A stretch of DNA of 64,000 nucleotides, from assembly GCA_033439255.1 (NCBI GenBank), contig CM065880.1:3658001-3722000 (forward strand), given 5' to 3'. Of this stretch, positions 1 to 64,000 are shown in pieces. Both the position numbers and the translations under genes were made by a program. Source of the DNA: Hericium rajendrae. Taxonomy: Eukaryota; Basidiomycota; Agaricomycetes; Russulales; Hericiaceae. Position 1 is the stretch's first letter. Every line of letters begins with the position of its first letter. Under the pieces are notes generated by a model that did no database searches, had not been told where the DNA came from, and worked only from the letters and a program-made list of their open reading frames with translations.

Positions 1-3000
1 ACTTTGCTTCCTGTTTGGGCGCTTCTGAGCGCGCATTTCTGTCAGTCGACTCGTCGACGGTCTACGGCTCTCTTCATGTCAAATAGCTCGCTTCTTCACG
101 CACGTCGAATAGCTTTACAAGCGGGAGATTGCGGATGCAAGTGCACATCCACCGGCCGCATATTCAAAAGGTGCAGCAGATCCAGGAAGGGCCGACCGAC
201 CGACTTACTGTATAACATCTTTTTCTTCCCAGTACCATGCAAACGCTAATCCGATCCAACCAGTCATTGCATTTGTAGGTATGTCCTATCTATTCCTCCC
301 ATACTCTCATCCACAAGGCAAGGCCGCGCCCTCAGCACATATCACCCCAGCCCATATCACCCCAGCCATCGCGACCATGCGCGAGTCTTTCTGATCGGTG
401 CTCACGCCCTCCAAGCGGGAAAACAACGACAAGGGGGGTGTACAAGTTTCGCTCATCTCCGTAGTTGGCAGCTGCGGAGTGGACTGTACGTGAGTACGGA
501 CGCGGGCCTGCAGGTCGCCCGCGCGTGGCAGGTACGTAGATACGAATCAAGCACTGCATCTGCACCTGATGCTCGTATGCACCGCAGATCTACGTCCCGG
601 ACCTCACACTCGTGACGGCTCCCCGCGCCATCGCGTGCATCCCTCCAAGCCATCTTTCCAAATGCCGACGGGCTCACGACAGGGCGGAATCGCAGAGGCT
701 AGGCGCGCTGGGACTGAGGTTCGTCCGCACTGTCATATCAGCATGCCGCGTACATATCCTAAATCCTAGACGCGGGCGCTATCACATCGACGAAAGCCGA
801 ACATCAATGCACCTTTGCGAGTCCCGGCGCATCGACGCCATCGCAGCGAAGAGCCGAGCAGCGCGCGTAATGCTATAACGAAGGCAGATTAAGGTGCGTC
901 TGTACAATGCCCCCACTCATCAGCCTCAGCAACCTTCGCATATCCTCCCCAACTCCAGATGCAGACGTGGCAGCAGCCAGCAGGCCACATGCCGGCGTAT
1001 TGTGCGGGGATCGCCCCGCCAGATATGAATGTCCCTGCCCGGCGCGTGCATCGCCCGCCGTCGACTTCCCGCGCCGTGTCGACGCCATAACTGTCGCGAG
1101 AAGGACCTGTCAGTACCGCACGCCTTATTCATGGCTCGCCGTCCAGACCCCCATGACTATGGGCCCGCACCAGATCTTGATCAAGCCGGGATCGATGCGT
1201 GTGGCATGCGGCCCTTATTCCGTCGCGACATGGCAGAGTGGTATCTCCTTGGTCATGGTGGTCGCCATTTCTCGTCCTTCTTGCCCCCGGAAATGCGCAT
1301 ATCGAAGCTATGATATTTCGAGATCGCAGTCAATCCAGCACCATCGCGTGCGTAGGTCACCATCCGCGCATCGTGATTCCGTGCTGTGCTTATGCAGGTG
1401 CGCAGTTGTACAATCCAATAGGCCAATACACCATCGTCTGGATACATCCCTCTATTCAGATTCCTAGATGCTAATCCCGCGCGCCATATCGGACAGACAG
1501 ACGAAATCAAGTGCAGCCCAGACGCGCCTGCGTATACTTGTCGATCTCGGTCTGCGCATATGCGCTGCATTGAGCGCGTAAATAAGCAAGCGTGCCGAAG
1601 CTGTTCCCTGCCGCGCGATCATGCGTTCCAACACCCCGCGTCTTGTGCCGATCACCCTTCACTTCTCCTGCCCGGACGCCGTCGATCTTCATCTCGACAT
1701 GTTCACACGCATCGTCCGTTGTGATATACTCTATGCATGCATGCCAACGGTATGTATCTCCCGCGCATGTGTTCCAAGGAAGAACAGCTCCTGACTCCTA
1801 GAATCTGCCCATAGCCAGGCGTCTCTGGTCCTCCATTAGCTCAGGACGCACTTCTCCTTCTCCTCGGACGGGTTGCCTACGCCTTCTCTGTAATCTTCAC
1901 CGTCGTCGATACTGGCAAAATCACCCGGAGGCAAACACAGATGTTACCTGCATTGGGGTCAATTCTGGCTACGTTCGCAACGTCAAGTCATGGGTCCTTC
2001 CCTGCCTCTACCGCGGGCTCACGCTCCTGTTCTTCGAGACACTGCCGGCACCGTCAACGAGCGTGCGGACGCGCAACTTGCTCTTCGGCGCGAGGGTCCT
2101 CGTAATCGTTCTCCAGCTCGGCGTCGCATATATAGGCGTGCGCACCTTCTCGGATCGCCTTGTTCCGGACAGCGTGCTTGTGCGCCATTAGCTGTATCAA
2201 ACGTTGACTGAGCGCTTTCAGTTTCGAGTGTGTGGATGAGTGGTGGAGGAAGGGCGACAGGAACATTGGAAGGCGCCCAATTCCGGGCGCTTGTTGCTTT
2301 GGGAAGGAGAACTTCCTTTCTGGGCACTGCTGAAGGTTTCTGTCAGTCGTCGACGGTCTACGATCGACTCTGTTCACGTCAGACATCCGTCTGCCAAGAC
2401 GCATTCGCAGATGAGTTGGAAGTTCGACGTTGTCGAAATGGCGACATGGAGCATGTACGTCCTGCGTTCTCTTCCCAATATCATATAAACTCACTGTCCG
2501 AACGAATCAGTCGTTGTTCTCCACACCTGGGGCCACCCCGCCGGCCTCTGCATCCAGCTCTTCGACCTGTCCTCCCTCTTCGTCTCGGTCACGTCGACCA
2601 CGGCCGTGTCAACGCCCTTTTTTTTACAGTATCAGCGCATACACACGTTCGCGGCAAGGAGCCGAGCCTGTGCCATAAGGAAGGCAGGTAGAGGTGTGTC
2701 TTCCGCCGATCAGCAGCCTTAGCTTCACGCGCGCACGTCCTCCCTCTCTGCCGTCGGCACCTGTAAAATTACTCCGGAGGCCAGACATAGACGTCACCTG
2801 CGTCAACGCCAATTCGGGCTACGGCAGCGACATGCGCTCGTGGGTCCTCGCGTGGCCCTACCGCGATTTCCTCGCGCCCGAGCGCGGGTTTATCACGCTC
2901 CTGTTCTTCGAGACACTATCGGCGCCCGCGACGGCGTGCGCACGCCCGACTGTGTCTATGGCCTCAACGCATGCATGGCGGCCCTCCAGCCCGGGATCGC

Positions 3001-3890
3001 GTGCATCTCCGGCGGGTGGCCGGGCAACTGCATGGCCCTCGTCGTGGCCGGCGGCGCGCTGCCGCAGTAGACGGCGGAACTCTAGCACGCGCGCGAGCTG
3101 AAGCGCGAGGAGACAGAGATCAGTGCGCCGGTACGCTGTCCTGGCGCTTCTTGTCATTGTGTCCGCTCCCTGATTTCCGCAAGTGGCTGTCCCCAGGAGA
3201 TGGCGATACGCGATGCTGGGACGATGCTGGGGGCACAGTTGCGTGACTACCTGACCGATGCAAGGGCTGTACGTTCTTCTATCTCTTTCTGATATCACAT
3301 TCTGACATCACATAGGCCCTCAAGCTGGCCCAATCCCTCCATCTACATCCTCGTGCACGCATTCACTGAAAGCGTGCTGCCAGGTATTTGCCTGCATGCA
3401 CAGAGCTCACTTGTTGCAGCCTAAGCAAAAGTGCAGGCTTTGCGCGTTGACGCTACAAATGGAGGGGATTCTATCACGCGCTAGGCTGTCCTTATCGTTT
3501 CGCACAGGAGCTGATTCCGCTGGTAAGCCAAATTTCCCCCAGAGGCAGTCTTCTTTCCTCAAATGAACGCTCAGGTCTACGGGCAGAGGAAGAGGACAAG
3601 AAGCAAGAAGCGCAAACTCGGGCTGACCACCCGACCAATGCAGTGTATGTCCTTTGTCCTCTTCCGATTGGAGCTAAAAAAAATCCGTTCGTGAAGATAG
3701 TAGCACGTTTCAGCTTCAATTATTTCGTTTTCTCAGGAATCCTTTAGAAATTCGAGACTCCTGGTTTGTTATGATAATTGTGTATGCTCCAACTGGCCCT
3801 TTCGTGTGATAATCTCGAGCGCTTCCATCTACAAGAGTCCGCGGAGATTCAGCGGGCTCTGTCAAACCTGACAGCCCACCTATCACCGCA
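1..3890. other. Decayed gene-like repeats upstream of NLR A
   Basis: No intact gene is visible here. Only short GC-rich open frames occur, and they are not shared in frame with copy B at 15,300-19,500. The region is layered. About 200-310 resembles the exon 1 end and first intron of the AKAP7-like family found at 39.6-40.9 kb. The segments at 880-960 and 2,690-2,770 resemble each other. The segment at 480-1,000 has a further, more diverged relative at 34,690-35,230. The frame at 2,840-3,070 has a weak look of a lipid acyltransferase fragment (residues SGGWPGN), which I do not trust. I read this as an old tandem array of gene fragments. Confidence 0.6.
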
Positions 3891-4069
3891 TGCGCGTGGA
3901 TGTCACGAATGCTGGGAAGTCCGGGCAGAGCGGTAGTGGAATGTATTCCGGTGCCGGCTACGAAGCGCCCTCAATGTCATTTCTAAATTTGTATGAAAGC
4001 AAATCCCTTCTCTCACCCACCATGACTGTTGACTGATTGTCTTTCACATCTGGACCACGACACGCTTTG

Positions 4070-7000
4070 ATGCCGCTGACCGATCTCAAGCTCGACGGCT
4101 CTTCTGGATCAGCCTCAAGCAGGGTACGGCAGGGAAGAGAGAGTCATACAGAGAATGCAAAGCATGTCGCGATCGGCGTACTTACAACGGTTCTCAAGGC
4201 GACGAAGGAAGCGTCGCCTGCATTTCCACCACTACAGGGAGTTGTGGGAGGTATACTAGCGATAAAGGACGTGCTAGAGGTGCGTAGCGTCCGTCTGGGT
4301 CCGCTCTCGCATACGTCTTGACCATCACCTCAGAAAGTATCTGCGAATGCGGACGACATCAATGCCCTCACCGACTACATTAAGAAGCTAAACTCGATGG
4401 TTATGAAGTCGATATCTGATGATTACAAGTCCTGTCCTCAAGCCTTACGAACGAGGATCGAAGATCTTCGCAGGTCCGTATTCCGATATTGCACGACTCG
4501 GAGTGGGCACAGATCTCACCGACCCTCAAAGAGATGTCGATGCCATATCTAAGGACATCGTAAATCTGAGGTCTCAAAATAGAATCACCCGCGTATTTAC
4601 CACCAAAGCTACCTCCGAGAAAATCCAAGAGCATTTACGTGCGCTAACGTGGTCCATTCACAAATTCATCGTGAGTCAAGACAGAGTTTGTGCTATTCTG
4701 TACTCCTGACACGCTGTCTCCAGGTCGGAGGAACCATCGATATCGAGATGGCTGTTGATGTTAGTATTTCTGCATTTGACCTCGATCCGCCCTTAAGCTC
4801 TCTTTAGGAACTACATGCCGCCGTACAAGACGGGTTTGGACACATGGACATGCGTTTCGATGGTCTCGGCCAGCAAGTCCAGAATCTAGAGAGGAGGGCC
4901 GAGGTATGCATTTACGCACATCCAACCATGCCATCTCACTTAAATATTCTTTGGACCCAATTAGTCAGGAGGTAGCTGCATTTATCGCCTTCTCCGCATT
5001 TTTGCTGACTCACTTTATAAACGAAGCAGATGTCCCCGTCTATCGATATGCGGCGTCAGCGCGTTTTGATTCTGTTAGTAATCGTGTTGCCTGCGAGGAG
5101 AAGACGAGGCAGGAGGTTTTGGCCACGGTCTACCACTGGATCAAGCCCGGAGATTCCCGTCTCACAGACTTTCCCCCCGATCTCATCCAGCAGCCCACCG
5201 AGAGCCGGGTGCTTTGGTTAGAGGGCCAAGCTGGCATGGGAAAGTCGACGATTGCTCAGACTACCGCGGAATGGTGCGATTCTGTTGACTATCTAGGCGC
5301 GAGCTTCTTCTGCGCCAGGGACTCAGATCAGTGCAGCAATGTTGAACTTGTCTTTCCCACCATCGCATATCAGCTTTGTCGTCGCTTCGACAGCTTCAAA
5401 GAACGGGTCGCTGAGGTTCTGCGCGCAGACCCGGATGTCCAGTGGTCGTCTGTCTCGCGTCAACTCCAGAAACTAATTGCCGAACCGCTGCTAGCCGTCA
5501 AATCCAGCGGCGCCTTCCCTACTTGTGCGGTGATCATTGACGCACTCGACGAATGCAAGGATGATCAGGCTACATCTGTGATCCTCAAAGCGCTTGCACA
5601 TCACATCCACAACCTCGATCCGCTCAAATTCTTCATAACCAGCCGTCCGGTTCATCACATTACTGGCGGTTTTCGCATCACTGGGCTCAAAGACAATAAA
5701 CAGCACCTCGCCATGAACACCATACCTCCAGAGATCACGAGCAGGGACATCAGGCTGTACCTGGAGAAACAAATAGAAAATGTGGCCCGCTGCTACGATA
5801 TTCTTGGCCCGTGGCCCACGGACGGTGAAATGGCGGCGCTCGTTCATCAGGCAAACGGGCTCTTCATTTTTGCGGCGACAGCTGTCAGATTCATCCAGGA
5901 CCCTCGCCATCTTAGCAGTCCCAAGGCCCAATTGAGGAAGCTTTTGAGCTCTCAGTCTCCGACATCTCCGACATCGCCATACCATTCTCTCGATGCTTTA
6001 TACACTCAGGTTCTGCGTAGTGCATTCCCCGAAATAGACAAGGCATTAAAGCCTACGCTGAAGATGGTCCTAGGATCCATTGTGCTCGTTCGCGATCCGC
6101 TCCCGTCGACCACACTCGATGCTTTGCTGGGCCTGGAGCATGATACCGTTCGGAGCATCTTACTTCAAATACAATCTTTGGTTATTGTCCCTGAACACGA
6201 CAACGACACTATCCGCCTCATCCACCCGTCCTTTCATGACTTTTTGATAGAAGGATCACGATGCAAGGATCCGAATTTTGTCGTCAATCCCGGGATACAG
6301 AGCAGTGTTCTGGCGCAGCATTGTCTTCATATTCTACAGCATCTTCGGAGAGACATCTGCAAGATCGGAGACCCGTCAAAACTAAACAGCGAGGTGACCA
6401 ACTTGGATGGCCGAGTGGCCAAGCACATCCCGCTTCATCTCCAGTACGCATGCAAGCATTGGATGTTTCACGTTGCCAATGCAGAAATTAGTGAGGCCAT
6501 CTACGAGCTCCTCAAAGTCTTTGTTGCCAAGCATCTGTTACACTGGTTGGAGGCCCTCAGTCTGCTCGGTGATATTAAGGTCGCAATCGAAGGGCTACCC
6601 ATTGTTCGAAAAACATTACAAGTATGTATAAAGCTTTTTGACAGGTGTTATGAGAATGCTGATGTTATCGTGGCATCAGGGCCTTCCTCTTCCCGCATCT
6701 AACATCCTTAGTCTACTATACGACTGCGAGCGGATCGCGAGGCAATTCTACCCTTGCCTCAGTGTGTCATGCTTGCAGGTCTACTTTGGCATCATTCCCT
6801 TCTGCCCCACCAACATTGGCCTCTGCAAGCAGTATGAGCATGAGGTAGTCTCAATGCACAGTTTATGCATGAGGGTGAACTGACAGAGGCTGCATGCACA
6901 GATATCAAATGTAGCTACACTGCTCATTGGTTCTCAGCACACATGGAGCCCTTGCATTAGGATTATGGAAGGCCACTCTGATAAAGTACGGGCTGTTGCA

Positions 7001-9111
7001 TTTTCACCCAATGGGGAGCAGATAGTCTCCTGCTCAGATGATCATACCATCCGTCTGTGGGATGTGAAGACAGGTTCACACCTGCAAACTCTCAGTGGCC
7101 ATTCCAGCCGGGTCTATGGTGTGGCATTCTGTCCAAGTGAGTGCAAAATTGTATCACGCTCTGCATCAGAAATCATCATATGGGATTCTGTGACTGGAGG
7201 CCTTTTGGACCTGTGCAGTACAGAGAACCAAGTAAATTCTGGATGGATAGTGCCTGCTATAGCATGGTCTCCTAAAGGACAATTTGTTGGCTCTGGCTTT
7301 GGCTTTGGCAGTGGCATCATAATCTGGGATGTGACAAGAGAAATGCGTCAGTTTATGCAGCCACTGTTCTTGTTTGAAGATCATTCTCAGGTATCATCCA
7401 TCATCTTCTCTCATGATGATTCACTTGTTATATCGTGCTATATAAATGGCAAGTGTATAGTGTGGCACCTCCAGAATGTGTCTCTTACTTGGAGCTTCTC
7501 ATATAAGGATCCAGCATATTCAGTTGCTCTGTCACATGATGACAAAACTGTTGCAGTTGGCTATAGGAATGGAGTTATTGCACTATGGGACATGGAACAT
7601 CAGAGGTGCATTCACAAGTTGCAAGGTCATAAGGGCATAATCTGGTCCATGGATTTCTTGAAAGATGATCAGATTTTGGTATCTGGGTCAATGGACAATA
7701 TGATCTGTCTATGGTCTGTCAAGAATGGTGCTCAGCTTGTTGTATTAAAAGGACACTCAGATCAGGTTTGTTATCATTTTCTGACTTACTTGTTGACACA
7801 TTTTTTCAATGCTAAGTCTATCATTGTCAGGTCTGCTCTATACAATTCTCTTCAGATGGCAACCTCATATGCTCTGGTAGCTCAGACCAAACTGTTCGCA
7901 TTTGGGAGTGGAAAGATATGATTTCAGCCACATGCCAGAGTCATTTGAATGCCTCATTGATCCCTTGGACCAGCTTTAGACATCCACATGATCACTTCAA
8001 CATTGGTAAAATAAAAAATTACCCACCTTTCTCAGTTCAGATTGAACTATATTGGACATATTTCAGCTCAAGTGATTATGATTCTAGTGATCTGTTTATG
8101 GTGGCATTGTCAGGTGATGGTACTATCCTAGCCACTAGCTCTATGGATGGGACAATTTGTCTATGGGATACATCTACTGGCACTCAAATTCAGACACTGT
8201 CTGGCCACAGGAGCCTTGTCAGCTTTATTGCATTCTCACCTAGCAGAAAGCAGCTCTCATCAGCAGGGTATGGAGGCCACACAGTTCGGGTCTGGAATGT
8301 GAAGACAGGCCAATGTGATCAAGTGTTTGAGGGCCACACCAAATCAGTCCAGATGGTTACCTATGCTCATGATGAACATAGGCTTATGTCATGTTCCAGA
8401 GATGGAAGCATTCGTCTTTGGGATACTTTGGCAAAAGAAAAAGTGGTGCATTCTTCAGGCAAGATCCTGTATCACAATGTTGCAGAGGAAATCTCCACTA
8501 TATCTGTCTCACCAAACAAACAACATGTCCTCTTTGGAACTTGGACATATATTAGGCTTCTTGACATGACAATGGGAGCTGTGTTGTGGAAGTGCCAGTC
8601 AGCAGTGGACAGGATCATAGCATTGTCATTCTCAAGTGATGGAAGCCGTATTTTATCTGGAGATGAGGAGGGCTGCATTTGTCTGTGGGACACAGCCCTG
8701 GCATTGTCACATAGAGACAAGGATGCTTTGCTGGAAGAATTCCATGCACCCCACACATTTGATCACATATCATTCTCTGCAGACCAGAAAAGTGTTGTCT
8801 CTGATACAAGCTTTCATCTCATCAATGCTAGAGAGCACTGGCCACACTGTGTCTCTGTCAAGGACCATCAAGGATCATTGACACCTCTGCCAGTCTATCT
8901 TCTTTTTGCTGACTGGATTTGGTGTGCAGGCCCTGAAGGTGAGAAGCGGATATGTTGGATTCCAGCAGAATATCGAACCAGGCATTTGCGAACATTTCCC
9001 CTACAGACTCAAATGGCTGTCTTCCAGAGTAAGATTGCATTTAAGACAGATAGTGGATGCACAGTCTTGGTTGATCTCTCGAATTGCACCAATGTTACTG
9101 AGCTACTATAG
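4070..9111 (+). CDS. NACHT-WD40 STAND (NLR-like) protein, copy A
   Basis: Predicted fungal NLR-type receptor: an N-terminal helical region, a NACHT NTPase and a WD40 propeller. My exon model is 4070-4279, 4334-4473, 4532-4670, 4724-4759, 4808-4903, microexon 4965-4971, 5030-6621, 6680-6844, 6902-7765 and 7831-9111. It totals 4,530 nt (1,509 aa), a multiple of three. The N-terminus (about residues 20-100) looks like the helical bundle seen in basidiomycete HeLo/MLKL-type NLRs (inference). NACHT signs are Walker A GQAGMGKST, Walker B VIIDALDEC and sensor FFITSRP. At least 12 WD blades follow, for example IRLWDVKTG, ICLWDTSTG and VRVWNVKTG. These proteins are thought to act in non-self recognition and cell death. 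The start at 4,070 is the first ATG of the conserved frame; an upstream exon near 3,892 is possible. A paralogue lies 15.6 kb downstream. Confidence 0.88.
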
Positions 9112-9267
9112 TTGCACTAGTTCGGGCACAGACTGCCTTCCTCACCTTACATTCACATGCTGTGTTTTATGTTGTGCCTCCACAGAATCCCAGATGTAAT
9201 TGCACGAGTCTTGCACAATCAAGATTGACCAGAAACAATCTAATTAAGAAGCAACAAGCCAATACTT

Positions 9268-10352
9268 CATCAGCAAAAACGTTTCAGTCGGCTATTCCTC
9301 GGTGAGGACTGTCACGCGTCACCGTGGTTGCACCAGACTGTAATCTCTTACAAAGGTATGCAAAGGATAATACATACCTATGTCAAGATCATTCAAGGCT
9401 GCCGGAGCCTTGGGAAGCTGACATCTTGATGGTGAGTTTTTGAAATCTCTGGTCCGATAGCTAATAGCTTTCAATTCAGATAACGGCCTTCTGCTGCCTT
9501 TGCAGCAGTTGCCTGCCCACCGTACTGCACTCGGCATTCCCGGCGTCCTCTAGCAATGCAGCACTACATTTTTTTCAAGGTGCGTCGTCGCCGGCCCTAA
9601 AGTCTGCTTTTTAAATATCTTTCGCATCCGTCTGCATTTCTCACACTTCTCTCCTCTTGACCATATCTCGAGCGGCGCACTGGGTCATTGACGGCTTGTG
9701 TCTCGTCTTTTGCACGACGCTGGCACTATCTCACAGGGACCTTGTGCTGGCCAATATCTTGTCTGTCTGTGTTATCTCGCCGCGGTGGCTTTCTGCTCGA
9801 AGATACCCTCTGGCGCGCACGCGATATCTGGTGAAGACTTGTCGCTGGGCAGCGCTGGTTTACGGCAGTCTCGGGGACATCGACTTTCGAGCGGAGCGAG
9901 CGACCATCATGATGCATCAGCGTAGATGGAGACGAGCATGACTACTTAGTTACAGACACGGGAAATATGATGTAGTATAGCTTGTTGTAATGAAATATTT
10001 TACTGTATTTTGATTATATTTCAACATTTCTTCTGACTATGAATAATAACAAGGAAATGTGAAAATAATTAAATGCCGTAGAGCTAACATTGATTTGCAC
10101 ACTAGCCAAAAGCCATATGGCATTACATATGTACCATGCTGATGGACAGGCCTCATCTACGGGCGAGTCTTGGCAAGTCTGGCAAGCCTGGTAAGCCTTG
10201 GGCTGGATGGGGACGATGGCAAATCCATAAGGTGCGTGTGTATTGTCCGGTGACGAAATGTGGCGTCCTTACCTGATGACAGGGATTGGGACCCTTGCAA
10301 GGCCTTACATGCCCTTGTAAGTCCCTCCCATTTATTCACGCTTTTGCTGATG
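9268..10352. mobile_element. Non-autonomous TIR DNA transposon, 1,085 bp
   Basis: The element begins CATCAGCAAAA and ends TTTTGCTGATG, an 11 bp perfect terminal inverted repeat. Copy B has the uninterrupted sequence AATACTTAGTGTCAC near 24,931, whereas here the element splits AATACTT and TTAGTGTCAC. The insertion therefore duplicated a TT dinucleotide. There is no transposase frame inside; the last part (about 9,950-10,140) is AT-rich. The element was inserted after the segmental duplication, or lost precisely from copy B. The superfamily is not assignable from the ends alone. Confidence 0.85.
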
Positions 10353-11062
10353 TTAGTGTCACTACGCAATCACAGAAATAAAGGACAAGGATGTGTGTGT
10401 ACTCATAAACCTGTGCCACGGGAAGCAGACAATGGGCGTATCAAGTGCTGGATGAAGCATGGATGACTCACACCAGGGCTGCAGCATCTGGATAGAGTCT
10501 GTGAGCGATGACATACTGATAGTCAAGCAGACAGGCATACGTACCATATCTACCTAGCATGCATGTTCACCAGGAACTGCACGAACTCTCTACATGCACT
10601 TATGTTCACATCGATTAGCCATAAGTAAGAACCTAAATATGCATCATGGTAGTGGCTGCCGGCAGAGAATGAGCGAAAGGGCAAGGGCGATGTGCAGCGC
10701 GCTGTCAGAGGCTGCGAGAAAAATGAGTACTTACCAGAAAAATGAGAAGTCTGTCTCTAGAATCAATTGGCAAAGCTTGCGAGTGTTCCATGGATCCTGA
10801 TGTTTTTTTCAGTGACCTGACCTTTGCCATTGCAGGGCAAGAACGTGATGGTTGGTGACAGAGAAACTGCATAAGTCAAGCACACGACCACGAGGTCCGC
10901 ATCCACGTTTCCTAGGTGCAACGGTCACAGAGGCAGAATGCAGCTGCGGGCGTGGTCTCAAGTCCTGTAGAGGGCAAGCGCGCGGGCATCGGAGGGCCTC
11001 TCAGAGCGTGAGATCAGCGCGCACGGCACGGCGAAATGGAACGAGGAAGCTGACGTCGAGAA
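10353..11062. other. Duplicated 3' flank of NLR A, no gene
   Basis: The stretch is shared with 24,935-25,645. It carries no convincing gene; its reading frames are short and are not conserved in frame between the two copies. It ends exactly where the ABCC transporter fragment begins. Confidence 0.7.
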
Positions 11063-14000
11063 GATCTTCAACTACAATCAGTTTATCGCTATAGCTCGAA
11101 GGCCAGTAGGCAGGTGGGCGATTCGATTCAATAATTTCCGGCGGCGCCTGCGGGAGATCAAGGTACTCGACAACACGTTCGACAGAACTGCGACGAGATG
11201 GCCTCTGATTAGAAGCATTAGGGACCAGGCAGAAGGGATAACATACTTCAGATCGAGCTCAAGCTCAGTCCAGAATCGACATGTCCAGTAGATGTTGGAG
11301 GTGAAAGCCATAGCAGATGTGATACACAACCCGACTGTTCCTGAGCTGATGGACTCCACCAATGCGAGAAAAGTCATCAAGAGTACGGCAAGAGCACCAA
11401 GCACGTCGAAGTTGAGCATCAACCAGCGGCTCGTCATCCAGAAATTATACCACATCTGCCCAAGAAACCACCTTTAGCCTGTAGCACGCATATACAGGGC
11501 ACTACATACTTTGATAGCCATGTCGATCCTGCCATGAAGGCCGTCGAGAAAACACTGCTCCGCAGAGAAGGCGCGCACGGTCACGATACCTTCGACCAAT
11601 TCACTAAATTCGGAGAATATCAGTGAGCGTGCGTTGGACTCCATGCGTCGCAAGTCACGACCCGTGTTGACATATCCGGTGCCGAGTTTGTGATACGCCA
11701 GACTGATGATAGACGCGGGGATCAAGAATACTGGAAAAACGATGCTGTACAAAGGATGAGCATGACTCCGGAATCATAACGAAACAACCAACGTGACGGT
11801 TAAGACAGAGGCCGCAAAAGTAGCAAGAGAGCTGTTGACTTTGTGCAAGGACGAGGCGAGCGACGAATCGATGGTCTCGACATCCTGGGACTGCTGATTA
11901 GCACAAATGCAAGAGTTCAAGCCCACAACTTCGGACTAACTTTACTGAACCGATTGAGCATTCGGCCTAAACAGTTCAAAAATTAGAATATCTCAGACTA
12001 GAATGAAATGAGATTCTGCCGAGCACCTTGTGGAGTTGTGTCATGCCATCTCATTGCGGCGTGAACTACTGTTTCTAATAGTCTTCGGAATAACATCTTT
12101 GACGCGTGAAGTGCGCCTGTGTATTGTACCACAGTGGAAAGCATGTCCATCATCGCGATAGAGAGACCAATGGCAGCATAAACGCCGATGTAAAACAGAA
12201 GAAAATCTTGGGCACGGGGCAATTCCATGAGGCTATGCAGGGAGCTAGTCGTACGAATTTCATGTACGGCTTGGGAGGTAAAGAGGCCGTCCACTTGTTC
12301 GATAACAGAGAAACTTTCGAAGCTGCGGCCAGCGTTTGATGTATCGGCAGGATGGTACGCATCACGCCATATCTGCAGACCGATCAAGGCAGAGTCAGCA
12401 TACCACAACCAGAGCCTAGGAACAGTTGATGTCACCTTAATCCAGACTTTCTCAGTCACGACGAGAACCTGCAATCAACGAAGTTCAGTTCAAAGTTAAA
12501 TCTACAAATACAAAGGGATAGGTTACCTGAACCGTAACAATGATCAGGGCAAGGATAGCTCAAGTCAATAAGATCTTGTAACTGACATCAGAATATCGAA
12601 GACCCGAAAGTTCCACCACTCACGAAGGTGTTCGTCCTTGAAGAGCTTCCTCGTAGCTTTCGTCTCGGTGGCTGGCTTGTCAACCTTTGGCTCCGAAATC
12701 AATTGCTTGGCATCGAGTTCCTTCGCTGCGACAGTCCGTTCTTTTTCCAAAGTTATAATTTCGGAGTCGTGGGCAATGTTGTCAAGAATTCCGCATTTGC
12801 GAAGTTCGCTGACCTCGCCTTGAATATCAATGCGGCCATCTAGCATACGAGGTAGGACGTTCCGGGAGGGACGAGCTCAACGTGATTAGTGACGAGAACC
12901 TGCAGGGTGTAATGCTTAGGAAAATTTCGACGTATACATAAAAGACGACATACAACAGTACGATGAGCGAGCAGTGGATCGAGCAGTAGTTTCTCGAACA
13001 GAAATCGAGCCTTGCGGGTGTCCTGTTATCGCAAAAGAGTTCATGGTGTCGGCCATTCCAAAATATTGACAACTTACCATGGCACTCAGCGGATCATCCA
13101 ACAGAACAAACTTGGCCGGAGCATAAACTGCTCGGGCAAGGGCGACTCTGAAGAGAAGATTAAGTACTGCCAATTTATAAGGTGCTCACTCGGCTGTACC
13201 TAGCTTTCTGTCCTCCGGAAAGGCCCATGCCTCTATGGTGAAGTTGACGTCAGTACCATCTCACCCGTCAAATGAGAGCTGGATGACCTAGCACCAATCT
13301 CAGTCTCATCTCCGTCCTCTAGCGTAGCCAAATCGGGCTTCAACGCGCAGCACTCAACAACTTGATTGTACCTCTTCTCGTCATACGGATATCCGAACAG
13401 GATATTGTCCTTGATGGGCTGATGCCTCAACCATGGCGACTGCGCAGCGTAGGATATCGAGTGCCTCAAGCCATATTCATCCACGTTCGACGGATTCTTC
13501 GACATGATGACACGGCCACGGAGAGTTGTCAGCTCCCCAAGAAGGGCCATCTCGACAGAGATAAGGATCAGTCCATCATCCGGTCAGATTACAGAATAAT
13601 CAATACTCACTAACAGAGCCGTCTTCCCACTAGCAGTCGGACCAGTGACGACGGAGAGTTTTCCATCAGGAAACATCACAGAGATGTCGCGAAGTTCAAA
13701 GTGATGGTCATCCGCCTCGCTCGCGTTGACACTGATGGTCGTCGAGCGCGTCTCCGCGTCCTCGTCGGCGCCGCTGCCATTATTCTTCGGTTGCGGCGCT
13801 TTGTCGTCCTGGTGATCGTCGGAGTCTTCCTCCTCAACCTCATTCCATTTAAATGTGCCATTCTCAATACCGAAGCCCTTTGGCGCTGAGGTTTCTGGCC
13901 CAGAGCGTGTTTTCTTGAGTGTGGAGACTTCCTCGTCGACTTCATCCTCATCTAGGAAGGTTGCGATACGGTCGAGGGCGACGCCAGCCTGAGAGATTCA

Positions 14001-15267
14001 TTCACCAGTTGGGAATAGAGACTGAATGATGAGAAGACCACTTGCCTGCAAGACTTGGACGATCCATGATGGGACCGCGCTGAGCGGCCTCCGAATCATG
14101 TTGAACACGGCGATCGACTATTTCACGAGTCAAGCTCACGAACGCTCACGTCGAGGTATCGCAATACATACCGTGAATGCGATGGGAACCGTGAGTGTAT
14201 TGCCTTCCATCACGAATGCGAAGAACGAGATAACGGAGACGAGGGTTGGTGTTAACGACCATAGGACCGAGAACATCACGGAGTTCGTGCGAGGTGGTGG
14301 ATTGAAAGTCGAATTATGCGGCTCGACAAGCATCTTTTTTCGTACCTTTGACCAACCACTTCAGCTCGAGCTCACGAACATCAAGTACGCGCTGGATGCA
14401 AAGAACTTGATGAATTTGACCTGCACATGTATTGGCATCTCTGCGATGCCTGGGTGGAAGACTAGATAGAACTCACTGCTCTGATGAGCTCGTTGACAAC
14501 GCCCATACGCTTGTCACGAACTGCCCTGACACCTTTCTGGATGCGCATACTACGGCGCGCAATGATGCTGTTCAAAGGTCAGCAGACGATAAAGACTGCA
14601 AGCCCTGCGAAAGCGGACCATCCCAAGAGCCTGCGTCGTTTCGATGAGCAATGCTCGGACAGACCCGACGACAAAATACTCATAGAGGAATACAGAAGCG
14701 ATCACAAGTTCGAATGGCACTAGACAGACACAACGTCAGTATAAGGTGAATGCCCGCACCAGGAAAGACAAACTTACTGCCATAGACGAAATACAAAGAG
14801 GACACGGCTTGCGCGACCTACCCACAGAAAATTGCCACATCAACAATTTCGCGTCTGCGCAAGCATGGCGACGGCACGCACCGAGTTTGCATCGCCCGCC
14901 ATCAGGTTCACGATTTTCCTGACATCCGCGCCCGCCTTAGATCCGTCCGAGCGAGGACTCGTCTCCGAGCCCATCTTTCTAGCTTGCGGCTGCGCTTCAC
15001 CCCTGTCCCTGTGGGTGACGCCGGAGCACATATTGAAGTAGAGGGACAAACATCTTTCAGCTCCTCATATTGGCGGGAAGTCAGGCGAAAGATGGTCTCC
15101 GGGTCCGGAATGCGATTACCGTCAGCGTCAAGTTCCATTTCTACCCAATATGTATGGTCGGTTCGTGAGCCCCATTCTGATTTTGGCATGATGTGAGAAT
15201 TGAAGCTGGCAGGTTCACGGAGTTGTCGACGAAGATGAGAGTGGGAATATAGGGGGAGGCGAGTCCA
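11063..15267 (-). pseudogene. ABCC (MRP-type) transporter fragment, truncated at both ends
   Basis: On the minus strand the order is: TMD1 piece with KIVNLMAGDAN (about 14,890-14,940), VAQAVSSLYFVYG (about 14,790), the PLNSIIARRSMRIQKGV coupling region (about 14,550), NBD1 Walker A GPTASGKT (about 13,620), PWLRHQPIKDNILFG (about 13,400), signature GLSGGQKA (about 13,210), Walker B FVLLDDPLSAM (about 13,090), then TMD2 with GRMLNRFSKD (about 11,950) and SVERVVEYLDLPQ (about 11,170). The final residues, SDKLIVVED, are the lead-in to NBD2, and there the homology stops at the edge of duplicated block A. NBD2 and the N-terminal membrane part are missing. Introns of about 50-60 nt are still recognisable. 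Full ABCC proteins are about 1,400-1,600 aa exporters, so this piece cannot be a working one. Confidence 0.88.
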
Positions 15268-15299
15268 AGGCGCCAAACTCCGGGCGCTTGTTACTTTGC

Positions 15300-18200
15300 T
15301 TCCTGTTTGGGCGCTTCTGAGCCTTTCTGAGCGCGCATTTCTGTCAGTCGTCGACGGCCTACGGCTCTCTTCACGTCAAATAGCTCGCTTCATGCACGTC
15401 AAATAGCTTTACAAGTGGGTGATTGCGGATGCAAGTGCACATCCACCGGCCGCATATTCAAAAGGTGCAGCAGATCCAGGAAGGGCCGACCGACCGACTT
15501 ACTGTATAACATCTTTTTCTCCCCAGTACCATGCAAACGCTAATCCGATCCAACCAGTCATGCATTTGTAGGTATGTCCTATCCATTCCTCCCATACTCT
15601 CATCCACAAGGCAAGGCCGCGCCCTCAGCACATATCACCCCAGCCCATATCACCCCAGCCATCGCGACCATGCGCGAGTCTTTCTGATCGGTGCTCACGC
15701 CCTCCAAGCGGGAAAACAACGACAAGGGGGGTGTACAAGTTTCGCTCATCTCCGTAGTTGGCAGCTGCGGAGTGGACTGTACGTGAGTACGGACGCGGGC
15801 CTGCAGGTCGCCCGCGCATGGCAGGTACGTAGATACAAATCAAGCACTGCAGCTGCACCTGATGCTCGTACGCACCGCAGATTAACGTCCCGGACTTCGG
15901 ACTCGTGACGGCTCCCCGCGCCGTCGCGTGCGTTTCTCCCAGCCATCTTTCCAAATGTCGACGAGCTCACGGCAAGGCGGAATCGTAGAGGCGAGGCGCG
16001 CTGGGACTGAGGTTCGTCCGCACTGTCATCTCAGCATGCCGCGTGCATATCCTTAATCCTAGACGCGGGTGCTGTCACATCGACGTAAGCCGAACCTTAA
16101 TGCACCCATCCAAGTCCCGGCGCATCGATGTCATCGCAGCGAAGAGCCGAGCAGCGCGCGTAATGCTATAACGAAGGCAGATTAAGGTGCGTCTGTACAA
16201 TGCCGCCACTCATCAGCCTCAGCAACCTTCGCATATCCTCCCCAACTCCAGATGCAGACGTGGCAGCAGCCAGCAGGCCACATGCTGGCGTATTGTGCGG
16301 GGATCGCCCCGCCGGATATGCATGTCCCCGCCCGGCGCGTGCATCGCCCGCTGTCGACTTCCCGCGTCGTGTCGATTCCATAACTGTCGCGAGAAGGACC
16401 TGTCAGTACTGCACGCCTTATTCATCGCTCGCCGTCCAGACCCCCATGACTATGGGCCCGCACCAGATCCTGATCAAGCCGGGATCGATGCGTGTGGCAT
16501 GCGGCCCTTATTCCATCGCGATACGGCAGATCGATCTAGTGAGGGATCTCCTTGGTCACGCTCGTCGCCGTTTCTCGTCCTTCTTGCCCCCGCAAATGCG
16601 CATATCGAAGCCATGATATCTCGAGACAGGCGCAGTCAATCCAGCACCATCGCATGCGTAGGTCACCATCCGCGCATCGCGATTCCGTGCTGTGCTTATG
16701 CAGGTGCGCAGTTGAACAACCCAATAGGCCAACACACCATCGTCTGAATACATCCCTCTATTCAGATTCCTAAATGCTAATCCCGCGCGCCATATCGGAC
16801 AGACAGACGAAACCAAGTGCAGCCCAGATGGGCCTGCGATCACTTGTCGATCTCAGTCTGCACGCATATACGTTGCGTTGAGCACGTGAATAAGCAAGCA
16901 TGCCGAAGCTGTTCTCTGCCCCGCGATCCTGCGATCCAGTACCTGCTCCTGTGCCAATTGTCCTTCATTTCTCCTAGACCCCGTCGACCTCCATCTCGAT
17001 GCGCTCTGCACTCACCGTCCGTTGTGACAGCATGCGCGTATATCTCCGATCATACTTGGGAGCACAGATTTTATCCTCATACTCATGTACTGGAATATGC
17101 CCATAGCCAGGCGTCTCTGGTCCTCCATTAGCCCAGGACGTAGGTCTCCTTCGGATGGGTTACCTACGCCTTTTCCGCGATCTTCACCGCCGTCGACACT
17201 GGCAAAATCACCCGGAGGCAGACGCAGATGTTATCTTCATTGACGTCAATTCTGGCTCCGGCCGCGACGTCAAGTTGTGGGTCCTTTTCCGCCTCTACCG
17301 CGACCTCGTTCCGCGCGGGCTCACGCTCCTGTTCTTGGAGACGCTGCCGGCACCGTCAACGAGCATGCGCACGCCCAACCTGCTCTTCGGCGCGAGCGTC
17401 CTCGTAATCGTTCTCCAGCTCCGCGTCGCATACAGAGGCGTGCGCACCTTCTCGGATCGCCTTGTTCTGGACAGCGTGCTTGTGGGCCATTAGCTGTGTA
17501 AAACGTTGACTGAGCGCTTTCAGTTCCGAGTGTGTTGGATGAGTGGTGGAGGAAGGGCGACAGGAACATTGGAAGGCGCCAAATTCCGGGCGCTTGTTGC
17601 TTTGGGAAGGAGGGCTTCCTTTCTGGGCACTGCTGAAGGTTTCTGTCAGTCGTCGACGGTCTACGATCGACTCTGTTCACGTCAGACATCCGTCTGCCCA
17701 GACGCATTCGCAGATGAGTTGGAAGTTCGACGTTGTCGAAATGGCGGCATGGAGCATGTACGTCCTGCGTTCTCTTCCCAATATCACATAAACTCACTGT
17801 CCGAACGAACCAGTCGTTGTTCTCCACACCTGGGGCCACCCCGCCGGCCTCTGCATCCAGCTCTTCGACCTGTCCCCCCTCTTCGTCTCGGTCACGTCGA
17901 CCACGGCCGTATCAACGCCCTTTTTTTACAGTATCAGCGCATACACACGTTCGCGGCAAGGAGCCGAGCCGGTGCCATAAGGACGGCAGGTAGAAGTGTG
18001 TCTTCCACCGATCAGCAGCCTTAGCTTCACGCGCGCACGTCCTCCCTCTCTGCCGTCGGCACCTGTAAAATTACTCCGGAGGCCAGACATAGACGTCACC
18101 TGCGTCAACGCCAATTCGGGCTACGGCGGCGACATGCGCTTCTGGGTCCTCGCGTGGCCCTACCGCGATTTCCTCGTGCCCGCACGTGGGTTTATCACGC

Positions 18201-19600
18201 TCCTGTTCGTTGAGACACTAGCGGCACCCGCGACGGCAACTGTGTCTATGGCCTCAGCGCATGTATGACGGCCCTCCAGCTCGAGATCGCGTTCATCTCT
18301 GGTGGATGGCCAGGCAACTGCATGGCCCTCGTCATGGCCGGCGGCACGCTGCTCGCGCCGCGCTGCTGCAGTAGACGGCGGAACTCTAGCACGCGCGAGC
18401 TGAAGCGCGATCACAAAATCGGAGAAGGTCCGCGCAAGGTCGTGTGCCTTAGGGTGGGGAACGGCAGCTCACACGTCACCATTGTGCGGAGCGACAGGTG
18501 GAGGCACAAGCTCAAGGACCTCGCAGGCGGGGCGCGTCGTGCTGGAGCGTGCGATGTTCGGGCTCAGGAAGATTCACCTTTTTTTTGGCTTGGCTTGGCG
18601 CTCTCGCGCGTTTCTGTTTGTTGACGGCAGCCTATGGCCCTCCTCCACATGTTAAGCTCGTCAAACGATGAAGCTGGGCACGGTCATGGGCGCGGTTGAC
18701 GCAAAGGATGATCAATGAGTAAAAGACAGAGGAGACAGAGATCAGCGCACCGGTACGCTGTCTGGCGCTTCTTGTCATTGTGTCCGCTCCCTGATTTTCG
18801 CAAGTGGCTGTCCCCAGGAGATGCCGATACGCAATGCTGGGACGAGGCTGGGGGCACGGTTGCGCGACTAGCTGATAGATGCAAGGGCTGTACGTTCTTC
18901 TATCTCTTTCTGATAACACATTCTGACATACATAGGCCATCTACATGCTCGTGCACGCATTCACTGAATGCGTGCTGCCAGGTATTTGCCTGCATGCACA
19001 GAGCTCACTTGTTGCAGCTTAAGCAGAAGTACGGGCTTTGCGCATTAACGCTACAAATGGAGCGGGTTCTATCACGCGCTAGGCTGTCCTTATCGTTTTG
19101 CACAGGAGCTGATGATGGAAAATGCCCGGCAGCAAGCCAAATTTCCCAGAGGCAGTGTTCTTTTCTAATTTAGGCGAGCGCTCAGGTCTGCGGGCAGAGG
19201 AAGAGGACAAGGAGCAAGAAGTCAGTGCAAACTCGGGCTGACCGCCCGACCAATGCATTGTACGTCCTTTGTCCTCTTTCGATTGTTTTCCTTTTTTAAA
19301 TCCGTTCGTGAAGATAGTAGCACGTTTCAGCTTCAATTGTTTCGTTCTCCCGGGAATGCCATAGAGATTCGAAACTCTTAGTTTCTTATGCAAATTCTGT
19401 ATGCTCCAACTGGCTCTTTCGTGTGATCATCTCGAGCGCTTCCATCTACAAGAGTCAGCGGAGATTCAGCGGGCTTTGTCAAACCTGACAGCCCATCTAT
19501 CACCGCATGCGCGTGGATGTCACAAATGCTGGGAAGTCCGGGCGGAGCGGTAGCGGAATGTATTCCGACGCCGGCTACGAAGTGCCCTCAACTTCACTTC
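15300..19600. other. Decayed gene-like repeats upstream of NLR B
   Basis: This is the counterpart of 1-3,890 and contains no intact gene. The longest frames (16,187-16,747; 17,321-17,839; 17,506-18,024) differ from their partners in copy A by frame-disrupting indels, which argues against coding constraint. A local difference is about 300 extra bases at 18,410-18,710 compared with copy A. Confidence 0.6.
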
Positions 19601-19687
19601 TAAATTTGTATGGAGTGCAAATTTGTTTTCCCTTCCACCACGATTGTCGACCTATTGTCTTTCACATCTGGACCACGACACGCTCTG

Positions 19688-22600
19688 ATGCCGCTGACCG
19701 ATCTCAAGCTCCACGGCTCTTCTGGATCAGCCTCAAGCAGGGTACGGCAGGGAAGAGAGAGTCATACAGAGAATGCAAAGCATGTCGCGATCGGCGTACT
19801 TACAACGGTTCTCAAGGTGACGAAGGAAGCGTCGCCTGCATTTCCACCACTGCAGGGAGTTGCGGGAGGTATATCAGCCATAAAGGAAGTGCTAGAGGTG
19901 CGTATCATCCGTCTGGGTCAGCTCTTGCATACGTCCTGACTATCACTATCAGAAAGTATCGTCGAATGCGCAAGACATTGATGCACTCACCGACTACATG
20001 GAGAAGCTGAAATCGATGATTGAGATGTCGATGCCGAAAGATTACGAATCCTGTTCCAAATCCTTACAAACGAGACTTGAGGATCTTGAAAGGTCTGTGT
20101 TCGGATATTGCACCTGTGGACATGGGCCTCACCGATCCCCAAGCGATTTTGATTCCACACGCAAAGTAATTGGAAATATGAGATCTCAAGGTAGAATCAC
20201 CCGTGTATTTACCACCAAAGCCACCTCCGAGAAAATCCAAGAGCATTTACGTGCGCTAACGTGGTCCATTCACAAATTCATCGTGAGTCAAGACAGAGCT
20301 TGTGCTATTCTGCATCCCTGACACGCTGCGTCCAGGTCGGAGGAACCATCGAAATTGAAATGGCTGTCGATGTCAGTATCTCTGCATTTGACCGCTTTCC
20401 GCCCTTGAACTCTCTTTAGGAACTACATGCCGCCGTACAAGACGGGTTTGGACACATGGACACGCGGTTTGACGGTCTCGGTCAGCAAGTCCAAAATCTG
20501 GAGAGGAGGGCTGAGGTACGCATTTGCGCACATCCAACTGTCATGCCGTCTTGCTCAAGATTTATTTTGTTCCGATCAGTTGGGAGATGACTGTATGTAT
20601 CATGTTTTCTTCACGACGTCCTCACTGACTAACTTTCCAAATGAAACAGATGCCTCCATACCTCGATATGCGAGGTCTGCGCGTTTTGATTATAACAGCA
20701 ATCGTATCGTCTGTGAGGAGAACACGCGGCTAGAGACTTTGGCCACTGTCTACCACTGGATCAAGCCTGGAGATGCCCGTCTCGCAGACCTCCCCACCGA
20801 CTTCATCCAGCAGCCCACCGAGAGACGGGTGCTTTGGTTGGACGGCCCAGCTGGCACGGGCAAATCAACAATTGCTCAGACCACCGCGGAATGGTGCGAG
20901 GTCGTTGACTATCTAGGCGCGAGCTTCTTCTGCTCCCGGGACTCAAATGAGTGCAGCAATGTCCAGCTCATTTTCCCCACCATCGCATACCAGCTTGGTC
21001 TTTACAGTGTCGACTTCCGAGATCGGGTCGCCGATGTTCTGCGTGCAGACCCAGATATCCAGAATACGTCCGTCTCACGCCAGCTCCAGAAACTGATCGC
21101 CGAACCGCTGCGGGCCGTCAATTCCAGCGGCGCCTTCCCAGCATGTGCGGTGATCATTGACGCGCTCGACGAATGCAAGGACAACCAGGCTACGTCCGTA
21201 ATTCTCAAAGCGCTTGCCCACTATGTTGGTGACCTCGACCCCCTCAAATTTTTCATCACCAGCCGTCCGGTTCAGCATATCACTGGCGGTTTTGGCATGG
21301 CTGAACTCAAAGACAATACACAGCACCTCGCCATGAACAGCATCCCTCCAGAGATCATGATCCGGGACATCACACAGTACCTGCAGAAACAGCTCACAGG
21401 TGTGGCGCACTTCTATGGCATTTGTGGCTCATGGCCCTCGGACGATGAATTAGCAGCGCTCGTTCACCAAGCAAACGGGCTCTTCATTTTTGCGGCGACA
21501 ACCATCAGGTTCATCCAGGACCTTCGCTACAGCGATCCGGAGGCCCAATTGAAGACGCTTTTGCGCTCTCAGTTGCCGACTTCTACCATGTTGCCGTATC
21601 GGTCTCTTGATGCTCTGTATACTGAAGTTCTGCATACTGCATTCCCCGAAATCGATAGGGCATTAAAGGCCAGACTGAAGATGGTCCTGGGGTCAATTGT
21701 GCTCGTTCGGGATCGGCTCTCACCATTATCACTCGAAGCTTTGCTAGGCCTGGAGCTTGATACTGTCCGGAAGACCTTGCGCCAACTACATTCTTTGATT
21801 ATTGTTCCTGAAGATGACAACGACACTATCCGGCTCATACACCCGTCCTTCCACGACTTCTTGACAGACAGATCGCGGTGCAAGGATCCAAATTTTGTCA
21901 TCAATCCTGTGATACAGCATAGTATTCTGGCGCAGCATTGCCTCCGGACGTTGCAGAATCTTCGGAGAGACATCTGCGCGATCAGGGACCCATCGAAACT
22001 GAACGTCAAGGTGCCCGACTTGGACAGCCGAGTGGCCAAGTACATCCCGCTTCATCTCCAGTACGCATGCAAGCATTGGATGTTTCATGTTGCCAATGCA
22101 GAAATTAGCGAGGACATTCACGAGCTCCTCGAAGTCTTTGTTGCTCAACATCTGTTACACTGGTTGGAGGCCCTCAGTCTGCTTGGCGACGTTGGAGTTG
22201 CAATTGAAGGGCTGCCCATTGTTCGAAAAACATTACGAGTATGCTTAAAGCTTTTTGACAGATTTTGCGAGAATGCTGATGTTATCGCTGCGGCAGAGTC
22301 TTCCTCTTCCCGCATCTGATATCCTTAGTCTACTATACGACTGCGAGCGGATCGCAAGGCAATTCTACCCTTCTCTAAGCATGTCATGCTTGCAGGTCTA
22401 CTTTGGCATCATTCCCTTCTGCCCCACCAACATCGGTCTCCGCAAGCAGTATGAGCATGAGGTAGTCTCAATGCACAGTTTATGCATGAGGTTGAACTGA
22501 CAGAGGCTGCATGCACAGATATCAAATGTTGCTACACTGCTCATTGGTTCTCAGCATGCATGGAGCCCTTGCATTAGGATTATGGAAGGCCACTATCGTG

Positions 22601-24782
22601 CTGTACGGGCTGTCGCATTTTCACCCAATGGGGAGCAGATAGTCTCCTGCTCGGATGATCGTACCATCCGTCTGTGGGATGTGAAGACAGGTTTGCACCT
22701 GCAAATTCTCCGTGGTCATTCCAACCAGGTCTATGGCGTGGCATTCTGTCCAAGCGGGCACAAAATTGTATCACGCTCTGTATCAGAAATCATCATATGG
22801 GATTCTGTGACTGGAGGCCTTTTGGACATGTGCAATACAGAGAAGCAAGTAAATTCTGGGTCACAGTGGATGGTGCCTGCCATCGCATGGTCTCCTAAAG
22901 GGCAATTTGTTGGCTCTGGCTCTGGCTTTGGCGGTGACATCATAATCTGGGATGTGACAAGAGAAATGTGTCAGTTTATGCAGCCACTGTTTTTGTTTGA
23001 AAATCATTCTCAGGTATCATCCATCATCTTCTCTCATGATGATTCACTTGTTATATCATGCTATACAGACAGTGCTGGCAAATGTATAGTGCGGAACCTC
23101 CAAGATGCATCCCTCACTTGGAGCTTCTCATATAAGGATTCAGCATATTCAGTTGCTCTGTCATATGATGACAAAACTGTTGCAGTTGGCTATAGGAATG
23201 GGGTTGTTGCACTGTGGGACCTGGAATGTCAGAGGTGCATTCACAAGCTGAGAGGTCACAAATCCATGATCTGGTCCATTGATTTCTCGAGGGATGATCA
23301 GATTTTGGTATCTGGATCAATAGACAATACAATCTGTCTATGGTCTGTCAAGAGTGGTGCTCAGCTTGTTACATTAACAGGACACTCAGATCAGGTTTGT
23401 TATCATTTTCTAACTTACTTGTTGACACATTTTCTAAATGCTGAGTCTATCATCATCAGGTCTGTTCTGTACAATTCTCTCCAGATGGCAACCTCATATG
23501 TTCTGGTGGCTCAGACCAATCTGTTCGCATTTGGGAGTGGGAAGATATGATTCCAGCCACACAACAGAATCATTCAAATGCCTCATTGATCTCTTGGACT
23601 AGCTTCAGATGTCGGCATGACCACCCCAACTTAGTTGAATCATTCCAACCATTACAAAGGTCATTGGATGACCCATCTCCACAAGGTTGGGATGAAAGAA
23701 CTTGGACATATTCCAGCTCAAGTGATCATGATTCCAGTATTCTGTCTATGGTGGCATTTTCAGGTGATGGTACTATCCTAGCCACTAGCTCCCTAGATGG
23801 GAAAATCTGTCTATGGGATACATCTACTGGCACTCAAATCCAGATGCTGTCTGGCCACAAGGGTCATGTCTACTCTGTTGCATTCTCACCCAGCAGAAAG
23901 CAGCTCTCATCAGCAGGATATGGAGACAACACAGTTCGGGTCTGGAATGTCAAAACAGGCCAATGTGATCGAGTGTTCAAGGACCACACTGATTCAGTCC
24001 GGATGGTTGCCTATGCTCATGAGCATGCCCTTCTGTCATGTTCTGATGATGGGAGCCTTCGGCTTTGGGATACTTTGGTGAAAGTGGTGCATTCTTCAGG
24101 CAAGATCCTGTATCACAATGTTGCAAAGAAAATCACCGCTATATCTGTCTCACCGAACAAATCACTTGTCCTTGTTGGGAGTTATAGCACATCATATCAT
24201 GCATATATTGAGCTTCTTGACATAACAACAGGAGCTGTGTTGTGGAAGCGCAAGTTAGCGAAGAGCCGTATCATGGCATTGTCATTCTCAAGTGATGGAA
24301 GCCGCATGCTATCTGGAGAATTGAAGGGCCGCATTTGTCTGTGGGACATAGCCCTGGCATTGTCAATGTCACCTGGAGACAAGGATGCTTTGCTGGAAGA
24401 ATTCCATACACCGTCACACAGCTCATTTGACCACGTGTCATTCTCTGCAGACCAGAGAAGTGTTGTATCTGATGTGAGCTTTCATGCCATTGATGCTGCA
24501 GAGCACTGGCCGCACTGTGCCTCCGTCAAGGACCATCAAGGATCACTGACACCTCCACCAGTCTATCTTCTTTTAAATGACTGGATTTGGTGTGCAGGCC
24601 CTGAAGGCAAGAAGCGGATATGTTGGATTCCAGCAGAATATCGAGCCAGGCATGTGCAGAGCATAGTTCCCCGAGAGACTATTACGGCTGTCTTCCGGAG
24701 TAAGATTGCATTTAAGACGGATAGCGGACGGGCAGTCTTGGTTGATCTCTCGAATTGTGCCAATGTTACTGAGCTACTATAG
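19688..24782 (+). CDS. NACHT-WD40 STAND (NLR-like) protein, copy B
   Basis: Tandem paralogue of the gene at 4,070. Model: 19688-19897, 19953-20092, 20144-20282, 20336-20371, 20420-20515, microexon 20580-20592, 20650-22238, 22297-22461, 22519-23394 and 23460-24782. The sum is 4,587 nt (1,528 aa), a multiple of three. Walker A is GPAGTGKST, Walker B VIIDALDEC, sensor FFITSRP. The WD40 part keeps the same blade order as copy A. It carries a few extra residues in blades 3-4 and a different linker around 23,570-23,710. Both members keep all NTPase motifs, so both may be functional. Substitutions look spread over NACHT and WD40 parts. The start is chosen at 19,688 to match copy A. Confidence 0.88.
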
Positions 24783-26190
24783 TTGCACTAGTTCGGGCAC
24801 AGACTGCCTTCCTCACCTTATGTTCGTGTTCCGCATTTTATGTCGTGCCTCCACAGAATCCCAGATGTAATTGTACGAGTCACGCACAATCATGATTAAC
24901 TAGAAAAAATCTCATCAAGAGATGACAGGCCAATACTTAGTGTCACTACGTGATCGCAGATATAAAGGACAAAGGCGTGTATGCACTCATAAACCTATGC
25001 CACGGGATGCGAGCGAGGGGCTTGTCAACAGTTGGGTGAAGCATGGATGACTTGCACCAGGGCTGCAGCATCTGGATAGAGTCTGTGAGCAATGACATAC
25101 CGATAGTCGAGCAGACAGGTGGACATACCATATCTACCCAGCATGCATGTTTACCAGGAACTGCACGAACTCTACAAGCACTCATGTTCACATCGATTAG
25201 CCATAATTTAGAGTGTAGATGCACATCGTGGTAGTGACTGCCAGCAGAGAATGGGCAAAAGGGCAAGGGCGACGTGCAGCACGCTGTCAGAGGCTGCGGG
25301 AAAAATAAGTACTTACCAGAAAAACGAGAAGTCTGTCTCTAGAATCGATTGGCAAAGCTTGCGAGTGTTCCACGGATCCTAATGTCTTTTTCAGTGACTT
25401 GGCCTTTGCCATTGCAGGGCAAGAACGTGATGGTTGGTGACAGAGAAACTGCATAAGTCAAGCACACGGCCACGAGGTCCGCATCTGCGTCTCCTGGGCG
25501 CAACGGTCACACAGGCAGAATGCAGCTGTGGGGGCGGTCTCGGGTCCTGTAGAGGGCGAGCGTGCGCGCGTCGGGAGGGCCTCTCGGGGCATGAGATCGG
25601 CGCATGTGGCGCGGTGCAACTGAACGAGGAAGCTGACGTCGAGAACGGGAATCGGTCGGGAGGAGGTGAGGAGGGTGGCCAGGGGAACAGATCAGAGAAC
25701 GCGGGTCGGTGGTCGGCGGGTTGGTGGATGAGTAGTACATGAGAGATTTGAGAGAGCGATGGGTAGTTGGATCAGGCGGGAAATCGACACTTACTAGTTC
25801 TGCTCAATTCTAACTTTTCGCTGCTGCTTTAACTTGATGCTGCTTTTTGGCCGCTCGGTGTTGCTTACAGTACCACTGTCGGTATCAGGCACATCTGACT
25901 GAAAAAAGCGGCAGGTCAAAGTTAGCAGCGCAAAATGAGTAGTACATACTGTACTTGGTGTTCGTCGTGGAGGTAAGTAGAAGGCGCGAAGCTCCGGGCG
26001 CTTGTTCCTTTGGGAAGTGGCGGCAGCCTTTTCGGGACCCCTTCGAAAAGTTGTTGCAGAGAGCTCAAATCTGGCGTGCAACGTTTGATTTTTTTGGATA
26101 CAGGCTCTTCATATAATCCTCTAATCGAATATAGCATTTGTTTTCGTTAGAAAACTTCCGCAGTGCCTGATATTGAGAGGTTTTGTCAGG
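24783..26190. other. Intergenic; end of copy B and unique spacer
   Basis: Up to 25,645 this is the duplicated 3' flank. From 25,646 to 26,190 I see no gene. At 25,981-26,013 lies another example of the recurring phrase (AAGGCGC, then CTCCGGGCGCTTGTT, then CTTTGGGAAG) also seen at 2,271, 15,268 and 17,573. Confidence 0.6.
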
Positions 26191-26200
26191 CTATGGTGTG

Positions 26201-26238
26201 AGTGAATGCAATCCTCCCAACGCGTTTTCGGTGGCAAC
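26201..26238 (+). repeat. Left terminal inverted repeat of the 7.7 kb transposon
   Basis: It begins AGTGAATGCAATCCTCCCAA and continues ACGCGTTTTCGGT. Reverse-complemented, it matches 33,846-33,880 with one mismatch near the inner end. Inside it, the two ends diverge. Confidence 0.93.
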
Positions 26239-26856
26239 CTCGTCGTAGCAAGGGACGTCCAAAAACGGAACGGTGCGATCGAGTGGGACCGTTGCGACCG
26301 TGCTCGACCGTTTGCACCGTTCCCTCCTCCGCAGCAGAAAACGCTGCCGCTCGATTTGTCAGCTTTTCGTCGTCATGCATCACGTGACTTCCGCGAGCGC
26401 GCGGGCCGGACGCGGATTTCTGGCCAAGTCGAAAGGGGCGTCATCGGCGTCGTCGACGGCGGCGCGCGGGCGCGCGGGGACACGGACGGACAACAGGCGG
26501 CATAGATTCATTAAAGACGTATGTAAGGTACACGTGTGCGAAATTACGAGCAGCGACGGTGACAGAAAAAAGGGCGGGGTACGATTTTGGGTGCGAACGC
26601 GCCCGACGGCGGGGCGGGACGGCGGACGGGGGTCGCGCGCGGACTCGCTGGCAGCGGAAATGGCCCCGGCGTGGAGGCAGCGGGTCGTGCGCATTGCGAG
26701 AAGCATGTGATCGAATCCTGAATAGCAAGAAAGGAAAGAAATGATGAGGAAAAAATCATAGAAACGTGAAAACGGCGACGAGGCGGGCGCGCGGGCGGAA
26801 AGCGAGTGGTGTGCGCGCACATCGTCCGGCGGTGATGAATACTGCGGGATGCTCTC
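26233..26856. other. Left subterminal region of the transposon, no gene
   Basis: GC-rich non-coding stretch between the left inverted repeat and the end of the transposase gene. Around 26,255-26,330 there are repeated GGAACGGT / ACCGTT words in both orientations. Such words could be transposase-binding sites, but nothing in the sequence proves it. Confidence 0.45.
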
Positions 26857-29800
26857 CTATGCAGAGCGCAGCATCAGGCCGTTGGGCCCGACCGCATCCT
26901 CGTCCGAGAGCATCTTGACCCAGAGGCAGTCTTTGCCCTGGTATTCCACAATGAAGTCCGACGGCAGGTTTGCGCGCGTCGGAACTGTCTTGAGGTTCGT
27001 GTAGAGTGGGAAGAGCACCATCCCCTCAACAATGAACATGCGCCGCTTGATGAAGGCGCCGAAAGACTCGTACTCGAGCGTGGAGATGGGCTCCTGCCGC
27101 AGGACAACAGCCTCGTAGAAGGTCTTCACGGCCGCGAGGAACTCCATGACGTGGAACTCCTTCGCATCCACGAAGATGCCCTCTGGCTGCGGCCAAGGCG
27201 GCGGCTTGTCGAGGACCTTGCCGTCGGTGCGCGAGGGCGCGCCGTCCGAACAGCAACTGCGCCGATGGTTGCCGGCGCTGCGCGCGCCACCCCCGTACTT
27301 GACGACGCCGCAGCGCTTGCACGTCTGTGGCTGACGCTGGGACAGAATGTAGGATGCACGAGCCATGGCATGCGGCGAAAAATGGGAGCAATGAGTGGGG
27401 CACAGACTCACCTTCTTGCCGCCCTCCTCAGTGGAGGAGAATCCAGGCACTGCGAAACAGTGCCGCCTCCAGAACGCCTCGTTGCCCTTGGCAGCTGCAC
27501 AAGCGTGTCGGTCAGTGCTGTCAAGCAAAGCAACAGATCAGGATAGAGAACTCACATTCGAAGTTCTCAGTGTGAATGCGCTGGACAATAATCTTCTCGA
27601 TCTTCGTGAGCTGGCGCACGAGCACGCGTGGGTGCTTGTCGACCGGAACCGGTATATCGTCCCTCAAACAGTGCCCCACCATGCGCTGGTTGAACTGCGC
27701 AGTTGCGACGACCCACCGGCTTGCCGTCATCGAGTAGCTTGCCCACTTGTGCTCGGCCCGGAGATCCATGAAGATGAAGAACTCCGGGCCACACCCGATC
27801 TCCATGGCGCTTGCATCCATGCTGGTGTAAAATGACCACATGCGCTCGGACCGCGATAGGCCCTTCGGGACCAGTGGCATCGGGACGCGCGCCGTGAGTG
27901 CAGCAGTCTGCGCGCGAACCGTAGACGTGTCTGAGGCGATAGCGACGGCGGACTGAGCAGGCGCGTGCGCAGATTGAGGAGTGGGGCTGCTGGAAGTGGC
28001 CGGCATGGTCGGGGGCACAGTGGTAGATGTGGCTGGCGTGATCGAGGGCGCGGAGGTGGAAACGCCGGACGACGTGGCTGCAGGGGCCGCGGTGGGCGCA
28101 GCGGACGATGGCATAGCAGGGACTGCGGACACATGCGGAACGGGAGGTGCGGCTGATGAGCGCGGCGCCCCTGCGTTCGGCGGCGGCTGAGTCGAGCGTG
28201 CGGCGGGAGGGCGTCGTGTCTTGAACAACGGCGCACGTTTCACCTGGGAGACGAGGTGCGTGCCCGGCACAAACAAGTGAGCATTCTGTGAAATAAAGAT
28301 TAGTAGATGTACCCGGTTTGACAAACTGATTATTACTCACCTGTGGCGACTTTTTCAGCTTCTTGATGGCATTGCCTGGCCTTTCCGCGTCCGTCGTCTT
28401 GCGTTTGCGAGACGAGGAATCCGAGGGAAGAGTGATGATGCCATCTTCGAGCTCGGCACTGTCCTCGTCGAGAGTCAGATCCTATGGTTGACAGCAAGCA
28501 TGTGCCAGTGAGCTCGAAAAAAGACTAAAGAAGACTAAAAGCAAAAGACTTACCACAACATCACCATGGTGCTCTACCTCGAAAACCTCCTTCTCGTGAT
28601 CTTGCATGCTTGCGCGAATGCACGCATCTTCTGCGAGAAGGATGGGGTCCACAGGGATATCCGCCGTGGCATCAGGTTGCGCGACTGGGTGATTGGGCGT
28701 TGTCGTCGCCGTCGCGGCTGTCACGGCGGTCGCGGCCATCACAGTCATCGTGGCTGGCCCGGGTGCCACCACCGTGTCGGATGCGGCGCTGCAAGCCGCG
28801 GACCTGCTGGATACCGGGAGGGGTGACACAGAGGAGGATGGCTCCGCATGAGGAGGGACAGCAGCGCGGCGCCGGCGCGTTGTCGTGGCGTCTGGAGAGA
28901 CGAACATCGACAAGTCAACACCTGTCTGTTCGCTCACCTGCTCGCGTGTGACCTCGCTCTCATCCATGATCCGGAGGAGCTTGTCCTCGTCATCCTCGTC
29001 GTCCTCCTCCTCCTTGAGCTGAATGAGGCCTCTGTACGTCTCCGCGTCGGCCGAGCGCACGAGTCCAAAAATCTCGCCACTGTTGACAATGGGCAATTCT
29101 GGCCGCGGCATGGCTTGAGTCTTGTAGCCGCGGGAGTTGTTGGTCTCGATGGAGGCATTCCACACCTTCGCGTTGTGGTTTGCGAGCCGTACGTTGTGGG
29201 AGCCGTAGGCGGACTGGGTCACGAAGGGGCGGGGCTCGTCCTTGAGCGCGGATGCGATGCGCACGTTGCGGCGCAAGACAAAGTCGTGGCCAAGGGCGAC
29301 GAACGTCTCGAGGCCGCTCGCGTGTGACCTCATGATGGAATTCCACCCCTTATGGGTGCCTTCGATGCGGCTTCCATCAGCTGCGATGTCGTCGCGCCGA
29401 CGCGTCAAGCAGCCTTTCCGAACATGCTTCATCTGATCAGCATGAACCTTGCGAGATAGGAAGATTGTAAGTGCCAGTAGAAAGTGACAGACAGTAATTA
29501 GCCCACCTTTGATGCTGCTGCCGACCATACACCTCCACGTTGAGTCCACTTCACAAACGCGGCCTCGAGCTTGACCTCCTGCTCTTCTTTGGCCCAGTAC
29601 TTTGCTGGCTCTTCCTTGCTGGCACCCTTGATGAGGATGGCATCACGCAGGTCTTGTGCTACTGCCAATCTGTGCGGATTTTTTGAACCGTTGACGATTG
29701 CGACTTGGTACCTGCAGCCACAGATAGAAGTGAGCCAACAGTATAGACATGAAAAAAAAAGGCTCACCTCATGATGCAATGGAAAACATCGAGCCCGACG

Positions 29801-31414
29801 GCCGCTTCAGGGAAGACGTCAAGGATCGCCCGAACGATGTGGCAGCAGTTGTCGGCGACAAACTGCTCCGGCAATGGCACTTCGAGTGTTTCATGCCGGT
29901 CCCTGAGTCCTCTGAGGAACTCGGAGATCCTTGCATTTGACTGTGTTTGACATAGTTCCTGCACGGTGCACATGGCCATCAGCGACGCTGCGCACCGAGG
30001 CGTGGCATCACAACACTCGACTTACCCATTTCATGACCTCGGTAACCTCGTTGATGCTGGTAATCAACCCCCCCTCCGACGGGTTCGTTCGTGTCTGGTC
30101 GCTGCTCGCTATAGTTGCCTTCTTTGAGGCCTTGAACGTCGCGTCGATTGACACCATCTTGGCTGAGTTTTCGGGCCATTGGTAAGCATCAGATATTCAT
30201 CAGAATGTGCGTGTAACGCACCTGTCAGTGTCCGGAGATAATCCCCAGACTCTTCTTGACGGGTACGGCGGCTGTTCTCAAGGATGATGTCGGTGATCAT
30301 CCCGCTCGAAATCGAGTGGTTGTTGAAGCCGTTGGGAGTCGAACGGGCTGCAGAATTCCTTGAGCGGACATGGCGCCCACGTGTTGACGTCGCGACGGTT
30401 CCATCGCTCGAGGAAATCGAGCACGGTCTGATGGTACTCGAGGAGGTGCAGCTCTGCGGTGGGAGTTAGCACATCAGCCCGGTAAGCAACTGAACCCAGA
30501 GAGTACTGATGTTTGATGTTCTCTGCTAGGCCCATGGACGTACTAGAAAGGCGCACTTCGAGAATAAGGTCGAGCAGATCGCGTGTGACTGCACACTTGT
30601 GGAAGAAGAGCGGGGCGCCGCCTTCCATCAGAAAATGGTCAGCATCAGGTGCGTTCGACTTCGGATGATTCAGCGACTCGAATACTCACGGGGGATTTGC
30701 CAGTATTCCCACCTCTCCCAAAACAAAGAGTTAGTTGTAACACAAGAGTAGGTGATCTTCTTCTTTTCTTCCTTCGTGACCTGTTTCTCCTTCAGGTCCT
30801 GGCAGTCCTTGCACCTGAGCTGGTATCCGAGCGCCAGCTCTGCGCGTCGAACGCCGTACACCTCACGCGGGCCCGTAGAGGTCCACCCGTCCCACCAGAC
30901 ATTGTCGCCACCACACCGAGGACACAGGGCAAGCTTGGGGTAGTAAAATGGATGGACGATATGCAGCGGCTTGAGGTAAGCAGTCGCTGGTTCGATCATC
31001 GGCACGTTTGACCTCTTCTCCAGGTGAATATAACTTGGAGGGACGAAGAGCGGGCCGAGGAGGGGAATACCCGCCCTCAGCGCAAACGGCTTGGGCGGTT
31101 CGGCGTCCTCAGGTGCATCCGGCGGCGGCGGCAGCGGCTTTGTGGCATTGTAGAGGTACGTGACATATGCCACGACGTTCACCGCCCAGTCGAACTGAGT
31201 GTCCGAGCATGCCTCGTCAGAGTGCTTGCTGCTTTTCTTCCAGGCTTTGAGGCGAGTCTTGACCTAGTGGTGAGTGTCAGCAGCTGTCTGAACCCACTAA
31301 CGTGTGCCCGATACTCACTGAATTGTCCCAGTCAGTGTCGAACTTGCAGCGCTCGCCCGGGGAAAGCGACCTGCGAATTGCGGTGCGAACGACATGCGGC
31401 TCGAATGTCGACAT
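26857..31414 (-). CDS. DDE transposase with zinc-binding domains, 1,291 aa
   Basis: Exons on the minus strand: 31414-31319, 31263-30690, 30621-30507, 30451-30222, 30162-30026, 29958-29768, 29711-29507, 29447-28554, 28481-28341, 28285-27556, 27494-27412 and 27336-26857. The sum is 3,876 nt with phases that agree. Near the N-terminus are CPRCGG and CKDC pairs in a domain I believe is DUF6729 (not checked). The RNase H-like core has D1 in VSIDATFK, D2 in FVADNCCHIVRAILDVFP with DVFHCIMRY, and E in SRIEGTHKGWN. An acidic stretch and a Pro/Ser/Ala-rich linker follow, then a C-terminal CKRCG...CC cluster. The junction of exons 3 and 4 is the least certain. It would cut and join the element's ends. 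Plus-strand frames across it are shadows. Confidence 0.88.
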
Positions 31415-31826
31415 CGTGCGAGTGCGGTAGCGGCAGGGAGCAAGTAGAAGTGCAGAAAGGAGTGCAGAGAGGAGCACGTCCCGCCGCGTCGACACGTCTC
31501 AGTATTTACGGCCTTACAGCATTCCAGTGTCCATCTAGCCTGGGCACCGAGCGCGCTCGCATCCATCCGAAATTGAGGCTTTCACAAATTCACAAACACT
31601 TCGTTTATGGATTCACAGCAACAGCCGAGCGCTCTGACAGCTCGCTACATGTACAGTAGAGCCAGGAACTATAGTACAGCAGCCGAAGGAGCATACAAAT
31701 ATTGTAGTAGTAGTACATAATTTTGAGCATGAAGCAGGATACATTCGAAATAGACTAGGAGGGCTGGGACCTACGAAAGAAATTAGACAGAAAAGCTCAA
31801 CGGCTACAGAACTTGGGGACCGGACC

Positions 31827-32659
31827 TCAATCGAGGACGTGCATGAAGACAAAATTTGCGGCGATGATGGGGCCTCCAAGGTCCGGCACAACTGGCCCCA
31901 AATGGAGCACGAAGCGGACGCGAACCCGCTTGTGAACAGGCATTTGAGCACGCGACGGGATTGCGACATGCCCGTGCTTAGCGTCGAACACGGGCAGGAC
32001 ATCGAGGTTGTCGAAGCCCGGCTAGGCGAGAGTACGGAACATGAGATTTTGAAGCGGGAAGAGCGAAAAGGGAATAGCGGACATACCGGGGCTGTCCACG
32101 AGACCTGCAATTTCGCAGGGGACAAGTTGCTGGTACCAGCACCCTCGCGACCCTCGCGATCTTCGGGCGCGATGAATTCACCCATGCGAACGCCGCTATC
32201 GGCATGGCGGGCGATGCGCTCCAGCTGAAGCAGCGCGCGACGCCAATTATCTTGCCCCTCGACCGAGTCATCGGGTGCCTCAAGCCAGCACGAAGCGAAC
32301 CGGGCTGGCGCGCATCGGTACGCTTCGTCGTCTACGTTGATAGGGTGCTCCTGATCGCCATCTGATGACAGGAAGCAGTAGTCGGGGCGGACACGGCCCT
32401 CGACCTCGAAGACGACGGCAGTAAGGCCGATGTGGATGCCGCTCTGCGTGATTGATGGTCCGTTGTCATCGCAGTAGACCCTCGAGCCGGGATGAAGCAT
32501 CCTGTCGTAGAAGGATCCTGCATCTGGCTTGAAGTGCCTGCCAGGTAGTTTGTAGATGGGGAAGTAGTTCTCGAGGCCATCGTAACGGTCCCGAACTGTC
32601 GCGGGCTCGTTAACTCGCATGAAGGGCGACGGCTCGGCAATGAGAGTGATGTCGGACAT
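31827..32659 (-). CDS. Transposon companion protein of unknown function, 255 aa
   Basis: Two exons, 32659-32087 and 32021-31827, joined by a 65 nt GTATGT...CCTAG intron, give 768 nt. The protein begins MSDITLIAEPSPFMRV, is rich in acidic and aromatic residues, and ends with a beta-rich stretch (VPVFDAKHGHVAIPSR, then VLHLGPVVPDLGG). I recognise no domain, signal peptide or membrane segment. It lies 410 bp upstream of the transposase, same strand, inside the same inverted repeats. That makes it cargo or an accessory transposition factor. The unspliced frame runs on to 31,613, but the splice gives a far more protein-like end. Confidence 0.72.
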
Positions 32660-33079
32660 GGTGGATGTGGAGGGTCAGTGGCAAGATGCACTTGGCCCCT
32701 AGCATTTGTTGCCTCCGTCGATAACACTCGGCGAACGCGCGAGCGCGCCACAGCACCAAGCTGATCGCGCCTGCAGAGCGTACAAGAACGTCCTAACTAC
32801 TTGCTACTTACTCGAGATCCCGGGCTCCCTGCACCGCGTCCTTGGGCACGATCACTGGCGAGATCCTGACGCTTGGCTTGGGCGCCTCCACCAGCTCGAG
32901 CGAGCGGTTCGTGATGGAGGTTTGCCGGCAGAAGCCCTGCCTCGCGGTGGACCTGCGGTGGACCGACCCTTGCCACCCTCCTGCGTCGGCCCCGCGCACC
33001 TCCCTTGCCACCCCTCCCCGAGCCCTGCCCGATTTTTTCCCTCCGCCTCCGGCGCTGTCCCCTTGCTATGACCGTTTTG
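32660..33079. other. Right subterminal region, likely promoter of the companion gene
   Basis: GC-rich non-coding sequence upstream of the companion gene's start at 32,659. No clear core promoter word was found. Frames here are short and overlap one another on both strands. Confidence 0.4.
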
Positions 33080-33857
33080 CCGTTTTCGGTCGCTTTGGGG
33101 CACGTGACCGACGCGCGTCGTGCCAACTTCCTTTTTGGGTTGCGTCGCCTTTGCCTTAGCGTCGGGCGCACCTCGGGCGAGGACTCGGACACAATTCTTC
33201 GTCTGTTTCAGCGGTAATAAAATCAGATAAAATGGGGGAATATCACAGAAGGGTAGATACATCCATTGTAGTCACTAGGTAGACACACTCAGAGATTGGA
33301 CCAATTCTTTTTCCCTACCTCATGTGATTTGTGAATTTAGAGGGTCAATTCATCAGCTCAGTAGCCAGAGGGACAATTGAAGTGCCTAAATTGAGCTGTT
33401 ATAGATTATTATGGTCCACAACTTCACTCCATTGACTTTGCTGCATGTTATACAGCTTCGAACCCACTTCTGAGGTCTGTACATAGTGGCCAAATTTACT
33501 TGGCCATCAGGATATGCAAAAAATCATGTCATTCTCCCTCCCATCCCAATTCTTACAACTAAAAGTCCCCTTGGCTATTGAGAAGATGGGTTAACTCTCT
33601 ACATTTATAAATGACACTAGTTAAGGTAAAAGCATGGTTTAAATCTCTGGATTTGTCTATCTAGTGACTACAGTGAATGTATCTACCCTTCTGTGATATT
33701 CCCCCATTTTATCTGATTTTATTACCGCTGAAACAGACGAAGAATTGTGTCCGAGTCCTCGCCCGAGGTGCGCCCGACGCTAAGGCAAAGGCGACGCAAC
33801 CCAAAAAGGAAGTTGGCACGACGCGCGTCGGTCACGTGCCCCAAAGCGACCGAAAAC
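33080..33857. repeat. Large fold-back inverted repeat inside the transposon's right end
   Basis: The arm at about 33,083-33,300 is the reverse complement of about 33,640-33,857. Both arms would encode the same frame in opposite directions. The loop between them (about 33,300-33,640) is AT-rich and unlike the GC-rich surroundings. The inner arms carry GTAGTCACTAGGTAGACA and its near complement TGTCTATCTAGTGACTAC, which could be the ends of a nested MITE. The outer arm ends include part of the transposon's own terminal repeat. Confidence 0.88.
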
Positions 33858-33880
33858 GCGTTGGGAGGATTGCATTCACT
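33843..33880 (-). repeat. Right terminal inverted repeat of the 7.7 kb transposon
   Basis: It ends TTGGGAGGATTGCATTCACT, the reverse complement of the left end, and is followed directly by the target duplication. Its inner part also belongs to the larger fold-back repeat at 33,080-33,857. Confidence 0.93.
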
Positions 33881-33890
33881 CTATGGTGTG

Positions 33891-36688
33891 GGCGCTTCGC
33901 TTACATAATCCCCATTTGTCGCGTCCACTACTGGAGGCCGATACAGGTCCCTCAAATATCTTTTTGCCCACCTAATACTAAGCAAAACTGACGTGATTTC
34001 GAGCATTCCGAGCCTTCAAAAGATATATTGAAACCATGAAAACAGGTTCCGGACGACATCCGTGGACAACGCGCCCAAAGCTATGGCTTATTACTGCTAT
34101 ATGCCGCAGCGAGGCAGCACGTACACCACAAATCACTCGTAAACTAGCTTTTTTCTTCGAATAGCACTTCATTCAACGCATAACTTTCACTACAGAAATT
34201 ATCAAATGTTCGTGCGAGCCGACGGGCGAGGATTTCGAGTTCGAAGTCGAGCCTTGCAGCGGCGCGGCGCATTACATAGAGACGTGCGACGCGTCGTGCG
34301 CACCAAGATAGTTGCGGAGAAGCCCGACTAGTCTTTTCTACAATGTGGGAAGGGCTATTCCTTGCCTACTAGGACTTACGTATGAGATGGAGTAGCAGAG
34401 GTCAAGGTCGAGCAGCGAAGAACGAGCAGGAACCGGTCCTCCGTCCCACACATTGTACGTTTTCATCTCTTTCCCAATACCACACAAGCCCACGGCCCAA
34501 TCGAACCAGTCCTGCGTCCTCTCCGTTCTGATCTCCCATGCCCTCATTCCGTAGCCTCATTGCATCTCTGTCGATCCTCAACATTCTCATCGCCCGCGCA
34601 CATTAGCCTAGCCACCGCGGCCCAGTGCGAGTCTATCCGATCAGTAACAACGACGACGGGAATACACAAAACACCGTCAGTTCTCATGGCGCACAGCTTT
34701 GGACGGACTGTCCGTGAGTTGAGACGGGGACTCGCAGATCGCCCGGGTGTAGCAGGTGCGTAGAGACGATCCATGCTCTGCAGCTTTAGTACCCATCGCT
34801 CGCACGCGCCGCAGATCCATATCCGGGACTTCACACTCGTGACGGCTCCCCGCGCCGTCGCCCACATCCCTTCCAGCCGTCTTCCCAAATGCCGACAGGC
34901 TCGCGACGAGGCAGAGTCGCACGTGTGGAGCCAGGCGTGCAGACGTGGGTTCCATCTGCACTCTCACCAGCGTGCCGCGCGCATATCGTCTCCTACTCCC
35001 AGACGCGGGCTCTGCCACATCAACAACAGCCGCGTCATAACGCCCGCCAGTTTTCAAGAGCCCCACCGCATATACGCCATCGCAGCGAGGAGCCGAGCAA
35101 TGCGCGGCACCGTCACGGATAGGAAGGCGGGGCAAAGGCAGGCTGAAGTGCGTCTGGACATAACCACCGCTCAGCAGCCACGGCACCCCGCGCGCATGTC
35201 CTCCCCAGTCCCGGATGCAGAAGCATAGCCGCCGGCGGGTCGTATGCTGGCGTGTCGTGCGGCTCTCGCCGGACAGCACGGTTCCCTGCCCGAGCTATGG
35301 CATGTTCCACGCCCTATGTCGTCCTTGCGCCTCGCCTCGTCCTCTGCAGTGTCGGCATCATGGTGGGCGCAAGAGTGATCGGCCCGTGCGACATGTACGT
35401 TTCTTGTTGCTCGCCGTTGGGACCGCGGACGACGTAGGGCCTGAGTCGGCTCTGGATGATGGCGAGATCGGCCCATCCTGGTAGACGAGGACTAAGGCTG
35501 CCTGTGGTAGCAACAACTGCACTGGTGCAGGCCGTCTTGAGAATTATGTTGGTGAGGAAGGCTTTTCGTCTTGGTTCATGTCTCGGTCGCCGTCTCTGTT
35601 ACTCCGCCATCAGCCCGTGTGCTCGCGCGGGCTCCGCCATAGGGTGTACATGTGTAGAGGCTGGCTTAGGTCGTTCCAGAGGCAGTCATTACCCATTCAG
35701 CTTCCGGAGATCCTCGCCAGACACGTATCGCGTCATGCTTTGATTATGCGGGTGCGTGGTTGTACGTTCCAATACGCCAACACACCATGATCTGAACGTG
35801 TTTGTCCATACAGATGCATATATGCCGAACCCGCGGCGCGACGAGACGGCGATCACAGCGGACAGAGACGGACTGGATCAATACCAGCTCAGATTGCCTC
35901 ATCAATCTCTGTCCCTGCGCATGCGCTACGTAGAGCGCGTGCGTGGGGAGGAGAGCTTTCCGTCCCAGTAAATCACCTCGGTCGTCGTCTCCGTTCTCCG
36001 CCATCAGCTCCTGCGCTCGTGCGGGTCTCTGCCCGGGGTCCAGCTCCATCGCGCGCGCAGGCGCCGCCGTCCGGTTCGTGCGTTGGATCTACTGCGGTCC
36101 GTTCTACGGGCACGCCTCGCCCGAATGCACTTGTCTGTACAGATGGTTGGGTGCCGATCCAGTGCACTGCACTGGACAGACCGACGGGGCCGAAGGCAGC
36201 TCGGGCGGCTCTGTACACCTCGCGATATCAGTCTTATATGCGCTACGTCGAGCACGTGCGTAGGCCGGTCCGTCGACGCTGTTGCTGCCGCGCAATCAAG
36301 CACGCCTCCCCGCACTTGCGTTCTGCAAGACCGCGCCATCTCTGTCCTTCCCAGCCTCCCACCACGGTGCGGACATGCGTGGGGTACCTCTCGCATGCTC
36401 ACATTCGGGGGCACAGCTCTAGCGCTCGTAGTCTAGACTCTGTCCACAGCCATACGTCTCTGGTTCTCTGTGGCCCGTGAACGAATACGCAGGTCATATG
36501 TGCTCTCGTTATCAGCACCATACCTACGCAGCTCGAGGGCTGAATGCATACACCAGAGCCAGCGGAAGATATTATCCTGGCCGGCTGAGTGCTGCCCGGC
36601 GCGCTCGTCCTCGCTGTTTCAAGCGCGAAGCTCTTACATTGCCCGAGCCCGAGCCTATTCTATATATCACCAACACTTCATTGAACAT
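33891..36688. other. Decayed repeat family, third diverged copy; no intact gene
   Basis: The stretch 34,690-35,230 resembles 480-1,000 and 15,780-16,280 (words such as TCACACTCGTGACGGCTCCC and CAAATGCCGACAGGCTCGCG). At 34,395-34,530 there is a relic of AKAP7-like exon 1 and its intron (coding GRGQGRAAKNEQEP, then a GTACGT donor). The remaining frames are short and overlapping, and none is supported as a gene. Confidence 0.55.
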
Positions 36689-36780
36689 GGCCTGGTGGTC
36701 TAGTAGTATGATTCCTTCTTAGGGCTTCACATCGAAGAACCATCTGGAGGAGGTCCCGGGTTCAATTCCCGGCCAGGCCC
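36689..36780 (+). tRNA. tRNA-Pro(AGG) with 20 nt intron
   Basis: The acceptor stem GGCCTGG pairs with CCAGGCC, followed by discriminator C. The T arm reads CCGGGTTCAATTCCCGG. The anticodon stem CCTTC/GGAGG closes a loop TT-AGG-G...T, giving anticodon AGG at 36,721-36,723. A 20 nt intron (36,725-36,744) sits one base 3' of the anticodon, the usual place for nuclear tRNA introns. The D arm GGTCTAGTAGTATGATTC is like other eukaryotic tRNA-Pro. Confidence 0.93.
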
Positions 36781-37559
36781 TCTTGCACGAGTTCAAAAGT
36801 GCATGTGTATGTTTTGTATTGGAAAGTATTGATTTTTTTATTATCTTAACAAGCACTGTGTCGCATCGAACGGAAGTTGTCTTTCACTCTCGTTGGTCTG
36901 CGAAGTTCGGATGTACACTTCTTTGATTATGAAGTATGTTTTGAAGAACAAAAGCATTTACAAGAAAAACCGAGGCGCGAGACAGCAGCTTCGACACACC
37001 TTATCCCACTCATCATGGATATCAATCCTGTCAGTCAGCGGCAGCTGAAAATTGTCCATGGCAGACAGAAGTAGTGTAATTTGCTTGCATTTAGCCTGTG
37101 CCTGCTGAGGACCACATACTGTACGTATCCCGCTCCGCGCGGTCCTGGTCCGAGGTGTACACAGATTCGCGATCGGTGCGTACGAGAGCGCTCCAAGACG
37201 CGCACGTGGTCCTCGTTGTTGTAGATGCCTGTATCCAGTATTAGAGGACGTGAGACCTAGACGGAAAGGATGAGTTTGGCTGTCGCTGATGCTGCCTGTT
37301 CAGCGCTCTCGGGGCTTGAGCGCGCTTGGATCTCGCCACTGACGATGTAGCCAGTCTTTGAGGAACTGGAAGAGGTGGCCTTGGTTGACTGTGTCATGGG
37401 CAACAGTTCGTGTTAGTGAGAGATGGAAGTAGGTACGGGCGGAGGAAGGGTGAGTGGTACGAGGGCGGTGGTTCGGGGAGGGAGTACAGAAGGCAAATGA
37501 GAAGCGGAGGAATGACAGAAATCATGTATGGATATGCGTAGTGCCTAGAGGCGAGTCGA
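36781..37559. other. Intergenic after tRNA-Pro, nothing identified
   Basis: AT-rich sequence follows the tRNA, starting within about 50 bases with TTTTTTTATT, which would serve as Pol III termination. Frames up to 37,559 are short. A minus-strand frame at 37,394-37,702 is not convincing. Confidence 0.5.
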
Positions 37560-38310
37560 TAATCTCGGTCTACGAAAGCAAAAGATTGGCAGCTGCCGAC
37601 AGAACAATGGTGTACACCACTTACTGGCTCGAAACGTCCTGAAACGGGCCGTTTGACTACAGACGACAGACGACTTCCCTTTGCCGTCCAGCACCCAGTC
37701 ATCGAGCTGGCATATCCTGTCTAGCAAGACGTCCACGTCGTACTTACTGATGCCGCTCGAGCAAAAATGCGGGCCCGATGAGCGAGCTTCCGTGTCACGA
37801 TGTCGACGTCCCGGGCCTTACTGCCAAGGCCCAGTTGGAGATGAACGCACAGCCGAGCGCGTCGATAGAGGTGCATCCAAGCTGAAGATGGCTGTCTGCC
37901 ATGAATAGCGACTAGCACGAACAGGAAGAGAGACCGCTGGGTATGTACGTAGAAATGCAGGAGTCGTCGACATCGACGCTCGAAAGAGAGTCCATGCATC
38001 CCAAAAAGGCAGTCCTCCTTCCTGAATCAACAAGCGCCTACAGCCCGGCACGCCTTCCCATCCTTTCTCCGCTCTCGCTCATCACATCGTATGCTACGAT
38101 CTGCAGCATCTCGTGTCTTAGTTGTTGCGAGGAATAACGAGTCTAGAGTCGATCAGGTAGTCAGAATGGCCAATACGAGCGCAAACACGATGAGCAACGC
38201 ACAGAACGAGAGTCGGTCGGGACCGAGAAGAGGCCGAGGAAACGGTTGTGCTCACGGACGGGGCAGAGGTCGAGGCAAGAAGAGACAACAGCAGGAACCG
38301 ACCCCCGCGC
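37560..38310 (+). repeat. Segmental duplication C (partner 41,180-41,745)
   Basis: The sequence from AAAGCAAAAGATTGGCAGC through the exon-1-like Arg/Gly-rich part is matched, with divergence, by 41,180-41,745. Shared words include GTACACCAC, TACTGGCTC, ATGCTCGAAAGAGAG-like and CGTGTCTTAG-like segments in the same order. No gene is clear in the first half; the second half holds AKAP7-like exon 1. Confidence 0.75.
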
Positions 38311-38560
38311 CCCACACCCTATACGTCTGCATCTCTCTTCCAATACCACACGGCCCACGGCTTGCCTCCGCGGCCCTTGCGCCCAGCGCCGTAGAGCTAG
38401 CCTCCCGCCTGGATGCGGCCGCGCACGCTGCAGAGGCCACGACGTGGCAGCAGGCATGCGTCGATGTTGGCACGCGGCCGCTCGACGCGGTCCAGCTCTG
38501 CGCGATGGATGGCTGCGCACCAGAGCGCGCGCATGTGTGCGTCGGTGCGCTGCCGCTCGG
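38088..38560 (+). pseudogene. AKAP7-like 2H phosphoesterase remnant (exon 1 plus C-terminus)
   Basis: The 5' part encodes the same N-terminal exon as the fuller copy at 39,651 (SAASRVL, NNES, then an Arg/Gly-rich tract RGRGRGKKRQQQEP). At about 38,450-38,560 the frame encodes VDVGTRPLDAVQLCAMDGC, the C-terminal signature of this family. The whole catalytic middle, including the first HxT motif, is missing. It is an internal-deletion relic. Confidence 0.72.
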
Positions 38561-38723
38561 GTCGTGGGTGGGGTGTATGCGTGCGGAGCATATGCGCCTG
38601 GTCGTGCGGAACGCATGCGCGGTCGTGCGGCGCGGGCTAGGGATACACAGGTGCAAGCGTCCCGCTTGGCCCCAAGAAAGCGTGAGGCGCGCAGATGATT
38701 GGAGCCTCGCTCGCTCTGTGGAT

Positions 38724-38830
38724 CCTGGATAGTCAACTGTATGTACTTACTTCAATTTTTGATGTCGTAATCAGATTGTTTGTCGGACTCGCATATCGCG
38801 GCCGGCTTGAAATTGAATGTCCTTGCTCGG
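38724..38830 (+). repeat. Dispersed repeat, partner at 60,975-61,105
   Basis: About 100 bp starting near GGATAGTCAACTGTATGTAC and ending GGCCGGCTTGAAATTGAATG resembles a segment just 3' of the carbonic anhydrase gene. Both end with a CGGCTTGAAA-type phrase. It is probably an old interspersed element or shared 3' flank. Confidence 0.65.
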
Positions 38831-39460
38831 AGAGCAAGCACAGCCGACTCATAATAGTGTCAGGCACATCTGCAAATGTAAACATTGGACTTTTATAGTA
38901 AAAATTTCCTTTTTTGCAATAGCCAAATATAACGTACGTCATTCCGATTACTCACCTTCTCACTCTACATGGCTCGCTAACTCCCACCAAATATTATTAT
39001 CGACAGCGACAGTAACTCTCTCATCGTCGACATGCATAACGGCATGAATCGCAAGGGAAAAAAAAAAGCAAAACTCAACCTCCCAAAAAACTGCTGCGTT
39101 ATCTTTACTTGTACCATTACCTCCTCTCTCGTGTACTTGTACAGCTATCTCCTCTCTCTCTCTCTCTTATGTACAACTACTATCGTACGAAACACCATGC
39201 CAATGCTACTGTATCTCATGACGTGAGAAAATCCATGCACTTCAGGCGGCCGAAGCCTCCGAGCAAGTCCAGTCGCCAACGGCGACCCTTCGAGTGGATT
39301 CGTGAAATGTGAACGTCGATTCACACGCGCCTGGAGCCTGGTGCGTCATTCCATCTTCCTTCCACCCATCATAATGACATCGCATACTACAACCCGTGGC
39401 GTTTCGTGTACTTATCGGCTGCATGGAATAGCGAATCTACTTAAGAGTGGGACAGGCAGC
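38831..39460. other. AT-rich spacer with simple repeats, no gene
   Basis: It contains a run of nine A (about 39,059), a CT microsatellite around 39,147-39,168 and only short frames. Nothing else was identified. Confidence 0.55.
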
Positions 39461-39469
39461 TAGCATAGC

Positions 39470-39640
39470 CAGTACATGCACAAGCACAAGCACAATGAGC
39501 AATACGCAGAGCGGGAGTTATTTAAGGCCAGGAAGAGGCCGAGGAAACGATCGTGGCCGTGGTCGGGGCAGAGGACGAGGGCAAGGGGATAGAAACCAGC
39601 AGGAGCCGACCGCACGCCCGACTCACCGTACGTCCCTCTT
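39470..39640 (+). repeat. Extra tandem copy of AKAP7-like exon 1
   Basis: The sequence encodes SNTQSGSYLRPGRGRGN, an Arg/Gly tract and RNQQEPTARPTH, ending at a GTACGT donor. It repeats the coding end of the next exon 1 (39,651-39,888) almost word for word. It is a tandem exon duplication that may be skipped or used as an alternative first exon. Confidence 0.75.
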
Positions 39641-39650
39641 TCTCTTCCCG

Positions 39651-40872
39651 ATGACCATGCTACAATCTGCAGCGTCTCGTGTCTTAGCTATTGCAAGGAA
39701 TAACGAATCTACAGTCGGTCAGATAGCCGGCATGGCCAGTGCGCACGCAAATGCAGCGAGCAATACGCAGAGTGGGAGTTACTCAAGGCCAGGAAGAGGC
39801 CGAGGGATCGGGCACGGTCGGGGCGGAGGACAAGGGCAAAGACGAGGAGACAGGAACCAGCAGGAGCCAACCGCGCGACCAACTCACTGTACGTTCCCCT
39901 TCCTCCCCAACATCGCAGTGACAAACCCACAAGCCAATCCACCCAGTCATCGCGCTGCCCATCGTACGCTCCCCGCTCTTCCTCCTGCATTATCACCCAC
40001 ATCCGAACGCAGGGCCACCACGCAGGCCTCCGAGCTGCACTCTCCGGTCTTTCCTCCTCCCTCCTCGATGCATTCCCGCCGATCCGCGGCCTCGACACAA
40101 GCATCGTCACTCCTCCGCGCCGCGCGCATCTCACCCTCGGCGCCATGGCCCTTCCGGACGGCGCTGCAATCCAGCGTGCGCTCGGCGTGCTGCGCGTGCT
40201 GCGCGTGCTGCAGACGCGCGTGGCGAGGATGCGCAGCGGGCGCCGGGTGTATGTTGGGCTGGAGCGCATAGACGTGATGAGGCTCGAGCCAGATGGCAGC
40301 GCGCACATCATGTTCGCAGGCCCGGACATGGCGAGCACGGAGGCGCGCCGTCGCCAGTGCGTTCTTGTCGCCTTTTCGTCTCTTGTCAGACTCGAGAGGG
40401 CTTGTAGGTATGATCCAGCGCGAGTTCATCCAGTCTGGGCTTATGCCTGATGAGCGCAGGCCGCTCAAGGTAAGCGACATGTGCCTGTCGCTGCCGCTGC
40501 TGAGGCCTCTCCAGCTACATTTGTATGCTCCTTAACACTGTCTACCGCCGCCCCTGCCCGCGCGCAGGCCGCATCCCCTTCTCCTACACTGACGTCCTCG
40601 CCTCCGCCGCCCTCCGCGCCCGCGCGCCGCCCGCGATAGGGGTGGACATGGTCGCGCAGACCACAGAGGCCACCCGCGCTCTGGCGCCTGTGGACGCGGT
40701 CGCGCAGACGGAAGTGGCAGCGGCGGATGTAAGATCTCGGAGGCCGCAGAACACGCAGCCTGTGTGCGTTGATCTTGGTGCGTGGCCGCTTGACGAGGTG
40801 CAGCTCTGCGAGATGGGCAGCTGGGGACCGGAGGGCGAGTACGTTGCCGTCGGTGCGATTGACTTGATGTGA
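39651..40872 (+). CDS. AKAP7/ASCC1-like 2H phosphoesterase (LigT fold), possibly decaying
   Basis: Exons 39651-39888, 39947-39963 (17 nt), 40013-40356, 40397-40469 and 40515-40872. They encode an Arg/Gly-rich N-terminus, then THFIALPIGHHAGLRAAL, the first catalytic motif HLTLGAM after VTPPRRA, VMRLEPDG with MFAGPD, GLMPDERRPLK, LLNTVYRRP, and the C-terminal VQLCEMGSWGPEGEYVAVG. This order is typical of fungal proteins with the AKAP7 2'-5' RNA ligase-like domain. The second HxT motif, expected just before LLNT, is not recognisable, and the exon 4/5 join is one base out of frame in my model. The gene may thus be recently broken, or use a splice site I did not find. RNA processing is the usual suggestion for the family. 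Confidence 0.68.
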
Positions 40873-41179
40873 CAGGTTTGTCATGCGATGTGCTTGAGAG
40901 CGGCATCGAGAAGTGGGTGCATGAGCAGGATATGTCTGGCACGTCTACGTTGCGTGAGTACTGTTTCGGAAAAGATGATCCTGTGTAGGATATATACAGA
41001 TGAACACTCATTCTTTATATTTCGGCCGGTGAGTGGCGCGTCGGCGGCGGTTCTGAACAGGGTGTTGAGGGCAAATGAGAAGGAGGTTAGCAGCACAACC
41101 CATTTACGGATATGTGCCGTGCTAGAGACCATAAATGAAAGACATGATGAATTCGCTCAACGGAAGCAATAGATTGTAG
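40873..41179. other. Short spacer between AKAP7-like gene and duplication D
   Basis: No supported gene. A minus-strand frame at 40,881-41,132 has no recognisable features. Confidence 0.5.
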
Positions 41180-41745
41180 ACTCAGAAGAGAACGAGGGGC
41201 GTACACCACGTACTGGCTCAAGACGTACTGAAACGGGGCGATCTTCTACGGCACGATATACCACTTCGACTCATCATCTAGAGCCCAATCGATAGAAAGA
41301 TGTCCACATCAAAGTTATTGATGTCGCTCGAACAGAAACACGAGCTCGACGAGGGAGATGTCCGCGTTGCGATGTCCTCACAGCCCAGATGGAATTGAAC
41401 GTGTGGTAGAGTGTCTCGATAGATCTAGAGGGATGTCCAAGGTGCATATGATCGTCTTCACCACGGTTTTCGATTAGCACGAACAAGCAGAAAAGTGATT
41501 GCTGGGGAGGAGTCGATGCTCGAAAGAGAGCCAGTGCATCCCAGACAGGCAGCGCTCCTCCACTCATCCCATCGCATGCTGCGATCTACAGCCATCCATG
41601 TCTTAGCCGTTGCCAGGAACAACGAGTTTAGGAGTTGGTCAAGTAGCCAAGATTGCCAGCACGAGCGCAAACACAGTGAGCAACCCACAGAACGACAACC
41701 GGTCGAGACCGGGAAGAGGCCGAGGAAACGATCGAGGCCAACGAG
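41180..41745 (+). repeat. Segmental duplication D (partner 37,560-38,310)
   Basis: Diverged copy of the block at 37,560. It ends in an exon-1-like sequence encoding an Arg/Gly-rich tract, then runs into the tandem repeat that fuses this exon with the DSN1-like gene end. Confidence 0.75.
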
Positions 41746-41750
41746 AAAAA
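41576..41750 (+). pseudogene. AKAP7-like exon 1 remnant
   Basis: From ATGCTGCGATCTACAG onward this matches exon 1 at 39,651 and 38,088 (frames giving NNE, ASTSANT, RPGRGRGNDRG). No catalytic part follows; the sequence turns into the DSN1-like gene's 3' end in the opposite orientation. Confidence 0.7.
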
Positions 41751-41951
41751 ACCCGCACTCTCCTCGCTCGATCCCTCCACGAGAACTCTATGCGCAAGCT
41801 GGACGCCGTCCTCGCCTCAGAAGATGTCCGGCAGGAGACCGGGAGGAGGCCGAGGAAACGGTCGAGGCCAAGGAGAGAAACCTGCGCTGTCCTCCGCGAG
41901 AACTCTACGCGCGAGCTGGACGCCGTCCTCGCCCCGGAAAATATCCGGCAG
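41705..41951 (-). repeat. Tandem repeat (two units of about 120-129 bp) at a gene-gene junction
   Basis: Unit 1 is 41,705-41,833 and unit 2 is 41,834-41,951; each begins GAGACCGGGA and ends CCGGCAG. Each unit contains a bit of AKAP7-like exon 1 on the plus strand and a bit of the DSN1-like C-terminus (frame reading GEDGVQLARRVL) on the minus strand. The unit therefore arose after the two sequences had been joined. Confidence 0.8.
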
Positions 41952-43445
41952 CTCGGAATCGCGTGGCTCAAAGTCATCTTGTGGATCGGCACGTTGCTTG
42001 CCCTTCGCCTTTGCAGATCCTAAGCGCGATTGCCGACTGCGCTCGATGTTCGCGACGACAGCTGCCTGATGTGCTTCGTAGAACTCGGTCGCCTCGCGCC
42101 AGGCCTCCTCTTCTGCATTCGCTCTGTCGAGTTGACAGATTGCGTCAGATCAAATGGCGATCGTCAACTCGAAATGAGGACTCACCGAGCAATATCAGCG
42201 GAAAACTTGACCTCTCTTGCTCTGTTCTTCACGTTCTCCCTCAATTTTGGCGGTATCTCATCCTCCGGAGTCGACGGGCTCATACCGCTCACGTCGATTT
42301 GCCTATCCGCCAGCATCCTGATGACATCGTCCATCGCCCCCCTCAGCAGTTGCTTCCCTTCCTCCGATAACGATGGATCTTTCCCATTGTCCTTTAGCAT
42401 ATGCCGTTTTGACGGCGTTGATGTCGGGTCGGGGTATCGTTCGAATATCGAACACAGATGAGAAGCTATCGTCGTCGGAGTGCCTCGGGCTGTTCAGCGT
42501 CGATGTGCTTGAAAAAAGTGGAGTTGCCGACTGAGGAATGGGGCGTTGCTGGGTGCGAAAGATAAAGCATAAAACAAACGCGTTGAGCGCATCGCTGGAG
42601 ATACGGGCATACAATCCAAAGCGAGGGAGGACTGCTCACTGATGATACCCTGCGTCGCAAAGCTGGTAGTCGTCCGCTTCCCGCGCATGCTGAGAGAGCT
42701 CCGCCGTCTGTGTCCTCTGTGTCCCAACCCCGATCTCGTCCCAGAGCCCGACGGCACCTGCGACGCCTCTCCTCGCATCGCCCTGTTCTTCTCGATCTGG
42801 GGCATCTCGCGTGGCACAAGCGGCAGCAACGTGTCTTCATGCTGCGGCTGTTTCGACTTTGAGCGCGGCTTGGACGTGGAGGGTGGCAGAAGGTGCAGGC
42901 CATTCATGGGTATCGACGGACGCGCTCGCGATTGCGACTGCGACTGTCGCCGCAGATCGTCCGCCTCGGTCTCCATCTGCCGCATGTCCTCGTCGACGTC
43001 CTGTTCCAGCCGCGCGCCCACGGGCACGTCGCGCTCGTTTCCTTTGCAGGACGGCCCAGGCTCGTGGGCAGCTTTGAACCGCTTCGCGGTAGCGGGCGGG
43101 CGGGCGGGCGGGCAGCGGCTGGCTGGCTGGCGGCGCCTTGGTGACCTGCACAGGTGGGGGATGCAAGGGTTGCGCATGGACAATGACAAGTCCAGCGGGT
43201 TGCTCTTCGCCGTTGAGCACTAGATGGGGCATGGAGCATATATGGGTGAGCATGATCATTGAATGGTACACGAAAACGCGTACATTTCCGTTTGTTCGAT
43301 GCGCCATTCTGCGTGAAAATGCGTAAGCAAGCGTGAAAAGAGGGACGGCAAAAAAACATACGTCTTTCTTGGGTCGCTTCATCGCATTATTGAGCGGGTT
43401 GCTGTCGTTCGCCTTCCGCTTTCCGGGAGGTTGACCAGGTGCCAT
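41940..43445 (-). pseudogene. Mis13/DSN1-like kinetochore protein gene, degenerate
   Basis: The start at 43,445 gives MAPGQPPGKRKANDSNPL. Later exons encode RRSSLSMRGKRTTTSF, TTPHSSVGNSTFFKHIDAEQPEALRRR, then KQLLRGAMDDVIRMLADRQIDVS with VKNRAREVKFSADIAR, and a KAKGKQRADPQDDF tail. This order (RGKR box, FYKHID-like box, MLA box) is that of Mis13/DSN1, a MIND-complex subunit that links centromere and microtubules. After PEALRRR a TAG (42,466-42,468) stands where I expect Gln before the LLIWC-like motif, and the following part changes frame. This copy looks broken or partly deleted. Family assignment is from memory of the motifs. A working copy would be expected elsewhere, because the protein is essential. 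Confidence 0.62.
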
Positions 43446-43764
43446 GAGCTTGTTGAGAGTGTAGAAAACCGAGTCGTAGACGGAGGAAAAGAATGACTGA
43501 AGGAGAGAGGAGGGAATGGTACGGCATAAGTACTGGCGGGACAGAGACGACAATACATGAGGTATGAAGATGACATCATGGACGGACAGAGCAGACAGAG
43601 AAGGAGCAAAAGTGGACATAAGAGAACCAAATCGGGACCAGCAGAGATTGGCGTCGCCTTCACGTGTTATTTCAACAGAGCACCCCAGGAAGACAAAGAT
43701 TATGATAGGGGAATAAAATTAAAGGTGTGAGGGTCGTTGTCGTGCATGCCGTTAGCGGGGATAA
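43446..43764. other. Upstream region of the DSN1-like gene
   Basis: Non-coding in appearance. No clear TATA box; short minus-strand frames only. Confidence 0.45.
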
Positions 43765-43990
43765 CAGGAGCGGCGGCGGGGCTCTACCGGACGACGCCGC
43801 CATCGAGCATGCGCTTGGGATGCTGCGTAGACTGCAGGCGCACATCACGAGGACGCTTAGCGCGAACAGACGCTAGCTGCCTGTTGGGCTGGAGTGCGTG
43901 GACGTGATGCGGCTCGAGTGGGACGGCGGGGTGCACGTCATGTTCGCGGGCTGGACATGGAGAGCGCGGAGGCGCAGCGGCCTCGCCATA
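43765..43990 (+). pseudogene. AKAP7-like 2H phosphoesterase fragment (middle part)
   Basis: The frame encodes LPDDAAIEHALGMLRRLQ and, after a stop, VGLECVDVMRLEWDGG with HVMFAG. It aligns to residues just after the first catalytic motif of the copy at 40,150-40,330. The ends are missing and an in-frame stop is present. It is a relic. Confidence 0.78.
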
Positions 43991-44359
43991 CAGAGTGCGC
44001 GAACATGCGTCTATCGACGGAGATAATCAGGCCGTGGTGCAGTAGTCGTTTGGTTACAGTGCTGGGCTCTGTGGCCGGCGCTCGCCACGGCTTGCAGTCC
44101 ATCGGTACCGAGTTTTGATACGTTGTGTAGATAGATGCAGATGATGATGACAATCAAGAGTCCACCCTGCGAGGCCGCGAAGCGCAGAGTGAATTGAGTG
44201 CGTGAATCCTGCTATTGTTGTGCCGCCTCTTGGCGAGTGCAACATTGGACAGCGCGTGCCAAGATGCAAAATGCAATGGCACTGGGCGAAGTTTCCTACG
44301 CCGTTACCAAGCCGTTACGCCGTTTGTCCAGATTACAAAAATAATTGATGCCATCCATA
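43991..44359. other. Spacer before tRNA-Gly
   Basis: Nothing identified apart from short frames on both strands. Confidence 0.5.
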
Positions 44360-44430
44360 TGCATTAAGGGGGAATTGAACCCCCGGCGGGTCGATGGCAA
44401 CGACCCAGGTTACCACTACCCCATTAATGC
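44360..44430 (-). tRNA. tRNA-Gly(GCC)
   Basis: On the minus strand the acceptor stem GCATTAA (44,430-44,424) pairs with TTAATGC, discriminator A. The anticodon stem GGTCG/CGACC closes loop TT-GCC-AT, so the anticodon is GCC. The T arm is GGGGGTTCAATTCCCCC. There is no intron, and it has the short D arm usual for tRNA-Gly. Confidence 0.93.
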
Positions 44431-46440
44431 GACAGTATCTCGTAGATTTATAAATTAGATCTTTTTGGAGACCCGCAGGTGACAATCTCATATTGGTATG
44501 CTTGCTACCCACAAACCAGCTTCCCTTCAAAATGACGAAGGTACTGTTGTCTTTCTGTATATGGGTCGCACGGTGCGCGAGGTGGCGCGTGCGGTGAACG
44601 CGCGACTCGGGTCCACCACCATAAGTAGCAACAATACCTATGTGCATGCGCATGCGCATCAGCACCATCGTCTCCAGATCAGTACCTGCCACCAGCTTTC
44701 CATCAATTCCAGTGCGCAACTGGCACTGTGGCAGTTCTCGCGGGCGTTCCCGTGGAAGGGCCAAACGTACTTACGTCGCTAGGACCGCGTCGTCGTGCTT
44801 GCTCGTCCGCCGCGACGTCATCGCGCCCGCCTTCGTGATTGTCAGAGGCTCATACACCTGGGCCGAGGTCCCCGCCGCCTGGCAAGTCAAGCCGCACACG
44901 ACAACAACTACACGGCGGGCTGGCTCTCCATGGGAGATCCAGGCACCCTGGGGTCGGAAATGCAGATCGGTGGCCTTTCATGACGTCCTTCCACGGCGGG
45001 CGGGCTACGCGACGCGTCTGCGATCGAAAAGCAGGGTGCAGATAAGGCGGGACGTAAACGCTATCGGACATCCGACGCTTCGAACCAGGCGGTCGGGCAC
45101 GACGAGGCGTGCAAGCAAGAGCACTTCGGCGGACCTGCAAGGCTGCGTTGGCGGGACCTGCTCGCCTATCGAATGGACTCCGAGCAGCAAGGAGTGATGG
45201 CAACAAAAAAAAAGTGTACCGGAAACATCGGCGCACAAGCCGCGCCGAAGGCGAGCCACAGCGTGTACCGACGGCGTCCATAGCAGTAAAGATGCATCAC
45301 TCACACGACACGCCCAACCGGGTCTCGCGGGCGACATGTTCGGCCGCACAAAGCAGCGCACGCGCCCGAGATACAACAAATCGGCGCACAATATATAGCC
45401 TGAAGCCAATCCGAGCCTGCAGGATGACGACCCGCGCCGTAAGCGCCGCAAATGAAATCAGGAAGCAGCAAAATGACTATCGCACTTGCATACGGTATTG
45501 CCCGGTCGGAATCGCGGGCACGTATGACGAGAGCGGCAGGTCATTTCCGACGTCCGAGTGCTGGGAGATACGGGTGGATGCTGCGATAAGCCGCGGGAGC
45601 GGGTGGCCTGGCGGACCGCGCGCTCGGCGCAGGGCCGCGGTTTTGAGGAAGCGGTGTATCATAGGGCGCGCAGGGCTCAAGGCCATTTGCGACTGTGAGT
45701 AGACACGGGCGGTGGGTGAAGCGGCCTGAAAATAACGGTTTACGGACGATGGGCGGGGGAAGGGGAAGGAGACGTGCACGTTCATGGCGTATTGCCAATG
45801 GTGCGGCCGCACAAAAAACGCGGGTGCCGGCGCTGGGAAGCGTCGTATTGTGTTGGGCGAAGACGAAGGCCACGCGATTGGGTGCGCGAAGGACTTCGTG
45901 GAATTCGGATACAGTTGGAGACGTCAGAGGACCGTCGGCGAGCGAATACACTGTACCTGGTGCCAGACGAAGAGCACACTCGCACACGATGTTGCAGGCC
46001 ATTTCCTCGCTGAGGCCGGGCTGGTGCGAGCTGTGGCCTCATATTCGTCATGGATGGCTATCGGGGCGGCGGATGCGGATGCCTCCAGATCCGCGCCGGA
46101 GGATGAACGCGTGGACTCCTCGTTTTCACTGCTGGGTCCGAGATAAGCCTTGAAAGGTGGCTGCGAACATAAAAGAGTTGAGAAGCAGTGACGCATCGGA
46201 CGCAGGCCCACAGACATCGAGAAGGCAGGACGGGAACCTACGTATGTGGGCCCGCGAGAAACACATGATGCTGTGTTCGCTTCCGGGGCGTAGATAAGGA
46301 CCCTAACGCAATTTTATCGCGTGCGTAGACCAGGATCATGATGCGACATGTTTCGCGACGTTCTGACGCGCTTTCCGTCTAGAAGGCGAAACGTTGATGT
46401 AGGCAATGACTCGATCACTGGTAGCAGACCGAGGAAGAAT
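44431..46440. other. 2 kb without a supported gene
   Basis: Several GC-rich frames of 100-200 codons overlap on both strands (for example 44,640-45,197 plus; 45,005-45,451 minus; 45,695-46,153 plus). None has a recognisable domain and none is clearly favoured by splice signals. A minus-strand gene with exons near 46.1-45.5 kb is possible. Confidence 0.4.
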
Positions 46441-46647
46441 TTAGCGAGATATCGAGTGGCGCACCCACAGCAGATACAGCGCTCGCACGGCGAACAGCTG
46501 GACTTGTACTTTGTCGGCCAAATTCTCCCTGGACCGCAGATATGATAACGGTGTTGGAGGATGAGAAGACGAAGACGAACTTGACGACGAGACAGTCGAA
46601 CGGCGTTCGACTGTCTCCCCCGGCCGGGGATCACCTGACGACATCAC
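46441..46647 (-). CDS. Hypothetical small exon or protein
   Basis: The frame starts MMSSGDPRPGETVERR, has a run of nine serines and then YLRSRENLADKVQVQLFAVRALYLLWVRHSI, which looks like a real amphipathic or helical segment. I do not recognise the family. It could be the first exon of a minus-strand gene running into the unassigned 44.4-46.4 kb region. Confidence 0.3.
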   Translation of the reverse strand: MMSSGDPRPGETVERRSTVSSSSSSSSSHPPTPLSYLRSRENLADKVQVQLFAVRALYLLWVRHSISR

Positions 46648-47003
46648 GACCGAACCGCGAAGGGCGGGCGCCTACGGATGCGAACCGATGCAAATGAGGA
46701 TCTGTGGACCCGTTCTGAATCTTCTGATATGTGCGCTTTGTTCTTTCAATCTCTTGGTCCCATTTCCTATAAGAACCCCGGGCCAAGCGTAGATCATGTC
46801 TCCCAACCCATTGTCCAACTCTCCCAGTCCATCTATTTCACCAGGGCCCCGGGCTTGCATCGAGTCATTTTCTGGAGTCACTGTCGATCGAGACTTCCCT
46901 GCATTGTCCCTCCATATAAATTTGCCTACCTGATCTCCACCTCTCTCTCGTGAACCCCCTCTTGCCTTTTGTATTCAACCTTGCCTCATCGCCCCCCCCA
47001 GAC

Positions 47004-47412
47004 ATGTGCCGACGAATAGCGTACGTTTCCGTTGTACGATAATCTTTTCTCAAGTATTCACCGAATGATTGACAGTGAAGGAACCCGTTGGGCACGCTGT
47101 GGAGTAAATCCTCCTTGTCTCATCGCACGTCATGCATCTGACGCGACTCTTTGCTGTAGCACTTTCAACGCCACCTCGTCGTGGCCGTCATGGACTGCAA
47201 CTCATCCCGTTGCGAATGGAGCATTCTCCATCCCAAAGGCTGCCGAGAGCCAACCTGCATACGGGTACCTCCCATTTCTTTGTTCGCGCCGCGCGCCTCT
47301 AACACTCTCGCTTCTCCAGGTGTACGGCGCGGATGTCCAAAAAGTGATCGACACCGTCAACGACGAGTGCTTCCAATGTCGCGCCGCGGCCGCCCGCTCG
47401 CCCCCGCGCTAG
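47004..47412 (+). CDS. Small Cys-rich conserved basidiomycete protein (80 aa)
   Basis: Four exons: 47004-47020, 47076-47103, 47160-47264 and 47320-47412, 243 nt in total. The product begins MCRRIA, then [36 protein letters not shown] and [10 protein letters not shown]. The eight cysteines and a histidine are spaced like a compact metal-binding or disulphide fold. Many basidiomycete genomes encode short proteins of this look, usually without assigned function. There is no signal peptide, so a zinc-binding intracellular role is more likely than secretion (inference). Exon 1 is only 17 nt long. All three introns have GT-AG ends. Confidence 0.8.
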
Positions 47413-50400
47413 CATCCCTCCCGTGCCCCTCTTTCCACAGCCGAAACCGAAGTCCTTCGATCCCAGCACGCCTTGCCCGTCCGCACGCAACTACGATATA
47501 CCCGCCTCAGCGCACGCGCACAGTGCCCCACCGTGCATACCCAACACATACCTCTGTACTGTACTATCCCCGATATCCACAAAACCTCCGCTCTTCGTTA
47601 CATTCGGCCGCTCTGTAGTTGCTTTTTGTGCTCCTGTTTTCGGACGACGACAAGTAATAATAGTGTATCAATTACTACCATCTGCGATCCAGCCCGCTCT
47701 TAAACGTCGTGTCCCTCGCGACAGTACGCGAGGTGAAAATCGACGAGGCGGCGCGGCGTCCGCCTTGGCCGTCCCGTTGTATGGATACGCGCAATAAGCC
47801 CTGTTCCTCGGAGGCATTCTGGAAGCCCGGCTCGCGGGAAGCAGAGGACACGCTGCACGTGAGCGCCGCGCTTCTTTCTGGGTTCCTTGCCCTTGGGCCT
47901 TGTCGACCATCCCGGATCTAAGCAGGTGGGCGTGTGCATGTGCGCAGATGCGTGGTTTGTGGGTACGTGTCGTCGGAGCACGTTGAGCGTTGGGGCCTTG
48001 ACAGTTTGTGCTTACTGTTGACACACATTCCGAAGCTGACCTGAAGGATAAATGAGCGAAATAAGAAAGACCAGGCAATTTTCGACTAACAGGTCAAATT
48101 TAAGCACTCTGAGCATGTTCCGACAGAGAAGCTTACGCATCCGTCCGAAGAGCCTGTCTTCGAGAAACTTTTCTGCTGCTGCTTTTGCTCTGTTTCGGCT
48201 TCGCGAAGGCGCAGCACGAGTTATATGCATCAGGCATTTGGAAATGCGAAGCCGAAGACCATACTGCACCTCCCTAGTCTACATGCAGCACTCCACGGCT
48301 GACCGGGACCGCCCGCGCGTGCGAGCCCAACCCGCGCAGCCCGAAACATCCCACAACCCCACGCTCCTGCGAACCGTATGCCAACGACGGGGTCCAGTAC
48401 CTTGCAACACCCACGACCACGCGGCGCAGGTCCGGCCCTCAGTCCACGGAAGCCGAAGGCCACCCACCCACAGCTTCGAGGGTCCGCACGTTCAAGCCTG
48501 CATCTGCGGCGCGCGACGAACGTGGGTTCGTGCGCTGCCCCGCCGGATGGTGTGCTGTTCTGGTGAGAGCGGAATAGCGTCCGGACGCTGCTATGACGCA
48601 CTGTGCCTTCTTCGCCTGCACCACGATCGATCGCGATAAATGCCTGGATCTCGGAGCGATACAGCCACGAGTGCGTGTATCCTCATACGCCCTCATACGC
48701 CTGATATGATCCGGGCGCGTTCGAGCGCATCCGCCCAGCACGGTCGAGCGACCGTTTCGCGCTATAGATAGCGCGATGAAGTGCGATATGCACGATCTAT
48801 GATTCGATAAATTGGGCATTCTGGGTGACAACTGACTGCCATCGCGCTCAGCGGAAGGGTGCAGAGACGCAGGGATAGCATTCGGATACACATGATGCGT
48901 CACATGGGGCGAGCCACACGCGTGTACGAATTGCGTAGTACGACTGACAATACCAAGCCGGCGGACAGCCGCGCCCTGCAATTCAGTCGGGCAGATCATG
49001 CCTACGCACAGATCCGCCGTAAAGCTGCAGCGGCCGCGTCCAGGCGCGAGCGAGCAGGGCGTCAAACCGGCTCTTGCGATATGTGATGTACGATTCGTCA
49101 GGTAAGGCGGAGGGTGGAGCGATGTCGCGAGGGAATACGAGGACGGGGATCCCATGACGCACCAGTGCAATTGTCCTTGAAAGGCCTCGTACAGCCGTGA
49201 TCGCCACTGACACGAATCTGCGCGGTCGCATATCCGGGATCTGTCAAGCATCATACATCATGTGTCAGTCCGACTGCTCGCACGACCGCCGAGAAATAGG
49301 CGTACTGGAGCAGCTGGTCTGGTCGAGAAGAGAAGGAGCGCCGCGCGTCCAGTTACACAGATACATACCGCACACTGTTCGTATTTTGGTCGAGCTGTGA
49401 ATAGCATCGCAAGGCCCAAGAGGCGCCTTCCGAGTGAGCATATGCAAATAGAGATCCGCAGCCTCGGACCGGCGGCCATCTAGGGTCCCACGAAGTTGCA
49501 CATGGAGAAAATGGCGTCGGCGTTTGTCGATGCGCGAGGCGATGGTACCACGATGTGGCACACCAGCGAGGCTGAACGAGACTTGGCGAGCCGGGGCAGC
49601 ATATGGCGCGCGGCGGCAGAGAGGCCAGTGACTATACAAACCCAGCCTAGCCGGCCCATGGCAGGATCCAAGCGCCATCAGACGAGGACACGATGTTGAG
49701 CACCGTCCGTGCACGCGTCAAGACACCAAGACGACGACTTGCATAGATGATGCTCCGCGCCCGCGCCAGCGGAAGTGTCGCTGTCATGGATCGGCCGAAC
49801 CTCGAAGCGCATCGAAGCCCCGAGGACACAGAAGCGCGCTGCGCGCCCGGCTGACCAGCTGTACGAAATGCGCGGCCGATGTGGGGTAAGAAGGCGCGGG
49901 CGCGGGTATCACTTCATGTCCCGAGGCGTATTTCGAGGGTGCGCAATGGCGGCCGTCTCGCAGCGCGGCATCAACTCCATGGGGAACGCTGAGGACAGAA
50001 ATTGTCGGCGAAAAGCGATATCGACGAAGCGAGCACCTGACGGCGTGCGCGATCTCCTGACTGCAGCTATTGAGTTCAGACTCGAGAAGAGTGGGCGCTG
50101 GTGGAAAGGGAATCCGAACTAAGAATAGAGCATCTTGTCATTCAGACAGGCTGCAAAGTGTGCCTTCCTGGGAAGCATGGCTTCTCTCAGGACCACATAG
50201 CGCGAGGCGCTGCAGCAGCTGTCTAAGGCACGTTCGAACCAAAGTAAGTGTCCTGGAAGGGGTAAGAACCGCTCGGCTGCACCGAGCGGGGTGACAGGGC
50301 CGAGTGGCATACAGCAAGCGAACAGGGATGGGCAGGATCGAAAGATGCTTGAGCCCGACTGTCGACCTTAACCGCAACTGGAACGTGAACAGAAGTCAAC

Positions 50401-51438
50401 AAATGCTCTGCAGCGGAACATCGGCGCCGGTTTCCAAAGCCTCTAAGCCGCGATACACGCATCACAAAAAAAAGCCCAGAGCGTTAGGAAGAACGCAGGG
50501 GCTCAACGAGCTCCCTGCATGAACGCCGCATCGATTGTGCTTGAAAGCGATGAAAAGCAAGAACTTAGACCATGAATTAGCGCGGATCTGACAGAATTAG
50601 CATAGCGGCGCCAGGCGATAGATTCACAGACTAACCTCTCGAGAACACCATGTCAATCTGGCTCCTCCGAGAACACGCCTAGCACGGTGGAGACTCTAAG
50701 TGAAACGGCCGGAGACAGAGTAGCCTGAGCCAAGGCTTCACCTGGACGGGAGCTGCTAACGAACGGGTGGCGCTGGCGTCTGCTGTGGGCGGAGATAGGC
50801 ACAAACCCTTGGGCCACGATTGAAACTGTCGGTTGATCAGGATCGATTTTGCTGATTGATGGACATATGTACGGAAGACGAAGCTCCGAGCGTAGACTGT
50901 AAGTAGCTTGATTCATACCGAGCTCCACAGACAGGCGAACTGCACTGGCTTGAGCACAGAAGTCGAACAGAAGCACGATCAAGCAGTCGTAGAGGTCCAA
51001 TTAGGAGTCCGAGAAGTATAGAGGATCCCTCGTTGCTTGACAAAGCAAGTGGATGTTGCGAGACCGGTGAAAACCGCTTAAGCACGCAGTGAACGTGCGA
51101 GGAGTCGATTGCGAAGAAAATAAGGCTTCAAGTAGACCGTTGGGACCGACAAAAATACGGTATGATCATCTTCGCGTGCAAAGGAATAAAACAAGGGAAG
51201 GCTATGATATACCTTTCGTAAACTGGCCAATCAGGCAAGCAGATGCGCGTAGCCAAAACGCACGCGCACTGAGATCACGTTTTGCAGACTGACCTTAGAC
51301 ACTTGTAGCGCTTGATAACGTGCGAGACGAGTGATAGATAGGGCAAACCAAGGATCGGCGCATGAAAGCGAGCAAGATTGACATTCACTCTCAATTTACG
51401 CGCATCTATTCCCTCTAACGGAAGTCCGTCGCCATGAT
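47413..51438. other. 4 kb without a supported gene
   Basis: Many frames of 60-270 codons overlap on both strands with no recognisable domain; the longest is minus 48,439-49,254. Composition is mixed, with little codon bias. Part of it (50.6-51.4 kb) is the 3' side of ATP17. I cannot tell whether it holds an untranslated leader, a lncRNA or only spacer. Confidence 0.4.
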
Positions 51439-51898
51439 TTAGTGCGGGTGGTTCTTGTGGTGCTCTAGATAACGACAGTGAGTTTGCATAACCTTGATCA
51501 ACGAGCTGGTAGAACGTACTCAAGTGCACTGCGGGAAGATAAGACATCAGCTGACGAGACTCGGACAAGCAGCAAGACAAACGTACTCTGGTAGTCGATA
51601 GTGTAGCCAAGACCGAACAGGGCGAAAATGGTTACGACAATCGGCGAAGCAGACGCGTTCTTGCCATCGAAGAAGCGACCCTTGAGACCACCGGAGGTAG
51701 GACGGGGCGCAGGGCCCTTAGGGAGCTTGGAGTAAAAGTTCACAAGCGGCGCGAGGTCAGCGCCCTGGCCTGCAGACTGAACGCGCGATGTGAGCTGGCA
51801 CCTACACAAAATAGCATAAAACGAACCAGGATAGAAGGAGAAGCAATTTTGGGAGGCACAAGGCCGCCCAGCTGGCGACGGATAAGAGAGGCGTGCAT
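51439..51898 (-). CDS. Mitochondrial ATP synthase subunit f
   Basis: Exons 51898-51827, 51794-51587, 51528-51520 (9 nt) and 51464-51439 make 315 nt (104 aa), near the usual length of the family. The protein starts MHASLIRRQLGGLVPPKIASP, continues LAPLVNFYSKLPKGPAP and GRFFDGKNAS. Its single membrane helix is PIVVTIFALFGLGYTIDY, and it ends MHLKHHKNHPH. This is the Fo-sector subunit f of the inner mitochondrial membrane, needed for dimer assembly and stability. The 9 nt microexon codes most of MHLK. The first intron in my model is only 32 nt, so that junction is less certain. Confidence 0.93.
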
Positions 51899-53116
51899 GA
51901 TAAGAGCGAGAGTGGTGGTGAGCAGAAGCAGAACGCCGACGACGAAGAACGACCGCCTCTATTTGTTCCCAACAAATAGCGTCGGGTGCGTTCGGGATTC
52001 CCCGTCACCTTCACTTCACGTTGAAGTCGACACGGTCACAATTGCTGGTAAATACCCTCTATCCACGCGATTGGAACAATTGGCGCGACAAGGACTGTTT
52101 CGTAACATCGTATGTGGGCAGTGTAGCATGCTGTGACGTTCCTGGTCGAGTTGATGGTACCAACGACACAGACGCGCCTTGGTTGGACGCGCGCCGCTTC
52201 CCTGCCCACCAAGTCTCTTAACTACGGGTAAGATCTTTTTTTAAATAAGTCGCAGAAGTCCTGACGCATGCACAGTCTTCATCTTTGCTATAGACATATG
52301 ATTCTAAGCATGCTTGGGCAACGTTCTCTATGCTCCCTTGAGCCACTAGAATTGTCCTCCGAGTTTGCTCCGAGATGCCACCGAGTTGCGCTGGGACTTA
52401 CATGAGGATTCTGTCCTTTGATAGCCTACTATAGGCTTTCACGACTCCAGGAAGGGCACACTCAACAAGGAAACCCATCATTTTCATGCGCCGTCCACTA
52501 CGAGAAGAAACATACCTATATCTAACCAGCCAGATTGAACTGCAGGATGAAACGAAACCGAGCGGCGCCGGCAGCAGTACGCCCAGTGATGCCTATGAAG
52601 ATGAGCAATGCTGAGCTCAGAGGTATCTCGAAAGATTGAGAGCCCAGTCTTCTATAGTGATACTCCCCAGGTGAGTGGAACTTCATGCTTCAAGTGCAAC
52701 TAGCGTGTCCATATATTCGACTACTTGTCACTGTACATCAATTCTCCCTATCGCCATTCTTCTGACCTGCTGTATAGCAGGAGACTGGCCATTTCTCCCT
52801 CATTGCCTTTGTCTACCTTCAAAACCAAAGGTCGGCGGTCTCAGTTCCTTGTTTCCTTGTGCTAGTCGTTGAATGCGTCTTCAGACAGTTCATTTCAGCT
52901 TCCGTCATTGAACCGACGCCAGTGTCCTGACTTCTTCACTCTTCTTGGCGCTTTCCCTCAGCGGCTTTGCGCCCTCAGCAGACACGCTCCGATCGTTATG
53001 CGGGCCGATAATGACGACTTCTACATCTCATGTGATCAACCTGTTCCTGGGCTGAAGTCATAAAACAGCAACCAATACGATAAAGTATTCGGTCTTTCTT
53101 GTCTTCTGCTTCTGAC
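51899..53116. other. Intergenic between divergent ATP17 and beta-mannosidase genes
   Basis: It should hold both promoters, since the genes are transcribed away from each other. I found no convincing gene, and no TATA box at the expected distance. Confidence 0.5.
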
Positions 53117-56100
53117 ATGGTTTACAGCACAGCGAAGACGGTCGACCTTGACAAAGGGTGGGAATGGAAGCAGCGGGATCTATCGCTCGCGTCCGTGCGG
53201 GACGAATTAACTTTACCATCCGTACTTCCTGGGACTGATCCAGTACCGGGATGGCACAGTGCATCCGCTTTTCCGTCAGAGATTCATGTCGAGCTGCTCA
53301 ACGAGAAGCTTATCCCTGATCCGTTCGTCGAATTCAACGAGCACAAAGCACAATGTAAGCCGATCCACCGCATTTACTTCTGCTTATAATCGATGATGAT
53401 GTGTAGGGGTCGGATTGGAGGAATGGATGTACAAGACGACGTTTCCATTTGAGGGCGGCGCGGATGGCGAGCGCATCGAACTCGTGTTTGAGGGTCTCGA
53501 CACCTTCGCGGATGTTTACCTAGTGAGTACGAGCACGGTATTCTTCACTATTGTGGTCCATGTTTAAGACATAACCCCCAGAACGGCGAGAGCATCCTCG
53601 CAGCGGACAATCAGTTCCGTACATGGATTGTGCGAAATTCCCGCCGCCCTCCTTGAAAAGGCCCTCACATATTCGGCACCAGGTGCCCTTGACACCCGAT
53701 CAGCTGAAAGCGGAGAACGTACTCCTGCTGCACTTCAAGTCCGCGTCCAAGATTGCCAAAGAACTCGAGGCGAAGTATGGCCGCGTGCGGGCCGGCTCGA
53801 CCAACCTCGGCGACCCGAGCCGCGTATACGTGCGCAAAGCACAGTACGACTGGCGGTGCGTTCGACCTTTCCTAACTTGCCAGGACTATCACGTCTGAAA
53901 TTGCACATATAGATGGGACTGGGTGCGAATTAGCATGATCTGTTTAACTATGATGATATCTGAGTACGCCGTATTCGCAGGGCCCAGAACTCATGACCAT
54001 CGGCCCATACCGCCCCATCCGTCTGCGCACATACAGGACGCACATCATCTCCCAATACGCGCGCATCAATGTCGCACCCCAGCCGTCCCTTGCCCTCGAC
54101 CTGACGCTGGCCGGCAACACTGAGGGCATTCACCACGTCCGCGTCACGCTGAAAGACAGCGTCGGCGCTGCCATCCGGACCGAAGGTGTGGCGATTAGCC
54201 TCGCCAGTCCCGACGCCAATGGTAAGAGCAAGACGCGCGGCGTGGTGAAATGGACGTTCGGCGCGGACGAGGTCGCGCTGTGGTGGCCTGTCGGATACGG
54301 CGCGCAGACGCTGTACGACCTCGAAGTTGTCCTGATGGACGAGGTTTGTCCTCGCCTCTCGATATTTCGCCTCGCTATTCTAACAGTGCCCGCAGGGCGG
54401 CACCATCATGGACACGAGCACGCAGCGGATCGGCTTTCGCAGCGTCCAGCTCGTCCAGGAGCCGCTCGAGCATGCGGACCAGTACGGCAAGGGCAAGACG
54501 TTTCTGTTTGAGGTCAACGGCGTGCGCATATTCGTGGGAGGTGCGCAGACCTTGTCTCGTAGAAACGATGACATTGATGGCGATTGATCGTCTTGCATGC
54601 AGGCTCGAACTGGGTGCCATGCGACAACTTCCTGACGCGGGTCACATCCGAAAAGCTGAAAGCATGGCTCACGCTCCTGCGCGACGGCAACCAAAACATG
54701 GTGCGCCTCTGGGGCGGCGGCTTGTACGAGCCCGACACGTTCTACGACGCGTGCGATGGCAAGTCTCACTGTCTGCGCATCCACGCCCTCGCTGACCGAC
54801 TTGGGCGCAGAGCTCGGCCTCCTCGTCTGGCAGGACTTCCAGTTTGCCTGCGGCATCTACCCCGAGCACGCCGAGTTCGTGGAGAGCGTGCGCCGCGAGG
54901 CGGAGGACAACGTGCGCCGCCTGCGGCACCACCCATCGTTCGCGCTGTTCTGTGGGAACAACGAAGGTACACGCCCGCGCATCTGATAGTCGCCCTCATT
55001 TACACCCTGGATACAGACTACCAGCAGATCCTCCAATGGGACGTGCACACGGACCTCCCGGCGCGCGTACTGTACGAGGACGTGCTCCCCGGCATCGTCG
55101 CGCGCCTGACCTCGCCGCCGATCCCATACCACCGCGGCTCGCCGTATGGCGGGAAGGACTGGGACACGTCCGATCCCACCGTCGGCGACGTGCACCAATG
55201 GGACGTGTGGGGCGGGAAGGAGCGCCCCTGGCAGGAGTACGACACGCGCGGCGGCCGCTTCGTCAGGTGCGTTCTGCGTATGCCACGGAACCGCCTCAGT
55301 TGACAGCACCTACAGCGAGTTCGGCATGCCCGGATTCCCGGACATGCGCACGGTGAAGTACTGGATGGGCACGCTGTGGGATGATGCGAAGGAGCGCTAC
55401 GCCCAGGCGCCCGTCATGGCGCAGCACAATCGCGCGGGCATGCACGAGCGCCGCTTCGCGGTCGTCATGAACGAGAACTTCCGGCTCACGGATGACCTGG
55501 AGACGTAAGCCCGCCCGCGCCCTGTGCAGAGACAAGCCTGACGTGCCGTGCAGGCATGTATTCCGCACCCAGATCAACCAGTCGGAGGCTGTCAGCTATG
55601 CATATCGCGTCTGGAGGCGCGAATGGCGCGGCCCCGGGAAGCAGTTCGTACGTGCGCCATGTTGTGGATGGCGCTGCGCTAACGCCGGTGCTGCAGTGTG
55701 GTGGGGTGCTGGTCTGGCAGTCGAACGACTGCTGGCCCGTGACGTCCTGGGCTATCGCGGATTACTTCGTGCGCACCTCCTCACGCAGTTGGGATGTTTC
55801 TGACGAGCACACAGCTGCGCCCGAAACCCGTGTACTACACGATCGCGAGGGAGCTGAAGCCCATCACCGTCGGGATATTCCGGACGGTGCGTCGGGCATT
55901 GTATGCGCCAGAGATATTGTTCATGCCGACGTTGCACAGGTGATGAAGAATCGCGACAACGATAGGCCCAAGCAGGTGGGTGCGCTGCCGACGCGGATGG
56001 CGTGTGCGGACGCTAACACTTCGCGCACAGTACTATGAATTCGGCGCGTACCAGACGACGGGCGCGACCGTCGCGATCTGGGGCACGAACGGCACGCTCG

Positions 56101-56633
56101 AGGCGCGCAGCCTGACTCTCGAGGTGACCGCGCACTCGCTCCAGTCTGACTGGAGCCAGACCACGACGCACGCCGTCGCGCTCGCGGCGAACCAGAGCAC
56201 CGAGCTACTGCAGACGCGCGTGCCCACGCCCGGCGGCGCTGCCGACCCCGCTACAGCGTCGTACGCCGTCGTCGTGTCCGCGAGACTCCTCGACGGGCAG
56301 GGCAGCGTGGTCGCGCGCTTCGCGGACTGGCCGCAGCCGTATAAGGCCCATGACCTCCCGGATCCGGGACTCGCGGTGCGCGTTGAGGGCGAGCGGGTAA
56401 GGGTGGAGGTGCGGCGGCCTGTGAAGGGGCTGGTGTTTACGCTGGAGGGCGCAGAGGACCCGAGCTGGGGCAATGCGGCGTCACCAGTCTACAATGCGGC
56501 GCGGTTCAGCGACAATGCGCTGGATGTGGTGCCGGGGGATCCGCAGGTCGTGACGTGCCCTGGGCTCGGCGGCGCGGGGAGGAAATTGAAGGCGGCGTGG
56601 CTTGGGAGGGAAAAGGCTCAAGTTGTCGCCTAG
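53117..56633 (+). CDS. Beta-mannosidase, GH2, clade B (cytosolic type)
   Basis: Sixteen exons: 53117-53354, 53407-53522, 53582-53629, 53683-53855, 53913-53922 (10 nt), 53981-54343, 54396-54540, 54603-54758, 54811-54966, 55017-55266, 55307-55504, 55554-55647, 55697-55768, 55815-55886, 55940-55975 and 56031-56633. The total is 2,730 nt (909 aa), a multiple of three. It removes terminal beta-mannose from manno-oligosaccharides. Motifs: WRWDWGPELMTIGPY, FRSVQLVQEP, NMVRLWGGGLYEPD, acid/base Glu in FCGNNE, nucleophile Glu in SEFGMPGFPD, and GVLVWQSNDCWPVTSWAIADY. There is no signal peptide (MVYSTAKTVDLDKGWEW), unlike secreted mndA-type enzymes, so an intracellular mndB-like role is likely. Exon 5 codes only WDW, and the intron after 54,758 has a GC-AG end. 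Confidence 0.96.
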
Positions 56634-57031
56634 ATTGAATACCTCGGTATAGTTCTCGTATGCTGTAAGAGTGCGAACTTAACTACGAATGTCACCATTC
56701 CAGCGTCATGGCATTCAAAAAGCCCTCATCATCTGCCGTATATGCAATTGCTCGTGTCATCAGTGCTGAAGCTATGTTTTTGATCAACTAGATTGTTCTT
56801 CCTTATTTGCAGGACAAAAAGAAATTGGTAGTTCGCAACGAACTTGGCGGTGGCATCACAGGTACGATTGTTACGTCAAATAAAACGCACTACTTATGGA
56901 CTCTCACAACTTCGTCACCACCCTGCAGGACCATCGTCCTCATTTCATCAATTCATTTACATTGAGGTCCTCTGCAGGTACGTCTTTCGCTTTGTGTGAT
57001 ATAGCCTTAGCTCTAACATTTCATCTACAGC
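56634..57031. other. Spacer, 3' end of beta-mannosidase
   Basis: Nothing firm. A splice-like word (CTCTGCAGGTACGT) near 56,974 could belong to an untranslated first exon of the next gene. Confidence 0.4.
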
Positions 57032-57478
57032 ATGCCTACAATCGTCGCAGGCTATACTATCGAACAGGACCATTTGTTCTGGTTCCTCAAGGGCGAAGGC
57101 TACATTGACGACGACGAGACATTAGGGATGTTAGATACCTGGGCGCGCTGGACGAGCTGGTTCCGAGACCAGCCTAAAGGGCTGTTTTGGCCAAACAGTG
57201 GGTCCTTCTTCCTATTTACGGCTTCATGTCCTCTGACACTGCATACAGGCTTTCTCAAGAACGGGGAGTACATGCACGCCTTCGTAACGCAACAGAGCTC
57301 TTACGTGCCCGATCGGAACTTTGAATTCGTCGAGTCGGACTATGATCGTGGCATTCGAGACAAGCTCATTGCCTTCAGTCGCAACAGACTGGACCCGCGC
57401 AAGATGCACTTCTTCAGTCTGCCGTACGACTTTTTGCAGATCACGCTAAGCACTGGCATCGATTACATTGAAGAGTGA
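57032..57478 (+). CDS. Uncharacterised protein, 131 aa
   Basis: Two exons, 57032-57197 and 57249-57478 (396 nt), split by a 51 nt intron with GTGGGT and ATACAG ends. The protein begins MPTIVAGYTIEQDHLFWFLK and continues GYIDDDETLGMLDTWARW, GEYMHAFVTQQ and MHFFSLPYDFLQITLSTGID. It is acidic, rich in aromatic residues and has no signal peptide or membrane segment. I do not recognise the family; residue usage and a clean splice support it as real. Confidence 0.65.
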   Translation: MPTIVAGYTIEQDHLFWFLKGEGYIDDDETLGMLDTWARWTSWFRDQPKGLFWPNSGSFFLFTASCPLTLHTGFLKNGEYMHAFVTQQSSYVPDRNFEFVESDYDRGIRDKLIAFSRNRLDPRKMHFFSLPYDFLQITLSTGIDYIEE

Positions 57479-57904
57479 GGATTTGTCGGAGCTATTATCT
57501 TTCGCGTTGGATCCTTTGTAGATTCTGGTACTTTCGACACTGCATACACAGAAATAAGTAAGTCTGTTTGTACCTAAAGGATGTGAACGTTGGCACATTG
57601 AGATGACATTGACACATGAGAATGGAGTGAGAATGTCGAAGTCGGAGCGAGCGATAGACGAGCGACGACGAGAAGTCCAGCAAAGGACAACTTACGTAGT
57701 TTAGACAGAGTCCCGACTTTCTGAAGGTTTAAAGTAACACACTAGAGCCGTGCAGCCTGACCTAGTACTTAGCCTGACCCTTGAAGTCACCGTGCACTTG
57801 CTGCACTCCGATTGGCGCGAGATCACGACGCACGTCATCACACGCGCAGCGATCCACAGGTCATGACATGCCCCGGGCTTGGCTGCATCGTCACGGGAAA
57901 GAAA

Positions 57905-58045
57905 TGTTGAAAACGGCAAGCGCAGCGACAACGGAATAAAACGACACGTCTATATTGGGACGACGATGACACCGGTATGTACTGGTAAATAAGGTTTCGT
58001 GACTACGGCAAAGCCCGATGGCTGCCGAGATTACCAAATCTAACA
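57905..58045 (-). repeat. LTR of the copia-type element (3' in element orientation)
   Basis: 141 bp, bounded by TG...CA, next to the AGAAA target duplication on its outer side. It is nearly identical to 59,120-59,260. Confidence 0.93.
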
Positions 58046-58084
58046 CTCCTACATGATGAGGCAACCATCGGCAGAAAGTGACCA

Positions 58085-58699
58085 TTAAATGAGGCGAACA
58101 AAAGGTTCATCAACCTGTGCAGACTGAGCAAACTCCTCACCATTGCTCTCCACAGAATCTGCCTCTGCAAACCTGACATGAGACTGACTGGATGGACAGA
58201 CCCTTGCCATATGACCCTTCCCACCACAAGTGTAGCAGGTAACGTCCTTGCTAGAGGACCCTGTAAACCGGGTCTGCCTGGCGACCAGGGCTTGGTTGGA
58301 TACTGAGCACCTGTCCTGGGAACGGCTGAGCTGAGACTCCAGGCTGGAGATACGTGACATGACACTGCTGAGAGTGAGATCGGAAAAAGGGATTCCATCG
58401 AGGGCAGTGACGATTGACTGATACTCCTCAGGGAGACCATCAGTGATGACGAGGATGATGTCGATGTCCTGGACAGGAACAGGGGAATGGGATAGCTCAA
58501 GGGCTGTGGAGCGGACACGACTAGTCCAATCCATGGTGGACTCAGACTCGAGCTTGGTCATGCTGAAGAAGCGACGTCGAAAGGAGAGGATGTGATTGAC
58601 ATACCCAGAGCGATGGATATCCTCCAAAGTCTTCCACATAAGCCTTGGATCCTCCAAACCCACAATGAAAGGCATCTGAGAGGACTCAATACTCAGCAT
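58085..58699 (-). CDS. Copia-type gag with zinc knuckle (part of the LTR fossil)
   Basis: A 204-residue frame resembling the UBN2/gag domain of copia elements. Typical words are GLEDPRLMWKTLEDIH and GLPEEYQSIVTAL, followed by the zinc knuckle CYTCGGKGHMARVC. It would form the virus-like particle shell. No polymerase region follows inside the element. Confidence 0.85.
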   Translation of the reverse strand: MLSIESSQMPFIVGLEDPRLMWKTLEDIHRSGYVNHILSFRRRFFSMTKLESESTMDWTSRVRSTALELSHSPVPVQDIDIILVITDGLPEEYQSIVTALDGIPFSDLTLSSVMSRISSLESQLSRSQDRCSVSNQALVARQTRFTGSSSKDVTCYTCGGKGHMARVCPSSQSHVRFAEADSVESNGEEFAQSAQVDEPFVRLI

Positions 58700-59119
58700 G
58701 ATCTTCGAGCGTGCTTACTGCCTCTTCTTCTCCCTCGCCTGAACTGCCTTCACACCTCTGGGCACTAGCCCTGACACCTCTGGCCCAACAACCTCCCACA
58801 GATCTGCTGCAATGAGAAGTGCCTCCATGACCGTCCTCCACTGCACATAGTTGCCCTCCTTCAGCTTGTCAACACGTTCGGTGGACTGCATGATGGTGAT
58901 GTCGAAAAGAATGACTAGAAAGGATAGGGAATAGAGAGAAGGACTGCTGAATGATGAGTGATCAGGCCGAACACGGTTGATGCGTGATTACCGGTCGTTG
59001 CAAGCGATTGGTTTGAGGATGAAGCACAAGGAATGGAGCAGGTGTCAAAACAAGCCTGATGTAGACTGCAGAATATGAGCAAGAATGACGAGAGTTAGGA
59101 ACGGGCAGGGCCCATAACC

Positions 59120-59260
59120 TGTTGAAAACGGCAAGCGCAGCGACAACGGAATAAAACGACACGTCTGTATTGGGACGACGATGACACCGGTATGTACTGG
59201 TAAATAAGGTTTCGTGACTACGGCAAAGCCCGATGGCTGCCGAGATTACCAAATCTAACA
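59120..59260 (-). repeat. LTR of the copia-type element (5' in element orientation)
   Basis: 141 bp partner of 57,905-58,045, followed by the second AGAAA copy at 59,261-59,265. Confidence 0.93.
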
Positions 59261-59330
59261 AGAAATTGAAGGCGGCGTGGTTGAACGGTAGAAGGTTGAA
59301 ATCGTCGTGCGAGTCTAACGGCAGCCTTGT

Positions 59331-60152
59331 TATACCGCTGATAATGTAACCTGAGAGGATCTGGAGTGAAGAGAAGAGCGTGAACTGATCGGGTCCATTG
59401 AAGTGAGCATCTCAGCATCGCGGGTAGAAGCAAAAGCTGTCGATATCTGCCTGGGAGAAAGCATCCGCGACATCCATACACGCAGCCATCGCGAGGGATC
59501 AAAAGGCACGGCGACAGGCGTAAAGTGACGGGGACGGACGCATACCGGGATCCATCGCTGGCGCTGATCTCACACAAATAGCAGTCGTTCTGGTATGTGT
59601 GATGTTCATTACGATGCAAAACATTCACATGTCGTCAAAGAAGGTGACTTATCAGAAAGACAAATGGGGGCGAGATATACGGGGATGCAGCGTGTGAGGA
59701 GCCGCAGAGCTGAAAATAGAACGAGGTGCTCATGCGGGGCAAATTTTGTACCTGCGTCTGTGCGCAACCTCCTGGCAGCCAGGCCAAGAGAAAAAGTAAG
59801 ACGAATGCTGGGTCGGTCTCCCCGGGGAATGAGGCTTCAAAAGCGTAGAGCGAAAACTCGAGGAGCCAATTTGACCGGGATGAAGAAGAAAAACTTCGCG
59901 CTGGGGCCGGGTAGTAACCTATGTGACCGTGACGTCACGTATAATAAAGGTGGGAACAGCAGGGAAAAGCGTTAGACGCCCGACTCGATGCCCTGGCGAG
60001 TGCTCTCTGGTTACCGTCCATCATCTAGACAGCTTCCCGCCGCCAATCTCTCCCCTCCCCAGGCCCTATTTATACGAGCCAGACTCGTAGCAACTGCGGC
60101 CATTCCCAACCCATCACTTACCCAACCGACCCTCCCTCAGTACCACGCAGAT
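59331..60152. other. Upstream region of carbonic anhydrase
   Basis: No supported gene. A TATA-like CCCTATTTATACG lies near 60,062, about 90 bp before the start codon, and a palindromic GTGACGTCAC (CRE/ATF-type word) near 59,929. Both are plausible promoter parts of the carbonic anhydrase gene; their use is inference. Confidence 0.5.
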
Positions 60153-60955
60153 ATGGACGCGACTATTGCGAAGATTTTCACTGCCAACTTGCAGTGGGCG
60201 GACGCCGTCAGGCAGTCTGACCCTGACTTCTTCACAGAGAGCACCAAGGGCCAGTCGCCCAAGGTACGTCGAGGCGTCGTTGCTGTCGTGGCGACCGTTC
60301 GCTCACGTTCGTTCCAGGTGCTCTGGATCGGATGCGCCGACTCTCGAGTCCCCGAGTCCGTCATCGCCGCTGCCAAACCCGGCGACATCTTCGTCCACAG
60401 GAACATCGCCAAGTACGTCACCGCTCTCTGCACCTCCCTGCCTTATCTCACCCTGCGCCCAGCCAAGTCCTCCCAGACGACGACAGCGCGCTGAGCGTTC
60501 TGACCTACGCCATCGAGACCCTCGGCGTCGAACACGGTGCATTCTCTCTACCTCTCCTCCGCTCTACTCCATTCCAACCCATGCTCCCCCCCGCAGTGGT
60601 CGTAGTCGGCCACACCGCCTGCGGTGGCGCTACGGCCTGCTACAAGGCCGCCCTCGCCGCCGCCGCGCGCCCCGACGCGCCCGCGCCGCCGCCGCCCGAC
60701 TCGCCCCTCGCGCGCTGGCTCGCGCCCCTCACGCAGCTCGCGGGCGCGCTCCGCCTCACGACCGTGCCCTTCGACGAGGGCCTGGCCGTCGTCATCGAGG
60801 AGAACGTGCGCAGGCAGGTCGCGAACGTCGTCGGCACCGCGCCCGTCAGGGACGCGTGGGCCGGCGGCAAGAAGGTCTGGGTCCATGGCTGGGTGTACGA
60901 GCTCGAGAACGGCCAGCTCAAGGACCTCGGCGTGTCGCTTGGTCCGAAGGTTTGA
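60153..60955 (+). CDS. Beta-class carbonic anhydrase
   Basis: Exons 60153-60263, 60318-60412, 60463-60536 and 60597-60955 total 639 nt (212 aa). It interconverts carbon dioxide and bicarbonate. The zinc site is complete: Cys and the Asp-Arg dyad in CADSRVPES, His and Cys in VVGHTACGG. Other family words are GDIFVHRNIA, DDSALSVLTYAIETLGV and VHGWVYELENGQLKDL. No mitochondrial leader is obvious, so it is probably cytosolic, where fungal enzymes of this class supply bicarbonate and support CO2 sensing. Exon 4 is very GC-rich with an Ala/Pro-rich loop (about residues 115-130). Confidence 0.96.
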
Positions 60956-60974
60956 TGTGCACGAACGTTTGTAG

Positions 60975-61105
60975 ATGCCCCATACCCTAGATGGTCAACT
61001 GTATGTACTCTAATTTTCGACTTGCCACGATCAGAATGTCTGCATGTTTTCTCTCCTGGAGTTTGTCACATGAGATAAGGCGCGACCGGCTTGAAAGTGG
61101 ATGTC
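60975..61105 (+). repeat. Dispersed repeat, partner at 38,724-38,830
   Basis: It starts near AGATGGTCAACTGTATGTAC and ends CGACCGGCTTGAAAGTGGATG. It lies just downstream of the carbonic anhydrase stop, possibly within its 3' untranslated region. Confidence 0.65.
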
Positions 61106-61723
61106 GCCTCGTGTATTGTGCTGATCATATCCACTTGAAGTCCATTCGTGATGGTTCAAAGCATGGGCATGAATGTGTCTGCTCGTCCGAAGTCCGAACA
61201 GCCGCGACAAGTATCTTACATGGAACGGCCAGCACTCGGCGCTCACGGTGGACTTGCGGCTCGGATCTTAGCAGTCGTAACTCAAAGTCAATCTGTCAAG
61301 CCAAACGGACTTACATTGAAGCATGACAGCAACATCCATTCTCAACCCATTCCATGCCACTAACTAGATCATTAAGACGAACGTGCAGATTCGAAGGCAC
61401 TAGAATCTGGTGTGATAAACAAGTGATAAAGGTACAATGTGCTGAAGCCCTGGTCGATGAAGAGCTTTCACGTCAGTTGAAGTCGACAAGAACAACAAGA
61501 AAAGCAAACATACAAACTTGCGGACAGAATTGGGTCCTATAAGCAGCGGGTACTGGTCGAGGGCGCATAAGGGTCATAAGACAGAACAACCGAACCAGAC
61601 CCCGAAGACGTATCACTCCCCGCATCCTCGCCCCTCGGCCGCCGCACCCGCCGCACCCTCTTCCCTCTGCGCCGCGGCGAGCCTGCACAAAATACCGGCC
61701 TCAGCACAACACCACCCCGCCGC
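61106..61723. other. Spacer, no gene seen
   Basis: Short frames only. Convergent 3' ends of carbonic anhydrase and the minus-strand gene at 61,724 fall here. Confidence 0.5.
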
Positions 61724-62149
61724 TCAACCAGACGCACCTTGTTCGTGCTCCTTCGCGGGGTTCCACCCAACCGGCGCGCCCTCCTTCGCGAACATATCGT
61801 CCAGCACCGCGCGCAGCTTCTCCTCGCGCACGTTCCCCGCCGCGTCCGTGACGCAGATCGCGCATCCGCAGCACGCGCACGGCACCACGCCTGCGCGCAG
61901 CTTCTCGCTCCAGTACTCTCTGCGCAGCTTACTCACCGCGTCGGCGGCAGCGGGCGCCTTTTCGAGCGCGTGCTCGAAGGCTTTGAGCGCGTCTGCGGCG
62001 GCGTCCGAGTCGGGGGTGGGCGGCGCGGTGTGAGATGGGCGGAGCGTGGACGGGTAGCCTGCGAGGGGGGTGTAGAGCGCGAGGAGCGCGGCGGGCGTGA
62101 GCGGGTCGGGGTGGAGAGATGCGAGCGCGAGCACGAGGGTGGTGGGCAT
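61724..62149 (-). CDS. Uncharacterised 141 aa protein with Cys cluster
   Basis: A single open frame starting MPTTLVLALASLHPDPLTP. It has an Ala-rich helical middle (DAAADALKAFEHALEKAP), then a cluster VPCACCGCAICV followed by VREEKLRAVLDDMFAKEG. The first 20 residues are hydrophobic, but an alternative to a signal peptide is a plain helix. Codon use is strongly G/C-ending, like carbonic anhydrase exon 4, which supports coding. I do not recognise the family; the four cysteines might bind metal. Confidence 0.5.
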   Translation of the reverse strand: MPTTLVLALASLHPDPLTPAALLALYTPLAGYPSTLRPSHTAPPTPDSDAAADALKAFEHALEKAPAAADAVSKLRREYWSEKLRAGVVPCACCGCAICVTDAAGNVREEKLRAVLDDMFAKEGAPVGWNPAKEHEQGASG

Positions 62150-62994
62150 GGTTAGGTGGGGCGTGCGGGTGGCAGGCGCGCGGTGTTATACAGTGTCATC
62201 CCTTTCAATGCGAGGGGTGCGCCTTGGGACAAAGGCGGTGGCGTGTATACGTGGAAAGAAGAGAGGTACCCTTCGGGTCGCCGCCCCTCGAGGGGCCTCG
62301 AGGCTGGTCAAAGCGGAACGTGACGCGCAGGCTGATATCGCAGACGGCAGCGAATTTTCTGCGTCGCATTTTTCAAGAAGACTAGAAGGGAGTCCCGAGA
62401 ATGGCGCGATAGAACATAGCTATAGAACATAGCTATAGAGTCCTAACAGATCACGGTCGTCGAGTTGCGGCGAGCCTTTCAGCGAGCGGGACCATTGCGG
62501 GACCATAATTGATCGTCCAAAAAAGGAAGGGATTCAAGAACGAGCGCCTGCCTCTTGGTCGGCTCCGGCGGGGACCGCTCCGGTCGCGAGGTGCTCTGTG
62601 TGGACATCGACGACGACGAGCTCGAGGACAGCACCGGTGCATTCATCATCCTGCTGTGGTATCCTATTCCTCAAAGCATTCAGGACAGGGGCAATGCTGG
62701 ATATGTTCAGACAGGTCCAGGACTCGGCCTCAGCAATTTACGACATTTGATATTTTCCGCGCAAGTCATGGTTCCATTGTAGATAAGGCCCAGAATGCCC
62801 TGCAGCAAAGCCCTCTCGCCTCCTATCTTCCGCCATCGTTCGCCGGTCGCCCCACCAGTCAGTGCAAGGCGCCAGATCACAGAACAGTTGCGCATTCTCT
62901 TCTTTTCGTGAGCCATGTCCTGGCTTGGGCATACGTATTGATGCGTCGCGGTATAGGTACCCTTCCAGACTAGACAGAACGGTGGTGGAATTCG
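62150..62994. other. No supported gene
   Basis: A phrase encoding VGSGGDRSGREVLCVDIDDDELED (about 62,553-62,625) could be an exon, but I found no partner exons. A GAACATAGCTATA word is repeated twice in tandem at about 62,411-62,438. Confidence 0.4.
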
Positions 62995-63426
62995 TCACTC
63001 AACGTGCTGTCGACACCAGCGTGAGAGCTTGTGGTCTAACGGAACCCGCTGATGGCCATGGATCTCTTCCTGATTTCGGGACTTCCAACAACATGCAACG
63101 TCGTGCCCGAAGTTGTCGGTCTGTTGATCTTCTTGACTACCCTTACCCTGTGAATGGACGACCGAATGACAACGCTTACCACTCGTCAATCCAATCATAC
63201 GCAATATCCTGCTAAGAACTCGGAAGTATTGTGGTCTTGTCGTTCGATGCTGCTCACGTGTTTTGCCTTTTGGAATAACAGCTGTGACAGGACTGCCGTG
63301 CTCATGTACATGTACAACGATAAATGGCAGGGCTGCCGTGCTTGTAAGTACAGGTTCTACATGATACGTGGCCGGAGCGCTAGCGTCGGGTATGGTGGAC
63401 ATCATCGAGCGCAACTCATACACCAA
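62995..63426 (-). CDS. Hypothetical protein, low confidence
   Basis: A 143-codon frame beginning MVYELRSMMSTIPDASAPATYHV. The first half is protein-like; the second half is rich in His and Gln and may be non-coding. No domain was recognised. Confidence 0.28.
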   Translation of the reverse strand: MVYELRSMMSTIPDASAPATYHVEPVLTSTAALPFIVVHVHEHGSPVTAVIPKGKTREQHRTTRPQYFRVLSRILRMIGLTSGKRCHSVVHSQGKGSQEDQQTDNFGHDVACCWKSRNQEEIHGHQRVPLDHKLSRWCRQHVE

Positions 63427-63711
63427 AAGCTCACGATGGTATCAAGAATCAGCGCACGTTCAGTCCCGCTTCGTCCAATGAGTTGCAGTCTGTGCCAGCG
63501 CATCGATGCAGGAGTCATTCCTCAGCGATGATCGCTCCGTGATCCTACTACCGCATTCCAAGGTCGGGCTTCACTGCTTATCGCAGGCGCGTAGGATACG
63601 ATTGCCATGACGCCGCGCGTTCGATTCGCCGACGAGCATCGCCGCGGTGGTTATGTTCAGGGCCACGATCAACCCCTTTCGACGATCTGACCGTGGCATT
63701 GGTGCTCAGCC

Positions 63712-63969
63712 CTAGCTCCAGTCGTGTGCTCTAGTGCATTTGAAGCACCATCCTCGTTCGTGGTTCCACAAAGTTCTCAGCGCCTCAAACATAAGCTGTG
63801 TCGCCCCGATGGTCGGAATAAACGTGTTTTTCGCTGCTTTGTCTCTCGTGCGCCCTGTTCCATATAATGCATAGCTTGCGATATCGATCCACGTGGCTAA
63901 TACACCACAATCATCGTACAGGTCCATGAATCGGCCACAAGTATTCGGATATACTCTGATCGCTGACAT
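63712..63969 (-). CDS. Hypothetical protein or exon, low confidence
   Basis: An 85-codon frame with DLYDDCGVLATWIDIASYAL and MFEALRTLWNHERGWCFKC, which reads like real protein. I cannot assign it; it may be one exon of a gene that crosses the window's edge. Confidence 0.3.
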   Translation of the reverse strand: MSAIRVYPNTCGRFMDLYDDCGVLATWIDIASYALYGTGRTRDKAAKNTFIPTIGATQLMFEALRTLWNHERGWCFKCTRAHDWS

Positions 63970-64000
63970 TAGGCATGCATAGGCAAGGTTTTTGTGCTCT

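Follow-up and report, generated by a model that had tools for sequence, protein, structure and literature searches.

A two-gene DNA transposon nested in an older MITE of Hericium rajendrae, and the affinities of its large transposase

In a 64,000-nt stretch of Hericium rajendrae DNA (contig CM065880.1, positions 3,658,001 to 3,722,000; hereafter the window, whose own numbering is used for the features described below), two genes lie between perfect 10-bp repeats. This arrangement raises the question whether the interval is one complete, active transposon of a poorly described superfamily, as the original prediction suggested, and to which known transposases its enzyme is most closely related.

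Two nested elements

The 10-bp repeats CTATGGTGTG are present exactly at 26191-26200 and 33881-33890, and the near-perfect terminal repeats reported with them are also there, 36 nt long at 97% (26200-26235 and 33846-33881). The 10-bp repeats are the target duplication of a host MITE and the terminal repeats are its outer ends, and not those of the two-gene element. The host MITE is a palindrome of about 824 bp; the four copies read, one on C11, two on C5 and one on C7, measure 821-825 bp. The 294-nt inverted repeat at 33081-33374 and 33565-33858 is the palindrome of the MITE itself. Its left piece in the window covers 26201-26232 (32 bp, of which the final 9 bp also serve as the inner element's left duplication) and matches the MITE copies L010, L011 and L012; the remainder, which includes the palindromic arms, covers 33082-33880. 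At 26232 the left arm is cut short by the insertion of the two-gene element; it picks up again at 33082, following the 9-bp repeat GTTTTCGGT. When rejoined, the flanks read GTTTTCGGTCGCTTT, identical at the junction to the three closest intact MITE copies; the fourth copy, on C7, deviates at this sequence. MITE copies run uninterrupted across this site and contain nothing of the inner element, and two-gene copies elsewhere start and end at positions equivalent to 26233 and 33081, with duplications of their own and without the MITE. The two-gene element is nested in an older, smaller MITE. We give almost no credence to the reading of 26201-33880 as one complete 7.7-kb element with a 10-bp duplication, of which the MITEs would be shortened derivatives: the perfect 10-bp repeats and the 97% terminal repeat speak for it, but it is contradicted by the empty-site MITEs and by the ends of the other copies. 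The element first described as single is two elements, and the one with the genes duplicates about 8-9 bp.

As bounded by the empty MITE site and by the other copies, the inner transposon extends over 6,849 bp (26233-33081), with its genes on the minus strand, and is flanked by its 9-bp target duplication at 26224-26232 and 33082-33090. The left terminal inverted repeat (26233-26254, plus strand) is 22 bp long and imperfect, with 17 of 22 positions paired to the right one (33060-33081, minus strand), and is supported by the ends of seven copies. Counting of flanking repeats, proposed with the original prediction for repeats of 10 bp, gave different lengths for the two elements. Seven two-gene copies read at both ends showed duplications of 9, 8, 8, 8 and 7 bp, 8 bp with one mismatch, and none; a perfect 8-bp duplication was thus seen in three of the seven, the mismatched form in one, and one copy lacked any target duplication. 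The duplications of the host MITE type measured 10, 10, 10, 10, 8 and 7 bp in six copies, a count from which three longer relatives (C11:320341, C5:1801249 and C5:3164626) were left out because their flanks run on as inverted repeats. The right-end motif of the two-gene element lies 5' of its second gene (ORF2) at 21 of 25 ORF2 loci, at 20 of them within one 130-bp interval, while 60 shuffled motifs used as a control hit a mean of 1.1 loci and a maximum of 7. The family locus count excludes one match with E 0.17 and treats each of two split pairs (C3:3001181/3001351 and C5:2232264/2244557) as a single locus.

Inside one longer relative of the MITE with the same ends (C1:253720-277528) lies a match over the cut-off to the MULE profile PF10551, and another with the same ends, on C11 (L046), has a SWIM-like motif. 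On this sequence evidence the host MITE is of MULE type, with ends AGTGAATGC and a 10-bp duplication; as in MULE-type MITEs, relatives that share its ends bear a MULE domain or a SWIM-like motif, and we saw no notable difference from them. A nested insertion such as this can mask the true ends and the target length of an element.

The transposase gene and its partner

That the locus holds a DNA transposon with a second gene is supported by our analysis, and two minus-strand genes with introns of consensus type, at predicted splice sites, lie inside the inner element. The transposase gene (26857-31414, minus strand) has about 13 exons. Its frame, reported as open, is broken in exon 4, where the window copy is one base out of phase relative to all six relatives compared, and the conserved exon-4 block SISSGMITDIILEN (30274-30315, minus strand) is out of phase with the coding sequence that precedes it. 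An intron-only gene model yields 1,244 aa in 13 exons and is open only when it omits a conserved block some 24 residues long; a large DDE-type transposase stands, whereas the predicted length of 1,291 residues was not reproduced. Because the frame is broken in exon 4, the description of the element as active and autonomous is unsupported, and the window copy is probably now unable to move itself.

The zinc-binding domains placed on either side of the DDE core correspond to cysteine-rich candidate sites. The N-terminal Cx2Cx33Cx2C cluster (30802-30924) is a candidate zinc ribbon with weak Pfam matches (E 0.011-0.056), and the C-terminal Cx2Cx14Hx3C cluster (27250-27321), recognized in the sequence, is a candidate zinc site with no confident Pfam match. 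Between them, alignments suggest the invariant D of VSID (30143-30154) as the first catalytic residue and the invariant E of DGSRIE (29361-29378; alignment A2) as the third; the stretch from the second D (FVAD) to DxxH (LDVFH), at 29779-29862, resembles both ISL3 and MULE transposases. All of these features are on the minus strand.

ORF2 (31827-32659, minus strand) encodes 255 aa in two exons, and an ORF2 of about this length lies upstream of the transposase, on the same strand and within 10 kb, at 19 of 25 transposase loci. Both genes are conserved, with dN/dS of 0.14-0.25 in all three comparisons of ORF2 and of 0.09-0.41 in all four comparisons of a transposase segment; between distant sequences dS approaches saturation (pS 0.61-0.69). 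ORF2 accompanies the transposase even in deeply diverged members, an association which suggests that it is probably a required partner, either a transposition helper or an anti-silencing protein. Identity with a named protein was rejected, scans of ten members having returned three families, each in one member and at E 0.12-0.34. The best matches of ORF2 in the PDB had E values of 1.1 or worse, and the AlphaFold model of exon 1 alone had a mean pLDDT of 32.8.

Affinity of the transposase

Profile searches, which had been suggested for placing the transposase, gave ISL3 (PF01610, NF033550) as the best match of the catalytic core. PF01610 (DDE_Tnp_ISL3) matched six of the seven members scanned (best 6.1e-7), three over the Pfam cut-off and three under it; the window copy itself scored under it (E 0.048, 13.9 of 23 bits). 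When the whole genome was scanned with PF01610, all six weak matches fell in the two-gene family. By hhalign the core aligned to six ISL3 proteins at P 1.5e-5 to 1.8e-5; nine ISL3-type transposase genes had been fetched, and L081, L085 and L086, unannotated or incomplete, were left out of the alignment (A4). Statistical support in the ISL3 alignment was found for the segment from the second D to DxxH only, where 0 of 200 permutations were as good, the segment having been picked after the match was noticed. The region of the catalytic E received no support (46 of 200 permutations scored as high), and 3 of 200 permutations were as good for the zinc ribbon, over its first CxxC only. In PHROGs, phrog_5749 matched four of the seven members (best 2.1e-7), which supports a transposase and names no family. 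The core profile had no match in the PDB, and in the prokaryote and viral collections, each searched with two short peptide patterns, tblastn confirmed no relative. The target length differs from the one predicted, and the best named match is a bacterial family; the suggestion of a poorly described superfamily agrees with our failure to place the element clearly in any named eukaryotic one.

The transposase could instead descend from the IS256/MULE branch, as a divergent MULE, with the nested structure unchanged; we regard this as rather unlikely. PF10551 matches four of the seven members (best 6.6e-4), and among NCBIfam profiles IS256 matches five of seven (best 5.8e-4) and ISL3 three of seven, with all scores far under the cut-offs. 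For a longer four-sequence profile that includes the N-terminal part, a MULE pair (P 0.0016) ranks slightly ahead of ISL3 (P 0.0063), in hhalign comparisons whose control profiles were thin (one KDZ sequence, two MULE pairs, two Tn3); the IS3 sequence among them, with 11 stops in the frame used, does not count as a control. The C/DxxH group, long duplications (8-10 bp) and weak profile matches are common to the element and to MULE/IS256, and duplications of 4-10 bp are given for IS256/MuDR in the available part of a 2023 paper on IS481EU (PMC10045372). Against this descent, none of the seven members passes the PF10551 cut-off (best 20.5 of 27.6 bits) whereas three pass that of ISL3, and the genome's six MULE matches over the cut-off lie at loci other than the two-gene family. 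The motif of the family is DxxH instead of CxxH, and the genome's MULE loci show C..H at this place. No SWIM domain was matched by Pfam in the transposase pieces scanned, though a SWIM zinc finger is not carried by every MULE.

Placement of the element in the Dada superfamily is improbable in our judgement, even with an architecture that agrees. Dada also has a large intron-rich transposase, with a CCCC motif preceding the DDE core, a CCHC motif following it, and DxxH, and the distance between the first and second D is 68 in Dada-U6_DR and 69 in the window element (PMC3706591). However, Dada duplicates 6-7 bp and targets small RNA genes, and the paper that describes it reports no ISL3-like match (PMC3706591); searches of ten stretches around six copies of our element, and of the insertion in the window, gave neither a tRNA nor an Rfam match. 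The Laccaria Dada carries an exonuclease between the second D and DxxH that is absent from the window element. By description, duplication length, target preference and the distance from the second D to E (176 in Dada-U6_DR, 125 in the window element) set the two apart.

A KDZ (Kyakuja-Dileera-Zisupton) identity, for which a large transposase of basidiomycete type and the 8-bp duplication of Zisupton may be counted, is rejected, as protein profile scans gave no KDZ match to the transposase, PF18758 has 172 places in the genome with no copy of the two-gene element among the matches listed, and the core gave P 0.89 in hhalign against a single KDZ sequence.

Proposed history and comparison with known systems

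Collectively, our results make it probable that the locus is a 6,849-bp cut-and-paste transposon in an older MITE of about 824 bp, with an enzyme of the C/DxxH group to which ISL3 is nearest and MULE/IS256 close behind. The family is apparently an undescribed fungal lineage of the ISL3/MULE transposon group. The MITE inserted first, with a 10-bp duplication, and the two-gene transposon then inserted into it at 26233-33081, with a 9-bp duplication. In such a scheme the large DDE transposase would bind the short ends (GGCAAC..TAGCAAGG), excise the element, and insert it at target cuts offset by 8-9 bp.

More tentatively, and at somewhat less than even confidence, we suggest that the family is a new superfamily of eukaryotic cut-and-paste transposons and the first to pair a fungal element with bacterial ISL3. 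It would number about 25 loci in the Hericium genome and combine an ISL3-type core, grown to about 1,300 residues, with the 8-bp duplications of its bacterial kin and an obligate partner without a named relative. The available part of a 2017 review gives at least six pairings of a eukaryotic superfamily with a bacterial insertion sequence, with ISL3 not mentioned there (PMC5718144), and the IS481EU paper, in its available part, likewise leaves ISL3 unmentioned and expects further 'ISxEU' lineages (PMC10045372). Searches of the open-access journal literature turned up no description of an ISL3 transposon in a eukaryote. If true, a fungal ISL3-like family would add one more pairing between eukaryotes and bacteria, and would offer a two-gene system for probing the role of transposon partner proteins; VANDAL regulators are mentioned in PMC12730594.

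The element resembles ISL3 in the DxxH after the second D, in a candidate N-terminal CxxC..CxxC ribbon, and in its 8-bp duplications, a length given for bacterial ISL3 elements in the available parts of two papers (PMC5559704, PMC12554700); by eye, a G after the E and a downstream R..G..F are also shared. It differs from ISL3 in the length of its transposase (about 1,250-1,350 aa, compared with about 430 aa in ISL3), in its introns, in large N- and C-terminal additions, and in a partner gene that has no relation to named families. A transposase is also combined with a second gene in MuDR, whose accessory gene is mudrB, and in the plant MULEs that bear VANC. Unlike these comparison systems, ORF2 has no detectable sequence relation to a named family, and like them the Hericium element joins its transposase to a second conserved gene.

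A transposon nested in a MITE

The 10-bp repeat (window 26191-26200 and 33881-33890) and the terminal repeat, from which the original prediction had drawn one element at 26191-33890, were present in the window sequence exactly as stated. We searched the genome (46.8 Mb, 19 contigs) with the left 230 bp of this region. Query bases 10-45, the terminal repeat, matched short elements on contigs C5 and C11, and bases 41-230 matched a separate set of loci on C2, C9, C3, C8 and C7. This was the decisive observation: the region is composite.

The host is a palindromic MULE-type MITE of about 824 bp. CGTTTTCGGTCGCTTT is unbroken in three MITE copies (C11:1161371-1162194, C5:157298-158122 and C5:3070563-3071386); in the window it is interrupted after GTTTTCGGT and continues at 33082 with a second GTTTTCGGT. 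The inner transposon occupies 26233-33081 (6,849 bp). The rejoined window MITE, of 822 bp, showed 83.7-85.3% identity to the three copies (better orientation); for a fourth copy, on C7, the figure was 71%. MITE-type duplications, read by eye at six insertions with both ends seen, measured 10 (window), 10, 10, 10, 8 and 7 bp; the 10-bp case on C7 is a low-complexity AT repeat, that on C1 was read at its ends only, and three longer relatives were omitted from the count. These three (L046, C11:320341-322814; L047, C5:1801249-1804592; L051/L052, C5:3164626-3179902) carry MITE-type ends with an inverted flank of about 30 bp, CAAGTCCAAGTCGAAGAGCGCCTACACCAG, on both sides, so their terminal repeats reach further out; L046 contains a SWIM-like motif. 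At the C1 locus (C1:253720-277528), host-MITE-like ends lie 23.8 kb apart with the 10-bp repeat ATCCTTGCCA at the flanks, and a MULE domain in between scores above its cut-off. This may be a MULE of unusually great size, or one nested several times.

Elsewhere in the window, a 15-bp tandem unit, CAGCCCATATCACCC, occurs at 333-367 and again at 15626-15660, 15.3 kb between, which suggests another repeated element. The sole tRNA gene found in the window, a tRNA-Gly (gcc) at 44360-44430, does not lie near the insertion.

Ends, genes and copies of the inner transposon

The inner transposon inserted with a short duplication, and has several copies with conserved ends, conserved coding sequence and gene pairing. 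Its termini are inverted repeats of 22 bp that match imperfectly (77%). With ends fixed, seven copies read at both ends gave duplications of 9 bp (window), 8 (C9:866731), 8 (C3:297517), 8 (C8), 7 (C2; 9 if one mismatch is allowed), 8 with one mismatch (C7) and, at C9:413658, no duplication. Counting the element's final base as flank lengthens the window match to 10.

Both genes lie on the minus strand, ORF2 ahead of the transposase. ORF2 has two exons and 255 aa, exon 2 being backed by like sequence at another locus (L032); the transposase has about 13 exons according to a gene prediction whose training data were fragments of this same element. In 21 of 25 ORF2 loci (split elements included: two pieces of one at C2, C8 and probably C17), a like right-end motif was found upstream of ORF2, no more than 1.56 kb away. 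Of these motifs, 20 clustered in a single interval some 350-470 bp before the ORF2 match start; 60 shuffled motifs gave 1.1 loci on average and never more than 7. Across these loci, the identity of ORF2 to the window copy fell as low as 22%. Grouping 27 of 28 genome matches gave 25 transposase loci. In 19 of them ORF2 precedes the transposase on the same strand by no more than 10 kb, and in 20 if the limit is set at 20 kb; it was absent at four, and at the C17 locus a piece of it was on the opposite strand. dN/dS was 0.14-0.25 for ORF2 exon 1 (3/3 pairs) and 0.09-0.41 for a 3' DDE segment of the transposase (4/4 pairs); pS was 0.61-0.69 in the distant pairs.

In exon 4, two conserved blocks are 133 bases apart in the window, versus 132 in a 98% relative and 126-138 in five others, all six being multiples of three. 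This points to a broken transposase frame in the window copy, although an assembly error or unusual splicing may instead account for it. The 98% relative (C2:4223872-4241225) has its own indel at another place; it spans about 17.4 kb versus 6.8 kb, its ORF2 is split in two, and additional sequence lies between its ends and between the gene halves, apparently through the later insertion of other elements. In another copy the left end is repeated after 84 bp (L013:649-733). The copies at C9:413658-421190 and C3:297517-305048 share >99% identity along most of their sequence. An inverted match of about 331 bp sets them apart, and only the C3 copy has a duplication.

Placement of the transposase and known systems

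Judged from sequence, the enzyme is best placed in the C/DxxH group; ISL3 is its nearest family and MULE/IS256 the main alternative. All seven aligned members have the D, D, DxxH and E that are proposed as catalytic residues. Pfam ISL3 matched six of seven (best 6.1e-7), three of them, with 51-54% identity to the window core, exceeding the 23-bit cut-off (29.9, 28.6 and 28.2 bits); the window core itself reached 13.9 bits. Pfam MULE matched four of seven (best 6.6e-4), none over cut-off. NCBIfam ISL3 (3/7, best 2.6e-6) and IS256 (5/7, best 5.8e-4) both stayed far below curated cut-offs. A whole-genome PF01610 scan gave six sub-cut-off matches, all adjoining transposase exons of this family. 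The genome has 172 KDZ matches, which together with its intron-rich genes suggest a basidiomycete fungus. In hhalign, the seven-member core matched six ISL3 proteins with P of 1.8e-5 and 1.5e-5 (two runs). By comparison, two MULE pairs gave 0.005 and 0.21, reversed ISL3 gave 0.089, and the remaining controls, of which some are weak, gave 0.11-0.89. Other results speak against ISL3: a longer profile, built from four sequences, favoured a MULE pair (P 0.0016 versus 0.0063 for ISL3), and the ISL3 similarity is concentrated between the second D and DxxH. That segment, picked after the fact, was equalled in 0/200 permutations; the zinc ribbon was marginal (3/200), and the E region gave no support for ISL3 (46/200).

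In the mechanism we propose, ends bearing TAGCAAGG would be recognised, the transposase would excise the element, and integration would occur at staggered cuts 8-9 bp apart; ORF2 may have a helper or anti-silencing role.

No eukaryotic ISL3 transposon was found in the paper listings and passages covered; the family may already have a name in Repbase. Bacterial ISL3 elements are described with 8-bp duplications (PMC5559704; PMC12554700, at two of four sites in the latter). Dada resembles the inner-transposon enzyme in size and architecture, but differs from it in target, duplication and spacing (PMC3706591).
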